DNA from: Anoxybacter fermentans
GTDB taxonomy: Bacteria > Bacillota > Halanaerobiia > DY22613
DNA: 64,000 bases
Reading direction: 5' to 3'
NCBI RefSeq assembly: GCF_003991135.1
Contig: NZ_CP016379.1
Location: forward strand, 1,550,001 to 1,614,000
Shown here: piece after piece, positions 1 through 64,000 of the stretch
Layout: the number at the start of each line of letters is the position of its first letter
Position numbering within the stretch: the first letter of the stretch is position 1
The notes under the pieces: generated by a model
Seen by the model: the letters and a program-made list of their open reading frames with translations, nothing else
Database searches by the model: none
Told to the model about the DNA's origin: nothing
Position numbers and translations under genes: made by a program

Positions 1-361
1 GTAGTGTCTTCAATAAAAGAACAAACATTGCTTCATTAGGATCTTCCTCTACAGTCAATTCCTTCACCAGATCCAATATGTAAGTTCCATACGCCATTCT
101 CAAAAGATCTTCCCGCAATTTGCTAAAAGATTCTTTGATAGAAGTCTGACTTAATTTATCGAGACTTTTCCCGCGATAGATGAGTAAATCAGCATATGTA
201 AATAACTGGGTTGAACTGGCCTTTGAACTCAGGGTACGACGTACCCCTTTGGCTACTACACGAATCTTTCCCCGATCCCGGGTATAATAAGTAATAATTT
301 TGTCAGCTTCCCCCAATTCAAACTGATGTAAAACAACTCCTTCAGTTTTATAAAGTGACAT
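1..361 (-). CDS. recO: DNA repair protein RecO, N-terminal part (gene runs off the window)
   Basis: The frame starts at the ATG at 361 and stays open to base 1, giving about 120 residues of a protein usually near 250. The N-terminus (MSLYKTEGVVLHQFELGEAD, then ADKIITYYTRDRGK and VAKGVRRTLSSKAS) is the typical RecO OB-fold start. The part that follows begins the helical domain, so the zinc-binding C-terminal region lies outside the window. RecO helps load RecA on SSB-coated DNA in RecF-pathway repair. Its place downstream of era and cdd is the usual Firmicutes order, although a Pcm-like gene and deoC lie in between here. Confidence 0.88.
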   Translation of the reverse strand, partial: MSLYKTEGVVLHQFELGEADKIITYYTRDRGKIRVVAKGVRRTLSSKASSTQLFTYADLLIYRGKSLDKLSQTSIKESFSKLREDLLRMAYGTYILDLVKELTVEEDPNEAMFVLLLKTL

Positions 362-443
362 GATAGATCCCGTCTCCTCTACACATTTTATACTATTTTT
401 TCGGCATCATTTTTTAAATACCTGCTTCAAAAGTTATAAAATT

Positions 444-1337
444 TTAAAAGATGGGGATCAAATGCCAATCTTCCTTAGTGTTATCATATTCAAATTCAAA
501 GTCTCCTATACCAGGCATATCAGCCATTTTCCAGAGTTCTATCAGTTGATTGTAATCCCGGGATTTGTTCAATTTACCCTTTTTATACCAGGTGATCAAC
601 AATAAAACCAGACCAACTGTCTGTTGAAAATTCAGATCTAAACCTTCTCCAAAAAGATATTGAGTCAATCGGTGATAACAGGATAAAAATTCAGGGTCTA
701 TACTTTCCTGTACATCAACACCCCGGATAGGTACAAAACTTACAGGAAAGCCAACCAACGGCCCCCGGTATTTTCCATCTTCCCGTAAACAAAGTTTGAC
801 AGTAACCGTAATAGCTCCAAAAAAATTAAATGGGATTAATATAATTCCATCATCAACCAATTGTTCTATCCAATCTGGGTAAATCAATCTGGTTTCTGCA
901 GTTACAATAATTCGATCATAGGGAGCAGCTACAGGATAGCCTTTCCGACCATCACCAGCAATAACAGTAACTCCTGGATACCCTACTTCCCTCAATATTC
1001 GGGCCGCTCGCTTTGCCAGATCAGCTTCTATCTCTATTGTATAGACCAGCTCATCCTGTCCTACAATTTCTGCCATCAAAGCCGCATTATAACCAGAAGC
1101 AGTACCTATTTCCAATACTTTTAATCCCTTTTTAAGTTCTAGCGCTTCCAGCATCATTGCCATTACATGAGGCTGTGATGAAGAACTTATATTACCTTTA
1201 ATCATAATTGCTCTATCTTTATATGCATCTATCGGTTCTACAAATCCCTTTAAAAAATGATGACGTTTAACATGACGAAAAGCCCGTTCAACCTCCAGAT
1301 TACGAATTTTTCCTTCCTCAACCAGTGAATCAATCAT
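444..1337 (-). CDS. Pcm-like protein-L-isoaspartate O-methyltransferase family protein
   Basis: A 297-residue protein with a SAM-binding motif I at about residues 95-106 (VLEIGTASGYNAAL), an acidic motif II (YTIEIEADLAKRA) and the AGDGRKGYP stretch typical of protein-isoaspartate methyltransferases. These repair isoaspartyl damage in proteins. It is about 80 residues longer than usual Pcm, with a C-terminal extension rich in aromatic residues of unknown role. The ATG at 1337 has no ribosome site. A good site (GGGAGGG, 1380-1386) lies 6 bases before an in-frame ATT at 1373, which would add 12 residues that fit the family N-terminus, so an ATT start is possible. The exact substrate is not certain. 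Confidence 0.72.
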   Translation of the reverse strand: MIDSLVEEGKIRNLEVERAFRHVKRHHFLKGFVEPIDAYKDRAIMIKGNISSSSQPHVMAMMLEALELKKGLKVLEIGTASGYNAALMAEIVGQDELVYTIEIEADLAKRAARILREVGYPGVTVIAGDGRKGYPVAAPYDRIIVTAETRLIYPDWIEQLVDDGIILIPFNFFGAITVTVKLCLREDGKYRGPLVGFPVSFVPIRGVDVQESIDPEFLSCYHRLTQYLFGEGLDLNFQQTVGLVLLLITWYKKGKLNKSRDYNQLIELWKMADMPGIGDFEFEYDNTKEDWHLIPIF

Positions 1338-1432
1338 AGCATCATTAAGCTGAGATAAATTATCTTTTTTAATTGTAATCCCTCCCTTTCATCTTAGTCT
1401 TTGGAAAATATATTTTTTTTAAACTAATAAAG

Positions 1433-1616
1433 TGATTTTACTGCAAAAAGCTAATTTTTCGCTTCAAAAAAAATTTTTCAAACTATCTAAAATTCGATTT
1501 CAGTAATTTGATTAGCTCATCACATCCTGTGATAAGGCCATTCTTTTCAATCTCACTAAGATGATTTAACGAAAAATTTCAATATTATTCAAAATTAGCT
1601 TTTTGCAGTTCAATCA
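1433..1616 (+). repeat. LPE palindromic element, copy A (short class)
   Basis: About 184 bp with ends TGATTTTACTGCAAAAAGC and GCTTTTTGCAGTTCAATCA, which are near-perfect inverted repeats. The interior carries one hairpin (CTCATCACATCCTGTGATAAG). It fills most of the gene-free stretch between the Pcm-like gene and deoC. No clean flanking direct repeat is seen. Confidence 0.9.
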
Positions 1617-1625
1617 TAAAATAAA

Positions 1626-1651
1626 AATAAAAAGGAGGAAATCCCTCCTGA
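1626..1651 (-). terminator. Rho-independent terminator of deoC
   Basis: Read on the minus strand after the deoC stop codon, AGGAGGGATTTCCTCCT forms a 6-bp stem followed by a T-rich run (TTTTTATTTTTAT). Confidence 0.7.
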
Positions 1652-1667
1652 TTAAATATTGCTGTTA

Positions 1668-2357
1668 TTAACTTTCCTCCTCTTCTCCTGTGACAATATA
1701 AACTCCAAAATCTGTTCCAATCCGATTAGCACCAGCATCCAACATATCTACTGCCTCCTCAAAAGTCTTAATTCCACCTGATGCTTTTACACCGATCTCC
1801 CGACCTACAGTTTTTCGTATCAGGCTTACATGTTCCCCTGTTGTCCTATAAGGGCCAAATCCAGTGGAAGTAACCACAAAATCAGCTCCACCCTCAACAG
1901 CCAGTGTACAGGCTTTGATAATCTCTTCATCAGATAAATAGCTACACTCGATATTAACTTTGACCAGCGCTCCCGGGCCTAAAGAAGATACCCTTGCTGC
2001 ATCAACTACAGCTTTAATGTCAGCTTTGACCAGGTCAAAGGCTCCTGATTTGAACGCCCCCAGATTCATTACCATATCAATTTCTTGAGCACCTTCTTTT
2101 ACCACCTGCCGGGTCTGAAATGCTTTAGCTTCTGTGGTATTAGCACCCAGCGGATATCCAATAACAGTTGTAACTTTTACTGAAGAACCTTTAAGTAATT
2201 TAACACACATGGGAACAAATATAGGATTTACGCAAACTGAAGCAAACTTATATTTAAGAGCTTCTTTACATAATTTCTTAATATCATATACATTAGCTGT
2301 CGGTTTAAGTAAGGTATGATCAATCATTTTTGATAGGTCACGTGGTTTCATTGCCAT
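1668..2357 (-). CDS. deoC: DeoC/DERA-family aldolase lacking the Schiff-base lysine
   Basis: A 229-residue TIM-barrel protein of the deoxyribose-phosphate aldolase family, which cleaves 2-deoxyribose-5-phosphate. Family motifs are present: IDHTLLKP, EIDMVMNLGAFKSG with the conserved Asp, and GVKASGGIKT with its second conserved Lys. The motif that carries the catalytic Schiff-base Lys (normally FVKTSTGF) reads FVVTSTGF here; the codon is GTT. A normal aldolase reaction is therefore doubtful. The start is the ATG at 2357, with AGGAG 8 bases upstream; the longer frame from the GTG at 2366 would place the ribosome site directly against the start. A terminator follows. It could be a diverged family member with another role. 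Confidence 0.8.
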   Translation of the reverse strand: MAMKPRDLSKMIDHTLLKPTANVYDIKKLCKEALKYKFASVCVNPIFVPMCVKLLKGSSVKVTTVIGYPLGANTTEAKAFQTRQVVKEGAQEIDMVMNLGAFKSGAFDLVKADIKAVVDAARVSSLGPGALVKVNIECSYLSDEEIIKACTLAVEGGADFVVTSTGFGPYRTTGEHVSLIRKTVGREIGVKASGGIKTFEEAVDMLDAGANRIGTDFGVYIVTGEEEES

Positions 2358-2398
2358 ACTTATCACTCCTTACAAAAGTACATATAAATACAATATTT

Positions 2399-3298
2399 TT
2401 ATTCTCTGTATCCCAGTCTTTTAAGTTCATCTTCACGTTCACGCCAATCTTTCTTTACCTTAACCCAAAGATCAAGATATGTAGAAACTGCTAATAGACC
2501 CTCTATATCCTTTCTAGCCAACTGACCTATTTTTTTTAGCATTCTACCGTTTTTTCCAATAAGAATCCCTTTCTGGGAATTCCGTTCCACATAAATAGTG
2601 GCCCGGATGTACATTTTATCATTACTTCGTTCTGCCATCTCTTCAATCTCTACAGCCACTGAGTGAGGAACCTCATCCCTGGTCAGGTGAAGAACCTTTT
2701 CGCGAATAATTTCTGCTACGATAAATTGCTCTAGCTGATCGGTGATCATATCCGCTGGATAATACATTGGTCCTTCAGGTAAATATTCAACAATTGCATC
2801 TACCAGCGTATCTAAATTCTGGCCTTTAAGGGCAGAGATGGGAATTACAGGAAAACCAGAAAAACGTTCATATTCCTTAATACGTTCTGATAATTCTTTC
2901 GGAGTGATTAAATCTATTTTATTTAAAACTAAAAGAATAGGTGTCTTTATACCTTGAATTTGATTTAAAATAAACTGATCCCCTTTACCTGGAGGATATT
3001 TAGCATCTACAAGAAATAAGACCACATCAACATCATTAAGACTTTCATATGCAGTTTTTACAAGATATTCCCCCATCTTATCATGAGGCTTATGAATTCC
3101 AGGAGTATCAATAAAAACTAATTGAGCATCGTCTCTTGTTAAAACACAGTGAATCCGGTTCCGTGTTGTCTGGGGTTTATCAGATGTAATCACCATCTTT
3201 TCACCGATCAGTGCATTAATCAAAGTAGATTTACCCATATTGGGACGTCCGATCATAGTTATAAAACCGGATCGAAATCCCTCTTTTGTCTCCATCAT
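2399..3298 (-). CDS. era: GTPase Era
   Basis: A 299-residue GTPase that binds the 3-prime end of 16S rRNA and acts in 30S subunit assembly. The P-loop GRPNMGKS is near residue 17, followed by switch I TTRNRI, DTPGIHKP and NKID. The C-terminal KH domain includes GILIGKNGRMLKKIGQ. Length is typical. It starts 3 bases after the cdd stop codon, so the two are likely co-translated. The order cdd-era-(recO) is the common Firmicutes arrangement. Confidence 0.96.
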   Translation of the reverse strand: MMETKEGFRSGFITMIGRPNMGKSTLINALIGEKMVITSDKPQTTRNRIHCVLTRDDAQLVFIDTPGIHKPHDKMGEYLVKTAYESLNDVDVVLFLVDAKYPPGKGDQFILNQIQGIKTPILLVLNKIDLITPKELSERIKEYERFSGFPVIPISALKGQNLDTLVDAIVEYLPEGPMYYPADMITDQLEQFIVAEIIREKVLHLTRDEVPHSVAVEIEEMAERSNDKMYIRATIYVERNSQKGILIGKNGRMLKKIGQLARKDIEGLLAVSTYLDLWVKVKKDWREREDELKRLGYRE

Positions 3299-3300
3299 TC

Positions 3301-3729
<429 letters not shown>

Positions 3730-4842
3730 CTATTGATATTCTACTTTTGTTGATAAGGGAACCACCTGAATCCAGGTCTGGCCTGGATTAATTTTCCATT
3801 CATTACCATCAGCATCTAAAAAGTGAGTCTTTTCACCCTTTTCTTTTATCCAGGTCCCTTTAAAGACAAAACCATCTTTAAAAAGAAGGGCCTTGTTAGA
3901 TCCAACCAATTTCATCTCTAACCGTCCTTCGTCATCTTTAACTTTAGTATCTACATACTGAACAAAAATATTGTAGGCATATATCTTTTTTCCACCTTCC
4001 ATTAAATGGGGTACACCATCAATAAAGCGTAAATAGTTTCCCTTTTTATCATCATATTTATATTCAACAGTATATCCTCCCCAATAATGTATTTTTATAT
4101 CATGTGCCGGAGTGGCTTTGGCCTGATTCACAAATCCCACCGACTGATATGGAAATCTTAAGCTGATAGCATCTGAATTATAATTGGATAAAAATTCCCG
4201 GAGATAGTTTATCCCCGTATAGAGATTATGAGGTGCACGCCGTTTTGAACTTCGCCAATAATAATTTTCTGAACGGATTTGATCCAGATGGTCTATGCCT
4301 GTCGTTACAAGCATATGAAAACCTTCAGGACTGGCACCAGCATGCAAAAGAAGTGCATCATATTCCAGGGCAGTTTGAATAAAATATGGTCTTGTACTCC
4401 GGATTGGTCCTACCCGCTCAGGAAATTTCTCATAATAAAGAGCTAAAAAGCGAGTAATTCCTCCTTCCACTAAAAATTCATATACGATAGAGGCATCTTC
4501 TAATCCTGCCTGAGGTCTGGCTGCTGGAGCATTTTCTACCATTACCATAATCGGACGAGGTAGCTGAAACTCTTTCATCAACTTTCCTAAAAATGGAGCC
4601 ATTTTCAACTCAACCGTTGGCCTACTTTCTATCGGATCATCATCTTCTTCTAGATCACTCTCATTGCTTTCTTTACCATTTCTAGTTTGAAACAGACTCT
4701 CTTCCTCAATATTTCTCTGTATCTTCAGATCAGACTCTACGTCATCACCAATACCTATTACAGGTTCTTCTTTTTTACCACAACCGCTTAAGACAATAAT
4801 TAGAACCAGAATAAACACAATACTCAATTCAGTTTTTCCCAT
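3730..4842 (-). CDS. DUF3048 (YerB-like) lipoprotein
   Basis: A 370-residue predicted lipoprotein. A hydrophobic signal peptide (residues 5-18) ends in the lipobox LSGC with the modified Cys at 21. An acidic, low-complexity linker (about 25-75) follows. The mature part carries blocks typical of DUF3048: RPIMVMVENAPAARPQAG, RFLALYYEKFPERVGPIRSTR and LLHAGASPEGF. Its biochemical role is unknown; it should sit on the outer face of the membrane. It ends 12 bases before cdd starts, so co-transcription is likely. Confidence 0.8.
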   Translation of the reverse strand: MGKTELSIVFILVLIIVLSGCGKKEEPVIGIGDDVESDLKIQRNIEEESLFQTRNGKESNESDLEEDDDPIESRPTVELKMAPFLGKLMKEFQLPRPIMVMVENAPAARPQAGLEDASIVYEFLVEGGITRFLALYYEKFPERVGPIRSTRPYFIQTALEYDALLLHAGASPEGFHMLVTTGIDHLDQIRSENYYWRSSKRRAPHNLYTGINYLREFLSNYNSDAISLRFPYQSVGFVNQAKATPAHDIKIHYWGGYTVEYKYDDKKGNYLRFIDGVPHLMEGGKKIYAYNIFVQYVDTKVKDDEGRLEMKLVGSNKALLFKDGFVFKGTWIKEKGEKTHFLDADGNEWKINPGQTWIQVVPLSTKVEYQ

Positions 4843-4903
4843 GAAGTTTACACCTCATTATATCTGGTTTTAGTATAAAATAGCTATTTACCCGATTTCA
4901 ATA

Positions 4904-5515
4904 CTAACTTTCTTTAATTCTATTTTTCCAATCAGGAACCAGTACACCACCTGATAAAATTAACTTAAGTCCTTCTTCAATGGTTATATTAAGATAAATT
5001 ACATCCTCTTTTGGGACTAAAACTAACATTCCGGATGTTGGGTTGGGAGTTGTAGGTATAAAGATGTTCATTACTTCTACCCCTGTTCTTTCCTGTACTT
5101 CTCTAATTCCATGGCCAGTAACAAACCCCAGCTGATAAACCCCTTTACGGGGATACTCAATCATAACCACCTGTTTAAAAGCAGTAGTTGTAGTCTGGTT
5201 AAAGACAGTATCAATAATCTGCTTTACTGTGATATATATCTGTTTCACTACAGGGATTCTTACCATCAACCATTCACTTAAAGCAATCAACCTTCGTCCC
5301 AATACATTTTTAGCAAAAATACCGGCGAAGATAATCAGAGCCAGACTTAAAACCACACCCAGACCATAAATCTCTCGCCCAAATATTATTTGAATTACCG
5401 GTCGTACTACCCTATCGAGAGTGGAAAAAATAGCAAAAATAATATAAACGGTTGCAACTATAGGAAGTAATACAATTAAGCCTGTAATAAAGTAATTTCG
5501 AATTTTTCTAAGCAT
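4904..5515 (-). CDS. DUF502 family membrane protein
   Basis: A 203-residue protein with two N-terminal membrane segments (about residues 8-30 and 48-68), then a soluble region with motifs of the DUF502 family: RIPVVKQIYITVKQIIDTV, VMIEYPRKGVYQLGFVTG and IFIPTTPNPTSGMLVLVP. The function is not known. The ribosome site GGGGGAGCAGG precedes the ATG. It lies between the CorC-type gene and the DUF3048 lipoprotein, both on the same strand. Confidence 0.82.
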   Translation of the reverse strand: MLRKIRNYFITGLIVLLPIVATVYIIFAIFSTLDRVVRPVIQIIFGREIYGLGVVLSLALIIFAGIFAKNVLGRRLIALSEWLMVRIPVVKQIYITVKQIIDTVFNQTTTTAFKQVVMIEYPRKGVYQLGFVTGHGIREVQERTGVEVMNIFIPTTPNPTSGMLVLVPKEDVIYLNITIEEGLKLILSGGVLVPDWKNRIKES

Positions 5516-5536
5516 TATTCCTGCTCCCCCTCGACT

Positions 5537-6820
5537 TCAATTAAATGGTAAAATGTTGATATGTAATTTTAAAATTCGATGACCTACCATCTCCTTAACA
5601 GTAATTTTAAGTTTATCATATTCTAAAACCTCTCCTGGAACGGGAACATGCCCTAAAATGCTTAAAACCAGTCCACCCAAAGTATCATAATCCTCAGCCG
5701 GTAATGATAAATTTAAAAGATCATTCAATTCATCTACAGACATTCGGGCATCTACAACCAGTTCTTTTTCACTAATAAAATGGTAGTCCACATCTTCAAC
5801 ATCATATTCATCCTGAATATCACCAACAATCTCCTCAATTAAATCTTCAATAGTAACAATCCCTGCAGTTCCACCATATTCATCTAAAACAATAGCCATA
5901 TGTATCCTTTTATTTCTTAATTCAGATAAAAGTTGATTTACCTTTTTGCTTTCAGGTACAAAATATGCAGTCCGCATCAAATCCTTAATAGTTACATTCC
6001 CAAATTCTTCTTTAACAAATTTCAATAAATCCTTTGCATATAACACTCCAACAATATTATCTATTGTTTTACGAAAAACAGGAATTCTGGAATGCCCTTT
6101 TGTAATAATTAAGTCAACTGCTTCTGCTAAAGGTGTATTCTCTTCAACACCAATAATATCAATTCTTGGTACCATTACCTCTCTTACAAGTGTATCATCA
6201 AATTCAAAGATAGAATGGATCATCTCTCTTTCTTCTTCTTCAATGACCCCTTCCTTTTCTCCTACATTTACAAATCGTATAATCTCATCTTCAGTAATAA
6301 ACGGCTGTTTTTTATTGGGGTCACCTCCTAAAAGTCTGATGGTGATATTGGTAATTTTTATCAGAATATTAACCAGTGGATTAAAAAACATAGAGACAAA
6401 CAATAAATAAGGTGCAGACCAATAAGCTACTCTCTCCGAATTTTGATTAGCAAAAGTTTTGGGAGTAATCTCACCAAAAACCAGAACTAAAATAGTCATC
6501 CCAAAAGTAGCAATCCATGGCCCTCTAATGCCAAAGAGTTCCAGAGCCAGAGTAGTGGCCAGGGCAGAGCCGGCAATATTAACTAAATTATTTCCTATAA
6601 GAATAGTAGTCAGAAGCTTTACCGGACTTTTTATCAACTTATCTACTTTAGCGGCCCGTTCATCTCCCCTTAGCATATCATGCCGGACCTTAACTTTGTT
6701 TAGTGACATTAAAGCCGTTTCTGAACCGGAAAAAAAACCAGACAGTAAGATAAAAATCCCCAAAAACCCCAATTCAACAAATTGAATTGGTTTCATTTGC
6801 CTGAGAAATCCTCCCCTCAT
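5537..6820 (-). CDS. CorC/HlyC-type CNNM-CBS membrane protein
   Basis: A 427-residue protein with the domain order DUF21/CNNM transmembrane region (about 10-190, starting FSGSETALMSLNKVK), a CBS pair (about 210-335, with VMVPRIDI and RIPVFRKTIDNIVGVLYAKDLL), then the CorC_HlyC domain at the C-terminus. The family is linked to Mg2+/Co2+ export or homeostasis. The ATG at 6820 has no ribosome site in front; GGGGAGG lies just inside it, so the second ATG at 6796 (MKPIQFVEL) may be the true start. It follows the DgkA-PAP2 gene by 11 bases. Confidence 0.87.
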   Translation of the reverse strand: MRGGFLRQMKPIQFVELGFLGIFILLSGFFSGSETALMSLNKVKVRHDMLRGDERAAKVDKLIKSPVKLLTTILIGNNLVNIAGSALATTLALELFGIRGPWIATFGMTILVLVFGEITPKTFANQNSERVAYWSAPYLLFVSMFFNPLVNILIKITNITIRLLGGDPNKKQPFITEDEIIRFVNVGEKEGVIEEEEREMIHSIFEFDDTLVREVMVPRIDIIGVEENTPLAEAVDLIITKGHSRIPVFRKTIDNIVGVLYAKDLLKFVKEEFGNVTIKDLMRTAYFVPESKKVNQLLSELRNKRIHMAIVLDEYGGTAGIVTIEDLIEEIVGDIQDEYDVEDVDYHFISEKELVVDARMSVDELNDLLNLSLPAEDYDTLGGLVLSILGHVPVPGEVLEYDKLKITVKEMVGHRILKLHINILPFN

Positions 6821-6831
6821 TATAGAGGTTT

Positions 6832-7530
6832 TTATTTTAAAAACTGAAAAATCAGTACAGTAACCAATATACCAATTAAACCGCCGGTCACCACTTCAAA
6901 TATGGAATGAATCCCACTCTCAACCCTACTCTGAGCTACTAAAAAAGCCATCAACAATACCAGGCTTGCAATCAAAGCATTGTCAGACATCAAAGCAATG
7001 GCTGTAGCCAGAGAAAATGCAATAGCACTATGCCCACTGGGCATACCTCCCCTTAAAGGCGTACCTTTTCCTTTCCATGATTTACCTAGAATTACAACAA
7101 ATATAGTAACCACCAGGGAAACAAAAGTAAGATGGGTTGGTGACTGTCGAATTCGATTAAAAAGATATAGTGTAACGGGAGTCAAATCATCAACAAAGAT
7201 CAGATATCCCACTATAATAGCATTAATTGCTGCAAAAAGAACTGCTCCCGCAGCCACATTTTTAGCAATCCGGGCCAACGGATGGTAACGCCGGGTATAT
7301 AAATCCACCACAGCTTCTACCGCTGTATTAATCATTTCAGTAATAATTACCAGGCTGATGGTAAAAAAGAGGATCAAAAGCTCCACTTTAGAAACATCAA
7401 AAAGAATACTCAAAAATAATGCTATAAGTGCTAAAATGAAATGAATTCGCATATTTCGCTGAGTTCTTAAAGCATAAATTAAACCAGTAATGGCATAATT
7501 AAAGCTATCAATAAGTTTTCTAACTTCCAT
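6832..7530 (-). CDS. Diacylglycerol/undecaprenol kinase (DgkA) fused to a PAP2 phosphatase
   Basis: A 232-residue fusion. Residues 1-115 form a DgkA domain: N-terminal amphipathic segment, RTQRNMRIH, and the ITEMINTAVEAVVDL metal-site motif. Residues 130-232 form a PAP2 domain with KGKGTPLRGGMPSGHSA and a later SRVESGIHSIFEV block. About six membrane helices are predicted. In Gram-positive bacteria DgkA phosphorylates undecaprenol; PAP2 proteins remove phosphate from lipid (pyro)phosphates, so the fusion could cycle a lipid carrier. Separate dgkA at this place between ybeY and cdd is the usual layout; the fusion is found in some Firmicutes. Confidence 0.86.
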   Translation of the reverse strand: MEVRKLIDSFNYAITGLIYALRTQRNMRIHFILALIALFLSILFDVSKVELLILFFTISLVIITEMINTAVEAVVDLYTRRYHPLARIAKNVAAGAVLFAAINAIIVGYLIFVDDLTPVTLYLFNRIRQSPTHLTFVSLVVTIFVVILGKSWKGKGTPLRGGMPSGHSAIAFSLATAIALMSDNALIASLVLLMAFLVAQSRVESGIHSIFEVVTGGLIGILVTVLIFQFLK

Positions 7531-7532
7531 GG

Positions 7533-7961
7533 CTACTCCCTATAAATCCCCAGTTGATTTAAAATTTCTTCTTCTCTTTGCCGCATAAGAACCCTATCTT
7601 CTTCCTCAATATGATCATATCCAAACAAGTGGAGCATTCCATGAACGGTAAGAAAAGCCAGCTCCCGTTCAATAGAATGGCCATACTCCTCAGCCTGTTC
7701 AATAACTTTATCCATAGAAATAACTATATCCCCCAAATATTCTTCATCCATCGGAAAAGAAAGAACATCTGTGGGAGCATTAATCTGCCGGTATTTAGCA
7801 TTTAATTTCTGTATCTCAGCATTATTAGTGATAAGAATACTCACTTCTAAAGCATCTTTTCTATCTTCCACATCCGCTGCATGCTGAACAACTTTCCTGA
7901 CCAGATCTTCAAGTTCAGGTGTAAATGCCTCGATATTATGGTTATTTATGAGAATCTCCAT
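7533..7961 (-). CDS. ybeY: Endoribonuclease YbeY
   Basis: A 142-residue zinc-dependent RNase involved in 16S rRNA 3-prime maturation and ribosome quality control. The zinc motif HGMLHLFGYDH is at about residues 107-117. It also has LNAKYRQINAPTDVLSFPMDE, typical of the family. The start overlaps the end of pgpH by 20 bases, and the stop (TAG) lies 2 bases before the DgkA-PAP2 start codon, so the genes are tightly coupled. Confidence 0.95.
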   Translation of the reverse strand: MEILINNHNIEAFTPELEDLVRKVVQHAADVEDRKDALEVSILITNNAEIQKLNAKYRQINAPTDVLSFPMDEEYLGDIVISMDKVIEQAEEYGHSIERELAFLTVHGMLHLFGYDHIEEEDRVLMRQREEEILNQLGIYRE

Positions 7962-10134
7962 TGACTACCTGCACTCCTTTCATTTCCCGGGCAATATTCT
8001 CAGGATATTCAATACGATAGTGGTAAATTCCGGTTAAAACTTTGGTAAAACTAGTAGCAATCTTATCCAAATCCTTTAAAGTAAGGTCACATTCATCTAA
8101 CTGTCCTTCTTCAAGTTTTTTACGAATTAATTCTCTGACTAGACCTTCAATTCTGTTATGATTTGAACGATTAAATCCCTTCGACCGGACAGCAGCTTCG
8201 GTAATATCTGCCAACATTATCAAAGCTGCTTCCCTGGTCTGGGGTTTTGGACCCTCATATCTAAACTCGTCTTCGTTGACATTTTCATATTTCTCATCTT
8301 TTAATGCTTCCTGATAGAAAAATGAAATCAAATTAGTTCCATGATGCTGTTGGATGATATCAATTATTGGTTTTGGTAATTTATATTTTTTTGCCATCTC
8401 AACTCCATCTTTAACATGTGATTTAATAATCAAAGTACTCAATCCCGGTGATAACTTATCATGGGGATTTTCACCACCGAATTGATTATCACTAAAAAAA
8501 TAAGGTCTTTTTATCTTCCCAATATCATGATAATATGCGCCAACCCGGGCCAGCAAAGAATCGGCCCCCACTTTATCTGCCGCAGCCTCTACCAGATTTC
8601 CTACCAGAATACTATGATGATAAGTGCCCGGTGCTTCCATTAATAATTTTTTCAAAAGGGGTTGATTAGGATTAGCTAATTCCAGAAGCTTAACTGCTGA
8701 GGTAATTCCAAAAACATTTTCCAGATAAGGTAATAAACCATTAGTCATAATTGCAGCTAATATACCATTTATTATGCCCCAACTAGTAAATTTTAAAACC
8801 TCAACCCAATTTAACGGTTGGGTCAAACTATATGCAAAAATCGTCAATGCAGCAGCTCCGCTGACAAAGAAACCAGCCCGAACCAGATCAGAGCGTTGAC
8901 TTACTTCCGAAACGCTGAAGACCCCTGTTATACCGCTAACCAACAAAACAGCCCCGACAGAAGCATCTCCTCCGGTAATAATAACAATCAAAAAACTGAG
9001 TACAGTTGTAAATACAATTGCTATCATTGAATCGAGAAGTATAGAAATCAAAATGGAAACGGCTGCAATTGGTACCAGATATCCGGTATTACTTAACCTG
9101 AAGAGAGTAAATAACTTCGCAATTATAAGGATTAAAATTGAAAGTAATCCCAATAAAAGAAGGGAATTCTCATCCTTAAATAATTTGGGATGATACTGAT
9201 ATAAATAGTATATGGTTACTGCCATTAAAATGAAAATAATAACAATCAACCCACTTATGGTTCGAAAGTTAATCTGAGGTCGCCTAAGTCCTAATGCTTC
9301 TAAAATAGCAATATCCTCTTCTGTAACCACATTACCAGAGCGAATGATAATCTCACCCTGCTTTATTGTTCTTTCCACCGGTGCTACTTTTGCCATAGCT
9401 TCTTCCTGTCGACGGCGGGTCTCTTCAACATCCAGCACAAGGTTAGGCTGAACCACCTGGTCAGCAATAGTAGTAAGCAATCCTTTAATAGGAGTAGAAT
9501 AATTGGTATTTTCAATATTCATGGCAATCTTTGTCTTAATATTCTCTAGATAGGATGGTTGAATCCCTTTATCCAGATAGCTTAAAATAAGTTCTTTCAA
9601 ATATTTTTCCAGATTATCCAATGTTTCAGGATCCTGTTTTAAGGCCAGTTCTATCTCTTCAGGTGAAATCTCAAAGTCCACTTCCCGCTGAATCATCTTT
9701 ACCTTCTCTTCAAAGGTCAAAGGGGATACATCTCCAGAAATTTGACTGATTTCATTTGGAGGTATTTCAAGTTCTTGATATTTGCGGATTATATTAAAAA
9801 ATCCCCTAATATCATTCTGAACCTTTCGGCTAATTGCCGGATCGGTTCTCCATACTTTTATAACTTCCTCTGCTGCTTTCTGCTTCATCTCTTGAGTTTT
9901 CTTTTTATCCACATAAGTGGTTGTAATAGGTGCTACTATATCCTGCCTTGCCACCTCTCCTACTTCCAATTTAACAGCATTGGGGATAAAATCAATGGTC
10001 ATTATTAAAGTAATACTTAAGAAAATTCCTAAAGCCAGGACACTCCGCCGAATTTTTGAGTTTTGAATGACTTCAGAAGCAAAAATACGTTTAAAACTTT
10101 TTTTTAAATCGAGCAAAAATGACATCCTTCTCAT
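7942..10134 (-). CDS. pgpH: 7TM-HD cyclic-di-AMP phosphodiesterase PgpH (YqfF)
   Basis: A 730-residue membrane protein. One N-terminal membrane helix (about 30-48) is followed by an extracellular domain (about 50-285), seven membrane segments (about 290-480) and a cytoplasmic HD domain with HHSILVGNL, YYHDIGKIKRPYFF, QQHHGTNLISFF and MLADITEAAVRS. The HD signature and layout match PgpH, which degrades c-di-AMP. The start codon overlaps the phoH stop as ATGA. The order phoH-pgpH-ybeY is conserved. Confidence 0.93.
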   Translation of the reverse strand: MRRMSFLLDLKKSFKRIFASEVIQNSKIRRSVLALGIFLSITLIMTIDFIPNAVKLEVGEVARQDIVAPITTTYVDKKKTQEMKQKAAEEVIKVWRTDPAISRKVQNDIRGFFNIIRKYQELEIPPNEISQISGDVSPLTFEEKVKMIQREVDFEISPEEIELALKQDPETLDNLEKYLKELILSYLDKGIQPSYLENIKTKIAMNIENTNYSTPIKGLLTTIADQVVQPNLVLDVEETRRRQEEAMAKVAPVERTIKQGEIIIRSGNVVTEEDIAILEALGLRRPQINFRTISGLIVIIFILMAVTIYYLYQYHPKLFKDENSLLLLGLLSILILIIAKLFTLFRLSNTGYLVPIAAVSILISILLDSMIAIVFTTVLSFLIVIITGGDASVGAVLLVSGITGVFSVSEVSQRSDLVRAGFFVSGAAALTIFAYSLTQPLNWVEVLKFTSWGIINGILAAIMTNGLLPYLENVFGITSAVKLLELANPNQPLLKKLLMEAPGTYHHSILVGNLVEAAADKVGADSLLARVGAYYHDIGKIKRPYFFSDNQFGGENPHDKLSPGLSTLIIKSHVKDGVEMAKKYKLPKPIIDIIQQHHGTNLISFFYQEALKDEKYENVNEDEFRYEGPKPQTREAALIMLADITEAAVRSKGFNRSNHNRIEGLVRELIRKKLEEGQLDECDLTLKDLDKIATSFTKVLTGIYHYRIEYPENIAREMKGVQVVNGDSHK

Positions 10135-11114
10135 CTCCCATTTTGCTTACTCTTTTTTGCTCTCTTTTCATATTCTTCGTAAGCATTTAAAATTTCTTGA
10201 ACTAATCTATGGCGAACCACATCCTGACCGGTTAAATAAACAAATTCTATTCCACTAATATTTTTCAGGATATTTTGAACCAAAGCCAGTCCAGATTTTT
10301 TATGTCGTGGCAAATCTATCTGTGTAATATCTCCGGTCACAACAGCTTTGGAATGATATCCCAATCTGGTCAAAAACATTTTCATCTGTTCAGGAGTGGT
10401 ATTCTGTGCTTCATCCATAATTACAAAACAATCGTCTAAAGTTCGCCCCCGCATATAAGCAAGGGGAGCAACTTCAATTATATCTTTATCCAGATACTGC
10501 TGTACTTTTTCAGAACCTAAAATATCATATAATGCATCATAAAGTGGTCTTAAATATGGATCTACCTTTCTCTGCAAATCTCCCGGCAAAAATCCCAGCC
10601 GCTCACCTGCTTCAATAGCAGGTCTGGTTAAAATAATCCGGCTTACCCTCCTGTTTAAAAGAGCATTAACAGCCATAACCATAGCCAGATAGGTCTTACC
10701 TGTACCCGCAGGGCCAATACCAAAAACAATATCATTCTTCCTAATAGCATCTACATACCGCTTCTGGCCCTTAGTTTTAGGTCTTATCTTCTTACCCCGA
10801 TAAGTAACCTGTATAATATCATCATGCAGGTCACTTAATTTAGCATCTTCCTCTTTTTGATAAATTTGAATAGCATATCTTAAATCTCCTTCTGTAAGAT
10901 AGTTTCCTTTTTCTATAATATCACTCAATTCTTTTAAAAGCCTATGCACTGTCTCGACTTCTTTAATATCATCACCCATGATAACAATTTGATTTCCTCT
11001 AGCTGCTAATCTTACATCAAAAGCATCTTCAATCATCAGTAAGTTTCGATCATTTTGGCCAAAAAGTTGTAAAGCATCTTCATTGCTATCAATCAGAAAT
11101 AAGCGTTGAATCAA
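10131..11114 (-). CDS. phoH: PhoH family ATPase
   Basis: A 327-residue protein with an N-terminal KH-like segment and a PhoH ATPase core: RGKKIRPKTKGQKRYVDAI, Walker A GPAGTGKTYLA (about 135-145) and Walker B VIMDEAQNTTPEQMKMFLTR. The cellular role is unclear; it often sits beside ybeY and may act on RNA. It starts with TTG at 11114 behind GGAGGAAGGA. It directly follows yqfD and overlaps pgpH by 4 bases. Confidence 0.92.
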   Translation of the reverse strand: MIQRLFLIDSNEDALQLFGQNDRNLLMIEDAFDVRLAARGNQIVIMGDDIKEVETVHRLLKELSDIIEKGNYLTEGDLRYAIQIYQKEEDAKLSDLHDDIIQVTYRGKKIRPKTKGQKRYVDAIRKNDIVFGIGPAGTGKTYLAMVMAVNALLNRRVSRIILTRPAIEAGERLGFLPGDLQRKVDPYLRPLYDALYDILGSEKVQQYLDKDIIEVAPLAYMRGRTLDDCFVIMDEAQNTTPEQMKMFLTRLGYHSKAVVTGDITQIDLPRHKKSGLALVQNILKNISGIEFVYLTGQDVVRHRLVQEILNAYEEYEKRAKKSKQNGR

Positions 11115-12356
11115 TTATCCTTCCTCCTTCACTTCCCTGGATAAAGGTTTTGCAATATCTTCTTCAACTTCCAGAAGTACCTTTACCCTTACTATATTAT
11201 TTTCCTTCTTACCATCGTCTATTATAAATGATTTTGACTGAATAATTATAGCATCTGATGAAAGAGAATTCAATATTGACCTTAACGCTTCATCTTTAGC
11301 TAAAAAGATAGCAGTATCCCGGGTACGTTTTTCTTTATAGATTACCGTTTCTATATATTCTTCCTTAATTATTTCGATAGGAAGGGTCATATTCCTCCAT
11401 AAAGAGAATGATTTAACCCTTTTTTCAACTTGATAATGTTGATAATTTATCTTCCGCGGCCCCGAAAGATGAAAAATTTTAGAACCAATCTTCAGTTGAA
11501 CAATTTTTTCCCGTTTACCGGTCGGCCATTCTTCCACTACCGTTATAGGAGCTTCTCCATATCCTTCATACCAGACCCGTGCTTTAACAATTCCCCTGGC
11601 TGATTCAGGTTCTTCATCAGCAGGTGGTAAATAAGGCGGCAAATTTCCCTCATAATCAGGTTCAGCAAAGGTCTCATACCTATTAGCCGCTTTAATCAAA
11701 AGTTGACCTGCTTTAACCGTATCCCCTTCTTTGACAACCGGTTTTCCATGAAGAACAATTAACTGGGTAATAACTCCTGAGCGAGCAGCAATGATATCAG
11801 TCAGACTCTCTTTCTTGATTAATTTTTTCTCCACAATCTTTATTTGTAATTTGGTTCCCTGTAAAGAAGCATCAACCCAAGAAATTTCCTTCAAATCTAT
11901 TAATATAGTCCTTTCAAGACGGCTTAAATTCACATGATTTAATAACATTCCCCGTCTGATTCCGGATTTTAAAATCAATTTTTTTATTTCTTCTGTAGTA
12001 ACCCGTTTATTCCCCTCAATTTCAATAAACCATAGAAAAGAAGAAAACGCTTTGAGCAAAATAAAAAAAAACAATATTCCAATGATCATAGCTTTCCGAC
12101 GTCCGATCCGAAACTTGATAAAAGGCAGTCCCTTTTTTTTATAAATCCGTGCTGTACATTTACGATACCTGATCAATGGACGCAGACGATAATAATCCCC
12201 AGCATTCATTTTAAAGCGGAAACCATGCGTAATCCTCCGAATATCCCAGAGTTCAATGCCAAAATTACTCATTTTATTTAACAACCTCTCTAAAGCATTT
12301 CCTTTAAGTTCCACCACCACATAACCTTTAATATAGCGCCAGATAGCTTTAATCAC
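11115..12356 (-). CDS. yqfD: Sporulation protein YqfD
   Basis: A 413-residue membrane protein of the YqfD family (spore-coat/sporulation associated). One clear membrane segment lies at about residues 90-110, followed by motifs such as EIEGNKRVTTEEIKKLI and KEISWVDASLQGTKLQIKIVEKK, a POTRA-like stretch. A typical C-terminal region has AKDEALRSIL. The GTG start overlaps the yqfC stop (GTGA). The pair yqfC-yqfD ahead of phoH is the conserved spore-former arrangement. The exact function is unknown. Confidence 0.9.
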   Translation of the reverse strand: MIKAIWRYIKGYVVVELKGNALERLLNKMSNFGIELWDIRRITHGFRFKMNAGDYYRLRPLIRYRKCTARIYKKKGLPFIKFRIGRRKAMIIGILFFFILLKAFSSFLWFIEIEGNKRVTTEEIKKLILKSGIRRGMLLNHVNLSRLERTILIDLKEISWVDASLQGTKLQIKIVEKKLIKKESLTDIIAARSGVITQLIVLHGKPVVKEGDTVKAGQLLIKAANRYETFAEPDYEGNLPPYLPPADEEPESARGIVKARVWYEGYGEAPITVVEEWPTGKREKIVQLKIGSKIFHLSGPRKINYQHYQVEKRVKSFSLWRNMTLPIEIIKEEYIETVIYKEKRTRDTAIFLAKDEALRSILNSLSSDAIIIQSKSFIIDDGKKENNIVRVKVLLEVEEDIAKPLSREVKEEG

Positions 12357-12643
12357 GCTTGAATCACCTCTTCACCTAAAGACAAACCGGTGATCTCACC
12401 TCTTATTTGAATCTCTTCATCGGAAATACTCTCAATCACTAAATTTCGCCCGATAAGTAGTATTTCTCCTTTTTGCAATCGAATACGGATCCGTTCACGA
12501 CCATATTCTAAAACTCCCCGATGATTCTCCAGAATAAGAGATTTGCCTCCCACCATCATTATCAAAGGTAATTTAAGTATTACTTCCGGTGGAAGGCCAA
12601 AAGTATTTATGAAGCGATCTGTAAAACGCTTTTTAATTCCCAT
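12353..12643 (-). CDS. yqfC: Sporulation protein YqfC (YabP family)
   Basis: A 96-residue protein of the YabP/YqfC family. ESISDEEIQIRGEITGL at the C-terminus and the LENHRGVLEYGRERIRI core are typical. It is expressed in the mother cell under sigma-E in Bacillus; its role is unclear. The ATG follows GGGGGAAAGTACT. The stop overlaps the GTG start of yqfD. Confidence 0.88.
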   Translation of the reverse strand: MGIKKRFTDRFINTFGLPPEVILKLPLIMMVGGKSLILENHRGVLEYGRERIRIRLQKGEILLIGRNLVIESISDEEIQIRGEITGLSLGEEVIQA

Positions 12644-12715
12644 AGTACTTTCCCCCTTTGCTACTACTATTAACTCTATGCGGGGGAGAAGTAAATAATT
12701 CTAAAAGCCTGTAAG

Positions 12716-13429
12716 TTAGTCTGTGGGATTATTAATCGATTGAAAGTTATCACTTTTTAAGTCAATGTATAATTTTCCGTCAGTTCCTAATTGAGCTAAA
12801 TTGACTTCTTCAACACTATTTACCTGCTGTGCCCTTAATTGATCTTTTAACCACTGGACATCTAAATTATTTTGTTCTAAATTCTGGTATATAATTTTTC
12901 CATCAATTATCAATTCCGTTGGAAGTCCCTCATACTTAGTATCAAGATTAAGATCTTTCGGTGTAACAGGTCGATTTTGACTTTTGGGTAAAACACTAAT
13001 CTTCCCATCTGTCTCCATTAGAGCAAATTCTACATCTGAAACTTTAAAAATATTTTTTTCTCTAAGCTGTTTCATTAAATCATCCAAAGTCAGGCGCAAT
13101 TTACTTAAATTTTCTTCTAAAATCTTGCCATTTTGAATCAAAAGAGTCGGTTCACCTTCGATAATCTTTCTTCCTTTTCTGAATTTTAGTGAAATGAAAC
13201 TCAATGATAAAGAATAAACTGTCCATAGAAATAATGCAAGAAAGATTGGCCCTGGATTACTTTTTAGATCAATCGTCAATGCAGCTGCTAAAGTACCAAT
13301 AGTAATTCCAATAATATAATCAAAATAGGTTAGATTTGAGATCAATTTTTTAGCCAATACCCTGGTAAAGAAAAATAATATAATAAATGAAAAAGTTGCT
13401 CTTAAAAAAACTTCTGAATAAGCAGACAT
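12716..13429 (-). CDS. DUF421 (YetF/YcaP-like) membrane protein, paralogue 1
   Basis: A 237-residue protein with three N-terminal membrane helices (about 7-27, 38-52, 60-80) and a cytoplasmic DUF421 domain: IEGEPTLLIQNGKI, LRLTLDDLMKQLREKNIF, VEFALMETDGKISVLPKS and YEGLPTELIIDGKI. Some homologues affect spore germination, but the function here is unknown. It lies 32 bases after a close paralogue on the same strand, which suggests tandem duplication. It has a second DUF421-like repeat, WLKDQLRAQQVNSVEEVNLAQL, near the end. Confidence 0.85.
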   Translation of the reverse strand: MSAYSEVFLRATFSFIILFFFTRVLAKKLISNLTYFDYIIGITIGTLAAALTIDLKSNPGPIFLALFLWTVYSLSLSFISLKFRKGRKIIEGEPTLLIQNGKILEENLSKLRLTLDDLMKQLREKNIFKVSDVEFALMETDGKISVLPKSQNRPVTPKDLNLDTKYEGLPTELIIDGKIIYQNLEQNNLDVQWLKDQLRAQQVNSVEEVNLAQLGTDGKLYIDLKSDNFQSINNPTD

Positions 13430-13461
13430 AATTTATGGCTTTTACCCTCCTTTTTCACTTT

Positions 13462-14145
13462 TTATTTCTGTTCTTTAGTGGCAAAGAAAAGCTCACCTTT
13501 TGTATTCAAACTGGCAAAAACCACATCTTCCACAGATTGAACTCCCTGTTTTCGTAACTGATCACGGAGCCACTCTTCAGTTAGATTAATCTCTAACAGA
13601 TTTTTATGATTGATCTTGCCATCCATAATCAACGGAGTCGGCAACCCCTCATAAGAAGTTGGAATTCCCAAATCTTCTGGAGTAACAGGTCGTTTCTGGC
13701 TTTTAGGCATCACACTTAGTTGACCGGAAGTCTCAAGAATTGCAAATTCTACATCACTAATATCAAAAATATTTTTTTTCCTCAGGCTTTCTAAAATGTC
13801 ATTAATATTGCATCGGGCCTTTTTCATCTCTTTTGTCTGTATCTTACCATTTTTAATAAGAATAGATGGTGAACCATTTATCCATCTACGAATAGTCTCA
13901 TTCTTCAGTGTCAAATAAGATAAGAGAATCTGTAAGATTACCAGAATAACTATGGGAAGAATTCCATTGATAATGGGAATTGATTCGTCTTCCATTGGAA
14001 TTGCTGCCAATTCAGCAATCATAATGGCAACTACAAAATCAAAAGGAGAAAGCTGACCCAATTCCCGTTTTCCCATAATTCTGATCATAACAAGTAAAAG
14101 AAAATACAAAAAGAAAGTACGGAAAATGATGATTAAAAATTTCAT
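13462..14145 (-). CDS. DUF421 (YetF/YcaP-like) membrane protein, paralogue 2
   Basis: A 227-residue paralogue of the preceding gene product with the same layout: three N-terminal membrane helices with RIMGKRELGQLSPFDFVV, then the DUF421 domain (INGSPSILIKNGKI, LRKKNIFDISDVEFAIL, SVMPKSQKRPVTPEDL, YEGLPTPLIMDGKI). RKRELGQ-type loops are well kept, so it is probably functional. Ribosome site AAAAGGAGG. It is the first gene of the pair; upstream lie a gene remnant and LPE copy B. Confidence 0.86.
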   Translation of the reverse strand: MKFLIIIFRTFFLYFLLLVMIRIMGKRELGQLSPFDFVVAIMIAELAAIPMEDESIPIINGILPIVILVILQILLSYLTLKNETIRRWINGSPSILIKNGKIQTKEMKKARCNINDILESLRKKNIFDISDVEFAILETSGQLSVMPKSQKRPVTPEDLGIPTSYEGLPTPLIMDGKINHKNLLEINLTEEWLRDQLRKQGVQSVEDVVFASLNTKGELFFATKEQK

Positions 14146-14180
14146 TTATTTTTTCCTCCTTTTACTGTTTAAGCCTCAAA

Positions 14181-14317
14181 TTATAAACACTGCAGGTAAT
14201 CTTTTGTCACTTTCACCACCATACCTGTAATATTTCCTGTAGCAAAAAGTACTACACTTCTAATGAGTAATCTCCCTTCATCCTCAGGATTACCGTATTT
14301 TTTGTAGAATCCAAGAA
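14181..14317 (-). pseudogene. Remnant of a small gene cut by LPE copy B
   Basis: A minus-strand frame of about 45 codons ends with TAA at 14181-14183 and runs upstream straight into the LPE copy B boundary at 14317. It reads ILGFYKKYGNPEDEG, then RLLIRSVVLFATGNITGMV and TKDYLQCL, which looks protein-like but is not recognised. If copy B and one AGAA repeat are removed, the frame continues about ten more codons (LLFLEKLI) before a stop. No start codon or ribosome site is seen, so this is probably a decayed gene. Confidence 0.35.
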
Positions 14318-14540
14318 TGATTTTACTGCAAAAAGCTAATTTTTCACTTCAAAAGAAATTTTTCGAACCATCTAAAGTTCGATTTCAGTCGAAATAAGGC
14401 ACACTAATCAATGAGCCCTCCTGGCCCTTGATTAGTTCATCACATCCTCATATGAGGCCTTATTTCGACTGAAATCTCACTAAGATTGTTTAACGAAAAA
14501 TTTCTATGTCGCTCAAAATTAGCTTTTTGCAGTTTAATCA
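14318..14540 (+). repeat. LPE palindromic element, copy B (long class)
   Basis: 223 bp, from TGATTTTACTGC to GCAGTTTAATCA, flanked on both sides by the 4-bp direct repeat AGAA. The inner stem TTTCAGTCGAAATAAGGC pairs perfectly with GCCTTATTTCGACTGAAA. Between these are two hairpins, built from CTAATCAA/TTGATTAG and from TCATCACA/TCATATGAG. Confidence 0.93.
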
Positions 14541-14585
14541 AGAATTAGTTTTTCTAAAAAGAGAAGTTTTTACTCTACCAGGATT

Positions 14586-14613
14586 AAAAAAAAACCCCAA
14601 GGAATATGGGGTA
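14586..14613 (-). terminator. Terminator of the sigma-nfeD-floA operon
   Basis: On the minus strand CCCC, a 9-base loop and GGGG are followed by nine T residues, downstream of the last gene of the operon (14662). Confidence 0.75.
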
Positions 14614-14661
14614 AATCACATTAAAAATTTTCTATACCATTGTTGCCGATTATTTTAAAAA

Positions 14662-15105
14662 TTAGATGTCCTGTTCCAGATAAACAGGTCGATATGGGCG
14701 TCTGGCCCTTGGTGGTTTAAGAATTTCTGCCATAATAATTCCCTGTAAAAGGTTTTCAGGTGTCATCTCCAGCATTAAGTTTAATTCCCTTCTAACAGGT
14801 TTTTGATCATAAACATCTATTTCTATAATTCTTTCTTCAACACCATCATAGTCTTTCCATACCTCTATCACTTTCTCCGTTTCAGAATCGGTTTCAATAG
14901 AGTTTGCTGTATTAACTAATTCTTCTTTTTTATCCAGTACAGATTCAATTGAAATAGGTGGGTTCATCTGCTCCTTTGCAAGATCAAAATCAGTCCTGGA
15001 TAGGGGATTATGACGCCGACTCTCTTTTTCCATATTTTTTAAACGACTAATTATAGTACTGCCAATAACAATGAGAATATATATCAGAAAAATGGAAATA
15101 TTCAT
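14662..15105 (-). CDS. Conserved small membrane-anchored protein after floA (unrecognised)
   Basis: A 147-residue protein not recognised as a named family. It has an N-terminal membrane segment (residues 2-19), then a polar, charged, probably flexible region (about 25-100) and a conserved-looking tail, ELNLMLEMTPENLLQGIIMAEIL, ending in a basic-proline stretch (KPPRARRPYRP). It starts 13 bases after the floA stop with a good ribosome site (GGAGTGG), so it is likely the last gene of the ECF sigma-nfeD-floA operon and may work with flotillin membrane domains. This function is inferred from position only. Confidence 0.65.
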   Translation of the reverse strand: MNISIFLIYILIVIGSTIISRLKNMEKESRRHNPLSRTDFDLAKEQMNPPISIESVLDKKEELVNTANSIETDSETEKVIEVWKDYDGVEERIIEIDVYDQKPVRRELNLMLEMTPENLLQGIIMAEILKPPRARRPYRPVYLEQDI

Positions 15106-15118
15106 CTATACCACTCCA

Positions 15119-16135
15119 TTATTCTTTATTCTGTTCTTCATTCTTCATCTCTGGAGTCCTGAAAGCATTAGTATTACCGATCTTAGAGATACTTTCCCTC
15201 ATCCGGGTATCTGACTGAATATTTTGCATCATCATATAATCCATAACACCTATTTTACCACTGCGTAAAGCTTCTGCTATAGCTTTCGGTACTTCAGCCT
15301 CAGCTTCTACTACTTTAGCCCTCATCTCCTGAACCTTAGCTTTCATCTCCTGTTCATAAGCAACAGCCATAGCACGGCGCTCTTCAGCCTTTGCCTGTGC
15401 AATCTCTTTATCAGCCTCAGCCTGGTCAATCTGCAACTGGGCACCGATATTCTTACCTACATCTACATCAGCTATATCAATGGAGAGAATCTCAAAAGCA
15501 GTACCTGAATCAAGACCTTTATCCAATACAACCTTGGAAATTAAATCAGGATTTTCTAATACTTTCTTGTGATCATCGGCCGAACCGACGGTAGTCACAA
15601 TACCTTCACCAATCCTGGCAAGAACTGTCTCTTCACCGGCCCCTCCTACCAGTCGCTCAATGTTGGCCCGGACAGTTACTCTAGCAGTAACCATAACCTG
15701 AATACCATCCCGGGCTACTGCAGTAACGACAGGAGTCTGAATAACCTTTGGATTAACACTCATCTGTACCGCTTCTAACACATTCCGACCAGCCAGATCA
15801 ATAGCAGCTGCCCCTTCAAAACTAAGCGGTATCCTGGCCCGTTGTGCCGCAATCAGAGCATCTACTACCCTGTCAACATTTCCGCCTGCCAGATAATGAG
15901 ACTCCAGTTGATCACTGGTTAGAGATATTCCAGCTTTATGGGATTTAATCATGGGAGCTACAATTTTTACAGGTGGAACTCGTCGTAAACGCATTCCGAT
16001 TAACTGAAAAATTCCCACTTTTACTCCTGAAGCCAGTGCCGAAATCCAGAGTCCAACAGGAATGAAGTAAAAGAAGAGCATAATAAAGAAAATAACAAAT
16101 ACACTTATAAATACAGGAATAAGCATTATATACAA
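15119..16135 (-). CDS. floA: Flotillin-like protein FloA
   Basis: A 338-residue flotillin-like protein (YqfA/FloA) that scaffolds ordered membrane domains. A membrane hairpin region lies at residues 5-30. The SPFH-type core includes [42 protein letters not shown] and [22 protein letters not shown] long Ala/Glu-rich coiled coil (about 220-295) precedes the end [19 protein letters not shown]. Length matches the family. It follows nfeD by 25 bases; in B. subtilis the same pair is controlled by sigma-W. Confidence 0.95.
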
Positions 16136-16160
16136 CTCCTTTCTTTAATTTATGGTAATC

Positions 16161-17450
16161 TTATATTTCTCTTACAATAACCTTTGTTCCTTCAACTTTT
16201 ATAACTTTTATTCTACTTCCTTTCGGAATATAACTGCTCTGAGAGATTACATCCACCCGTTCACCATCAATAAGAGCTGTACCAGCTGGATGTAGTGGAG
16301 TTAAAGCCTCACCTTCTTTGTCAATAAGTGTTTTTCGTTGACCCGGCACCAGATAACCATCTTCTTTCGTCTGAGCAGCATTTAAAGCAATTTTATTCCA
16401 TATTCTGGTGTTTCCAAAATATCGAATCAGAAAAACAAATGTTATTAGAGCAAGAATCAAGGCAATTGAGATCGCATATACCCCTAAAACTGCATTTTCA
16501 AAGGTCAAAAATAAGCTTGCAACAACCAAAACAATCCCTGTCAATCCTGTAATACCAAAGCCAGGAACAACGAAAAATTCCAGACCTAATAAAATCATTC
16601 CGGCCAAAAAGAGAAGAATTAAACCCCAGTTGGTATTACCCACCAATAAATTTCCACTAAAAAAGAGAGCCAATGAGAGTATTCCGATTGTACCTCCCAC
16701 TCCCCAACCTAAAGTCACTGCCTCAACAACTAATCCTATAAATCCGATAATAATAAGAAGTGAACTAATATAAGAATTGGTGATAATTCGGGCAAATTGA
16801 TCACTAAGAGATGGTTCTATAACTTTAACAACCCCTCCTTCCGCTTCGATTTCAGGTAAAATCTCTTCTACAGTATTTAATCTTTTATCTGCCATCCCAA
16901 GTTCTACGGCTTCAGTTGCCGTCAAAGTCAATAATTTACCTCTTTCAATAACCCCTTCTATCTCAATATCTGCATCTACCATAGCAGCTGCAATATCCGG
17001 ATTACGGCCTTTTCTTTCCGCAGTTGCTTTAAATTCTTTTCGAAAAGCAGATATATATTTTTCTTCTTTAGGCCTGGTCTCAGCAGCACCAATGCTGCTT
17101 CCAGGTGTCATGTAAATCCGATCACAGGCTAAAGTAATCAATGCACCTGCTGACCAGGCCCGGTCTTTGACAAGCGCCACTGTTAAAAGAGGTGCATCAA
17201 TAATCAGATCACGAATTTCTGTTGCCGACTTCACCAATCCCCCAAATGTACTGATTTGAAAGATAATTGCTTTAGCTCCATCTCTTTCAGCATTTTTGAT
17301 ACTTTTTTCAATAAATCTGGTAAGACCGGGATCAATATCCCCTTCCACTTTTACAAGATAAATAAGATCAGAAGGAGCCCCTTTAAGTATTGGAGTGACA
17401 GAAAATAAAAAGATCAGCAGAATAATAATAAGTCGCCTATATTTATTCAT
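16161..17450 (-). CDS. NfeD-type membrane-bound serine protease
   Basis: A 429-residue long-form NfeD protein. A signal peptide (about 5-24) precedes a ClpP-like protease domain with SAGALITLACDRIYM carrying the likely catalytic Ser, and GKLLTLTATEAVELGMAD. Four to five membrane segments (about 225-345) follow, then a C-terminal OB-fold NfeD domain (GKEGEALTPLHPAGTALIDGERV type, here KEGEALTPLHPAGTALIDG). Long NfeD proteins pair with flotillins and may cleave membrane partners. It overlaps the end of the anti-sigma gene by 8 bases. Confidence 0.92.
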   Translation of the reverse strand: MNKYRRLIIILLIFLFSVTPILKGAPSDLIYLVKVEGDIDPGLTRFIEKSIKNAERDGAKAIIFQISTFGGLVKSATEIRDLIIDAPLLTVALVKDRAWSAGALITLACDRIYMTPGSSIGAAETRPKEEKYISAFRKEFKATAERKGRNPDIAAAMVDADIEIEGVIERGKLLTLTATEAVELGMADKRLNTVEEILPEIEAEGGVVKVIEPSLSDQFARIITNSYISSLLIIIGFIGLVVEAVTLGWGVGGTIGILSLALFFSGNLLVGNTNWGLILLFLAGMILLGLEFFVVPGFGITGLTGIVLVVASLFLTFENAVLGVYAISIALILALITFVFLIRYFGNTRIWNKIALNAAQTKEDGYLVPGQRKTLIDKEGEALTPLHPAGTALIDGERVDVISQSSYIPKGSRIKVIKVEGTKVIVREI

Positions 17451-18024
17451 CCTTCTTCCCCCTTTGTTTAAAGAGCCAGTTCTTTATTTTAAGATAAATT
17501 TCCTTAATTTCGTATTTAATACTATCAAAAAATCCCATCCCAAAGTCTGCCCTTACTCCTTCTAAATAAATCTGGCTATTGATAGCATTAAGGGTTCCAG
17601 CTAAACCATTAATTCTAATCTCTCCATCAACCACTGTCAACTCCCTTTGACCGGATTTATTATTCTCTGTCTTAACCTGACCGGAACTAATGATAAGCTC
17701 CATATCTCTATCAAACAAATTAGAGAACAGAAAAATACAGAGCAAAATCACCGCAACAGCACCTATCCACAACCATTTTCCTCTCTTAAACCGACGCCTA
17801 ATTCCTGAACCTTTTTCTTCTTCAATACGGGCCATGACTTTAGAAGTGAAATCATAAGATGGATAAAGTGTATTTAACATAAGATTCAGTTCTTTAATTT
17901 CACCAAACTCTTTCTGACATCCTCTACAACGTAAAAGATGAAACTCCAATACTTTTTCTTCTTCTGATGTAATCTCTCCATCAATATACCTGTTCATCAA
18001 CTTATAGGCATTTTGACAATCCAT
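17443..18024 (-). CDS. Anti-sigma factor with zinc-binding ZAS domain
   Basis: About 193 residues. The N-terminal anti-sigma zinc-finger region has CQNAYKLMNRYIDGEI and EFHLLRCRGCQKEF, with the His-x3-Cys-x2-Cys arrangement. One membrane helix follows (about residues 85-105) and an extracellular tail of about 85 residues. It should hold the ECF sigma factor encoded just upstream until released by an envelope signal. The ATG at 18024 sits behind a GGGGGG-rich ribosome site; a GTG at 18036 would add four residues. The start overlaps the end of the sigma gene. Confidence 0.85.
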   Translation of the reverse strand: MDCQNAYKLMNRYIDGEITSEEEKVLEFHLLRCRGCQKEFGEIKELNLMLNTLYPSYDFTSKVMARIEEEKGSGIRRRFKRGKWLWIGAVAVILLCIFLFSNLFDRDMELIISSGQVKTENNKSGQRELTVVDGEIRINGLAGTLNAINSQIYLEGVRADFGMGFFDSIKYEIKEIYLKIKNWLFKQRGKKDE

Positions 18025-18604
18025 TTTTTTCCCCACCCCCCTCTTTAAATAAAATATCTTTCAACTTTTTACGTGCTCTATAAATCCGACTTTTGATAGT
18101 ACCTATAGGCAAATCCAGAATCTTTCCAATATCTTTATAAGAGTAACCCTTAAAGTGACGTAATTTTATTACCAGCTTATATTCTTCTGCCAGACTCTCA
18201 ACTGCTTCTATAATTCGTTTCTGCTCATCTGTTTTTTGCAAGATTAATTCAGGCGCATATTCTTCATCCGGAATCTCTATATAAATATCCTTATTTGAAG
18301 GGAAAAGAGGGGCATCAAGTGATACAGCCTGCAACCTTTTTTTTCTCAGATAATCAATACAAAGATTATTAGCAATGGTATAAATCCATGTAGAAAATTT
18401 TCGCTTCTGATCAAATTTCTTAAGGGATTTATATATCCTTAAAAATACCTCCTGAGCTAAGTCTTCAATATCCTCTTTATTCTGAATCTTACAATATATC
18501 AACTGAAATATGCGATTTTTATAACAATCCACGAGCCTTGCAAAGGCTTCATCATCACCAGCCAATGTACGTTTAACCAGATATATATCCCGCTCCTGGC
18601 ACAT
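18002..18604 (-). CDS. ECF sigma factor (SigW-like)
   Basis: About 200 residues with region 2 (FARLVDCYKNRIFQLIYCKI, EDIEDLAQEVFLRIYKSLKKF, STWIYTIANNLCIDYLRKK) and region 4 (LAEEYKLVIKLRHFKGYSYK, DIGKILDLPIGTIKSRIYRARKKL). These are the usual parts of group-4 sigma factors. The ATG at 18604 follows GGAGGGAGGGG. Directly upstream is a matching ECF-type promoter, so it is probably autoregulated. The gene order sigma, anti-sigma, nfeD, floA suggests that envelope stress raises flotillin/NfeD levels, as sigma-W does in B. subtilis. Confidence 0.92.
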   Translation of the reverse strand: MCQERDIYLVKRTLAGDDEAFARLVDCYKNRIFQLIYCKIQNKEDIEDLAQEVFLRIYKSLKKFDQKRKFSTWIYTIANNLCIDYLRKKRLQAVSLDAPLFPSNKDIYIEIPDEEYAPELILQKTDEQKRIIEAVESLAEEYKLVIKLRHFKGYSYKDIGKILDLPIGTIKSRIYRARKKLKDILFKEGGGEKNGLSKCL

Positions 18605-18632
18605 ATCCACCCCTCCCTCCTCATCATTTAAA

Positions 18633-18657
18633 TACGAATCAATTAAAAATTAGTTCC
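18633..18657 (-). promoter_or_regulatory. ECF (sigma-W-like) autoregulated promoter
   Basis: On the minus strand GGAAC (18653-18657), 16 bases, then CGTA (18633-18636), about 30 bases before the sigma-factor ATG. This matches the GAAAC-N16-CGTA form of sigma-W-type promoters in Gram-positive bacteria. Confidence 0.65.
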
Positions 18658-18687
18658 GGTTAATAAAAATTTTTTTATCAAAAAAAA

Positions 18688-18724
18688 TAAAAAACCGATA
18701 TCACTACTGGATATCGGTTTTTTA
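18688..18724 (-). terminator. Terminator of yqeY
   Basis: AAAAAACCGATATCC, a short loop, and GGATATCGGTTTTTT form a strong stem with T runs on both strands, 6 bases after the yqeY stop. It may also act on plus-strand transcription. Confidence 0.85.
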
Positions 18725-18729
18725 TAAAA

Positions 18730-19182
18730 TTAATCTTTACTTAACTTTTCTCTAACCAATTGATTAACCAATTTACCATCAGCACGCCCTTTAACCTTTG
18801 GCATAATCGCACCCATTACTTTCCCCATATCTTTAAGGGAAGTTGCATTTACCTGGGCAACGACTTCGTTTACAAGAACCTCTAATTCTTCCCGTGTTAA
18901 CTGTCGAGGTAGATATTTGCTTAAAATTTCAATCTCTTGCTGGAGTTTCTGGACAACATCATCCCGGCCAGCCTTTTCATATTCGGTGATTGCATCACGG
19001 CGACTCTTAACCTCTTTAGCCAGTATTTCAATGACTTCCTCATCAGTTAAGTCTTTCCGCTTATCAATCTCCACATTTTTAATGGCAGCACGGGCCATAC
19101 GAATAACGGATAAGCGTTCCTTATCCTTTTGTTTCATGGCAATCTTCATATCTTCCAGCAACTCATCTTTAAGGGTAGACAT
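18730..19182 (-). CDS. yqeY: YqeY (GatB/YqeY domain) protein
   Basis: A 150-residue protein of the GatB/YqeY family: KDELLEDMKIAMKQKDKERL at the start, LSVIRMARAAIKNVEID and LPRQLTREELEVLVNEVV in the middle, and MGKVMGAIMPKVKGRADG at the end. The C-terminal part resembles the tail domain of GatB, an aminoacyl-tRNA amidotransferase; the role of the free protein is not settled. It follows rpsU directly, as in B. subtilis. Confidence 0.93.
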   Translation of the reverse strand: MSTLKDELLEDMKIAMKQKDKERLSVIRMARAAIKNVEIDKRKDLTDEEVIEILAKEVKSRRDAITEYEKAGRDDVVQKLQQEIEILSKYLPRQLTREELEVLVNEVVAQVNATSLKDMGKVMGAIMPKVKGRADGKLVNQLVREKLSKD

Positions 19183-19201
19183 GAAACCCCTCCTTTAGGC
19201 T

Positions 19202-19375
19202 CTATTTACCTCTTCTTTTGCGGGAAGCCATTTTTCTCTTACGAATCTCACTAGGCTTTTCATAATACCTTCTCTTTCTACTCTCGGCAAAGATGCCGGT
19301 TTTCCGGCATATATCTTTAAACCGACGAAGGGCGCTATCCAGAGATTCATTCTCACGGATTCTAACTTCAGCCAT
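19202..19375 (-). CDS. rpsU: 30S ribosomal protein S21
   Basis: A 57-residue basic protein: [20 protein letters not shown], then [20 protein letters not shown] and a Lys/Arg-rich tail ending RKRRGK. This is ribosomal protein S21 of the small subunit, of usual length. The ATG at 19375 follows GGAGGTGTAACCGAG. The place between the HIT gene and yqeY is conserved in Firmicutes. Confidence 0.95.
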
Positions 19376-19433
19376 CTCGGTTACACCTCCCCACCAGGAA
19401 AATCAAAAAATTCAAATAAAACACTGTCAACTA

Positions 19434-19775
19434 TTAACCTGGAGGCCATTGTAGATTTCGACCGCCAAGTAAGTGGAAATGAAGGTGATGTACAGTCTGG
19501 CCACCTTCTCTTCCACAGTTGTTGACAATGCGATAACCTTGATTTAAGTTCTCTTTCTGAGCTAATTTCTTGATTACCTGGAAAATATGTCCAATCAACT
19601 GATTATCTGCTTCTGTAAGTTCATTTGCCGAAGGAATATGCTTTTTGGGAATAACCAGGATATGAACAGGTGCAACCGGATTAATATCACGAAAGGCAAC
19701 AACCTGATCATCTTCATAAATAAATTCAGTTCCCATCTCTCCTGCGGCAATCTTACAGAAAATGCAGTCACTCAC
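19434..19775 (-). CDS. hinT: HIT family (HinT-like) nucleotide hydrolase
   Basis: A 113-residue histidine-triad protein. CIFCKI at the N-terminus and a complete triad, TVHHLHFHLLGGR, near residues 97-109 match HinT-type purine nucleoside phosphoramidases. The start is GTG at 19775 behind GGGGGTG. It lies between mtaB and rpsU on the same strand. Confidence 0.94.
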   Translation of the reverse strand: MSDCIFCKIAAGEMGTEFIYEDDQVVAFRDINPVAPVHILVIPKKHIPSANELTEADNQLIGHIFQVIKKLAQKENLNQGYRIVNNCGREGGQTVHHLHFHLLGGRNLQWPPG

Positions 19776-19853
19776 TCTTTACACCCCCTCATATCCACAC
19801 CTTTTATATATTCTCTATTAAAAATAAAATTCCTGCTTTGTAATAAATTTTAC

Positions 19854-21161
19854 TTAAAGCTTTCCCAGAACAGCTTTTGTTCCGTAAGATTTTACTAATT
19901 TAACTGGTAAAATCTTACCTTTCACTTTATTACTTTCTTCATCAATATATACTCGAATATAATTAGGTGTTACTCCTGTGAGCATTCCGGTACTTTGATC
20001 CCGTTCTTCTTCAATAAGTACAGGTAAAACTTTATTGAGAAACTTCTGATTGTATTCTAAGGTTAACCTTTCTCCTAATAAACGCAGCTTTTCGCTCCGC
20101 ACATTTTTTACCTGATGGGAAACCTGGTTTTTCATTTTAGCAGCTGGTGTTCCCTGACGAATAGAGTACTTAAAAACATGTAGCTGGCTAAAACCAATCT
20201 TTTCAATAAACCGATAGGTCTCTTCAAATAACTCATCTGTCTCTCCCGGAAAACCAACCATTACGTCTGTAGTTATGGCAATATCCGGAACTCGACTCCG
20301 GATTTTTTCTACCACAGAAGCAAATTCTTCAGTGGTATAGGGACGATTCATTGCCTTTAATATAGTATCACTTCCAGATTGAAGTGGTAAATGTAAATGG
20401 GGACAAAACTTAGGTTCATTCGCCAAAAGATCAATCATTTCATCATCCACTTCTGTAATCTCAATGGAACTAAGCCGGATCCGCTCTAAACCTTCAATCT
20501 TAATCAGCATCTTAATTAATTCTACCAGGTTCATATCCGGACCCAGATCCTGCCCATAAGCTCCCAGATGAATCCCGGTAAGAACCACTTCTTTTACTCC
20601 AACTTGAACCAGAGTCTGGATTTCTTTAACAGCATTCCCCGGTCTACGACTCCGGACCGGTCCGCGGGCATATGGAATAATACAATAGGAACAATACTGA
20701 TTACATCCGTCTTCCACTTTAATCACGGCCCGGGTCCGACCTTTAAATTCCTCTACCGGTAATTCTTCAAACTCTTCTTTTTCCTCCATTGCTTCAACAC
20801 AATTCAAAGGTAAATCCGTTTCTTTTGCCTTTTCAACCAATTCTACCAACTCATTACGGGATTTAGTTCCCACCACCAAATCCACACCATCTATTTTAAT
20901 CACTTCATCTGGTGCCACCTGAGCATAACATCCCACCACAGCAACAATACTTTCAGGATTACGGCGTTTGGCCTGTCGGGCCATCTGCCGTGACTTACGA
21001 GCCCCCTCGTGGGTAACAGTACAGGTATTGATTACATATACATCAGCTTTATCCTTAAAATCAACAATCTCATAGCCAGCTTCTTCAAAAAGTTTCATCA
21101 TTGATTCAGTATCATATTGATTAACCTTACATCCAAGGGTATTAAATGCTACCTTTTTCAT
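19854..21161 (-). CDS. mtaB: tRNA (t6A37) methylthiotransferase MtaB
   Basis: A 435-residue radical-SAM methylthiotransferase that converts t6A37 to ms2t6A37 in tRNA. The N-terminal UPF0004 domain has NTLGCKVNQYDTE, NTCTVTHEGARKSRQ and VVGCYAQ, whose Cys bind one 4Fe-4S cluster. The radical-SAM motif CNQYCSYCIIPYARG binds the second. The C-terminal TRAM domain spans about 375-435. The ATG at 21161 follows GGAGGATG; a TTG one codon earlier is possible. It starts just after rsmE, the same order as yqeU-yqeV in B. subtilis. Confidence 0.95.
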   Translation of the reverse strand: MKKVAFNTLGCKVNQYDTESMMKLFEEAGYEIVDFKDKADVYVINTCTVTHEGARKSRQMARQAKRRNPESIVAVVGCYAQVAPDEVIKIDGVDLVVGTKSRNELVELVEKAKETDLPLNCVEAMEEKEEFEELPVEEFKGRTRAVIKVEDGCNQYCSYCIIPYARGPVRSRRPGNAVKEIQTLVQVGVKEVVLTGIHLGAYGQDLGPDMNLVELIKMLIKIEGLERIRLSSIEITEVDDEMIDLLANEPKFCPHLHLPLQSGSDTILKAMNRPYTTEEFASVVEKIRSRVPDIAITTDVMVGFPGETDELFEETYRFIEKIGFSQLHVFKYSIRQGTPAAKMKNQVSHQVKNVRSEKLRLLGERLTLEYNQKFLNKVLPVLIEEERDQSTGMLTGVTPNYIRVYIDEESNKVKGKILPVKLVKSYGTKAVLGKL

Positions 21162-21167
21162 CAACAG

Positions 21168-21938
21168 TCACACATCCTCCATCTCCAGAAATTCATACAT
21201 TAGTACAGTAAGTACAACAAACCCGGCAGTCTCAGTTCTTAAAATTCTAGGACCCAAAGTTACAGGTTGAGCACCCAGGTCTATTAAAGTCTGTACTTCT
21301 TTTTCCTCTAGACCGCCTTCGGGTCCAATCATATAAGCAATTCGTTTAAGTCCTGCCTTTTTATCAACATTCCAGTTCTTAAGTACCTGACGGATTGAGT
21401 TACCTCTGGCTTCTTCCCAGGGTACTAGAAATAAATCATACTTTTCTTTTTTAATCATTTCTAAAGCTTCATTTAAGTTCAAAATGGGACCGATTGAAGG
21501 TATTTTTCCCCGCTGGGACTGTTTTGCTGCTTCATAAGCAATCTTTTGCCATCTTTCAACCCGCCGCTTAGCCTTTTTATCATTTAATTTAACAATTGTT
21601 CTGCCGGTTTCAACAGGTATTATCCGCCGGATTCCCAGTTCGGTACATTTCTGTGTAATAAGATCCATTTTATCACTCTTAGGCAGCCCTTGAAAGAGGG
21701 TCACTTCAATATCAGGTTCACCCCGGCTTTTTCTGGATTCAATAATACGACAGGTTATCTCTTTTTGATTCAAATCTATTAATTCCACCAGATAATCCGT
21801 TCCCTTACCATCACAGGCAATCATTTGATCACCGGATTTTAATCTAAGAGACCGGGTTATATGTTGAACATCATCTCCAGTGATTATTACTTCCTTATCT
21901 CTAATTATATTCTCCGGTTTGACAAAAAACCGATGCAT
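21168..21938 (-). CDS. rsmE: 16S rRNA m3U1498 methyltransferase RsmE
   Basis: A 256-residue SPOUT-family methyltransferase. MHRFFV at the start, ITQKCTELGIRRIIPVET, WQKIAYEAAKQSQRGKIP and the knot region IGPEGGLEEKEV with LGPRILRTETA are all standard RsmE motifs. It modifies U1498 of 16S rRNA. The ATG follows GGGGAGGG. It lies between prmA and mtaB. Confidence 0.95.
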   Translation of the reverse strand: MHRFFVKPENIIRDKEVIITGDDVQHITRSLRLKSGDQMIACDGKGTDYLVELIDLNQKEITCRIIESRKSRGEPDIEVTLFQGLPKSDKMDLITQKCTELGIRRIIPVETGRTIVKLNDKKAKRRVERWQKIAYEAAKQSQRGKIPSIGPILNLNEALEMIKKEKYDLFLVPWEEARGNSIRQVLKNWNVDKKAGLKRIAYMIGPEGGLEEKEVQTLIDLGAQPVTLGPRILRTETAGFVVLTVLMYEFLEMEDV

Positions 21939-21980
21939 CCACCAAAACCCTCCCCATTTAAAAGCCCCATTAAAAACAAT

Positions 21981-22859
21981 TTAACTTTTTTCCGCAACCA
22001 GGGCAACCCATTCACCCTCACGATAGATTCGTTTAATTTGAAAACCTTTATCTTTTAGAGCCTTCTGTACCTCTAAAAAGCGTTCGGTGATAATCCCTGA
22101 AGCAATAAAGTAACCTTCATCCTCTATAATTTCCGGTAAATCAGGTATTAGCTTGAGAATAATCTCTGCAATGATATTTGCCGTAACAAGTTTAAATTTC
22201 TTACCTTTCTCTTTGATCCGTTCAACCAGATCAGAACGCATCACCTGAACCTGTTTCTGAACTTTATTAAGTAGAACATTTTCCTGGGCAACCTTTACTG
22301 CGACCCGGTCTATATCTACAGCCGTAATCTGAGGAACTCCCAGTAACGCTGCTGCAATTGCCAGAATTCCTGATCCAGTTCCAACATCCAACATATTATG
22401 TACTTTAGAAGCAAAATCTTCTAAAGCCTGAATGGCGAGATAGGTTGAAGGGTGAGTTCCTGTACCAAAGGCCATTCCCGGATCAATCTCGATAACAATC
22501 TCACCGGGATTTGCCTGATATTCCCGCCATGTAGGCTTAACCACAAAAGTTTCAGTGATTTTTTCAGGATAAAAGTACTCTTTCCAGGAGTTGGCCCAAT
22601 CCTCTTCTTCAACTTTATCGGTAAATAATTCTACATTTCCCGGATCCAATCCAAATTGATTCAAACCCTGAATCTTATCTTTTATCATGACTAATTTTTC
22701 AGGTGTCACACTCTCATAAGGAAGATAGGTCTTAATCACCACCCGATCCCCCTCTTCATCAAGCCACACTCCCTGAGCACCCTCATTATAAAGAATCTCT
22801 GTAGTTGCTTCTTGAGCTTCCGGCTTTATACGAAGATTAATTTCCATCCAGTCTGACAT
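21981..22859 (-). CDS. prmA: Ribosomal protein L11 methyltransferase PrmA
   Basis: A 292-residue SAM-dependent methyltransferase. It has EEDWANSWKEYFYPEKI, DPGMAFGTGTHPST, SAM motif LDVGTGSGILAIAAALLG and VTANIIAEIILKLIPDL, which are characteristic of PrmA, the enzyme that trimethylates L11. The ATG follows TTGGAGGTATTATT. It is the first gene of the prmA-rsmE-mtaB group; upstream is a divergent kinase-like gene. Confidence 0.95.
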   Translation of the reverse strand: MSDWMEINLRIKPEAQEATTEILYNEGAQGVWLDEEGDRVVIKTYLPYESVTPEKLVMIKDKIQGLNQFGLDPGNVELFTDKVEEEDWANSWKEYFYPEKITETFVVKPTWREYQANPGEIVIEIDPGMAFGTGTHPSTYLAIQALEDFASKVHNMLDVGTGSGILAIAAALLGVPQITAVDIDRVAVKVAQENVLLNKVQKQVQVMRSDLVERIKEKGKKFKLVTANIIAEIILKLIPDLPEIIEDEGYFIASGIITERFLEVQKALKDKGFQIKRIYREGEWVALVAEKS

Positions 22860-23021
22860 AATAATACCTCCAATTGTTAAGAACTTTTTGTTATATCCCC
22901 ATATAGTCTACCACATTTAGTCATTCAATATCAAGTTTTTTTGGCCGGGGCGATAATTTGGTTAGAACAATTTTAAATTAATTTAATATTATATAGTATC
23001 AATAAATCTGAGGTGGTATAA

Positions 23022-23573
23022 ATGAAATTACCTATAAAGTTTCGTTCTTTAAATCTCGAGATGATAGGAAGTGGAAGTCAAGGAATTGTTTATAAAATTG
23101 ATGATAATCGCTGTATTAAAATTTATAAAAAGAAAAAGTACTTTAAACGGGAATTAAAATGTTTACAGAGAGGTCAGCAAAGTCCATTTTTTCCGGAAAT
23201 TTTTGAATGGGGTAAGTACTATATAATAAGAGAATATATTAAAGGAACCCCGCTAAATCAACATTTAAAACTTAATCCCATGACTCTAGCTCTCTCTAAA
23301 AAAATCATAAAGCTTCTCCGTACCTTTAAAAATCTAGGGTTTAGAAGTATAGATATGCATCCCCGACATATCTTCATTACACATAATTTAGAGATTAAAA
23401 TTATTGACCCAACCAATATGATGCTTCACCATAGAACTTTTCCCCGAAAACTTTTTTCTGAATTGGAGAAACTGGGACAGAAAAAAATATTTTTACAATT
23501 TGTTAAGACCTTTGATCCCGAAATTTATCATCATTGGAAAAAATATATAAACGATTTTACTGCAAAAAGCTAA
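23022..23573 (+). CDS. Small protein-kinase-like protein whose C-terminus is supplied by an LPE element
   Basis: A 183-residue plus-strand protein with eukaryotic-type kinase features: glycine loop IGSGSQGIVYKI (about 16-27), CIKIYK with the likely ATP-binding Lys, REYIKGTPL hinge, a catalytic-loop-like IDMHPRHIFITHN with Asp, and IIDPTN in place of DFG. It is short, with almost no C-lobe beyond the activation segment. The last six codons and the stop (DFTAKS) come from LPE copy C, so the original C-terminus may have been replaced. It is one of the few plus-strand genes. Substrate unknown; ribosome site GAGGTGG. Confidence 0.7.
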   Translation: MKLPIKFRSLNLEMIGSGSQGIVYKIDDNRCIKIYKKKKYFKRELKCLQRGQQSPFFPEIFEWGKYYIIREYIKGTPLNQHLKLNPMTLALSKKIIKLLRTFKNLGFRSIDMHPRHIFITHNLEIKIIDPTNMMLHHRTFPRKLFSELEKLGQKKIFLQFVKTFDPEIYHHWKKYINDFTAKS

Positions 23574-23773
23574 TTTTTCGCTTCAAAAGAAATTTTTCAA
23601 ACCATCTAAAGTTCGATTTCAGTCGAAATAAGGCACACTAATCAATGGGTCCTCCTGGCCTTTGATTAGCTCATCAATCCTCATATGAGGCCTTATTTCG
23701 ACTGAAGTCTCACTAAGATGGTTTAACGAAAAATTTCAATAGCGCTTAAAATTAGCTTTTTGCAGTTTAATCA
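23553..23773 (+). repeat. LPE palindromic element, copy C (long class)
   Basis: About 221 bp, from GATTTTACTGC to GCAGTTTAATCA. The left edge overlaps the last codons of the kinase-like gene, and the right edge lies 13 bases from the HAD gene stop. It has the inner stem TTTCAGTCGAAATAAGGC and two inner hairpins. Confidence 0.92.
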
Positions 23774-23786
23774 TGCTTTTAATTCC

Positions 23787-24257
23787 TTATCTTCGTAAAG
23801 TTGCTACAAGCCGTTTCGGATAAAGTAAAAGTTCCAGGCCTTGACGAATTCCCGGAACTATAAGGTCAGCAACCTGAAAAATTTCTGTAGCACAACCTTC
23901 GTCACCAAGTACACCAATTCCAATCTCAGCCCTTTTTAACATCTCAAGATCATTCTTACCATTTCCGATTGCAATTACATTTTTTTCACCCAGTTTCTTA
24001 ACAAACTCACCCTTTTCCCGGGTATGGAAATTACTTTTGAGGGTATGTAAAATAACTGGAAGATGAATAGTTTGTTCTCTTGCGGTACCAAAGGTATCTG
24101 CAGTTAAAGTATAAATTTTTATCTTTTTTGCAATCTCTTCTAAAAGAGGTAATACTTCAGGAAAAATCACACCATCTAAAGCAAGGGTTCCATTAAAATC
24201 CAGGACAAGATATTTTAATTCAACAGTTCCGCGTTCTGGAATATTAACTTTGATCAT
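23787..24257 (-). CDS. HAD-superfamily phosphatase-like protein
   Basis: A 156-residue HAD-fold protein. Motif I is YLVLDFNGTLALDG (residues 17-30), motif II IYTLTADTFG, motif III Lys near KGEFVKKLG, and motif IV IAIGNGKNDLEMLKRAEIGI. It has almost no cap domain. It resembles the stand-alone phosphatase domain of P-type ATPases (soluble P-type ATPase-like), where FNGTLA replaces the usual DxDGT. The substrate is unknown. The ATG follows TTGGGGGTTAAATA. Confidence 0.78.
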   Translation of the reverse strand: MIKVNIPERGTVELKYLVLDFNGTLALDGVIFPEVLPLLEEIAKKIKIYTLTADTFGTAREQTIHLPVILHTLKSNFHTREKGEFVKKLGEKNVIAIGNGKNDLEMLKRAEIGIGVLGDEGCATEIFQVADLIVPGIRQGLELLLYPKRLVATLRR

Positions 24258-24378
24258 TATTTAACCCCCAATCTGAAAATGACAGCACCATTTTCGTTCT
24301 CAAACTCCTACTTTTTGAATAGTTGGTTATAACCAATATTCGCTAAAATATTAATGAATCCTTTTTTTCTTTATAAGA

Positions 24379-24404
24379 ACAAAATGCCCTTCGGGCATTT
24401 AATC
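24379..24404 (-). terminator. Hairpin with T-rich flanks between dnaJ and the HAD gene
   Basis: ATGCCC, a 3-base loop and GGGCAT form a compact hairpin with A/T runs on both sides. It sits directly beside LPE copy D and could act as a weak backup terminator. Confidence 0.45.
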
Positions 24405-24626
24405 TTATTTTACTGCAAAAAGCTAATTTTTCGCTTCTTGAGAAATTTTTCGAATCATCTAAAGCTCGATTTCCGCCGAAATAAGGCTTCCTAATCAAAG
24501 GGCCCTCCTGGCCCTTGATTAGCTCATCACCTCCTGTGATGAGGCCTTATTTCGTCGAAAATCTCGCTAAGATGATTTGGCGAAAAATTTCTATGTCGCT
24601 CAAAATTAGCTTTTTGCAGTATAATC
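24405..24626 (+). repeat. LPE palindromic element, copy D (long class)
   Basis: About 222 bp. The left tip reads TTATTTTACTGC, a diverged end, and the right tip GCAGTATAATCA. Inner hairpins GGGCCC-TCCT-GGCCC and CTCATCACCTCCTGTGATGAG are very regular. No direct repeat is found. With the neighbouring hairpins it fills the 450-base gap between dnaJ and the HAD gene. Confidence 0.92.
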
Positions 24627-24679
24627 ATACCAAATGTTATCCACAACTTGTAAAAATGTATAATTTCCTAAACACAAAT

Positions 24680-24704
24680 AAAGGAGAGGTTCTACCTCTC
24701 CTTT
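24680..24704 (-). terminator. Terminator of dnaJ
   Basis: AAAGGAGAGGT, a 3-base loop and ACCTCTCCTTT form an 11-bp stem 6 bases after the dnaJ stop, followed on the minus strand by a short T-rich run. Confidence 0.75.
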
Positions 24705-24709
24705 AATTA

Positions 24710-25849
24710 TTAAACCCCAAATACCTCTTTAACTTTTTCAAAAAAGGTCTTCTGCTCAGGATTAATCTCTTCACCACTGATCTCAGCAAATTTCTTTAGC
24801 AGTTCCTTTTGTTTATTATTCAATTTAGTCGGAACCACTACCTTTACTTTAACATACTGATCTCCCCGACCATAACCGTTTAAATGGGGTATTCCCTTTC
24901 CTCTTAAACGGAAACTGGTCCCCGGCTGGGTTCCAGCAGGAATGGTAAATTTAGCTCTTCCGTTCAGAGTAGGAACCTCTATCTCATCTCCCAGCGCTGC
25001 CTGCACAATTGAAATTGGAATTTCACATATTATATCATTACCACGGCGTTTAAAGATCTTATGAGGCTTAACCTGGATTCTTACATATAAATCTCCTGGA
25101 GGACCACCACGTTCACCGGCTTCTCCCTCGCCACTCAATCTCAACTTGCTACCAGTATCCACACCTGCCGGAATATTGACAGTAATAGTACGTTCACGGC
25201 GTACCTGGCCCCGGCCATAACATTCGGGACATGGAGTCTCGATCTTTTGCCCTGAACCGCCACACTCATCACAGGTTCTGGTCTGAACAAAACGTCCCAA
25301 TGGTGTCTGTTGGGCAAACTGAATCGTTCCCCGGCCATTACATTTCGGACAGGTTTTGAGACCTGTACCCGGTTTTGCACCAGTACCATTACATTTTGGA
25401 CAGGTTTCAGTTCGGGGAATATGCAAATCTTTTTTGGTTCCAAAAGCTGCCTCTTCAAAAGTAATTTCAAGATTATATTGAAGGTCTGCTCCACGGGTTG
25501 GGCCCCGATGCCTACGACTGCTGCCGCCAAAGAACATATCAAATATATCATCAAAGCCAAAATCAGTCTGGCCAAAATCACCAAAACCGCCGAAATTTCC
25601 AAAACCTCCAAATCCACCATCTTCGCCAACGCCAGCATGCCCAAACTGATCATAACGGGCCCGCTTATCAGGATCACTTAAAACTTCATAGGCTTCGCGA
25701 ACTTCTTTAAATTTTTCTGCAGCATCTGGATCGTTTTTATTTAAATCGGGGTGATACTTCTTGGCCAAACGGCGATAGGCTTTTTTAATCTCTTTTATAT
25801 CGGCATCCCGGCTAACACCAAGAACCTCATAATAATCTCTTTTACTCAC
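24710..25849 (-). CDS. dnaJ: Chaperone protein DnaJ
   Basis: A 379-residue type I DnaJ (Hsp40) co-chaperone. It has a J domain with KYHPDLN (HPD motif), a Gly/Phe-rich linker (about 75-105), four zinc-binding repeats ([32 protein letters not shown]) and the C-terminal substrate-binding domains. It stimulates DnaK ATPase and delivers clients. The start is GTG at 25849 behind GGAGGTG. A strong hairpin separates it from dnaK, which suggests reduced expression by readthrough. Confidence 0.97.
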
Positions 25850-25912
25850 CCCTTCTACACCTCCTTCCTGCTACAACATATGCTGCAACTTATATTTTTC
25901 GGATATCACAAA

Positions 25913-25949
25913 ACAAGTCAAAGCCAAATCTTCTGGCTTTGACTTGCCT
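25913..25949 (-). terminator. Hairpin/terminator between dnaK and dnaJ
   Basis: CAAGTCAAAGCCA, an 8-base loop and its complement form a 13-bp stem followed on the minus strand by TTTTG. It probably ends part of the transcripts after dnaK. Confidence 0.7.
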
Positions 25950-25973
25950 TAAAAAAACCCCCATTAGTAAAGT

Positions 25974-27803
25974 TTATTTTTCTTCATAATCTACATCTAC
26001 AACATTTTCGTCATTACCTTTATTTGCATTGGTATTGGTATTTGCTTGAGTTCCTGCATTATTTTGAGCCATATTGGCATAAATCTGTTTACTTAACTCG
26101 TGAAGGAGTTCTGTTAAAGCCTCAGTTTTGGCCTTAATCTCTTCAGTATTATTTCCTTGCAGAGCATTTTTAAGTTCATCTTTAGCTTTTTCAATTTTCT
26201 CTTTCAAGCCGGTATCAATTTTATCTCCATGTTCTTTAAGCTGTTTTTCAACCTGATATACCATGTTATCAGCATTGTTACGAATTTCGATCTCTTCCTG
26301 CCGTTTCTTATCTTCTTCAGCATGAGCTTCAGCTTCTTTAATCATCCGTTCAATCTCTTCTTCAGATAAGTTGGTAGTGGATTTGATTGTAATAGACTGT
26401 TCTTTACCGGTACCTAAATCTTTTGCTGAAACGTGGACAATTCCGTTTACGTCGATATCAAAAGTAACTTCAATTTGAGGAACTCCTCGTGGTGCAGGTG
26501 GAATACCGGTCAGTTGGAAACGGCCTAATGTTTTGTTATCTTTAGCCATCGCACGTTCGCCCTGCAGAACATGAATTTCTACAGAGGTCTGATTATCTGC
26601 AGCAGTAGTGAAAATTCTACTCTTAGAAGTAGGAATGGTAGTATTCCGTTCAATCAGTTTGGTAAAGACTCCTCCTAAGGTCTCAATACCTAAGGATAGA
26701 GGAGTTACATCTACCAATACAATATCATCATTGATATCCTCATTTAAAATTCCGGCCTGAATAGCTGCACCAATAGCTACTACCTCATCTGGATTTACAC
26801 CTTTATGAGGTTCTTTACCGATCAGATTTTTAATTGCTTCCTGAACAGCAGGGATACGGGTTGAACCACCAACAAGAATTACTTCATCTATATCCTGAGG
26901 AGTTAAACCTGCATCTTCCAGAGCTTGACGGGTTGGTTCTAATGTCTTTTCAACCAGGTCATGAGTCAGTTCATTAAATTTAGCTCTGGTCAGATCCATA
27001 TCCAAATGGACTGGACCCATATCGGTCTGGGTAATAAAGGGCAGATTAATATTAGTCTGCATAACACCAGAAAGCTCAATTTTAGCCTTTTCAGCAGCTT
27101 CTTTCAAACGCTGTAAGGCCATTTTATCTTTCCGTAAATCTACGCCGTGCTCTTTTTTGAACTCTTCAGCCAGATAATCAATAATTCTCTGGTCGAAATC
27201 GTCACCACCCAGATGGTTGTTACCGCTAGTTGCAATTACCTGAAACACACCATCACCGATCTCCAGAATGGAAACATCAAAAGTACCACCACCCAGGTCA
27301 AATACCAGAATGGTCTGATCCTTCTTTTTATCCAGACCATATGCCAGTGCAGCAGCAGTTGGCTCATTGATAATCCGTAAAACTTCCAGACCAGCAATTC
27401 TTCCCGCGTCTTTAGTTGCCTGACGCTGAGCATCGGTAAAGTAAGCAGGTACTGTAATAACTGCCTTAGTAACAGGTTCACCCAGATAAGCTTCTGCATC
27501 CCGTTTTAATTTTTGCAGGATCATAGCAGAGATTTCCTGTGGTGTGTAATCTTTACCGTTTAAATTTACCTTATAATCTTCTCCCATATGGCGTTTAATG
27601 GAAATCACAGTCTGTTCCGGGTTGGTAATAGCCTGACGCTTAGCAGCCTGACCAATCAAACGTTCACCTTTTTTCGAGAAAGCAACAACAGATGGAGTTG
27701 TACGTCCACCTTCAGCGTTGGGGATTACAACTGGTTCCCCACCTTCTATTACTGCCATACAGGAGTTAGTGGTACCAAGGTCAATACCGAGTACTTTTCC
27801 CAT
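25974..27803 (-). CDS. dnaK: Chaperone protein DnaK
   Basis: A 609-residue Hsp70. [17 protein letters not shown] starts the ATPase domain, followed by [14 protein letters not shown] and the [13 protein letters not shown] signature. The substrate-binding domain begins with [14 protein letters not shown], and the helical lid ends in an Asn/Thr-rich tail and [11 protein letters not shown]. Length is typical for Gram-positive DnaK. It folds and refolds proteins with DnaJ and GrpE. The ATG follows GGGAGG. It is the third gene of the hrcA operon. Confidence 0.98.
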
Positions 27804-27858
27804 AACTTATTCCTCCCTTTACATTTCCACTAATTTGTGGAATAAATTTGATAATCAT

Positions 27859-28584
27859 TTATTCTGCAACCTTAACCATAGCCGGGCGCAGTACTCGCCC
27901 TTTATAATAATAACCTTTCTGTAATACAGCAATAATGGTATCTTCAACTACTCCTTCTGGAGCAGGTTCTTTCATTACTGCATGATGGAGGTGAGGATCA
28001 AAAATTTCCCCTTCAGCTTCAATAGGGGTAACACCTTCTTTTTCAAGAAGGTTAAGAAGCTGCTTATAGATCATCTCTACACCTTTAACAAAACTTTCAT
28101 CATTGTTTTGTTCAACACTCAAAGCCCGTTCAAAATTATCAATAATCGGCAAAAGTTCAGCTAACAGTCTCTCATTGGCCCGGGCCTTATGTTCTTCCAT
28201 TTCCTGTGCCACCCGGCGCCGATAGTTATTAAAATCAGCCTGAAGTCTGCTCAACTTATCAATCAGATTCTTCTTTTCCTCTTCTAGCTTTTTCTTTTCC
28301 TCTTCTAAAGCTAAAACTTCAGGAGATTTTTCCTCTCCCGCCTCTTTATCAGTATCTGTATTTTCCACACTACTATCTTCTGCTTCGTCTACTTCAGCTT
28401 CATCTTCTCCATCACTAACAGCTTTTTCTTTCTGTTCTTCAGTAAACTGCTCTTTGTCAATAACCTCTTCTCTCTGCTCTTCTTCAATATGTTCATCAAC
28501 TTTAACTTCTTCCTTCTCTTCTTCTTTAATTGATTTTACATTTTCCTGTTCCTGACGTCCTAATTTTTCACCCATTTCATCCAT
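27859..28584 (-). CDS. grpE: Nucleotide exchange factor GrpE
   Basis: About 241 residues. The first about 100 residues are an unusually long Glu/Lys/Asp-rich segment, then a coiled coil (LEEEKKNLIDKLSRLQADFNNYRRR) and the four-helix/beta domain with LLPIIDNFERAL, GVEMIYKQLLNLLEKEGV, DPHLHHAVM and GYYYKGRVLRPAMVKV. Usual GrpE is 180-210 residues, so the acidic head is long. It releases ADP from DnaK. The ATG at 28584 is preferred; a GTG four codons upstream has no ribosome site. Confidence 0.94.
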   Translation of the reverse strand: MDEMGEKLGRQEQENVKSIKEEEKEEVKVDEHIEEEQREEVIDKEQFTEEQKEKAVSDGEDEAEVDEAEDSSVENTDTDKEAGEEKSPEVLALEEEKKKLEEEKKNLIDKLSRLQADFNNYRRRVAQEMEEHKARANERLLAELLPIIDNFERALSVEQNNDESFVKGVEMIYKQLLNLLEKEGVTPIEAEGEIFDPHLHHAVMKEPAPEGVVEDTIIAVLQKGYYYKGRVLRPAMVKVAE

Positions 28585-28607
28585 TTTAACACCCACTTTT
28601 CATAAAT

Positions 28608-29645
28608 TTATTCATCTTTTTCTGAAAGAATCTTTGAAAGAGTATTTGCAACATATTGAACCACAGCAATAACCTTCCCGTATTCCATACGGGTTGGTCC
28701 TAAGATTCCAATTCGTCCTATCGGCCTGCCATTTACGGAATAAGTTGCAGAAATAATACTGCAATCCTGCATCTCTTTGTGGGGGTTTTCCTGCCCAATT
28801 GTAATCTGAATAGTCTCATCATTATCACTCTGGTTCAATATGTTATATAACAATTCTCTTTTTTCCAACATATTCATCATTGTTTTCAATTTTTTAAGAT
28901 CAGCAAATTCAGGCTGATCTATCATATAAGAAGTTCCATCAAGAAAAATTTGCTGCAATTTCTTTTTCACATCTTCTAAAAGTTCTTCATATAAAATCTT
29001 TATAACATCTGATAATATATCATAACGATTAACCAATTCTCTCTCTAACTTTTTCATTAAAACAGAATCAATCTCTTCTAAAGTCATACCCTGAAGCCTA
29101 TCATTAAGAAAATCGGAAATCTGGCCCAATTCTTTACGACTCATAGTTACGGGTATAGAAAAAATCTGATTATGCACCATACCGCTATCTGTTACCAGAA
29201 CCGCAACCACTTTCCGACTTGTCAGAGGAATCAATTGGAGATGTTGAAAGATAGTCTGCTCGAAATTAGGAACTAGCCCCAGGGAAATATAATGGGTAAG
29301 TTGGGATAACATCCTGGTGGTCTCCTGAATCAGATCATGAATTTGCCGTTTTTTAGTGAAAAAAATCTGATCCACTTCTTCCGAAATCGAAGGTAAATCA
29401 TTGGATTTCATAAGTGCATCCACAAAAATTCTATATCCTTTATCTGAAGGTATTCTACCTGCTGATGCATGAGGTTGTTCTAAGTATCCCATTGCTTCCA
29501 AATCAGCCATCTCATTTCGGATCGTTGCTGGACTAACACCAAAATTATAACGCCGTGTTAAAGTCCGGGAGCCAATGGGCTCTGCTGTAAGGATATATTC
29601 ACGAATAACTGCCTCTAAAATTGCCCACTTTCGACCATCCAGCAT
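28608..29645 (-). CDS. hrcA: Heat-inducible transcription repressor HrcA
   Basis: A 345-residue repressor that binds CIRCE. The winged-helix N-terminus has EAVIREYILTAEPIGSRTL and SPATIRNEMADLEAMGYLEQPHASAGRIPSD; the GAF-like and C-terminal domains follow, with IGILGPTRMEYGKVI near the end. The ATG at 29645, behind a GGGGGCGGG ribosome site, is chosen because the frame extending to 29732 would cover the CIRCE operator and part of the promoter. It is the first gene of hrcA-grpE-dnaK-dnaJ and is autoregulated. Confidence 0.96.
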   Translation of the reverse strand: MLDGRKWAILEAVIREYILTAEPIGSRTLTRRYNFGVSPATIRNEMADLEAMGYLEQPHASAGRIPSDKGYRIFVDALMKSNDLPSISEEVDQIFFTKKRQIHDLIQETTRMLSQLTHYISLGLVPNFEQTIFQHLQLIPLTSRKVVAVLVTDSGMVHNQIFSIPVTMSRKELGQISDFLNDRLQGMTLEEIDSVLMKKLERELVNRYDILSDVIKILYEELLEDVKKKLQQIFLDGTSYMIDQPEFADLKKLKTMMNMLEKRELLYNILNQSDNDETIQITIGQENPHKEMQDCSIISATYSVNGRPIGRIGILGPTRMEYGKVIAVVQYVANTLSKILSEKDE

Positions 29646-29662
29646 TTTTCCCGCCCCCTTTG

Positions 29663-29689
29663 TTAGCACTCGTCCTGAATGAGTGCTAA
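29663..29689 (-). promoter_or_regulatory. CIRCE operator (HrcA binding site)
   Basis: A perfect TTAGCACTC-N9-GAGTGCTAA inverted repeat lies 18 bases before the hrcA start. This is the consensus CIRCE element, so the operon is repressed by HrcA and induced by heat. Confidence 0.97.
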
Positions 29690-29703
29690 TAATCACTATT
29701 TTA

Positions 29704-29732
29704 AAAATAACACTCACTTTTCGGAATGTCAA
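29704..29732 (-). promoter_or_regulatory. Sigma-A promoter of the hrcA operon
   Basis: On the minus strand TTGACA (29727-29732), a 17-base spacer and TATTTT (29704-29709), just upstream of CIRCE, so HrcA binding would cover the transcription start. Confidence 0.75.
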
Positions 29733-29803
29733 ATCAGATTATTCTCGATTATTTGAGACTAATTTAAAATAACTCACGATTTCTTCAATTTTCTTCTTTG
29801 CCT

Positions 29804-30940
29804 TTAAAGCAAGAATTCGGCAAAAACTTCATTCCCGAGAAAAAGTCCTTTTTCTGTTAAGGCAAGGTAATTTCCTTTAAGATTGAGAAGCCCCAGTTTG
29901 ATAAGTTTTTTTATTTGTGTCCCGTAAATCTCCAACAAAGATTCACCAAACCTCTTCCTAAATTCGTCTAAACTGACCCCTTCCAGAACTCTAAGCCCCA
30001 TAATTACAAATTCTTCCATTTGATCTTTGCAAGTTAGGTGAAGTTCCTCCTGCCTTGGGAGTTTGTTTCGAGTCAGGCAGCTGATATATTCTTCCAAATC
30101 ATCGGTATTTTGATAACGAAGAGAGCCAAAAAATCCATGGGCTCCAGGGCCAACTCCAAGATACGGCTTATAATGCCAGTAACCCAGATTATGGCGCGAG
30201 GCATAACCTGGCCGGGCAAAGTTAGAAATCTCGTAGTGTTCAAACCCTGCATTTTTAAGTGTATTGATCGCATCCTGATACATCCAATATTCAGTATCTT
30301 CATCAACAGGCTTCAACTTACCATTAAGATAATCGTAATAAAATGGGGTATTCTCCTCAATCTTTAAATTGTAGAGACTCAAATGTTCAGGATTGAGTTT
30401 AAGAGCTATTTCAAGCGAATCCTGCCAGTCCTTTCTGGTTTGTCCAGGGATAGCAAAGATCAGGTCCAAATTGATATTGTCAAAACCTACTTCCCGAACT
30501 GTATAATAAGTCTTAAGTGCCTCAGATAAATTATGAACCCTCCCTAAATACTGAAGTATGCGGTCATCAAATGCCTGCACTCCTATACTTATCCGGTTAA
30601 TTCCAGCCTCCCGCATAATCTTAAGATCTTTTTCCACTCCGGTGGCAGGATTCATCTCACAGGTGATCTCAGCTCCTTCTTTAACTGGAAAATGTTCTTT
30701 AACCCCCTCAATAATCCTGGCCAGTTCCTCACCTGAAAGACAGGTGGGAGTCCCTCCCCCTAGATAGATCGTCTCAAGGATAGTTTGGTCATATTCCTGG
30801 CTTAAAAGAGAAAGCTCAGAAAAAAGAGCTAGCAGAAACTCTTCTGCTAACTCTTTTTTATATTCAAAAGAAATGAAATCACAGTAATTACATTTTCGCA
30901 AACAGAAAGGAATATGAATATATAATCCGCAGCTTTCCAT
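29804..30940 (-). CDS. hemW: Radical SAM heme chaperone HemW
   Basis: A 378-residue radical-SAM protein: LYIHIPFCLRKCNYCDF carries the 4Fe-4S Cys cluster, followed by YLGGGTPTCLS, ITCEMNPAT, GINRISIGVQAFDD, NLDLIFAIPGQT and a HemN C-terminal domain. It is shorter than true HemN oxygenase-independent coproporphyrinogen oxidase and fits HemW, which inserts heme into proteins. The ATG at 30940 follows TAGGAGG. It is downstream of lepA and upstream of hrcA, as in B. subtilis. Confidence 0.9.
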   Translation of the reverse strand: MESCGLYIHIPFCLRKCNYCDFISFEYKKELAEEFLLALFSELSLLSQEYDQTILETIYLGGGTPTCLSGEELARIIEGVKEHFPVKEGAEITCEMNPATGVEKDLKIMREAGINRISIGVQAFDDRILQYLGRVHNLSEALKTYYTVREVGFDNINLDLIFAIPGQTRKDWQDSLEIALKLNPEHLSLYNLKIEENTPFYYDYLNGKLKPVDEDTEYWMYQDAINTLKNAGFEHYEISNFARPGYASRHNLGYWHYKPYLGVGPGAHGFFGSLRYQNTDDLEEYISCLTRNKLPRQEELHLTCKDQMEEFVIMGLRVLEGVSLDEFRKRFGESLLEIYGTQIKKLIKLGLLNLKGNYLALTEKGLFLGNEVFAEFLL

Positions 30941-30979
30941 CAATAAATCCTCCTAAAGTCAACGGCTACTTTTTATCCT

Positions 30980-31163
30980 TGATTTTACTACAAAAAGCTA
31001 ATTTTTCGCTTCAAAAGAAATTTTTCGAACCATCTAAAGTTTAGTTTCAGTAACTTGATTAGCTCATCACATCCGGTGATGAGACCATTCTTTTCAATCT
31101 CACCAAGATGGTTTAACGAAAAATTTCTATTGCGCTCAAAATTAGCTTTTTGCAGTTTAATCA
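30980..31163 (+). repeat. LPE palindromic element, copy E (short class)
   Basis: 184 bp, from TGATTTTACTAC to GCAGTTTAATCA, flanked on both sides by TCCT as a perfect 4-bp direct repeat. The inner hairpin is CTCATCACATCCGGTGATGAG. It is most similar to copy F; both share CTCACCAAGATGG where others have CTCACTAAGATGG. Confidence 0.93.
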
Positions 31164-31205
31164 TCCTTTGATAAAATCTAAATCGTACATTAAATGAACC
31201 CATTT

Positions 31206-31616
31206 TTATCCCCTTATTTTTTGCTTTTCAATATATTCACGGATTGTTTCTTCAGAAATGGAACCTATTGTTTCAATGTAATAAGACGAATTCCAGAGAT
31301 GACCTTTCCAAAGCTGTTCTTTAAGTTCAGGGTATTTCATAAATAATTTTCTTGCACTTATCCCTTTCAACATCTTAACAATATAAGACGGTGCTATTTT
31401 TGGATGTGCAGACACATAGATACGGACATGGTCGGGCATGATTTCCATCGTATGAATAGTAAAACCTTTTTCTTCAGCAATTTCTAAAAACAAACGCTTT
31501 AAGTATTCGTCAATACCTCCTTTTAATACTGATTTTCGATTTTTTACCGTCCATACGATATGATAATTAACATTATAAATACAAGTTCTAGCATAAATTA
31601 AGTCGTTTTTTTTCAT
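31206..31616 (-). CDS. tnpA: IS200-like TnpA transposase (Y1/HUH family) with an altered HUH motif
   Basis: A 136-residue transposase of the IS200/IS605 Y1 type. It has NVNYHIVWTVKNRKSVLKGG, IMPDHVRIYVSAHPKIAPS and LWKGHLWNSSYYIETIGSIS, and the catalytic-Tyr region EETIREYIEKQ. Length is full. The metal-binding HUH motif reads HVR: the codon is CGT where His would be CAT, so DNA cleavage is probably impaired. It lies between LPE copies E and F, which have the same orientation. No accessory tnpB gene is present. Upstream, ATACCATAT and ATATGGTAT form an inverted repeat around 31627-31685 that may be part of an element end. Confidence 0.88.
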   Translation of the reverse strand: MKKNDLIYARTCIYNVNYHIVWTVKNRKSVLKGGIDEYLKRLFLEIAEEKGFTIHTMEIMPDHVRIYVSAHPKIAPSYIVKMLKGISARKLFMKYPELKEQLWKGHLWNSSYYIETIGSISEETIREYIEKQKIRG

Positions 31617-31684
31617 ACAGTTAGTATACCATATTTCATCTACAAATTCAATAATATCAATATTTTTGGGTAATATATATGGTA

Positions 31685-31868
31685 TGATTAAACTGCAAAA
31701 AGCTAATTTTTCACTTCAAAAAAATTTTTTCAAACCATCTAAAGTTCGATTTCAGTGACTTGATTAGCTTATCACATCCTATGATGAGACCGTTCTTTTC
31801 AATCTCACCAAGATGGTTTAACGAAAAATTTCTATTGCGCTCAAAATTAACTTTTTGCAGTTTAATCA
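31685..31868 (+). repeat. LPE palindromic element, copy F (short class)
   Basis: 184 bp, from TGATTAAACTGC to GCAGTTTAATCA, closest to copy E. No clean direct repeat is found (GGTA on the left, TAGT on the right). The inner hairpin is weakened (TTATCACATCCTATGATGAG). With the lepA terminator it fills the 314-base gap between tnpA and lepA. Confidence 0.92.
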
Positions 31869-31887
31869 TAGTATCAAAAAAGTAATA

Positions 31888-31924
31888 AAAAACCCTCCCA
31901 CCAAATTTGGTGAGAGAGTTTTTT
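31888..31924 (-). terminator. Terminator of lepA
   Basis: AAAAACCCTC..CACCAAA paired with TTTGGTG..GAGTTTTTT makes a long stem ending in T runs on both strands, 7 bases after the lepA stop. Confidence 0.82.
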
Positions 31925-31930
31925 CATTTA

Positions 31931-33742
31931 TCATTCATCATCATTAATCTTCAGTACTGCCATAAAAGCTTCCTGTGGAATTTCTACATTACCCACAGCC
32001 TTCATCCGCTTTTTACCAGCCTTTTGCTTCTCTAATAGTTTTTTCTTTCGGGTTACATCACCACCATAACACTTGGCCAGTACATTTTTTCGTTTTGCCT
32101 TTATATTCACCCGGGCAATTACTTTAGTTCCAATAGCAGCTTGAATAGGTACCTCAAATAGCTGTCTTGGAATATATTCCTTAAGTTTCCGACATAACTG
32201 CTGTCCTCTATGATAAGCATCATCTTCATGGACAATAACGGATAAAGCATCTACCGGCTTACCATTGATCAATACATCCAGTTTCACCAGTTTACTTTCC
32301 TGATAACCTTTCAATTCATAGTCAAGGGTTGCATAACCCCTGGTTCGGGATTTAAGTTGGTCAAAGAAATCAATAATAATCTCACTTAATGGAATATCAT
32401 AGACCAGTTTAACCCGATCAGTATCAATATACTGCATATCCTTAAAAGTTCCCCGACGTTTTTGACAAAGCTCCATACCCTATCCTACATAACTCTCAGG
32501 AAGAATAATAGTAGCCTGAACATATGGTTCTTCAATCTTTTCAATTTGGCCCCGATCCGGGAATAGTGCCGGATTACCAATCTCCTGTACCTCACCATTT
32601 TTTAAATGGACCCGATAGACAACAGAAGGTGCTGTCATAACCAGATCCAGACCATATTCTCTTTCTAAGCGTTCTTGAATAACTTCCATATGAAGTAAAC
32701 CTAAAAAACCACAGCGGAAACCGAATCCTAAAGCTTCTGAGGTCTCCGGTTCATAAACAAAAGAAGCATCATTTAACTGTAATTTCTCGATTGCCTCCCG
32801 CAATTCTTCATAATCACTGCTATCAACAGGATAAAGACCTGCAAATACCATAGGTTTTACCTGCTGATAACCCGGAAGCGGTTTTGAAGCAGGATTTTTG
32901 GCATCGGTAATAGTATCACCTACACGACAATTCTTTACATCTTTAATACCGGCAGTTACATAACCAACTTCACCCGCTGAGAGTTGTTCAACGGGAGTCA
33001 TTGCAGGAGTGAAAACACCTACATTATCCACTTCATAGGTCTTGTCCGAAGCCATTAGCTTAATTTTCATTCCCGGCTTTATAATTCCATCCACAACTCG
33101 AATATAAGCCACAACTCCAAGATAGGGATCATACATGGAGTCAAAGACAAGAGCTTTTAAGGGCTCGTCCTCTTTACCGGAAGGAGTAGGGACTCTCTGG
33201 ACCACTGCTTCTAAAACATCTATAACTCCCTCTCCTGTTTTGGCACTACAGAGAATCGCCTCATCAGGATCAATCCCCATATCTGCTAATTCTAATTTGA
33301 CATAGTCAGGCCGTGCATTGGGTAAGTCAATTTTATTGATGACAGGAATAATCTCCAGATCGTTCTCTAATGCCAGATAGACATTAGCCAGAGTCTGCGC
33401 CTCAACTCCCTGAGCAGCATCAATTACCAAAAGAGCCCCTTCGCATGCAGCCAGACTCCGCGATACCTCATAAGAAAAATCCACATGCCCAGGTGTATCA
33501 ATTAAGTTCAGGATATATTCTTCACCATCTTTAGCTTTATATTTTAAACGTACAGCCTGGGCTTTAATGGTAATACCCCGTTCCCGTTCAATATCCATAC
33601 TGTCTAAAATTTGTTCTTTTAACTCCCGCTCGGAGATAGCACCTGTATATTCTAACAAACGGTCAGCAAGGGTAGATTTACCGTGGTCAATATGGGCAAT
33701 AATACAAAAGTTTCTGATTTTCTGGCTGACCTGTTTTTTCAT
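31931..33742 (-). pseudogene. lepA: Elongation factor 4 (LepA) interrupted by an in-frame UAG
   Basis: Read through, this is a full 603-codon EF4, a ribosomal back-translocase-type GTPase. It has the G domain with [23 protein letters not shown] and NKIDLPNA, the [21 protein letters not shown] block, the EFG-C region, and the EF4-specific C-terminal domain ([33 protein letters not shown]). Codon 421 (32480-32482) is TAG, right after [11 protein letters not shown] in the first strand of the EFG-C domain; the same frame resumes with [10 protein letters not shown]. Termination gives a 420-residue product. An ATG two codons after the stop, with AGGA 6-7 bases upstream of it, could restart a 182-residue piece. 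It starts at the ATG at 33742 behind AAAGGAGG. It may be a true nonsense mutation, readthrough, split translation or a sequence error. Confidence 0.88.
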
Positions 33743-33808
33743 TGTATGTTCCTCCTTTAAAAAGCCGAATCTAGACATTCTTCTAAAATTATAACATTCC
33801 TCTTTCTG

Positions 33809-35080
33809 TTAATCAAGAAGAAAGATCGGCTCTTCCTTTAAAAGCTCAGCAATTATTTCAGCCAGCAATTGCCCTGTATATACAGCTTCAGCTGTTGTAT
33901 TTCCCTGATATCCAACTTCGATCAATAGAGCATGAGGATGTAAATCTTGATTATACCTTTTGTTTTCCCTATTTTCTACCCTTCTTAAAAGTCCAGGGTA
34001 CATTTCCTGCATCTTAGCTGCCAGAGCTGTACAAAACTTAAAATTGGTTTCCCAATGTGGGTGTGCTTCTCTTTGCTCTTCTTTGGATAAATAATCCAGC
34101 TTCCCCTGTGTGACAATAAGCAATACTCGCGCAGCTTTTTTCCCTTTGATCTTTATGATATAATCATCACGGATTATATCTAGAGCATTATTTTTCCCAT
34201 CACGATGCAGATCAAGAACAATATCAAACGACTGCTCCCTTAATAATTTTTGAATCCCCTTACGGGCATTGTTATATGCATTGGCAAATACTTCTCCATC
34301 ATAACTGGTAGTATCGTGATATACTTCAACCCCCAGTTTCTTTAAACCCTCTGTTAATGCATCTCCCACTATTACAATATTACCCAGATGTGGTAACAGA
34401 GTATGCCAGAGATTATCCTGAGGATGAGAATCATCGATATAGGTTTCAGAAGTATGGGTATGATAAATAAGTACACGTGGTTTGCGTTTTATGGCCCTTT
34501 TTGAAGTATTTATAATCTTATCTTTTAGAACCCGCGGTTCAGCAGTTTTGGTTACATGAAGCATCTCTTCTTCTGGGATATCAAGATAAATTGTTCCCTT
34601 TTCACTCCTGATTACTTTTTTTTCACGGGCCAAAGCGGCAGGAACTTTTTCTTTTTTCTTCAAAGCTGCTACTGTTCTGATATTTTTATGGGATTTCAAA
34701 CTGGGGATACTTGAAGTCAGATAGGTTAAAGGTCTTTTAAAATCAATTCCCACTGTCCAATAAACAAAATAATTTATAAGGTTTTTCGGTTCTACTAAAA
34801 GTTCCATAAATCCCCGTTTTTTTATCTTACCATCTAGGGCTGGGATTCCCTCCGCAATTATAGATCTGGAGCGCTCACTATCAAGCTGCATCCATTTATA
34901 AATCTGATGAACCAATTTCTCAGGTGCTACTTTCTCAGATACTTCCAGATTAAACTGCACCACAAGTGAGGTTAACTGTTCTGGGTATGATATAAATTTA
35001 TGAATTATCAGTCCCACTATAAGAAAAAAAACTATAATATATAAAATAAGTATGATCTGAAATTTTTTTTCTCTTAACAT
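33809..35080 (-). CDS. spoIIP: Stage II sporulation protein P
   Basis: A 423-residue amidase/endopeptidase. An N-terminal membrane anchor (about 8-28) is followed by a variable region and the catalytic SpoIIP domain from about residue 190: RVLIYHTHTSETYID with zinc-ligand His, SFDIVLDLHRDGKN, and a C-terminal ALLIEVGYQGNTTAEA. SpoIIP works with SpoIID and SpoIIM to degrade peptidoglycan during forespore engulfment. The ATG follows AAAGGTGG. The order gpr-spoIIP-lepA-hemW is conserved in spore formers. Confidence 0.95.
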   Translation of the reverse strand: MLREKKFQIILILYIIVFFLIVGLIIHKFISYPEQLTSLVVQFNLEVSEKVAPEKLVHQIYKWMQLDSERSRSIIAEGIPALDGKIKKRGFMELLVEPKNLINYFVYWTVGIDFKRPLTYLTSSIPSLKSHKNIRTVAALKKKEKVPAALAREKKVIRSEKGTIYLDIPEEEMLHVTKTAEPRVLKDKIINTSKRAIKRKPRVLIYHTHTSETYIDDSHPQDNLWHTLLPHLGNIVIVGDALTEGLKKLGVEVYHDTTSYDGEVFANAYNNARKGIQKLLREQSFDIVLDLHRDGKNNALDIIRDDYIIKIKGKKAARVLLIVTQGKLDYLSKEEQREAHPHWETNFKFCTALAAKMQEMYPGLLRRVENRENKRYNQDLHPHALLIEVGYQGNTTAEAVYTGQLLAEIIAELLKEEPIFLLD

Positions 35081-35167
35081 GAAATAATCACCACCTTTAT
35101 CCCCTTCATAAAAATATATGAGAGGCAGGTAGTGATTATTCCATCAGTGCTGCATTGGGCTTTTTAG

Positions 35168-36145
35168 TCAGGCAAGATATAAAGAAAGATTTTCTAAAGT
35201 AATATCCGGATGCAATGCAACATTAATTCCTCCTGCAATGCATCTGGACATATCCTGAATTAATTCATCGATTCCTTTAGGAGTCACCACCAGATTTCCA
35301 AAGAAAGGTTGAAGAACTTCATTGATAATCTGATTTTTATATTTTGGATCCAGACGGTTATATCTTTCCCTTTCTGCCCCTGCAAATTTGGAACTAGAGA
35401 AAAGTTTATCTATAGCATCATTGGCAATGGTAGTCGCATGAACTACTGTTGGGATTCCCATTGCAATAACCGGAACACCCATGCTTTTTTGAGTAATCCC
35501 TGCTCGTTTTTTGCCCAACCCTGAACCAGGATGAATTCCGGCATTACTTATCTGAATAGTTGTACCCAGACGGCTTACACTTCTTGCCGCCAGGGCATCA
35601 ATGGCGATGATTACCTCAGGTTTTACCCGCTCTACTACACCTTTTATAATCTCTGCTGTCTGGACACCGGTAAGACCCATAACCCCTGGAGAAAGAGCAC
35701 AAACAGAGCGTAGCCCTTTTCTTAATTCAGGAGGTACTTCTTTATAGAGATGGCGGGTAATCATTAAATAATGTATTACTCTTGGCCCTAATGCATCAGG
35801 AGTGGCATTCCAATTTCCAAGGCCAACTACAAAAATTGTTGAGTCCTCTCTTAATCTATCAAAATTAATTAACCGCTCCAACTCCCCGGCAATGACACCG
35901 CTTAAAGAGTTATGAATCTCCCGATTATTAGTAGAAAGCCCTTGAGATTCTATAGTCACATACTCACCTACAGGTTTTCCAATTTTTTGGGCAGCACTTT
36001 CATTCAATACCTTAATTCGTGTAACCATAGAATACTCTTTCCGTTCTTCTGTAACTGAAACCCCTTCAATCTCACCACCTGTCCGCTGAATCGCCATCTC
36101 TTGGGCTTCTACTGCCAGATCAGTGTAGATACCTAAATTTTGCAT
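35168..36145 (-). CDS. gpr: Germination protease GPR
   Basis: A 325-residue spore protease that degrades SASP during germination. Matching blocks include GIYTDLAVEAQEMA at the start (pro-region cleaved in Bacillus), IFVVGLGNWNATPDALGPRV, ALSPGVMGLTGVQTAEI, VIAIDALAARSVSRLGTTIQ and ISNAGIHPGSGLGKKRAG. The ATG at 36145 is chosen; the frame open to 36208 would overlap the next gene and lacks a ribosome site, whereas GAGGAAGGGG precedes this ATG. Its likely targets, three SASP, are encoded in the same window. Confidence 0.95.
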   Translation of the reverse strand: MQNLGIYTDLAVEAQEMAIQRTGGEIEGVSVTEERKEYSMVTRIKVLNESAAQKIGKPVGEYVTIESQGLSTNNREIHNSLSGVIAGELERLINFDRLREDSTIFVVGLGNWNATPDALGPRVIHYLMITRHLYKEVPPELRKGLRSVCALSPGVMGLTGVQTAEIIKGVVERVKPEVIIAIDALAARSVSRLGTTIQISNAGIHPGSGLGKKRAGITQKSMGVPVIAMGIPTVVHATTIANDAIDKLFSSSKFAGAERERYNRLDPKYKNQIINEVLQPFFGNLVVTPKGIDELIQDMSRCIAGGINVALHPDITLENLSLYLA

Positions 36146-36167
36146 TAAATTAAATTCCCCTTCCTCT

Positions 36168-36503
36168 TTAACGAAGTTCTGTCGGAACAAAAGCGTCAAC
36201 AATACCAATTACCAATGCTGCCAATAATGCCCCAATCAAAGTAACCCGCATGCCGGGTACTATAAATTGGGCTAACCAAATTACAATAGTAGAAGTTATA
36301 AATCCAATCAACCCACGACTCTGAGGAGAAACTTTTTCCCCCAACAATCCTTCAATAATATAACCAATTACTGCAATTACAATAGCTCCCAACAATGCAT
36401 TTGTAAAACCTACAATTTCAAAACCCGGAATAAAGAAACCTACCGCTAAAAGAACTAGTGCTGAAACAATAAATCGTATAATCGCTCCTATCCAACCTGC
36501 CAT
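36168..36503 (-). CDS. Phage-holin-family-like small membrane protein (YvlD-like)
   Basis: A 111-residue, very hydrophobic protein with four predicted membrane helices (about 6-24, 31-49, 68-84, 86-103). GFFIPGFEIVGFTNALLGAI and VPGMRVTLIGALLAALVIGI repeat the phage_holin_4_2/YvlD pattern (IPGF..G...AL..A). The function is unknown; the family is common in genomes without any phage link. The ATG follows AAGGAGGTGATTT. It precedes gpr by 22 bases. Confidence 0.72.
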   Translation of the reverse strand: MAGWIGAIIRFIVSALVLLAVGFFIPGFEIVGFTNALLGAIVIAVIGYIIEGLLGEKVSPQSRGLIGFITSTIVIWLAQFIVPGMRVTLIGALLAALVIGIVDAFVPTELR

Positions 36504-36650
36504 AACTAAATCACCTCCTTAAATTTTTTCATTTATAGCTTTACCTTTGAATTTAATAACTATTCAAAAAACTTTTTAAAAGTACCGATTTATTTTACCC
36601 AATCTGGGATAAAATAACTAACAGTATAAGAGCATTTTTTGAGAAATCCC

Positions 36651-36679
36651 TTGCATTTTTAAACTACCCGTGTTACAAT
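36651..36679 (+). promoter_or_regulatory. Sigma-A promoter of rpsT
   Basis: TTGCAT (36651-36656), a 17-base spacer and TACAAT (36674-36679) lie about 80 bases before the rpsT start. Confidence 0.65.
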
Positions 36680-36758
36680 TTAAATGTTATGAAAAAAATC
36701 ATACATATTATCATAAAGTTTTTGCCTGATGATTCTGTTGAAGGAGGTGACTTGAAGA

Positions 36759-37031
36759 ATGCCTATCATTAAATCTGCAAAAAAGAGAGTAAAGATCACT
36801 AAAAAGAGAACTTTGCGGAATCGTGCAAATAAATCTGCTCTTCGTACTGCTATCAAGCGTTTTGAAAGAGCAGTAGCTGAAGGTGATCTTGAGAAAGCTA
36901 AAGTTGAGCTGGTTAAAGCCCAAAGCACTATTGATAAATCTGTAAAGAAGGGTATCATTCATAAAAACAATGCTGCACGGAAGAAATCTAGATTAGCAAG
37001 AATGTTCAATCAGCTGGCTGCCAATGCTTAA
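36759..37031 (+). CDS. rpsT: 30S ribosomal protein S20
   Basis: A 90-residue basic helical protein: MPIIKSAKKRVKITKKRTLR, NRANKSALRTAIKRFE and the C-terminal IHKNNAARKKSRLARMFNQL are standard for ribosomal protein S20. The ATG follows GAAGGAGGTGACTTGAAGA. It is on the plus strand, divergent from the gpr side and convergent with holA, with its own promoter and terminator. The placement between holA and gpr is the same as in B. subtilis. Confidence 0.97.
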   Translation: MPIIKSAKKRVKITKKRTLRNRANKSALRTAIKRFERAVAEGDLEKAKVELVKAQSTIDKSVKKGIIHKNNAARKKSRLARMFNQLAANA

Positions 37032-37052
37032 TTATAGACATGGCTTATATGT

Positions 37053-37087
37053 AAAAAAAGCTGAACTCATCTGAGTTCAGCTTTTTT
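37053..37087 (+). terminator. Terminator of rpsT
   Basis: AAAAAAAGCTGAACTCA and TGAGTTCAGCTTTTTT form an 11-bp stem with a T run, 22 bases after the rpsT stop codon. Confidence 0.9.
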
Positions 37088-37144
37088 ATGTTCAGGAAAT
37101 TATACTTTGTGCAGATTATAAATAATATTTGGTATAGATAATTT

Positions 37145-37329
37145 ATAAAAAACTGCAAAAAGCTAATTTTAAGCGCTATTGAAATTTTTCTTTAAACCAT
37201 CTTATTAAGATTGAAAAGAATAGTCTCATCACAGGATATAATGAGCTAATCAAGTCACTGAAATCGAACATTAGATGGTTCGAAAAATTTCTTTACGAAG
37301 CGAAAAATTAGCTTTTTACAGTAAAATCA
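37145..37329 (-). repeat. LPE palindromic element, copy G (short class, reversed)
   Basis: About 185 bp in reverse orientation, from AAACTGCAAAAAGC to GCTTTTTACAGTAAAATCA. The left tip is eroded. It ends one base before the holA stop codon. Confidence 0.9.
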
Positions 37330-37330
37330 T

Positions 37331-38353
37331 CTAATTTGATTTCAAATTCTTCATATCAATCAATGCCAACTGTAAAGCCATCTTTTCAGGATACTTCCCG
37401 GTCACAATATCATAATTAGCCTGAAGCATCCGCTCTAAAGCCAGTTCCAGTTCAGTCATGGTAAAGTTTCGGGCCTGCTTATAGCACTTTTTAATCGGAT
37501 ACGGATGCTGGCCCAACCGTTTAGCAGTATCTTCAGGTGGAAATCCCTTCTCAGACATCTCCTTAGAAAACATAATCAAATGGAGCTGACGGATAAACAT
37601 TTTAAGAATCATAAATAATGATTCTCCTTCCCGCTCCATATCCTCCAAAATCAGCAAAGCTTTCTTAATCTGCCGATTTCCTACTGCATCTACCAGATCA
37701 AAGATAATATTTTCCTTTAAAATAGCATCTTTACTAATTACAGCTTTAATATCATCCAATGTAACGAACTCTTTATCTCCAACATAAATAACAACCTTTT
37801 CAATCTCTGATTTAAGTCGCTGCAGATTGTTATGAAAATGTTCTTCTAAAAAATTTATTCCATTTTTGGCAACCTTTTTTCCTTCTTTTGCAAATTGCTG
37901 CTCAATCCACATATCAAGATTCTGATACTTTAATGGTTCAAACTCAATCCATTCTCCAATCTCCTTAATCAGTTTAACAAAACTGAGACGTCCATCCGGC
38001 TTATTTTTTGAGATTAGCAAAAGAATTGTATTTTTTGGAAAATCTTTGAAAAGTTTAGTCAATATTCTCTCATCTTTTTTATGTATCAGACGTTCCTTGC
38101 AACGGGCCACTACAATCCTGTATGGAGAGAGCATACTTACAGTATGACAGACCTCATATAACTTATTGTCAAAATCCTCTTCGTTCTCCTCATTTATATA
38201 GCTTAACATAAAATCTTTCATTCCAGGGTCTACAAACCGTTTAATAAACTTACTGACAAACTCATCTATTAGATAGGGTTCATTCCCGAACAAAAGATAA
38301 ACTGGCTTCAAATCTTCCAACTTTGCTTTTAGTATTCTTTCAGTCCACTCCAT
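37331..38353 (-). CDS. holA: DNA polymerase III delta subunit
   Basis: A 340-residue clamp-loader subunit (HolA/YqeN). It opens with KPVYLLFGNEPYLIDEFVSKF, then DPGMKDFMLSYINEENEED, NTILLLISKNKPDGR, LLEDMEREGESLFMILKMFI and HPYPIKKCYKQARNFT near the end, as usual for the family. It opens the beta clamp in the replisome. The stop (TAG) lies one base from LPE copy G. The comEC...holA-rpsT neighbourhood is conserved, though accessory genes now separate comEC. Confidence 0.93.
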   Translation of the reverse strand: MEWTERILKAKLEDLKPVYLLFGNEPYLIDEFVSKFIKRFVDPGMKDFMLSYINEENEEDFDNKLYEVCHTVSMLSPYRIVVARCKERLIHKKDERILTKLFKDFPKNTILLLISKNKPDGRLSFVKLIKEIGEWIEFEPLKYQNLDMWIEQQFAKEGKKVAKNGINFLEEHFHNNLQRLKSEIEKVVIYVGDKEFVTLDDIKAVISKDAILKENIIFDLVDAVGNRQIKKALLILEDMEREGESLFMILKMFIRQLHLIMFSKEMSEKGFPPEDTAKRLGQHPYPIKKCYKQARNFTMTELELALERMLQANYDIVTGKYPEKMALQLALIDMKNLKSN

Positions 38354-38420
38354 CTATATCACATCCTTCTAAAGATTAGTTCGCTATATATAACAAAATT
38401 CCTGCGTAAATAAATATAAC

Positions 38421-38455
38421 TCCCGCGGAAAGGAACTTCTCCGCAGGAGTTTATG
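38421..38455 (-). terminator. Terminator of the phosphoesterase gene
   Basis: AACTCCcGCGGA and TCCGCaGGAGTT pair in a stem of about 11 bp directly after the stop of the gene at 38459. The following T run is short. Confidence 0.6.
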
Positions 38456-38458
38456 CTT

Positions 38459-39175
38459 TTACCCAATACCTTTGCGGAATAAATCAGCAAATTCGCTGGG
38501 CATACCGGGCTCTTTTTCAATAGCAGAAGCGGTCTTTTCAAAATTGTACTCCACTTCACGACTAATATAATCAATACTATCCCGGGTAATATCAAGAATA
38601 ACATAAGTGGCCCTGGGATTTCCATGCTTGGATTTTCCAACACTGCCAGCATTAACAATACAACGATTATCTACTACTTTAAAGTAAGGTTTGTGGGTAT
38701 GGCCACAGATCAGGATATCAAAGGAATATTGATCCAGAATCTCAAAAATGGCTTCATTATCTGCATAAAGATATTCATTATTTTTACGTGGACTTCCATG
38801 AACTATATAAACATCTTTACCCTCTATCTTCATCCGGTACTCTTTTGGTAAATTCTTAAGCCATTCTTTATTTTCAGGAGTAACGTTTTCCTGACTCCAG
38901 ACTAAAGACATTCCAGCTCGTTCTAAATCTTTAGGATCCTTATAATCACAGCCGCAAGCCAAAAGATCTTCTGCCACACTCTCATCATAGTTACCTTGAA
39001 TAGTTAAAATCTCCTTTTTACGGATCAGGTTGATTACTTCATTAGGAAATGTTGCATATCCTACCAGGTCACCAACACAAATAATTTTATCAACCTTCTG
39101 AGTTTCAATATCTTTTAGCACCTCTTCTAAAGCATAAATATTAGCATGAATATCCGCAATTACTGCTAATCTCAT
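38459..39175 (-). CDS. YfcE/MJ0936-type metallophosphoesterase
   Basis: A 238-residue calcineurin-like phosphodiesterase. All metal motifs are present: ADIHANIYALEEVL, GDLVGYATFPNEV, IQGNYDESV, VHGSPRKNNEY and CGHTHKPYFKV. The family hydrolyses phosphodiesters; its natural substrate is unknown. It starts 12 bases after the acr3 stop with ribosome site AAAGGAGGG, so it may be co-transcribed with the arsenic genes, but a functional link is not evident. Confidence 0.88.
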   Translation of the reverse strand: MRLAVIADIHANIYALEEVLKDIETQKVDKIICVGDLVGYATFPNEVINLIRKKEILTIQGNYDESVAEDLLACGCDYKDPKDLERAGMSLVWSQENVTPENKEWLKNLPKEYRMKIEGKDVYIVHGSPRKNNEYLYADNEAIFEILDQYSFDILICGHTHKPYFKVVDNRCIVNAGSVGKSKHGNPRATYVILDITRDSIDYISREVEYNFEKTASAIEKEPGMPSEFADLFRKGIG

Positions 39176-39187
39176 TATAACCCTCCT

Positions 39188-40264
39188 TTAAGCTTTAGTA
39201 AACCAATGACGAGTACTGTTGGCTATCCTTACCAGAGTTAACATAAGAGGTACTTCTACCAGCACCCCCACAACAGTAGCCAATGCTGCACCTGAGCTTA
39301 GTCCAAAAAGACTGATTGCGGTCGCAACAGCCAATTCAAAAAAATTACTGGCACCAATCATACTCGCCGGAGCAGCAATAGAATGTTCAACTTTCCAGAG
39401 TTTGGCCCAACCATAACCGATGATAAAAATGAAAAAAGTTTGGATGATCAAAGGAATTGCGATTAATATAATATGCAACGGATTATTTAGAATTACATCA
39501 CCCTGGAAAGAGAAGAGAATAATCAGTGTTAAGAGCAAACCAATGATAGTAAAGTTACCTAATTTTTTTAGATAGACGTTTTCAAACCAATCCAGACCTT
39601 TTGTCCGGATTAAATATTTACGGGAAAAATATCCAGCTGCCAGTGGAATGACAATAAATAAAATTACAGATAAGAAAATAGTATCATATGGAACACTGAT
39701 ATCAGATACTCCCAAAAGGAACATGACAATTGGGGCATAAGCAACTAATAAAATTAAATCATTAATTGACACCTGAACCAGAGTATAACCGGGATCTCCA
39801 TCGGTTAAGTAGCTCCAGACAAAGACCATAGCAGTACATGGAGCAGCACCCAAAAGAATTGCTCCTGCAATATATTCTTTTCCTAAATCTGCGGGAATCA
39901 ATCCACCAAAAAAGATTTTGATAAAAAGCCAGGCAAAGAAAAACATGGTGAAAGGTTTAATCAGCCAATTCACTACCAGAGTAATAATTAGACCTTTAGG
40001 TTTGCGACCTACTGCAACAATACTGTCAAAATCGATTTTAACCATCATGGGATAAATCATAAACCAGATCAATATAGCCACCGGAATTGAAACCTGTGCA
40101 TATTCCATCTTGCTTAGAAAGCGTGGAATTGCTGGAATGAGCTGACCTATAAGTACACCAATAATGATACAGATAGCAACCCAGATGGTTAAGTAGCGTT
40201 CAAAAAAACCCAATCTTTTTCCTTTAACTTCCTTCTGCTTTTTTGTTAAAGTTTGTTTGCTCAT
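39188..40264 (-). CDS. acr3: Arsenite efflux permease Acr3
   Basis: A 358-residue, ten-helix permease of the ACR3 branch of bile-acid/arsenite transporters. It has LGAAPCTAMVFVWSYLTDGD, with the essential membrane Cys of ACR3, VNWLIKPFTMFFFAWLF and GASNFFELAVATAISLFG. It exports As(III), possibly Sb(III). The start overlaps the arsR stop as ATGA, so the two are translated together and both are presumably derepressed by arsenite. Confidence 0.94.
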   Translation of the reverse strand: MSKQTLTKKQKEVKGKRLGFFERYLTIWVAICIIIGVLIGQLIPAIPRFLSKMEYAQVSIPVAILIWFMIYPMMVKIDFDSIVAVGRKPKGLIITLVVNWLIKPFTMFFFAWLFIKIFFGGLIPADLGKEYIAGAILLGAAPCTAMVFVWSYLTDGDPGYTLVQVSINDLILLVAYAPIVMFLLGVSDISVPYDTIFLSVILFIVIPLAAGYFSRKYLIRTKGLDWFENVYLKKLGNFTIIGLLLTLIILFSFQGDVILNNPLHIILIAIPLIIQTFFIFIIGYGWAKLWKVEHSIAAPASMIGASNFFELAVATAISLFGLSSGAALATVVGVLVEVPLMLTLVRIANSTRHWFTKA

Positions 40265-40650
40265 ATTTTTCCTCCTTTCTTAACTCTTTTTATTTTTTTA
40301 TTATTATCCAGCATTCTACATAAATCCATTGACTTAATCTGATATAGATTAGTCTCGATTTCATCCATCCCAAGAGCAGAATAACTTTGATTTTGCAAAT
40401 TATTCAAAATATCCAAATAAGAGCTGTAAACAGGATAGTTGATCTTATAATAAGACCATTGCTCTCGCCGCTCCTCTACTACCAAATCCAGGTCTTTAAA
40501 ACGACGTAAATGCTGAGAAATACAGGGCTGGGACTTGCCCAGAATCTCTGTTAATTCACAGACACAAAGTTGCTGGTCTAATAAAAGTTTTAAAATCTTA
40601 AATCTTGTTTCATCAGAAATACATTTTAAAAATTGAATTAGTTTATGCAT
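40261..40650 (-). CDS. arsR: ArsR-family metalloid-responsive repressor 1
   Basis: A 129-residue winged-helix regulator. ISDETRFKILKLLLDQQLCVCELTEIL carries the CVC metalloid-binding pair in helix 3, and SQPCISQHLRRFKDLDLVVEERREQWSYYKI is the DNA-binding wing. It has an extended, basic C-terminus. It probably represses its own promoter and acr3. The ATG follows AAAGGAGGAGC; a consensus sigma-A promoter lies just upstream. Confidence 0.92.
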   Translation of the reverse strand: MHKLIQFLKCISDETRFKILKLLLDQQLCVCELTEILGKSQPCISQHLRRFKDLDLVVEERREQWSYYKINYPVYSSYLDILNNLQNQSYSALGMDEIETNLYQIKSMDLCRMLDNNKKIKRVKKGGKI

Positions 40651-40688
40651 TTGCTCCTCCTTTCTACATATTCGTAATTACTAATATA

Positions 40689-40717
40689 AGTATATACAAA
40701 TATAATCTCACTGTCAA
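40689..40717 (-). promoter_or_regulatory. Sigma-A promoter of arsR-acr3
   Basis: On the minus strand TTGACA (40712-40717), 17 bases, TATACT (40689-40694), about 40 bases before arsR. AT-rich partial inverted repeats around the -10 box may be the ArsR site. Confidence 0.78.
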
Positions 40718-40765
40718 TATGTTTTACCAGATTTTAACAAAATAAAATACCCTTCCAGACATTTA

Positions 40766-40790
40766 AGAAAGGTGGATCTGCATCCACCTT
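40766..40790 (-). terminator. Hairpin after the thioredoxin-like gene
   Basis: AAAGGTGGAT, a 4-base loop and ATCCACCTTT lie directly downstream of the stop codon and upstream of the arsR-acr3 promoter, so they separate the two ars units. Confidence 0.65.
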
Positions 40791-41030
40791 TTAGACTGAT
40801 TGTAAAATTTCTTTAATCTCTTCCTTTTTAGGAACTCGACCAGAGGCTTTCACCTCTCCATTGACCACCAGACCTGGAGTACGCATAACTCCATATGAGA
40901 GAATATCCTGCATATCTGTAACTTTCTCAATATTGGCCTCCAAACCCAGCTCATCTACTGCTTCTTTGGTTAAGTTGGCTAATTTTATACAATTTGCACA
41001 ACCTGAACCAAGAATCTTAATTTCAAGCAT
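40791..41030 (-). CDS. Small redox-active thiol protein (thioredoxin-like, MTH895 type)
   Basis: A 79-residue thioredoxin-fold protein with a redox motif GCANC at residues 10-14, MLEIKILGSGCANCIKL at the start, and MRTPGLVVNGEVKASGRVP, the cis-Pro region. Such proteins often sit beside ArsP or related permeases and may reduce a metalloid or the transporter. The ATG at 41030 with AAAGGAGGTGG is used; the frame open to 41096 takes its first codons from LPE copy H and lacks a ribosome site. Confidence 0.85.
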   Translation of the reverse strand: MLEIKILGSGCANCIKLANLTKEAVDELGLEANIEKVTDMQDILSYGVMRTPGLVVNGEVKASGRVPKKEEIKEILQSV

Positions 41031-41064
41031 TTTTCCACCTCCTTTCAACATAAACATTATGTAT

Positions 41065-41254
41065 AGATTAAACTGCAAAAAGCTAATTTTGAGCATCAGA
41101 GAAATTTTTCGTTAAATCATCTTAGCGAAATGAAAGGAGAAATAAGGCCTCATATGAGGATGTGATGAGCTAATCAAGTCACTGAAATCGAACTTTAGAT
41201 GGTTCGAAAAATTTCTTTATAAAGCGAAAAATTAGCTTTTTTGCAGTAAAGTCA
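41065..41254 (-). repeat. LPE palindromic element, copy H (reversed)
   Basis: About 190 bp in reverse orientation, from AGATTAAACTGC to GCAGTAAAGTCA. It inserts between the ArsP-like gene and the thioredoxin-like gene and provides the TGA stop of the ArsP-like gene with its terminal TCA. It has one inner hairpin (CTCATATGAGGATGTGATGAG). No direct repeat is found. Confidence 0.92.
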
Positions 41255-42199
41255 TAAAATAATATTAAACAAATAACCCACAAAAATAATTGAAACACCA
41301 ACAATTCCCACAAAAATACCAATCAATTTAGGTTTAATTACTTTTCGCAAAATTATCATTTCAGGTAATGATAGAGCAACCACAGCCATCATAAAACTCA
41401 ATGCTGTCCCAACAGCCACACCTTTTCCAATTAACGCCTGGATTACGGGAATAGTCCCAACTGCATTAGAATAAAGTGGAATCCCAAGAGCAACTGCAAC
41501 AAAGACAGCAAAAGAATTATTTTCACCTGCATATCGACTCAAAAGGTCAGCAGGAGCATAACCGTGAATAACAGCGCCAATTCCAATCCCAATAAGAATA
41601 AAAATCCAGATTCGCTTTATAATATCAACAACCGCATCTTTAGCAAACTCAAGTCTCTCCTGCCGGGTCATCTGTTCAACATGGGTTTCTCCCATTTGAA
41701 TCTGATAAACATATTCCTCTACTTCTTTTTCTAGATTCAGATTACCGATAATAATTCCACCTACAATCCCAATTACCATTCCGCTGATCAAATATAGCCC
41801 GGCAATCTTCCAGCCAAAAAGAGTAAAAAGCATCACAAGGGCAATTTCATTAACAATAGGTGAAGTTATCAAAAATGAAAAAGTCACTCCCAACGGTATT
41901 CCCGCTTCCACAAAGCCGATAAAAATCGGTACGGTAGAACAGGAACAGAAAGGTGAAATTACACCCAAAACAGCCGCCAGAAAATTACCCACGAAAAGTT
42001 TTTTACCACTGAGAAGTTCTCTGGCTCTTTCTGGTGGAAAGTAACTTCTTATAAATGAAATAACAAATATCATAACCGAAAGTAATATAATAAGCTTTAA
42101 TGAATCATAAATAAAGAAATCTAATGCTTTCCCCAAACGACTATCTTCTGCAATCTTTAAAAATTTATACACCACAAAATCAGAAAACCATTGAATCAA
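41252..42199 (-). CDS. ArsP-like (DUF318) permease
   Basis: A 315-residue permease of the ArsP_1/DUF318 family with about eight membrane helices. SPFCSCSTVPIFIGFVEAGIP carries the Cys cluster used by ArsP to bind trivalent organoarsenicals, and SFLITSPIVNEIALVMLFTLF and GIPLYSNAVGTIPVIQALI are further family blocks. It is likely an efflux permease for organoarsenicals or another metal(loid). The start is TTG behind GGAGGTAG. The stop codon comes from LPE copy H. It follows arsR2 by 7 bases or so. Confidence 0.8.
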   Translation of the reverse strand: MIQWFSDFVVYKFLKIAEDSRLGKALDFFIYDSLKLIILLSVMIFVISFIRSYFPPERARELLSGKKLFVGNFLAAVLGVISPFCSCSTVPIFIGFVEAGIPLGVTFSFLITSPIVNEIALVMLFTLFGWKIAGLYLISGMVIGIVGGIIIGNLNLEKEVEEYVYQIQMGETHVEQMTRQERLEFAKDAVVDIIKRIWIFILIGIGIGAVIHGYAPADLLSRYAGENNSFAVFVAVALGIPLYSNAVGTIPVIQALIGKGVAVGTALSFMMAVVALSLPEMIILRKVIKPKLIGIFVGIVGVSIIFVGYLFNIIL

Positions 42200-42205
42200 C
42201 TCAAA

Positions 42206-42577
42206 CTACCTCCTTTGACAAGCTTTACATTTTTTAATTCTCTCATTTTTTCTAAGATTCTGAAAACGCAGCCATTCTTCTTTAAAGTCAGCCATCCTTT
42301 CTAATGGTAAACTGATTAATTCTTCTAATTCTTTTATTTTCTCTTCAAACTTCACCTTATTTAAACTATAGTAAATTAACTGACCTTCCCGTCTCTTTTC
42401 TACCAGGTCTGCATTAAAGAGTATCCGTAAATGTTGAGATATATTAGATTGAGTCTGACCAGTTACTTCTTCTAATTCGCAGACACATAATTCCCTCTCA
42501 GCTAGCAATTTAATTAACTTTAACCGGGATTCATTAGAAAAACATTTGGCAAATTCTACAATATCAGAAAGCTTCAT
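42206..42577 (-). CDS. arsR: ArsR-family metalloid-responsive repressor 2
   Basis: About 123 residues. SNESRLKLIKLLAERELCVCELEEVTGQ has the same CVC sensor motif as the other ArsR, and TQSNISQHLRILFNADLVEKRREGQLIYYSL is the helix-turn-helix and wing. The C-terminus ends with an extra CKAC. It probably controls the ArsP-like permease and the thioredoxin-like protein. The ATG at 42577 follows GAGGTGA; a GTG at 42589 is less likely. It is a paralogue of the other ArsR in this block, though quite diverged. Confidence 0.9.
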   Translation of the reverse strand: MKLSDIVEFAKCFSNESRLKLIKLLAERELCVCELEEVTGQTQSNISQHLRILFNADLVEKRREGQLIYYSLNKVKFEEKIKELEELISLPLERMADFKEEWLRFQNLRKNERIKKCKACQRR

Positions 42578-42600
42578 TCTGGCTCTCACCTCGCAAATCT

Positions 42601-42653
42601 ATTAAATAAGTGTTTTCTTATATAATTATATACTTATTTATTTTAAAAATCAA
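42601..42653 (-). promoter_or_regulatory. Sigma-A promoter and likely ArsR operator of the arsR2-arsP unit
   Basis: On the minus strand TTGATT (42648-42653), 17 bases, TATAAT (42625-42630). An inverted repeat AAATAAGT...ACTTATTT surrounds the -10 box and includes the palindrome ATATAATTATAT, a plausible ArsR-type operator. Confidence 0.7.
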
Positions 42654-42678
42654 ACATAAAAAAAGACTAACAATTATG

Positions 42679-42840
42679 TTAGTCATTGGGGTAACGCTGT
42701 TTGGCCCTTCTTATGATTTTATAAACTAAAAACATGACTTCTGTTAAAATAAGCTGTAGTAGCGGAATACCCATTACCTGGCCATAAGATTTTTCTACCC
42801 ATCTATTTATCCGCCCATTAAATCCCTAATGGATAGATTG
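42679..42840 (-). pseudogene. Remnant of a DUF1648/SdpI-like membrane protein
   Basis: A minus-strand frame ending with TAA at 42679-42681 reads GFNGRINRWVEKSYGQVMG, then IPLLQLILTEVMFLVYKIIR and RAKQRYPND. The GRINRWVEKS pattern after SIH resembles the DUF1648 motif HFN..GEPDRW.SKS. Position 42826-42828 is TAG, where TGG (Trp) would give HWGFNG, and further stops lie upstream. There is no start or ribosome site. It is a decayed fragment in an otherwise gene-free 330-base stretch. Confidence 0.45.
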
Positions 42841-42917
42841 AGTACTCTAATTTAATTTATTTTTTCATTACATTTCCCAACTTACCAGTCTATTTTCTAT
42901 ACTAGTCAAGATTGTCA

Positions 42918-42947
42918 GAATACAGATTAATCTTTCAGCACATAATA
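42918..42947 (+). promoter_or_regulatory. Sigma-G-type promoter of SASP gene 1
   Basis: GAATA (42918-42922), 18 bases, CATAATA (42941-42947). It fits the forespore sigma-G pattern, and the same elements with the same spacing occur before SASP gene 2. Confidence 0.7.
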
Positions 42948-42978
42948 AGAACATCACGACAAAGGGAGGTGAAATTAA

Positions 42979-43200
42979 TTGGCAGGTGGTCAAAGAACTA
43001 ACACTCTTGTTAACCCATTAGCTGCAAAAGCTATGGAACAATTCAAATATGAAGTAGCTCAGGAATTGGGTATTCAAGTTCCCCAAAGCGGTTACTGGGG
43101 TGAAATGACTACCCGTGATACCGGTGCTATTGGGGGCCATATGGTTCGTAAAATGGTTGAAGCTTACGAAAGCAGATTAGCTGGAAGTACTAACCAGTAA
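42979..43200 (+). CDS. Small acid-soluble spore protein, alpha/beta type, copy 1
   Basis: A 73-residue SASP: NPLAAKAMEQFKYEVAQELG, GYWGEMTTRDTGAIGGHMVRKMVE. The GPR cleavage-site region (FKYEVAQELG) and the GAIGGHMVRKM DNA-binding motif are intact. It coats spore DNA and protects it from UV and heat. The start is TTG at 42979 behind AAAGGGAGGTG; copy 2 has ATG at the same place. It is nearly identical to copy 2 but its tail is four residues shorter. It is on the plus strand, opposite to its neighbours. Confidence 0.96.
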   Translation: MAGGQRTNTLVNPLAAKAMEQFKYEVAQELGIQVPQSGYWGEMTTRDTGAIGGHMVRKMVEAYESRLAGSTNQ

Positions 43201-43212
43201 TTAAAACTCTTT

Positions 43213-43243
43213 AAAAAGAGCGGGTTTTATATCCGCTCTTTTT
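43213..43243 (+). terminator. Terminator of SASP gene 1
   Basis: AAAAAGAGCGG, an 8-base loop and CCGCTCTTTTT, starting 13 bases after the stop codon. The same hairpin follows SASP gene 2. Confidence 0.9.
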
Positions 43244-43331
43244 ATTTTAGTTGCATAGAGCTAATCAAACCTTTAATAAAAATTTTTTATTACCAGTCTT
43301 TATTATAATAAATTTGACCATTTTTAATACA

Positions 43332-43551
43332 TGATTTTGCTGCAAAAAGCTAATTTTTTGCTTCAAAAAGAAATTTTTCGAACCATCTAAAGTCCGATTT
43401 CAATCGAAATAAGGCACACTAATCAATGGGTCATCTTGGCCCTTAATTAGTTCATCACATCCTCATATGAGGCCATTCTCTTCAATCTCACTAAGATGGT
43501 TTAACGAAAAATTTCAATAGCGCTCAAAATTAGCTTTTTGTAGTTTAATCA
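43332..43551 (+). repeat. LPE palindromic element, copy I (mosaic)
   Basis: 220 bp, from TGATTTTGCTGC to GTAGTTTAATCA, flanked by the perfect 4-bp repeat TACA. The left half is long-class (GAAATAAGGCACACTAATCAA), the right half short-class (GAGGCCATTCTCTTCAATCTCAC). The paralogous SASP 2 region at 54040-54110 has the same sequence without the element. Confidence 0.94.
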
Positions 43552-43605
43552 TACATTAAAATTTAATTTTAATTTCCTCACCTGATAAGCCATTTTAGTA
43601 TCCAT

Positions 43606-44415
43606 TCACCTGTATAATTTTTTTAATTCTTCCATTAAAAGTCTTGTAATAAAATTTCTTTTTAGATTAAATTTCTTATATTCAAGTTGATTTACTGGCA
43701 TAACATCTAAAAGGGAATTCGTTATAAAAATTTCATCTGCATTGAACAAATCATCTTTATGGTATTGTCCTGTTTTAAGTTTTAAATTTAGCTTTTTAAC
43801 AATATTCATAACCTTATTTCTAATAATACCAGGCAAAATACCGCAACTAACTGAAGGCGTATATACTACATTATCTTTTATAAAAAAAATATTCGATATG
43901 GTACCTTCACAAATCTTCCCATATACGTTTTCAAAAACAGCTTCATCAAACCCCTTTTTTCTAGCTTTTTCCAGAGATAATATATTTTCTATATAATTAT
44001 TTGACTTAATCCTTACTAAAGGCGATTCAGGATTTCTCTTTATATCTGCAAAACAGAGTTTAAAACCTTTTTTATAGATTTCCTCTTTATAAATATTTCC
44101 CCTTGTTGTTATTAATAAACAATATTTATCTTTGTTTTTAGAATAGGCTACTCTTATTCCTCCATCGTTCAAATTATTTTTTCTTATAAGTTTATAACAA
44201 TATTCTTCTATAATATTTAATGGTATTTTAAGTTCCAAATTTAAAATCTCACAGCCTCTTTTTAATCTTTCCATATGTTCTTTGAAAAAATATATTTTTC
44301 CATTATACACCTTTATGGTTTCAAAAAGGCCATAACCATACATAAAGCCTTCACCTGTAGGAGGAACACAAGCTTTATGAGATTCTATCAATTTTCCGTT
44401 AATGGATATATACAT
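43606..44415 (-). CDS. pabC: Aminodeoxychorismate lyase (class IV aminotransferase fold)
   Basis: A 269-residue PLP enzyme. GEGFMYGYGLFETIKVYNGK at the start, VRIKSNNYIENILSLEKARK with the PLP-binding Lys, VYGKICEGTISNIFFIKD, and GILPGIIRNKVMNI match PabC. It releases pyruvate from aminodeoxychorismate to give p-aminobenzoate for folate. With pabA and pabB upstream on the same strand, this function is well supported over branched-chain or D-amino-acid aminotransferases. It is notably AT-rich. Confidence 0.87.
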   Translation of the reverse strand: MYISINGKLIESHKACVPPTGEGFMYGYGLFETIKVYNGKIYFFKEHMERLKRGCEILNLELKIPLNIIEEYCYKLIRKNNLNDGGIRVAYSKNKDKYCLLITTRGNIYKEEIYKKGFKLCFADIKRNPESPLVRIKSNNYIENILSLEKARKKGFDEAVFENVYGKICEGTISNIFFIKDNVVYTPSVSCGILPGIIRNKVMNIVKKLNLKLKTGQYHKDDLFNADEIFITNSLLDVMPVNQLEYKKFNLKRNFITRLLMEELKKLYR

Positions 44416-44439
44416 AATGATACTCTCCTGTTGTTATTG

Positions 44440-44512
44440 TATTAAAATATTAGCTTGATTCTGTTCCCTATAAGCCGCCACCTGCTATTGACTAGCAAGT
44501 AGCTATTAGCTG
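44440..44512. repeat. Short AGCTATTAGCTGTTAAC-type intergenic repeat tract
   Basis: Overlapping TAGCTATTAGCTGTTAACTA-like words fill the gap between pabC and pabB. A similar tract lies at 49860-49925; none is seen outside the pab/thi block. Confidence 0.4.
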
Positions 44513-45883
44513 TTAACTATTTAGTGCTTCCATCAGCGCCCTGGCTTTATGTAGTGTTTCTTCATATTCAAGTTCCGGATCGGAATCCCAGACGATGCCT
44601 CCTCCTACCTGAAAGTAAGCTTTGTTATTTTTGCAAACTATAGTTCTAATAACTATATTCAAATCAGCATCTCCATTAAAACCTATATAACCTATGGAAC
44701 CGGTATAAACGTTTCTTTGAGTAGGCTCCAGTTCGTCAATTATTTCCATAGCCCTGATCTTAGGTGCTCCAGTGATAGAACCTCCTGGGAATGTGGCCAT
44801 AATGCAGTCTATTACATCACATTCGTCTTTTAGATTTCCAATCACCGTTGATACCAGGTGGTAAACAGTAGGATATTCTTCTAAATGGAACAACTCCGTT
44901 ACTTTTACAGTACCTGTCTTAGAGATCTTACCCAGATCGTTTCTTTCCAAATCCACTATCATCAACAATTCGGCCTTATCCTTCTCGCTTGATAATAACT
45001 CTTCTCTATTTTTTAAATCCTCTTTTAGAGTTTTGCCTCTAGGCCTTGTCCCCTTTATAGGTCTCGTTTCTATAACCCTATCCTTTATCCTTATAAATCT
45101 TTCAGGTGAACTGCTTATTATATACCCATCACCGAAATCGATAAAACTTGCAAATGGTGCAGGATTTATATTCCTTAACTTAGCATACAGTTCATAAGGA
45201 CTCTCCTGTAGTTCACATTCAAACCTCTGAGTAAGATTTGCCTGATAAATATCTCCAGCCCTTATATAATCTTTAACCTTGTTAATAGCTTTTATATATT
45301 CTTCCTTAGTAAAATTAGATTTAAATTTCAACGATTTGCTTTTTTTGCTTAGACTTATTTTTATTCCTTTCTTTTCTCCTTCCTTTATTTTGTCGATTAT
45401 TTCATTAACTATTTTTTCAGGTAAGTTTTTAATACCTAAAGATACTACAAATACTTTGTTTTTAGTATGGTCTATAACAATTATACCGTCATAAAAACCA
45501 AGATAGCAATCAGGTATATTTACATCATCTACGGCAGTTCTAGGTAATCTTTCTATATGATGGCACAAATCGTAGGCAAAATATCCTACTGCTCCTCCTA
45601 TAAAAGGAAGATCTGTCTTATAATCCATTTTGTACTTAGATAGTAATTCTTTTAATTTCATAAATGGATTTCCGGTAAACCTTTTAATTTCACCGTCTTC
45701 AATAATCTCCATTTTATCGTTTTTGCTTTTAAAAACTAAAAAAGGCTCAAATCCTATGAAGGAATATTTGCCAAGCTTTTGATGGTCCATTCCGCTATCT
45801 AAGAAAAAACTGTAGGAATAATCTTTAAAAAGTGTATAAATTTCAAAACTGTTTAAAGAAGTTTCTATTTCTTTAACTAACAT
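44513..45883 (-). CDS. pabB: Aminodeoxychorismate synthase component I
   Basis: A 456-residue chorismate-binding enzyme: the N-terminal domain (FIGFEPFLVFKSK) precedes the catalytic part with YIKAINKVKDYIRAGDIYQA, ISSSPERFIRIKDRVIETRP, IKGTRPRGKTLKEDL and FPGGSITGAPKIRAMEIIDEL. It converts chorismate to aminodeoxychorismate with PabA. Anthranilate synthase TrpE is similar, but the pabA-pabB-pabC neighbourhood and IKGT at the active site favour PabB. It starts behind GCAGGTG, 13 bases after pabA. Confidence 0.88.
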   Translation of the reverse strand: MLVKEIETSLNSFEIYTLFKDYSYSFFLDSGMDHQKLGKYSFIGFEPFLVFKSKNDKMEIIEDGEIKRFTGNPFMKLKELLSKYKMDYKTDLPFIGGAVGYFAYDLCHHIERLPRTAVDDVNIPDCYLGFYDGIIVIDHTKNKVFVVSLGIKNLPEKIVNEIIDKIKEGEKKGIKISLSKKSKSLKFKSNFTKEEYIKAINKVKDYIRAGDIYQANLTQRFECELQESPYELYAKLRNINPAPFASFIDFGDGYIISSSPERFIRIKDRVIETRPIKGTRPRGKTLKEDLKNREELLSSEKDKAELLMIVDLERNDLGKISKTGTVKVTELFHLEEYPTVYHLVSTVIGNLKDECDVIDCIMATFPGGSITGAPKIRAMEIIDELEPTQRNVYTGSIGYIGFNGDADLNIVIRTIVCKNNKAYFQVGGGIVWDSDPELEYEETLHKARALMEALNS

Positions 45884-45895
45884 CTTTTCACCTGC

Positions 45896-46474
45896 TTATC
45901 TTAATTTTTTAGCTTCTTTTAAGAAATTATTGAGAAGTTCCAGGCCCATTTCAGTAAGTATTGCTTCAGGGTGAAATTGTACTCCTTCAATCAGATATTC
46001 TTTATGTTTTATACCCATTATTTCCCCATCATAAGTTTCTGCGGTAATTTCAAAACAATCCGGTAAAGATTCCCTATCAATAACCAATGAATGATATCTG
46101 GTCACATTTAAGGGATTTTTAAGGTTTTTAAATACCCCTTTATTAATATGCTTAATAGGATGAACTTTTCCATGTACAGGCTCCAATGCCTTTACAATTT
46201 TACCCCCAAATACCTGTCCTATAGTCTGATGCCCTAAACATATGCCAAGTATAGGTATTTTGCCCTTAAATTTTTCTACAACTTCTATACAAATTCCTGC
46301 TTCATTGGGAGTACATGGTCCGGGAGATAAAACGATCATATCAGGATTTAGTTTCTCAATTTCTTCAATTGTAATTTTATCATTTCTGTATACTAAAACT
46401 TTTTCCTTCAGACATTCTAAATATTGAACTAAATTATAAGTAAAAGAATCATAATTATCAATCATTAAAATCAA
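45896..46474 (-). CDS. pabA: Aminodeoxychorismate synthase glutamine amidotransferase subunit
   Basis: A 192-residue class I glutamine amidotransferase: MILMIDNYDSFTYNLVQYLE, LSPGPCTPNEAGI, ILGICLGHQTIGQVFGG with the catalytic Cys, and GVQFHPEAILTEMG with the catalytic His. It supplies ammonia to PabB (possibly also to TrpE). The start is TTG at 46474, 7 bases behind AAAGGAG, which gives the normal family N-terminus; the frame open to 46609 adds 45 residues that do not fit. Confidence 0.88.
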   Translation of the reverse strand: MILMIDNYDSFTYNLVQYLECLKEKVLVYRNDKITIEEIEKLNPDMIVLSPGPCTPNEAGICIEVVEKFKGKIPILGICLGHQTIGQVFGGKIVKALEPVHGKVHPIKHINKGVFKNLKNPLNVTRYHSLVIDRESLPDCFEITAETYDGEIMGIKHKEYLIEGVQFHPEAILTEMGLELLNNFLKEAKKLR

Positions 46475-46678
46475 ATATAACACTCCTTTTTTAAAGTTCA
46501 ATATTCGGATATGCTTTGAAAATATGTAATTACATAAATATACCTGCCTTCTACTAATTACTGCTGGTTTTAGTATAGCATTTGTTACAGCACTAATCAA
46601 GTACAGCAATTCATCTTATCCATACATTTCCTTTAAAAGCAAAAGACTTCTTATCGAATTAGGTTGAAAATTCATTGA

Positions 46679-46901
46679 TGATTTTATTGCAAAAAGCTAA
46701 TTTTTCGCTTCAAAAGAAATTTTTCGAACCACCTAAAGTTCGATTTCAGTTGAAATAAGGCATACTAATCAATGGAGCCTCCTGACCCTTGATTAGCTCA
46801 TCACATCCTGTGATGAGGCTTTATTTCAACTGAAATCTCACTAAGATAGTTTAACGAAAAATTTCTATGGCGCTCAAAATTAGCTTTTTGCAATTTAATC
46901 A
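46679..46901 (+). repeat. LPE palindromic element, copy J (long class)
   Basis: 223 bp, from TGATTTTATTGC to GCAATTTAATCA, flanked by the perfect 4-bp repeat TTGA. The inner stem is TTTCAGTTGAAATAA with TTATTTCAACTGAAA: compared with copy B both strands changed so that pairing is kept. The right end supplies the tenI stop codon. It lies between pabA and tenI, in the 285-base gap. Confidence 0.94.
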
Positions 46902-47488
46902 TTGATTTTATCTTTTATTTTTTTTGCAGATAAGTAAGGTTCATTTGATGCCATTATATAAGACATAACTGCAATTCCATCGGCACCTGCAGATAAAACT
47001 TTTTTTACATTTTCAGGATTTATGCCACCCAGTGCTATTACAGGAATTTTAACTTGAGACTTTATATCTTTAATCAGTTCGATTCCTTTAGGCCTTAATC
47101 CTTTTTTACAATCCGTTTCAAATATGTGACTAGCCAGTATATAGCTTGCTCCGTGTTTCTCTGAAAGTATCGCTTCTTTTAAACTGTGCACTGATACACC
47201 TAAAAGTCCTTTAAATTCAAATTTTTCTTTCATAAATCTATCAAAACTTGTATGGAAACCTGATGCATTTATGTTTTTTGCTACATCTAAATTTCCGTTA
47301 ACTATTAATGGTATGTTATAAGCATCAGCGATGTTTTTCAATTTAATTGCAATTGGAAGCAGTTCCTCGTAAGATAAATCCTTTTCCCTTAATAAAACAG
47401 CATCTACTCCACCTTTAATGGCATTTTCTACTACATCGTAAAAGTTGTCTTTTTCTATAATTTTTCTATTTGTTATAAGATAAAGCAC
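46895..47488 (-). CDS. tenI: TenI-like thiazole tautomerase
   Basis: A 197-residue TIM-barrel protein related to ThiE: YLITNRKII, LLREKDLSYEELL, LIVNGNLDVAKNINASGFH, LGVSVHSLKEA and IALGGINPENVKKVL. HIFETDCKKGLRPKGIE resembles the TenI motif around its active-site His. Because a clear ThiE is encoded nearby, this one is taken as the tautomerase that converts the thiazole intermediate, rather than a second phosphate synthase. The GTG start lies 1 base after the thiC stop. Its stop codon lies inside LPE copy J. Confidence 0.75.
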   Translation of the reverse strand: MLYLITNRKIIEKDNFYDVVENAIKGGVDAVLLREKDLSYEELLPIAIKLKNIADAYNIPLIVNGNLDVAKNINASGFHTSFDRFMKEKFEFKGLLGVSVHSLKEAILSEKHGASYILASHIFETDCKKGLRPKGIELIKDIKSQVKIPVIALGGINPENVKKVLSAGADGIAVMSYIMASNEPYLSAKKIKDKIND

Positions 47489-47489
47489 T

Positions 47490-48803
47490 TTAGTCGTCCT
47501 CTCTTAAAATATTTATGTTTTTGCCCTGCATTACTTTGTTTATATTCCTCATAGAACACATTTTTCCGCACATTGTACAACTATCTTCGTGTTCAGGCAT
47601 GGATTCACGTCTATATCTTCTTGCCTTTTCAGGGTCGATGGCCAGTTCAAACATTCTTTCCCAATCTAAATTTTGTCTAGCTTTGCTCATTTCGCAATCC
47701 CATTCTTTTGCACCCTTAATATTTTTCGCTATGTCTGCAGCATGGGCAGCAATTTTAGAAGCAATAATACCTTCTTTCATATCTTCTAATGTAGGAAGCC
47801 TTAAATGTTCTGCTGGTGTTACATAGCATAAGAAGTCTGCACCGTTTGCAGCTGCAATAGCTCCTCCTATGGCGCTTGTAATGTGGTCATATCCAGGAGC
47901 AATATCTGTAACTATAGGGCCTAATACATAGAAAGGTGCACCATGGCAGAGTTTTTTCTCAAGGAGCATATTAGCAGCTATCTCATTTAAAGGCATATGT
48001 CCAGGTCCTTCTATCATTACTTGTATATTTCTTTCCCATGCCCTTTTTGTAAGTTCTCCAAGTACTATAAGTTCTTTAATCTGGCTTGCATCTGTAGCAT
48101 CGTTGATGCTTCCGGGACGACAGGCATCACCAAGACTTATGGTTACATCATATTTTTCACATATGTCTAAAACTTCATCAAAGTATTCGTAAAATGGATT
48201 TTCTTTATCGTTTAATTCCATCCACGCATATAATAAGGAACCGCCCCTTGAAACTATATTTGTAAGCCTTTTGTTTCTTTTAAAGACTTCGGCAGTTTCC
48301 CTATTTATACCGGCATGTATTGTCATGAAGTCAACACCATCTTGAGCATGTTTTTCTACAACCTTTATAAATTCTTCAGCAGTTATATCTTTAAGTTCTT
48401 TATCGTAAAAACCAATTGCATCGTATACAGGTACCGTACCTATCATTGCAGGAGACATATCGATTAACTTCTTTCTAAACTCTTCAGTTTTTCCGTAAGA
48501 ACTTAAATCCATTATTGATTCAACCTTCATTTTAAGGGCTACTTTTACCTTTTCTAGCTCCTTTTCGACATTACAGCAGTCCTTTGAAATACCTAAGTTG
48601 ACATTTATTTTAGTCCTCAAGCCTTCTCCAATTCCTTCGGGATCAAGGGATTTATGTTTTTTGTTTGCAGGTATTACCACTTTACCCTGCGCTATTTTTT
48701 CTCTTAAAACTTCAACATCTATTTTTTCCTTTTTAGCAACTACTTCCATTTCCCTGGTAATTATACCTTTTTTAGCAGCATCCATTTGAGTTGTATAATT
48801 CAT
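47490..48803 (-). CDS. thiC: Phosphomethylpyrimidine synthase ThiC
   Basis: A 437-residue radical-SAM enzyme that rearranges aminoimidazole ribotide to the HMP-P pyrimidine of thiamine. [91 protein letters not shown] and the C-terminal cluster site CTMCGKMC are all present. It is of the short class. It follows thiE and precedes tenI in the operon. Confidence 0.96.
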
Positions 48804-48819
48804 TTTCCATTCCCCTTTT

Positions 48820-49839
48820 CTATATAGTGTTTAGTAATCTTCGTATACTCTTTACTTTTTCAACTATATTCGGCGAACCGACAATTTCAGATATCATTGC
48901 AAAACATTTACCACCGTGTCTTTTAACTTCAAGAATATTCGATTCCTTTATTCCTCCTATTGCCACATAAGGAATAGGAATGTTTTCAGAAACCCATTTG
49001 AGATACTTTAATCCTTCAGATTTTTCTACATTTTTTTTGGTTGTCGTATTAAATATGGGGCCTACTCCTATATAATCTGCTCCTTTCTCAACAGCTGCTT
49101 TGGCCTGTTCAATGTTGTGGGTAGATAGGCCTATAATCATATTTCCTGTTATTTTTTTTACTTCTTCTATCGGTATGTCTTCCTGTCCTATGTGAATGCC
49201 ATCAGCCTTTACAGCAAGGGCTATGTCCACATCATCGTTGACAATAAAAGTTACTCCACTGTCTTTAGTAAGTTTTCGAATAGCTTTGCATTCATTATAT
49301 TTTTCAAATTTACTTTTTTCCTTTTCTCTATATTGAATAATTTTGATTCCAGCCTTTATCATTTCTTCAACTATCTGAATATTGGTTCTGCCCAAAGAAA
49401 ACTCTTCTCCCGTAATTCCATAAATGTCAGTATTTAAAAAAGCTTTATTTAGTCCGAAATTTTTTTCTAAATCATAGGATTTATACCTAAGGCCTTCGTA
49501 TATTTTCGATTTATCATAATGTCCTAAAATCTTGAGGGATTCTTCAATACTTCTCAATCCTTCCTGAACTCTTTTAAAATTTGCTTCTACTAAACTTAAT
49601 AAATCTTCTTTTTTATCGATAGTGCTTGTTTGGGATATTGTAAAACCCGGGTCATTACAGGAATCCCTAAAATTTAATAAGTTAGGATCTGAAAAAACTT
49701 TCCTTACAATATGCCTCATTTCCCTGAGTTCCTTTGTCATATTGACATCTTCTAAAATAAATCGGGATATATCTTCTAAAACTCTCAATCCTTCTGCAAC
49801 TCTATTGATATTCGCATCAATTATTCTGTAACAATTCAT
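48820..49839 (-). CDS. thiE: ThiD2-ThiE fusion: HMP-P kinase domain with thiamine-phosphate synthase
   Basis: About 339 residues. Residues 1-130 form a ThiD2-type domain ([41 protein letters not shown]), a kinase for HMP phosphate. Residues 135-339 form ThiE ([78 protein letters not shown]), which joins HMP-PP and thiazole phosphate. This would explain the lack of a separate thiD in the cluster. The ATG at 49839 behind GAGGTG is used. Confidence 0.9.
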
Positions 49840-49859
49840 GAAAGACACCTCAATATTAT

Positions 49860-49925
49860 TTAGAAGTTGAAAGTTAGCTAATATCTAATAACTTTTAACA
49901 GTAAGCTGTCAGCTATTACCTGACA
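49860..49925. repeat. Second AGCTAATA/AACTTTTAACAG-type intergenic tract
   Basis: An AT-rich tract with words like TTAGCTAATATCTAATAACT and CTGTCAGCTATTACC between thiE and thiH. It resembles the tract at 44440-44512 and is absent outside this block. Confidence 0.35.
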
Positions 49926-49930
49926 ACTTA

Positions 49931-51034
49931 TTATATATGCATCCAATCTTTAAATACCGGCTGGTAACCCTTTTTCAATATGGCTTCTTTTATTTCTTTA
50001 ACACTTCGTTTGTCAGAAATTTCAAACTGACCGTCACTTTTTGTCTTAGATGTATGTCCACCAACCTCAGTAGATACTCCTGCCGACATTTTGGTAACTC
50101 CCAGTGGAATCAGGTTGTCCCTTAAATTTTGATTTTCTCTTGTGGAGATTGTAATACCTACACGGGGTAGAAAAAGCCTTAAAGCCAGCATTATTTGAAC
50201 TAAGTTTTTGTCATTTACAGGATAAATTTCTTCGAATACTCCTATGTGGGGTCTTATTCTCGGAAGAGAAATGCTTACCTCCACATCAGAATATTTGTCT
50301 TGCAAATATTTTGCGTGAAGTCCTGTCATAAAAGCTTCTTTTCTCCAGTCGTTTAAACCTAGAAGTGCTCCTATGTTTATATTCCTTATTTGAGCCCTGC
50401 AAGCCCTTTCAGGAGCATTTAACCTAAACTTGTAATTTTTTTTAGGTCCTGCAATATGGACTTTATCATATATTTCTTCATCATATACCTCTTGATAAAT
50501 AGTAAGTCCGTCTACTCCTGCTTCAATAACTTGTCTGTATTCATCTTCATTAAGGGGGTAAATTTCTATCGAAATCGAATCAAAATATTTTCTCAAAATC
50601 TTTACTGCATCAATTATATACGAAACTGGTGTTTCTTTTCTCGATTCCCCTGTTAAAATAAGGATATGCCTGAGTCCTGTAGATGAAATTGCTTTAGCTT
50701 CCTCTTCTATTTCTTTAAATGTTAATTTTTTCCTTTTGATCTTATTTTCTATATTAAACCCGCAGTAAGAACATCTATTGACACAATAATTGGCCAGATA
50801 CATAGGAGTATAAAGGAGTATCGTTTTACCAAAATTTTGTACTGTCAACCTATGAGCTTTTTGAGCCATATCTTCAAGATAATTCTCAGCTTCAGGAGAC
50901 AAAAGAGCAAGAAAATCATACTCATTTATTTTATATTCATTTATTATCCTGAGTATATCTGATGGTGTTATATTTTCAAAAAACTTATCGAAATTAAAGT
51001 TTTTATATCTTAAATATTCATTATAAAAACTCAT
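49931..51034 (-). CDS. thiH: 2-iminoacetate synthase ThiH
   Basis: A 367-residue radical-SAM tyrosine lyase. The cluster motif [11 protein letters not shown] is near residue 86, preceded by [10 protein letters not shown]; later [46 protein letters not shown] and [12 protein letters not shown]. It makes dehydroglycine for the thiazole ring and is the oxygen-sensitive route, typical of anaerobes. The ATG overlaps the thiG stop by 1 base. Confidence 0.94.
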
Positions 51035-51810
51035 TATATCCCGCCTTCGTTTAGAAATCCTGTAAGTGGAGAAGAAGCTTCAGCATATCTTCTTTCAGGG
51101 CCTAATTTGGAAAGGTAAGCTATTCTACCAGCTCTAACAGCTAAACTAAAGGCTTCAGCCATTTTGACAGGGTCTCCGGCAGTAGCAATGGCTGTATTAA
51201 CTAAAACTGCTGCTGCTCCCATTTCCATAGCTTCGGCAGCATCGGAAGGTTTACCTATACCTGCATCTACGATTATCGGTATGTCTATTTCATCTATCAT
51301 AATTTGTATCAATTCCCTGGTTTTTAGTCCTCTATTTGTACCTATAGGCGATCCTAAAGGCATAACTGCAGCAGCTCCAGCTTCAACCAGTCTTTTAGCA
51401 GCTATTAAGTCTGGACTCATATATGGGAGTACAACAAAACCTTCCCTGGCTAAAATTTCAGTAGCTTTAATAGTTTCGTAATTGTCAGGAAGGAGATATT
51501 TATTATCGGAAATAACTTCGATTTTTATCCAGTTTCCGCATCCCATAGCTTTTGCAAGTCTTGCAATCCTTACTGCTTCTTCTGCGTTTCTTGCTCCAGA
51601 AGTATTTGGAAGTAAAATACAATCTTCAGGTATATATTCAAGAATATTTTCTTCTTTAGAATTTAAATCTACTCTTCTTAATGCCATAGTAATTACCTGT
51701 GCCTTAGAACTTTTTATAACATCAGGAATTATTTTTTTGCTTGGAAATTTGCCCGTACCTATAAATAACCTGTTTTTAAGTTTGATTCCTCCAATAACCA
51801 ATTTATCCAT
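51034..51810 (-). CDS. thiG: Thiazole synthase ThiG
   Basis: About 258 residues. [36 protein letters not shown] with the likely Schiff-base Lys, [40 protein letters not shown] and [20 protein letters not shown] are typical ThiG motifs. It builds the thiazole phosphate from deoxyxylulose phosphate, dehydroglycine and ThiS thiocarboxylate. The ATG at 51810 is preferred to a GTG four codons upstream that sits against the ribosome site. It lies between thiF and thiH. Confidence 0.95.
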
Positions 51811-51814
51811 AACT

Positions 51815-52621
51815 CTACACACCCTTTTCTCCCATAATAAGTCTTAAAACAGTATTGGCCTGATGATTGGCCGCTATACAAACTCTTGGTGCCATAAGGC
51901 CACATCCCGGTTTTGCTTCTGAAATACCGTCACCTACCAGGTAAAAATTGTTCTTAATTTTTCTAGTTACTATTGTATTGTTGGAAAAATAGCCAGCCAT
52001 TCCTGAAGCGGCTACTATAATTTTTCCAGGCATTTTATTTAGTACTGTATTTACTAATGTTGCTTTGGAATGAGGATTATCGAAAGCTTCTACTATAATG
52101 TCAACTTTACTGAAAATATCTGAAATATTGTTTTCATCTAAATATGCATTTTTTATATCCACTTTAACAAAGGGATTGATTTGAGAAATAATATCTTTCA
52201 TAGCCTCCGTTTTAAGCATGCCTATATGTTTTATAAAATATTGCTGCCTATTTAGATTGCTCGGTTCAACAACATCGAAGTCTACTAAAAGAAGTCTACC
52301 TATACCTATTCTTGCTAGTGAAATTGCAACATTTGAACCAAGACCACCAAGCCCTGCAATACCTATGTAAGCCTTTTTTACCTTTTCGTGTACTCCAGGA
52401 GTATGGCGTGCAATTAAAAGGGCTTCCAATTCGTTTTTATCGGGAATTTCGCCTCGTTTTATCAATGTTAATTTGTCATTTTCCTTTAAAATCATATCTT
52501 CCCTTATAATGAATCCATTTAGTACTACTATATCTGCGTCTTTTTTTACCATATCTCTAACTTCAAAGGCTGTAGTACCTTCTTTTATTGTAAAATTTCT
52601 TTCGTTAACGAATATGTTCAT
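51815..52621 (-). CDS. thiF: ThiF-type adenylyltransferase with an N-terminal ThiS-like domain
   Basis: About 268 residues. Residues 1-65 look like a ThiS/ubiquitin-fold domain ([32 protein letters not shown]) without a terminal Gly-Gly. The E1-like part follows: [54 protein letters not shown] and [20 protein letters not shown]. It adenylates the ThiS C-terminus. The fused ThiS-like domain may be regulatory or structural, as a separate thiS lies just upstream. The ATG at 52621 shares a few bases with the thiS stop. Confidence 0.88.
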
Positions 52622-52622
52622 T

Positions 52623-52817
52623 TTAGCCACCACCTACAAAACTCACTATTTCGACTCTGTCTTCCTTATCGAGTATTTTTACAGAGTATTTTTCCTTTGG
52701 GACAATTTCAAAATTTACTTCTACAACCACCTTGTTTTTATCTAAACCGAGTCTTTTAAGAAGATTATCTACCGTTATTCCTATTTCAAAATCCATTTCT
52801 TTTCCGTTGATTATCAC
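52623..52817 (-). CDS. thiS: Sulfur carrier protein ThiS
   Basis: A 64-residue ubiquitin-fold carrier. MIINGKEMDFEIGITVDNLL is a typical start, and the protein ends VEIVSFVGGG with the required terminal Gly-Gly for thiocarboxylate formation. The start is GTG at 52817 behind AAAGGAGGGA. It is the first gene of the thiamine operon, downstream of the TPP riboswitch. Confidence 0.93.
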   Translation of the reverse strand: MIINGKEMDFEIGITVDNLLKRLGLDKNKVVVEVNFEIVPKEKYSVKILDKEDRVEIVSFVGGG

Positions 52818-52903
52818 TTTATCCCTCCTTTCAAACTCAGCTTTTTAATAATGATTAAAGTCAAACTATAATCCAATAACCAAGAAATTATTAACTTAAA
52901 TTG

Positions 52904-52963
52904 GTCGAAATAAGGCACACTAATCAATATTTCGCTCAAAATTAGCTTTTTACAGTTTAATCA
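52904..52963 (+). repeat. LPE palindromic element, copy K (internal deletion remnant)
   Basis: 60 bp: GTCGAAATAAGGCACACTAA from the middle of the long class joined to TTTCGCTCAAAATTAGC and the right end ACAGTTTAATCA. Most of the element, including the left end, is gone. Confidence 0.85.
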
Positions 52964-53020
52964 TAAATAAAAATGGGAAGCAATTTTCTGCTCCCCTCAT
53001 AACCAAACCGGTATATAAAC

Positions 53021-53054
53021 AAAAAAATCACAAATCCCTAGAGAATTTGTGATA
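53021..53054 (-). terminator. Terminator controlled by the TPP riboswitch
   Basis: On the minus strand ATCACAAATT, a 6-8 base loop and ATTTGTGATTTTTTT form a 9-bp stem with seven T residues, 14 bases downstream of the riboswitch and upstream of thiS. A further GGGAAGCA/TGCTCCC hairpin lies at 52973-52996. Confidence 0.85.
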
Positions 53055-53067
53055 AACTAAAACACAA

Positions 53068-53160
53068 ACTTCCCTACGGTAGCATTACCTACATCAGGTT
53101 ATGAGGGTCAGAGATAACATCTCTTTCTCAGCCTATCAATATAGGCTCCCCTAGTTGTGC
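53068..53160 (-). promoter_or_regulatory. TPP riboswitch (thi box)
   Basis: On the minus strand it reads ACTAGGGGAGCC, GGCTGAGA, a variable arm, GACCC, ACCTGATG..GGTAATGC and CGTAGGGAAG, i.e. all conserved parts of the TPP aptamer in order. When TPP is bound, transcription should end at the terminator below. It controls thiS-thiF-thiG-thiH-thiE-thiC-tenI. Confidence 0.96.
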
Positions 53161-53190
53161 AAATATTTAATTTTAAATGATTATATAAGA

Positions 53191-53219
53191 ATTATAACAT
53201 ATGTTTTGTTTTTTTACAA
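53191..53219 (-). promoter_or_regulatory. Sigma-A promoter of the thiamine operon
   Basis: TTGTAA (53214-53219), 17 bases, TATAAT (53191-53196) on the minus strand, about 30 bases upstream of the riboswitch. Confidence 0.75.
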
Positions 53220-53350
53220 GTATAGATAGGGTAAATTTACAAACCCTTAAATTAGAGCTATACACTCCACATGCGTGGTATTCATTATACCGGGTTTGTT
53301 AATTTTGAGATAAACCTGGCATATTGGTTGTTATAACATATTAGCAAATA

Positions 53351-53530
53351 CCTGCAAAAAGTTAATTTTTCGCTTTAAAGAAATTTTTCGAACCATCTAA
53401 ATTCAGTCGAAATAAGGCATACTAATCCATGGATCCTCCTGACTCATGATTAGCTTATTACCTCCTCTGAGACCATTCTTTTCAATCTCACTAAGATGAC
53501 ACTCAAAATTAGCTTTTTGCAGCTTAATCA
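53351..53530 (+). repeat. LPE palindromic element, copy L (degenerate)
   Basis: About 180 bp from CTGCAAAAAGTTAATTTTTCG to GCAGCTTAATCA. Its left tip, part of the outer right stem and other segments are lost, and many stem positions no longer pair. It looks like an old copy. The stretch from the TPP leader to SASP 2 otherwise has no gene. Confidence 0.85.
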
Positions 53531-53640
53531 CATATAAGATTTTATAGCATCTAATAAAGACCTAAACTGCTTTAAACAGAAATTTTAATTTAATTCTTCC
53601 TGATCTGACAAACTGTTTACAGGACTAGTCAAGATTGTCA

Positions 53641-53670
53641 GAATAGAGTTCTTATTTCCTTCACATAATA
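53641..53670 (+). promoter_or_regulatory. Sigma-G-type promoter of SASP gene 2
   Basis: GAATA (53641-53645), 18 bases, CATAATA (53664-53670), identical in boxes and spacing to the promoter of SASP gene 1; the ACTAGTCAAGATTGTCA block just upstream is shared too. Confidence 0.7.
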
Positions 53671-53703
53671 GAAATACAACAAGATGAAAGGAGGTGAAAT
53701 TAA

Positions 53704-53937
53704 ATGGCAGGTGGTCAAAGAACTAATACTCTCGTTAACCCATTAGCTGCAAAAGCTATGGAACAATTCAAGTACGAAGTAGCTCAGGAACTTGGTATTC
53801 AGGTTCCTCAAAGTGGCTACTGGGGTGAAATGACTACTCGTGATACCGGTGCTATTGGTGGTCATATGGTTCGTAAGATGGTTGAAGCTTACGAAAGCCA
53901 ATTGGCTCAGGGAGTTACCAGAGGTACTAACCAATAA
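53704..53937 (+). CDS. Small acid-soluble spore protein, alpha/beta type, copy 2
   Basis: A 77-residue SASP identical to copy 1 through residue 65 (NPLAAKAMEQFKYEVAQELG, MTTRDTGAIGGHMVRKMVEA) and differing only in the tail (QLAQGVTRGTNQ). The DNA differs at several third positions, so the duplication is not very recent, yet the protein is under strong selection. The start is ATG with AAAGGAGGTG. Promoter and terminator are duplicated as well. Confidence 0.96.
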   Translation: MAGGQRTNTLVNPLAAKAMEQFKYEVAQELGIQVPQSGYWGEMTTRDTGAIGGHMVRKMVEAYESQLAQGVTRGTNQ

Positions 53938-53953
53938 TTTTTAAAGTCCCTTT

Positions 53954-53985
53954 AAAAAGAGCGGATTTTTATATCCGCTCTTTTT
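53954..53985 (+). terminator. Terminator of SASP gene 2
   Basis: AAAAAGAGCGGA, a short loop and TCCGCTCTTTTT, 17 bases after the stop codon; the same hairpin as after SASP gene 1. Confidence 0.9.
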
Positions 53986-54103
53986 ATTCTTTTGTCCAGA
54001 TAATTAAAACGGTTAGTATCCTCTGGCAAATTTTTATCTTTTTTATCTTCCAAATCTTATTATAATAAATTTGATTAAGTTTAATACATCAAACACAGAA
54101 ATT

Positions 54104-56551
54104 TTATTTTAATTTAAAAAAATTTTGAATATAAACCTGTCCATTTTGAATTAAAACCTGAATGGCTCCACTTTTATCTGTTCGCCATATTTGACACCCT
54201 TCCCTTTGAAGCCGTTTTAAAATAATCTGTGCAGGATGCCCATAACGATTTTCACCTACAGAGATCAAAGCAAAAGCCGGTTCCACTTTTTTAAGAAATG
54301 AATACGATGTAGAATTTCTACTCCCATGATGTCCAACTTTTAGAAAATGAGCTTTTATATCCCACTCAGTTTCTACAAGCCTCTTTTCTTCTTCCTGACC
54401 TAGATCACCAGTAAATAAAATCCGTATTCCCTTATAACTAAGACGAAAAACAAGAGAACGATCATTCTCATTTTCATATACTTGCTCCACTTCAGGATGA
54501 AAGATTTCAATTTTTGCATTCCCAATTTTATAGACCTGCCCTTTAACAGGGTGATATAAAGGAATCTGTCGGGCTTTAACCAATCTTTCCACTTTCTTAG
54601 CATATTTTTCTATACTCCCTTGAGGAGCCCAGACCCTTTTGACATCAAATTCTTCAAGAATCGGTAATATCCCCCGAACATGATCTATATCAAAATGAGT
54701 AATACAAACAAGATCAATTTTACGGATTCCCCGGCTTAACAAAAATGGCTTTATCACCTTTTCCCCTGAATAATTCTCTTTCCCCAGCTCTCCACCCCCA
54801 TCAATTAAAATAACAAAGCCATTAGGAAGTTGCAAGAACATTCCATCTCCCTGACCCACATCTAACATCACCCACTCCAACCTTTCTAGCGATAAAGGGA
54901 AAATTAAAATAAGACAGATTATAATTGCTGTTAATAAAATAAATTTATATACTATTCTTTTTTCCTGTTGATACCAGTATAAGGGTAACTTTTTAAAATT
55001 AAATAGTCGATAGAAAATCCATAAACTTAAGTAAAAGATGTAAATCCAGATTAATAAAGGTCGCCCAGGCTGCCAGATACCCCGAAAATGTTGAGTGAAA
55101 TATCCGAGCAATTGATTAAAAATTCCAACCAAATAATCCAGAATAAAAGTCAGCATAGTACCGGCAAAAGGCCAGAAAAGTCTTATTAACAATGATATCA
55201 AAAGCAAGATTAAAATAACCCCAATTAAAGGTACAGCCCATAGATTCATCAAGATTCCTAAAAAAGAAAGCCTATAAAAATGGAATAAAATAAGCGGAGC
55301 AGAACCTAAAAAGGCAGTAAAAGATAAAGCCATTAATTGATTTAAAGTTTTGGGAAAGATAAACTTTAACCAACTAACCATAGGTTGATATAAAAGCAAA
55401 ATGGTAAGATAAACTGTAAAAGATAATTGAAAGCTTAGGAGAAATAATGCGAGAGGATTTTTAAGGAGGATTAACCAGGCTGTAACAGCTAAAAGATTGA
55501 AAGAATTATTGGACCTTTGAAAAATCTGACCTAATTGAGTCAATGTAATAAAGATTCCTACCCGTAAAGCTGATGGCTGACAACCAACAAAGATAACAGC
55601 TAACCAGACAGATACAATCAACACCCATGGCCAGATTCTTTTAGGCATCCTTATCCATTCCAATATCTTTTTTATCCACATGACTACCAATCCCAGATGC
55701 AAACCTGAAATTGCCAGTAGATGACTTATACCTAGATCACGAAATTGATTAAGCTGGGTCTCTTCTAAGTAATCTTTTTCACCTGTCAGTAATGCCATCA
55801 CTAACCGATAATTTATAACAGATAAGTGGGAGGAAAAAAAGTCACTGGCTTTCTTTTTTACTTTTTCCATCCACCGCAGCAGATGAAACCTGGGCCTGGA
55901 TATAAAGTAAACCTCCGGTTCTAACATTTGACCAGCAAAACCCAGGTATCGTTGATAACGTTGATAATCAAACTGGCCCGGATTGGTAGCAGAAGGAAAT
56001 GGCTGTAAAATTCCTTTCACAAGAACCCGATCACCTATCTTTAGACTTCCCTGCCCCTTAATTCTTATATTTGGAGATAAAACCTGAATCTTTCCTTTAA
56101 GTAAGGGAAGCTTTTTTTCAGTATCATCTTTATATATATAGTCTGGTTTAATCACCCACTTGCCCTTTTTTTGACCCCAAACTAACCCGATAACTTTAAT
56201 AGCTTCTGTTCTCATACAATTGGGAATTTCGGTTCTTTTCCAATGATAATCAGTATAATAAAATCCTACCCAAAATAAAGAAAAAATTAAGAAAAGATAA
56301 AAAGAGCGAGCTCTTATAAGCATCCAGAATCGCCACCAATAGGAACGCAAAATAAAAAGTGTAATTAATATTAAAAAAACTCCATAAGGTAATACCTTAA
56401 TCTCCCGTCCCCACCAATTCCAACTAATCTGACAAAGGCGCCAGAAAATAATTCCCAAAAGATACGGAATAAGATATGCCAGGGCCGGATAATGAACAAA
56501 AATACTCCTACTCTCAAGCCAGTCAGTCCATAATTCCTCCTCAATAGTCAA
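54104..56551 (-). CDS. comEC: DNA uptake channel protein ComEC
   Basis: An 815-residue membrane protein with the ComEC domain order: N-terminal DUF4131-like region with an OB-fold (about 110-230, GDRVLVKGILQPFPSATNPG), Competence domain with many helices (about 245-510; LLTGEKDYLEE, GISHLLAISGLHLGLV), and a C-terminal metallo-beta-lactamase domain (about 555-800; VMLDVGQGDGMFL, CITHFDIDHVRGILPIL, FTGDLGQEE, KVGHHGSRNSTS). It passes single-stranded DNA across the membrane during transformation. The start is TTG behind AAAGGAG. It follows comEA by 18 bases. Confidence 0.94.
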   Translation of the reverse strand: MTIEEELWTDWLESRSIFVHYPALAYLIPYLLGIIFWRLCQISWNWWGREIKVLPYGVFLILITLFILRSYWWRFWMLIRARSFYLFLIFSLFWVGFYYTDYHWKRTEIPNCMRTEAIKVIGLVWGQKKGKWVIKPDYIYKDDTEKKLPLLKGKIQVLSPNIRIKGQGSLKIGDRVLVKGILQPFPSATNPGQFDYQRYQRYLGFAGQMLEPEVYFISRPRFHLLRWMEKVKKKASDFFSSHLSVINYRLVMALLTGEKDYLEETQLNQFRDLGISHLLAISGLHLGLVVMWIKKILEWIRMPKRIWPWVLIVSVWLAVIFVGCQPSALRVGIFITLTQLGQIFQRSNNSFNLLAVTAWLILLKNPLALFLLSFQLSFTVYLTILLLYQPMVSWLKFIFPKTLNQLMALSFTAFLGSAPLILFHFYRLSFLGILMNLWAVPLIGVILILLLISLLIRLFWPFAGTMLTFILDYLVGIFNQLLGYFTQHFRGIWQPGRPLLIWIYIFYLSLWIFYRLFNFKKLPLYWYQQEKRIVYKFILLTAIIICLILIFPLSLERLEWVMLDVGQGDGMFLQLPNGFVILIDGGGELGKENYSGEKVIKPFLLSRGIRKIDLVCITHFDIDHVRGILPILEEFDVKRVWAPQGSIEKYAKKVERLVKARQIPLYHPVKGQVYKIGNAKIEIFHPEVEQVYENENDRSLVFRLSYKGIRILFTGDLGQEEEKRLVETEWDIKAHFLKVGHHGSRNSTSYSFLKKVEPAFALISVGENRYGHPAQIILKRLQREGCQIWRTDKSGAIQVLIQNGQVYIQNFFKLK

Positions 56552-56569
56552 ATTATCATCTCCTTTAAA

Positions 56570-57160
56570 TTAATAAAGGGTTATTTTATCTTTCAGCTTA
56601 ATAAACGTCTTTTCACCGATCCCATCTACATTCATTAAATCTTCCAATTTACGAAAACTGCCGTTCATTTCGCGATACCCAATAATAGCTGCAGCTTTGC
56701 CAGGCCCTATACCGGGTAAGGTCATAAGCTCTTCTTTTGAAGCAGTATTAATGTTTACCTTTCTTTCTGAATTTTTGATAACTATACTTCTAGTAGTAAT
56801 ATTATCCTGTTTTTCAGGGACCACTACCTTTTGTCCATCCATCAGAGGTTGGGCCAGATTAATCTGATTTAGATCGGCAGTTCTGGTTACACCTCCGGCT
56901 GCCTTTATTAAATCCACAACCCTGGCATTCTGTGGCAAAAAATAGACCCCTGGTCTATGTACAGCTCCAGCTATATGAACCCCAATTTTTTCTTCTCCAA
57001 TTTCTTTAGTAATATTAACCTGCCCGGAATCAGGTTCAGCAGGAGTAAACCAGACTTTATCATCTTTTAACTGCTGATTTTGCCAATATAACCAACCCAT
57101 AAATCCAATCACTACCAACACCCAGACCCATTTTAACTTGTCACTACGCTGCTGATACAC
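56570..57160 (-). CDS. comEA: DNA receptor ComEA
   Basis: A 196-residue protein: one N-terminal membrane helix (about 10-26), an SLBB domain (about 58-118; IGVHIAGAVHRPGVYFLPQN, VVDLIKAAGGVTRTADL) and a C-terminal helix-hairpin-helix DNA-binding domain (VNINTASKEELMTLPGIGPG, KAAAIIGYREMNGSF, LMNVDGIGEKTF). It binds incoming double-stranded DNA at the cell surface. The start is GTG behind AAAGGAGTG. With comEC it forms the late competence operon, so a transformation machine may exist. Confidence 0.94.
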   Translation of the reverse strand: MYQQRSDKLKWVWVLVVIGFMGWLYWQNQQLKDDKVWFTPAEPDSGQVNITKEIGEEKIGVHIAGAVHRPGVYFLPQNARVVDLIKAAGGVTRTADLNQINLAQPLMDGQKVVVPEKQDNITTRSIVIKNSERKVNINTASKEELMTLPGIGPGKAAAIIGYREMNGSFRKLEDLMNVDGIGEKTFIKLKDKITLY

Positions 57161-57197
57161 CTTATCACTCCTTTAGTTTTATAGTTTATTAATGCTA

Positions 57198-57420
57198 TGA
57201 TTAAACTGCAAAAAGCTAATTTTAAGCGACATAGAAATTTTTCGCCAAATCATCTTAGTGAGATTTCCGACAAAATAAGGCCTCATCACAGGAAGTGATG
57301 AGCTAATCAAGGGCCAGGAGGGCCCTTTGATTAGAAAGCCTTATTTCGGCGGAAATCGAGCTTTAGATGATTCGAAAAATTTCTCAAGAAGCTAAAAATT
57401 AGCTTTTTGCAGTTTAACCA
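57198..57420 (-). repeat. LPE palindromic element, copy M (long class, reversed)
   Basis: 223 bp in reverse orientation, from TGATTAAACTGC to GCAGTTTAACCA. TGCT(A) occurs on both sides but one base out of phase for a 4-bp repeat. The inner stem changed CAG/CTG to CCG/CGG on both sides. With the rsfS terminator it fills the 446-base gap between comEA and rsfS. Confidence 0.92.
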
Positions 57421-57516
57421 TGCTATATATTTTAACTTTTGTATTTTTATTTATTATACCAATCTATACCAAAAAAGACAAGTCTTCTTTCAAAATATCA
57501 AAAAATATGTCAAAAA

Positions 57517-57549
57517 AATAACTGCTCCCCTTATGGGAGCAGTTATTTG
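57517..57549 (-). terminator. Terminator of rsfS
   Basis: AAATAACTGCTCCC, a 5-base loop and GGGAGCAGTTATTT form a 14-bp stem followed on the minus strand by TTTG, about 60 bases after the rsfS stop. Confidence 0.85.
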
Positions 57550-57606
57550 CCTTTGATTCAAAATATATAGAGAAAATCAATTTTACATATCATATTTTTA
57601 AATTGG

Positions 57607-57957
57607 TCACTGTGTCACAATTTCTTGAGCATCTGCCCAGAGTCGTTCCAGATTGTAATATTCCCTTTCCTGTTGGCGGAAAACATGAACAATAAAATCC
57701 CCATAATCCATTAGAATCCAGACACCTTCATTTCTACCCTCAATTCTTCTGGGGCGTATACCTTTTTCCTCCAATCGGTGTTCAATTTCCTGCGCGATAG
57801 CTTTGACCTGAATATCTGTTTTACCGCTGCAAATTATAAAATAGTCAGCAATAAGTGAGATTTTGGAAATATCTAAAGTGACAATATCCTGAGCTTTTTT
57901 GTCATCAGCTGCTTGACATGCCAACTGAACCAAAGTTTTAATCTCCTTACCTGCCAA
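57607..57957 (-). CDS. rsfS: Ribosomal silencing factor RsfS
   Basis: A 116-residue protein of the RsfS/Iojap family: DIVTLDISKISLIADYFIIC, SGKTDIQVKAIAQEIEHRLE, GVWILMDYGDFIVHVFRQQE and YYNLERLWADA. It binds L14 and blocks subunit joining in starvation. The start is TTG at 57957, 6 bases after AGGAGGGG; the longer frame to 57981 would cover this ribosome site. The order nadD-yqeK-LCP-rsfS is kept, as in many Clostridia. Confidence 0.94.
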   Translation of the reverse strand: MAGKEIKTLVQLACQAADDKKAQDIVTLDISKISLIADYFIICSGKTDIQVKAIAQEIEHRLEEKGIRPRRIEGRNEGVWILMDYGDFIVHVFRQQEREYYNLERLWADAQEIVTQ

Positions 57958-58027
57958 AAAATCCCCTCCTGTACATTTCATTTATTATACTATATTATAT
58001 TATATAATTCTTCTGTTGGCAATATCC

Positions 58028-59278
58028 TTACTGGGAATTACCTGAAAAATCCTTGCCGACAATCACCAGTATATCAAATTCTTTAAAACTCTCATCAATC
58101 GCATAAGCAGATTCAGCTAATGGTATAATCTGACCATTAACCAATTCAGCCAATGCCTTAATTTCATCAGTTACTTCTTTGGTATAAATCACCAATGTAT
58201 TTTCATAATTATAATGGTCAGCATTTGCAATTTTATCTACTTTAAAACCATGAAGTTCTATATCTCTGGAAATTTTCGCAGCAGCTCCGTGGATTCCGTT
58301 ACCATTAAAAACAGCAACCCGATACTTGCTATTTGCAATATATTCTTTACTGACAATTAGATCATTTACCAATTTCCTGGTACCTTCAGGTTCATGGATA
58401 AAATATGATATCCCATCTATATATTTAGATTCACCGGGAATCCGGGCACTTTTAATATTTTCACTTTTAATATCTTTCATCAATTTAGCAAGATTCATCA
58501 TATCTTTATATGACATATTAGTACTGATACTGTTATTGAACTGCTGAATTAGTTTAGGCACCTTTAAAATCAGTTCAGGACTCAAAAACTGTTTGATAGC
58601 TGCATTAATAAACTTCTGCTGTCGAGCAATTCTGCCTAAATCAGCATAGACTGGTTCACGATAACGGAGATATTTAACGGCTTTTTCACCATCTAAAATC
58701 TGTCTACCTTTAGGAATATCAATAACAAGACCTGCAGCATTATCAACATATTTCATATCTTCTTCTACATCAATTTCAATTCCACCTAAAGTATCAATTA
58801 TTCCGGCAACTCCATCAAAATTGGTAGCAATATAATAATTCACAGGTATACCCAAAAACTGACTAATGGTATCCATTGCCAATTGACCACCGCCTTCAGC
58901 AAAAGCAGCATTTACCTTAGTATGCTTCTCATGGCCCGGAATCAGAACCCGGGTATCCCGTGGGATACTCAAGATTCCTACAGCTTTTTCTTTTATATCA
59001 AAACTGGCTAACATAAGAGTATCAGACCTTGGCCTACCATTTAATTCAGAATCATATCCAATTAAGAGAATATTGACTTTTGAAAGAGCAATCGGTTGGT
59101 TATTCTTAACGGTAAAAGTAATTTTTTCACCATAAAAAAAGTCATATAAAAAAACTCCAAAAAGACCTCCAATTATAATAAAAACAAATAGAACAACTAA
59201 AAGAAATTTCTTTAAAAATTTATATTTCTTATAATGACATTCTGTACTGTTGTACAGCCGTTCGTCTCTATTATTCAT
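58028..59278 (-). CDS. LytR-CpsA-Psr family protein with LytR_C domain
   Basis: A 416-residue membrane-anchored protein. One helix (about 22-45) is followed by the LCP domain (NILLIGYDSELNGRPRSDTL, ILSIPRDTRVLIPGHEKHTK, VNAAFAEGGGQLAMDTISQF, YLRYREPVYADLGRIARQQK) and a C-terminal LytR_C domain from about residue 320 (VAVFNGNGIHGAAAKISRDI). LCP enzymes attach wall polymers to peptidoglycan. The start overlaps the yqeK stop as ATGA. Confidence 0.92.
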   Translation of the reverse strand: MNNRDERLYNSTECHYKKYKFLKKFLLVVLFVFIIIGGLFGVFLYDFFYGEKITFTVKNNQPIALSKVNILLIGYDSELNGRPRSDTLMLASFDIKEKAVGILSIPRDTRVLIPGHEKHTKVNAAFAEGGGQLAMDTISQFLGIPVNYYIATNFDGVAGIIDTLGGIEIDVEEDMKYVDNAAGLVIDIPKGRQILDGEKAVKYLRYREPVYADLGRIARQQKFINAAIKQFLSPELILKVPKLIQQFNNSISTNMSYKDMMNLAKLMKDIKSENIKSARIPGESKYIDGISYFIHEPEGTRKLVNDLIVSKEYIANSKYRVAVFNGNGIHGAAAKISRDIELHGFKVDKIANADHYNYENTLVIYTKEVTDEIKALAELVNGQIIPLAESAYAIDESFKEFDILVIVGKDFSGNSQ

Positions 59279-59847
59279 CTCCTTTCACCCCTTCTAAGCA
59301 GTGCATTTCTCATTTCAACTGTACGCAAGTGTATCCGATTATTCCGATTGATCTCATAAATGATAGTCCGACCACAGGCGAGGATAATTGCCTGATCAAG
59401 ATTGACAAAAGCCAATTTCCTCACTTCTTCAATTCCTGGACAATCTCTACCTGGCTCAATATAATCAGCCAGATAAATAATTTTGTCAAGAAGGGTCATA
59501 TCAGGCGCCCCTGTTGTATGATAACGAATAGCCCGTAAAACTGCCGGATCCTGAATACCAAAATCTTCCCTGGCTATAATAGCACCTACAGGTCCATGTA
59601 GCAATGGTTCCACTTCTTTTTCCATTTCATCTACCACTATATCAGAACCTTCCAGTCTTCTCAAGAGGTTAAATTTGGATAGACATTTTGCACAATCATG
59701 GAGTAATCCAGCCAACCTGGCCTGTTCAACTGAAGCTCCATAATGCTCTGCTAATTTAACAGCCGTCTCTTCTACACCAAGAGTGTGCTGATAACGGTTA
59801 TAATCTAACATTTGTTTTAATCGTTGGCGAATTATAGCATAATCCAT
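59275..59847 (-). CDS. yqeK: HD-domain nucleotidase YqeK
   Basis: A 190-residue HD protein: YQHTLGVEETAVKLAEHYG, LAGLLHDCAKCLSKF with the HD pair, EPLLHGPVGAIIAREDFGI, AIRYHTTGAPDMTLLDKIIY and LADYIEPGRDCPG. The family hydrolyses Ap4A symmetrically to ADP. It sits between nadD and the LCP gene, as usual in Firmicutes. Confidence 0.94.
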   Translation of the reverse strand: MDYAIIRQRLKQMLDYNRYQHTLGVEETAVKLAEHYGASVEQARLAGLLHDCAKCLSKFNLLRRLEGSDIVVDEMEKEVEPLLHGPVGAIIAREDFGIQDPAVLRAIRYHTTGAPDMTLLDKIIYLADYIEPGRDCPGIEEVRKLAFVNLDQAIILACGRTIIYEINRNNRIHLRTVEMRNALLRRGERR

Positions 59848-59861
59848 TTGGACACGACTCC

Positions 59862-60470
59862 TTACTCCTTTAAATAAAGTTGGTATTTTTTAATATAAGC
59901 TTCTACTGCAGGATGAACTTGATATTTTATTGTTTTACCTGCTTTAATTCGATTGCGAATATCCGTAGATGAAATGCCGATTTCTGGCATCTCTAAAAAG
60001 AAGATTCGATCTCTGTATTTCTGGTAAAATTCTTTCTCCAATCTTTCAAATGAATAACCCGGACGAACTGCAGCAATAAAATAGACAATCTGCATTAGTT
60101 CATTAGGTGATTTCCAGGTATCTATCTCTAAAATGGTATCTGCACCGGTAATAAAATATATCTGATATTCAGGATAACGTTCCCGAAAATACTTTACCGT
60201 ATCAATGGTGTAAGACGAACCTGGTCGCTTCATTTCCACCTTAGATACGGTAAAATACGGGTTATCCATTGTAGCTAAAAGGGTCATCTCATATCTCATC
60301 TCTACAGGGGTGATCTTTTTATTAAACTTGTGAGGCGGATTAGCAGATGGTACAAAGATCACCTGTTCTAATTTAAATTGGTCAAGAGCACAATCTGCTA
60401 ACATGAGATGGCCATAATGAATGGGATCAAAAGTCCCTCCCATAATTCCAATCGCCTGCTCTTCACTCAT
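59862..60470 (-). CDS. nadD: Nicotinate-nucleotide adenylyltransferase NadD
   Basis: About 202 residues. GIMGGTFDPIHYGHLMLADC is the nucleotidyltransferase motif, followed by FVPSANPPHKFNKKITPVEM, YFITGADTILEIDTWKSPNE, AAVRPGYS and the end motif GISSTDIRNRIKAGKTIKYQ. It makes deamido-NAD in NAD synthesis. The ATG at 60470 behind GGGAGGC is used; a TTG two codons upstream is also open. Confidence 0.95.
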   Translation of the reverse strand: MSEEQAIGIMGGTFDPIHYGHLMLADCALDQFKLEQVIFVPSANPPHKFNKKITPVEMRYEMTLLATMDNPYFTVSKVEMKRPGSSYTIDTVKYFRERYPEYQIYFITGADTILEIDTWKSPNELMQIVYFIAAVRPGYSFERLEKEFYQKYRDRIFFLEMPEIGISSTDIRNRIKAGKTIKYQVHPAVEAYIKKYQLYLKE

Positions 60471-60563
60471 GTTCAAAAGCCTCCCGATCTTTTTAAGAAT
60501 TCTGTATAACCACTACATTACATTATACAATAATTTATTCCTTTTAGCAAAAGGGAAAAAGTC

Positions 60564-61315
60564 TTATTTTACTGTAGGAAAATCTCTTTGTAAAATTTCA
60601 AGTGCCTCATCAATCCGCTGTTTTTCGTATAAAACAGGAGCAAAAAGATCATCCATTTCCTTAAACCTTTTTGATATAGTTTTTAGATTAAAATTTTCCG
60701 GATTAATCGATGGTTCTACTTTCTCCCAATAGAGGGGGGTAGAAATAGGCGATTTTCTACCAGGGAGATATGGAATTGTTTTTTCTTTGGCCACAATACC
60801 TTCCATTTCCTGAGCTCTAACGGCTTTAAAAAGTGTTATTCCATCAGAAAAATCTTCAATGATCTGAAAATAATCATGGGGAATTGCAATTTTTCTAAAA
60901 GTTCTAAGTGGTATTCTAAAGGTTCACCAATCAAATCTTTATTATCTAAGGATAGTAAATCAAAAGCAATAAAAGTTGCAGGAAACTTCCGAACTGCCAA
61001 TTTGATTCTAGTTCCATCGATCTTTAAATCACGTTTTAAAATTGCAGCAAAACTGGATTTACCATTAACTAAAACCACCATTTCTCCATCCAATATAGTC
61101 TGACATACCTTGATAAATCGATTTAATTTTTGAAAATCAGGGTAAACATGGATTCAGGGGCGTAATTTGCGATTTTGTAACTGTACCCTATCATCTTCAA
61201 TAAATGCAATAATTTTTACCCCGTCTCACTTTACCTGGAAAAGATGATTCCTGGAATTAAAAGGTTTATCTGTGAAACGGGGTTCCATTGGTTTTAAATA
61301 GCCATATTTTAACAT
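60564..61315 (-). pseudogene. ligD: Decayed LigD (NHEJ DNA ligase-polymerase)
   Basis: Starting at the ATG at 61315 the frame reads MLKYGYLKPMEPRFTDKPF and FQVK-stop-DGVKIIAFIEDD: a TGA at 61226-61228 replaces the Trp right after the catalytic Lys of ligase motif KxDG. A second TGA is at 61154-61156. Then LDGEMVVLVNGKSSFAAILK and FIAFDLLSLDNKDLIGEPLE are clear ligase blocks. Near 60885 the frame shifts; the other frame gives EGIVAKEKTIPYLPGRKSP, then jumps to STPLYWEKVEPSINPENFNL, which fits the end of the LigD polymerase domain. So it has two nonsense changes, a frameshift and an internal deletion. It is non-functional. Confidence 0.8.
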
Positions 61316-61321
61316 AGTTTG

Positions 61322-62114
61322 CTACTTTGCCACCTTTTCAGGTTCTTTTTTGGACTCAGCTTCTTCTTTTTTCCACTCTTTCTGGACGGCTCTTAAGCTG
61401 GCCCTAAGCGCATCCATAAGATCTATACTATTCTGGAATTTCAATTTCTTCTCCTTCAATTTTATGACGGATAATTTTCAGCAGTTCTTATCTGTATTTA
61501 TCAGTATATTTCTTTGGGATAAATTCTGTAGATAAATTGAAAATTAACTCTTTTGCCATAGTCAGTTTATTTTCATGAATTTTGATTTTTTTAATAGATC
61601 TTCTATCCTCAAATCAGCATTATTTCTTACTTCAGCAGGAAAGTACATAGTTTCCAGACAAATTATCCCATTCTATAAAACTCTGCTATAAGCCATGCTT
61701 TCTTTATTACGAATAGTAATCTTAGCTATCGTAACTTTTCAGGTCTCCTTCATTGCCTGACCCAAAAAAATATATGCTTTTTCTCCTCCTTCACTGTGAG
61801 AAAAATAATAACTTTTGCTGTAGTAAATTGGGTCTCAACAAAGTCCACTATATCGATAGTTTTTGTGGAAGCCACCGGAATATTATCAAAATCCTCATCT
61901 CTAAGAATCACATATTTGCCTTTTTCATACTCATTATCCCCTGATAATACTATCATCAGAAACAACTTTATTACACCTGGGGCAGCACTTTTGATATATG
62001 ACAGGCATCATGAAGCTGACGAAACCGTAAACTTTTTTTGGAGGTTGCGACGTACATCTTTATTAAAACATTAACCAATCCAAAACTTATTGAACCTTTC
62101 CAGATACTTCTCAT
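61322..62114 (-). pseudogene. ku: Decayed Ku protein gene (NHEJ)
   Basis: From the ATG at 62114 the frame reads MRSIWKGSISFGLVNVLIKM, FRQLHDACH, a perfect Ku start, and then stops. Another frame gives EYEKGKYVILRDEDFDNIPV, ASTKTIDIVDFV (61750-61965). Further frames keep YSKSYYF, EGGEKAYIFLGQAM, ESMAYSRV and LETMYFPAEVRN, and the end reads SIDLMDALRASLRAVQKEWK, EKVAK. Several frameshifts and stops separate these pieces. Ku binds DNA ends in NHEJ; its partner ligD, 7 bases downstream, is also broken. Confidence 0.82.
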
Positions 62115-62130
62115 CTCTAAACCTCATCCC

Positions 62131-62343
62131 TTAGGCTTCCTTTTTCTTCTGTTTAGCCTTTTCTTCTTCTTTTTTCATCTTTCGAATCCGTTGCGTAATA
62201 AGTCCACCCAATCTTCCTGCCTCTTTGGCACTCAGACCACTCCAACCGTATTTACGTATTTTATCTGCCAAACCAATTTCATGTGCCACTTCCAATTTAA
62301 TCTCCAGTAATGTTAAATCATCTACTAACTTTCCTTTAGACAA
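62131..62343 (-). CDS. Small acid-soluble spore protein, SspF-like
   Basis: A 70-residue protein: LLEIKLEVAHEIGLADKIRK, YGWSGLSAKEAGRLGGLITQ, RIRKMKKEEE. The KLEVAHEIGL block resembles the GPR cleavage region and AKEAGRLGGLITQR the DNA-binding motif, both close to SspF-type alpha/beta SASP. The tail is Lys/Glu-rich. The start is TTG at 62343 behind GGGAGGTGA. A GAATA box and a weaker AAGAATA box 18 bases apart upstream may be a sigma-G promoter. Confidence 0.85.
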   Translation of the reverse strand: MSKGKLVDDLTLLEIKLEVAHEIGLADKIRKYGWSGLSAKEAGRLGGLITQRIRKMKKEEEKAKQKKKEA

Positions 62344-62433
62344 AAAATCACCTCCCTTTTTATCGGTATTCTTTGCAAAAGGAGGTGAGAATATTCCTTC
62401 CTCAGTTCTTTTTGTCTCAAAAATCAGTTCCGG

Positions 62434-63351
62434 TTAACCACTAACCTCCAGATAACTTTTCTCTTCCAGAGAATCATCAAACTTCTCAAGTTTCAAACTT
62501 GTCAGACAGATTCCTCCAAGAATTAATATTCCACCAATCAAAGTAAAAACCTGTGGCTTTTCATGCAAAATCAACCAGGCTAACAATGTTGCTCCTACCG
62601 GTTCTCCCAATATACTGGCTGAAACCACAGAAGCATGCAAATATTTCAAAGCCCAATTAAGTGAAGTATGGCCAATAATAGTTGGCACCAAAGCCAGCAT
62701 CACCATACTAAACCAGGTCAATGAATCATAACCTAAAAGGTGAATCTGGTTAATAAGGATATAAAGAAGCAAAAATAGAGAACAAAATCCATACACTGAT
62801 AAAATATATACTCCCAGGGATAGAGATTTACGCAGATGGCGGCCAACAAGAAAATATCCTGCAGCCATAATTGAACCACCCAGGGCCATTAGATCACCAT
62901 ACAAATTGGTAACACTTAATGACAAATCACCGGCTCCAATCACAAGACTACCAACACAAGCCAGAGCAATCCCGGAGAGTAGAAAAAGACCGGGCTTTTC
63001 TTTTAAAATCAAAGCTGCAGCAACAGCCACAAAAATGGGCTGGGTAGTAACAAAGATTACAGAACTTGCCACACTGGTATGGGCAAAAGATGAAATCCAG
63101 AAGATAAAATGTAAAGAAAGTAATAATCCCCCAAGAACAAGAAGAAAGATTTGTCTTTTAGTAAGAGTTCTAAATTCCTTTCCTCTTTTAGCTATAGTAA
63201 AAGGTGCAAGAATCAAAGTAGCAACACCCATTCGATAAAAGGCAACTACTGCTGGCGGTGCAGAAGCAAGTTTGATAAAAATAGCAGCAAAGGAAACTGC
63301 AGCAACACCAATCACTAAAGCAATATAAGGAGGAATTTTGGGGCGCATCAC
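62434..63351 (-). CDS. DMT-family (EamA) transporter
   Basis: A 305-residue, ten-helix protein with two EamA repeats: YIALVIGVAAVSFAAIFIKL, AFYRMGVATLILAPF, ALGGSIMAAGYFLVGR and GHTSLNWALKYLHASVVSAS, LGEPVGATLLAWLILHEKP. These are drug/metabolite exporters; the substrate cannot be read from sequence. It starts (GTG 63351 or ATG 63348) at the stop of the upstream GNAT gene in TAGTGATG, so translation is probably coupled. Confidence 0.88.
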   Translation of the reverse strand: MMRPKIPPYIALVIGVAAVSFAAIFIKLASAPPAVVAFYRMGVATLILAPFTIAKRGKEFRTLTKRQIFLLVLGGLLLSLHFIFWISSFAHTSVASSVIFVTTQPIFVAVAAALILKEKPGLFLLSGIALACVGSLVIGAGDLSLSVTNLYGDLMALGGSIMAAGYFLVGRHLRKSLSLGVYILSVYGFCSLFLLLYILINQIHLLGYDSLTWFSMVMLALVPTIIGHTSLNWALKYLHASVVSASILGEPVGATLLAWLILHEKPQVFTLIGGILILGGICLTSLKLEKFDDSLEEKSYLEVSG

Positions 63352-64000
63352 TATTCATCACCCCCTCTTAACTTCAGTTCATAAACAAAAACGTTAGCAT
63401 CTATACCTTCTTCCCAATGTTTAAAGCCCTGATCTAAATAAATCGATTTCAATCGGGAATCGTTGGGAATCATAGCTGCCAAAGTCTTAAATCCCCGTCT
63501 TACAGCATCCTCATAAACCCATTGTAAAAGAGCTGTAATAGCTTCATCTGTTCCTGTTACCATTGGGATATAATAGCTATTATCTTTTTTATGATCTGGA
63601 TAAATGAAAATACCCCCAACAATCTGACCATCTTTTTTCAAATAGTAAATATGACCTCTCTTTATTGCATTGTTAAGTTCTTCTTTTTTAAGTTTTTTAA
63701 AAAACCATCCCAATCCTATAAAACCATTTACTACTTTCTGCTCTGGCGCATTTAAGAAAAGCTGAACCAATTCTTCATAGTCCACCCCATTTAAAGTAGC
63801 CTGCATAACTTCATCTCTAAAAAGATTTTTTGTAGGATTTACTTTCTGTTCAGCATAATAAAAATCAGCAATCCGCTTAAATCCGTAACTCTCAATTATA
63901 TGAATACTGGCATCGTTTTGATAATATGTACTTAACTGTAATCGATCAAAACCCATCTCCCGTCCTTTTCGAATGAAATAGCGGGTTATTTCTCTGGCAT
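63351..64000 (-). CDS. GNAT-family N-acetyltransferase (partial, runs off the window)
   Basis: The frame is open to the right edge; the ATG at 63956 is internal, because the upstream codons read REITRYFIRKGREMGFDRLQ, a normal GNAT continuation. After GFDRLQLSTYYQNDASIHII and ESYGFKRIADFYYAEQKVNP (the end of one GNAT domain) comes a second domain, with GQIVGGIFIYPDH, LLQWVYEDAVRRGFKTL and DSRLKSIYLDQGFKHWEEG. So this is at least a tandem GNAT protein. Its acceptor is unknown. The stop is TAG at 63351-63353. Confidence 0.78.
   Translation of the reverse strand, partial: AREITRYFIRKGREMGFDRLQLSTYYQNDASIHIIESYGFKRIADFYYAEQKVNPTKNLFRDEVMQATLNGVDYEELVQLFLNAPEQKVVNGFIGLGWFFKKLKKEELNNAIKRGHIYYLKKDGQIVGGIFIYPDHKKDNSYYIPMVTGTDEAITALLQWVYEDAVRRGFKTLAAMIPNDSRLKSIYLDQGFKHWEEGIDANVFVYELKLRGGDE

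Follow-up and report, generated by a model that had tools for sequence, protein, structure and literature searches.

Probable decay in place of a ku-ligase-polymerase operon in Anoxybacter fermentans

Bacillus subtilis carries the end-joining proteins Ku (YkoV) and LigD (YkoU), whose genes are reported to be under the control of sigma G and SpoVT and to be switched on in the forespore; deletion of ku/ligD sensitises its spores to DNA damage (PMC3656841). In nonconventional NHEJ, which is described as overrepresented in Firmicutes, the LigD domains reside in separate proteins (Sharda et al. 2020, PMC7719229). The same study describes losses of NHEJ as frequent and the one-step loss of Ku and LigD as the most likely kind.

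The locus described here lies in a window of 64,000 nucleotides, which is the whole stretch of DNA analysed (positions 1550001-1614000 of the Anoxybacter fermentans genome, a single contig of 3557532 bases with a completeness rating of 100%). Between a SASP gene and nadD, an interval of about 1.65 kb has no minus-strand open frame longer than 85 amino acids. At a threshold of 110 amino acids, the longest part of the window without an ORF (60477-62436) includes this interval. The features of the region, in window coordinates, are listed below.

58028..59278, minus strand: intact gene, presumably of the LCP/LytR type, syntenic with the relative described below
59275..59847, minus strand: intact open frame that we take to be a yqeK-like gene, used as a rate control
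59862..60476, minus strand: intact gene downstream of the relics, presumably nadD (Pfam CTP_transf_like)
60564..60755, minus strand: tail of a LigD-type primase-polymerase gene, fused in frame to the ligase relic through a deletion of about 1.2 kb
60756..61315, minus strand: relic of an ATP-dependent DNA ligase gene (LigD-type LIG), with 2 stops (one in KxDG) and 1 frameshift, cut shortly after EGIVAK, which we take to be motif IV
61322..62114, minus strand: ku relic, with the start codon kept, 3 stops and 5 frameshifts
62131..62343, minus strand: intact minor alpha/beta-type SASP gene (Pfam SASP match of 27.8 bits, over the cut-off), lying upstream of ku and called SspF-like after a preliminary description of this DNA
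62434..63351, minus strand: intact EamA transporter gene, present in the relative too, some genes farther from the SASP gene

The Ku profile (PF02735) recognised two pieces of the relic, one over the cut-off (E 3.9e-13) and one below it (E 3.0e-4). The ligase relic matched PF01068 (DNA_ligase_A_M) over the cut-off, with E 1.3e-15 and 58.5 bits, in a match that crosses two stops. For the polymerase tail the Prim-Pol match was below the cut-off (E 5.1e-4), only the last 38 positions of the profile (217-254 of 254) being left.

Only one of the 60 relatives belongs to the same family, a Halothermothrix sp. of a different genus (G001). Its genome contains, on one strand and in this order, a SASP gene, ku (278 aa), a ligase gene (312 aa), a polymerase gene (313 aa), nadD, a yqeK-like gene and an LCP-like gene. 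The intact orthologues that the preliminary description proposed to look for are thus found at the same place and in the same order. The three repair proteins of G001 match the profiles Ku, DNA_ligase_A_M/A_C and LigD_Prim-Pol almost from end to end, the full Ku match scoring 181.9 bits. The ligase and polymerase genes are separate, with 78 bases between them, and do not encode a single-protein LigD. The SASP gene of the window is 82% identical to its G001 counterpart over 62 codons.

Lesions were mapped by frameshift-aware alignment to the intact G001 proteins. The ku relic aligns to residues 1-277 of the 278 of G001 Ku (62114 to 61328; 196 of 260 columns identical), and its stop codon ends at 61322. 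Internal stops begin at 61741 (TGA), 61675 (TAG) and 61490 (TAA), and frameshifts lie near 61997, 61936, 61836, 61591 and 61430, some of them with several residues lost. The ligase relic starts at 61315; its reading frame is interrupted by a TGA at 61228 inside KxDG and by another at 61156, and it shifts at 60898. The relic reaches about residue 187 and then passes straight into the polymerase from residue 247 onwards, the junction being placed to within about one codon. By arithmetic on the G001 coordinates, the deletion amounts to 378 + 78 + 738 = 1194 bases and took the end of the ligase gene and most of the polymerase gene. In the polymerase tail, 35 of 69 aligned columns are identical to the G001 polymerase, a few of these columns lying in the ligase part, before the junction. 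The lesions total five stops, six frameshifts and one large deletion. Functional NHEJ requires open frames and an intact KxDG, and these are absent; both the Ku and the ligase relics are broken.

The alignment agrees with the preliminary description that a ku/ligase locus with stops and frameshifts occupies 60564-62114 (minus strand), and that a nonsense change sits in the KxDG motif. The statement that both genes are recognisable from start to end holds for ku; the end of the ligase gene and most of the polymerase gene are gone. Likewise, the large internal deletion reported for ligD is real, but it spans two genes and not a single ligD gene.

We searched the whole genome for backup copies, with B. 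subtilis as a positive control that was matched in the Ku, ATP-ligase and Prim-Pol searches. The Ku profile found only the relic (in two pieces), the ATP-ligase profile only the relic (in one piece), and the one Prim-Pol match was the tail, below the cut-off; no second Ku, second ATP-dependent ligase or other LigD-type polymerase was found with these profiles. The suggested check for another ku/ligD pair thus gave no second profile match, and classical end joining is probably absent from the Anoxybacter fermentans genome, judged by these searches. An addA-related open frame of 1199 amino acids is present (best piece 354.7 bits against a cut-off of 707.65), and recombinational end processing is probable. 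As a mark of intact recombination addA was uninformative, since the family also matches 13 of 14 control genomes.

We suggest that the common ancestor of Anoxybacter fermentans and G001 would have had a three-gene end-joining operon (ku, a stand-alone LigD-type ligase gene and a stand-alone LigD-type polymerase gene) between sspF and nadD. In the window lineage the operon would have lost its function and be decaying by nonsense changes, small insertions and deletions, and one deletion of about 1.2 kb. With no other copy found and end joining probably absent, we give this reading a probability of about 0.93. Decay in place, as first described, is supported by the synteny with the intact G001 orthologues and by the whole-genome searches, and more modestly by the codon patterns and rates presented below. 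Double-strand breaks would presumably be routed to recombination. We infer a lack of end-joining activity and a reliance on recombination, and relaxed need may have been the cause.

Sequencing or assembly errors could give intact genes a broken look, and the genome is known from one assembly only, single-base insertions and deletions being a common type of error. However, eleven separate lesions and the deletion of about 1.2 kb fall within 1.55 kb while the flanking genes are open, the relic branches are long by ordinary substitutions as well, and the genome is one contig rated as complete; we regard errors as a very improbable explanation. As little weight can be given to partial retention, in which fragments (the ligase piece of 85 aa or the fused ORF of 80 aa, for example) are expressed in another role. 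Open pieces of 71, 85 and 80 amino acids do exist and the ligase-polymerase junction is in frame, but no profile is covered in full by any of the three. The ku sequence remains conserved over much of its length, as would be expected if the genes were functional through stop readthrough and frameshifting. Such recoding would have to deal with all three stop types, at several different kinds of residue, and with six frameshifts, several with residues lost, in genes from which the ligase end and most of the polymerase have gone, and it is the least credible of these explanations. The decay of the operon in the window lineage accounts for the lesions best.

The differences between the ku relic and G001 ku at codon positions 1, 2 and 3 are 0.188, 0.115 and 0.508. 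The amino-acid identity of the relic is 0.754, compared with 0.655 for six functional neighbour genes pooled; taken singly, only the SASP gene (0.823) clearly exceeds it and the EamA gene (0.751) is equal. This codon pattern and the high identity indicate that most of the divergence preceded decay, and selection probably still acted on ku during the greater part of the time after the genera separated. The ligase relic has an identity of 0.608, and its ratio of differences at positions 1 and 2 to those at position 3 is 0.505 versus 0.425 for the pooled neighbours; it shows no excess at position 3, as in a selected gene, beyond that of the neighbours.

Changes specific to each lineage were counted with seven outgroups. 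For ku there were 18-23 in the window lineage and 10-13 in G001, about two to one, and for the ligase 10-15 and 6-11, with a tie for one outgroup; the control genes gave 7-12 and 7-11 (nadD) and 8-12 and 10-15 (yqeK), and the excesses are modest and could be inflated by misaligned letters beside lesions. The window and G001 branch lengths were 0.215 and 0.082 for ku and 0.454 and 0.193 for the ligase. The same program gave 0.20 and 0.34 for nadD and 0.16 and 0.27 for yqeK, the window branch being the shorter in both controls. With IQ-TREE, the lengths were 0.29 and 0.052 for ku and 0.63 and 0.13 for the ligase. Five stops in 446 codons correspond to about 0.09 neutral changes per site since the loss (interval 0.03-0.21), assuming a transition weight of 2 and the G001 codons. 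A decay in place that was late relative to the split of the genera is supported by these comparisons, but modestly. The earlier suggestion of a recent loss with readable remnants stands in this relative sense; a single genome and a single intact relative, of a different genus, give no fine or absolute date.

To relate ku to spore formation, we used 61 genomes (Anoxybacter fermentans, 58 of the class including G001, and 2 of the phylum), several of them incomplete, down to 57%. The Ku profile matched in 10 of the 61 genomes, the relic counted, and one further genome (G039), whose ku holds an assembly gap, was added as ku-bearing by protein search. SpoIVA is present in 29 of the 61 genomes and in 27 of the 59 of the class. 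Within the class, ku was found in 10 of the 27 SpoIVA genomes (8 full matches, 1 gapped and 1 relic) versus 0 of the 32 without SpoIVA (Fisher p 1.3e-4, a descriptive value that ignores kinship). The 17 SpoIVA genomes without ku indicate that absence of ku is common in the spore-formers of the class. A second case of ku decay was considered in G039, where the middle of the gene is missing (L062, about 3510, G039:C152); two N letters at the junction make an assembly gap probable. Weak Ku-like matches in nine other relatives (E 0.003-0.1, 26-39% identity) were taken as chance and not counted.

The preliminary description had also seen a sign of a spore role in the SASP gene beside ku. The adjacency is there, but as support for such a role it is weak. 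We read the nadD loci, including flanks of up to 1.5 kb, in 26 genomes outside the family; G010 gave no match. In 10 of the 26, a SASP gene of this type and nadD are immediate neighbours on one strand and ku is absent between them; these 10 are the full set of genomes from families f5, f8 and f11. No SASP profile match was found beside nadD in the other 14 class and 2 phylum genomes. Nine of the 26 bear ku (7 with full matches and G039 in the class, and G060 in the phylum). The ku-free adjacency includes all 7 class genomes outside the family that have a full Ku match, plus G039, and in those 7 ku is far from nadD or on another contig. Because the SASP gene adjoins nadD without ku elsewhere, the SASP neighbour alone is no sign of a spore role, and the distribution argues better for a spore link than the adjacency does. 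The operon would in this family either have entered between sspF and nadD or, alternatively, have left that site in the other families.

An intrinsic sspF-ku linkage was also considered but not adopted as the starting assumption: a profile of three SASPs, one of them from locus L021 itself, matched only L021 and L028 among 19 ku loci, and in L028 the SASP gene is about 1.7 kb from ku; the 10 of 26 nadD loci with a SASP gene were found with a second profile. At L021, in the G060 genome (of the same phylum only), another SASP gene stands back to back with ku (5240-5422 and 5492-6406). In a crude consensus scan for sigma-G sites, the best score ahead of G001 sspF was 11 of 13, and no site reached 11 in Anoxybacter fermentans. 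Tentatively, and as something we would rather doubt than assume, ku-lig-pol lodged between sspF and nadD could be co-transcribed in the forespore; the window lineage would then have dropped the repair genes and kept sspF and SpoIVA, which would suggest that some spore-formers can do without this spore-linked end joining.

Two layouts of the genes occur in the class. In the family of Anoxybacter fermentans ku-lig-pol run in one direction, versus lig-pol facing ku in 7 of 7 other class loci (L013, 8289-9227 and 7269-8210, compared with L014-L020); the one-direction layout also occurs in L028, outside the class set. The ligase of the family falls beside two other Bacillota MAGs and outside the class. 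The ligase and polymerase genes may have a horizontal origin, but a class clade was not rejected for either (p-AU 0.0785 for the ligase and 0.312 for the polymerase), and long branches are in play.

Elsewhere in the window there is a dispersed element of about 230 bases that forms a long imperfect palindrome, at 37150-37340, 41066-41241, 43324-43562 and 46671-46912, with pieces within 52933-53541 and also at 14317-14540. The copy at 46671-46912 has an RNA fold of -97.3 kcal/mol (z -15.2) and a 70% match to its own reverse strand. Including the query, the element was found at at least 40 genomic places at 90-100% identity, with 40 of 673 candidates scored, and it resembles a MITE or a high-copy structured intergenic repeat. 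A TPP riboswitch aptamer (79 bits) lies at 53054-53162 on the minus strand. A direct repeat, 42951-43182 and 53676-53907, is 90% identical over copies 10.7 kb apart and holds two SASP genes of the alpha/beta type, both of which match the profile strongly.

Bacteria often undergo losses of this sort, and the present one is ordinary in kind, caught in progress; its chief interest lies in remnants that can still be read. Usually the loss of end joining is deduced from genes that are missing. Here a relic, with an intact counterpart at the same site, reveals which way the change went, namely loss and not a failed gain. The relic also shows the route of the loss, through point lesions, small insertions and deletions, and a deletion across two genes. 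The pair of related genomes, one with the intact genes and one with the decayed ones, is a setting for testing what end joining is worth to spores; knowledge of the pathway itself is unchanged. A literature search, with most subscription journals outside its reach, turned up no publication describing a comparable NHEJ pseudogene, and the stem "pseudogen" is absent from the main text of Sharda et al. (PMC7719229).

Like YkoV and YkoU of B. subtilis, the locus would have combined Ku with LIG and POL activities. In B. subtilis LIG and POL form one protein, whereas here, judged from G001, they were two genes, and all are broken in Anoxybacter fermentans. Its separate LigD domains, again judged from G001, resemble the nonconventional NHEJ of Firmicutes. 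The losses of Sharda et al. 2020 (PMC7719229), as that source presents them, were inferred from presence and absence, whereas this locus shows the genes while they decay.
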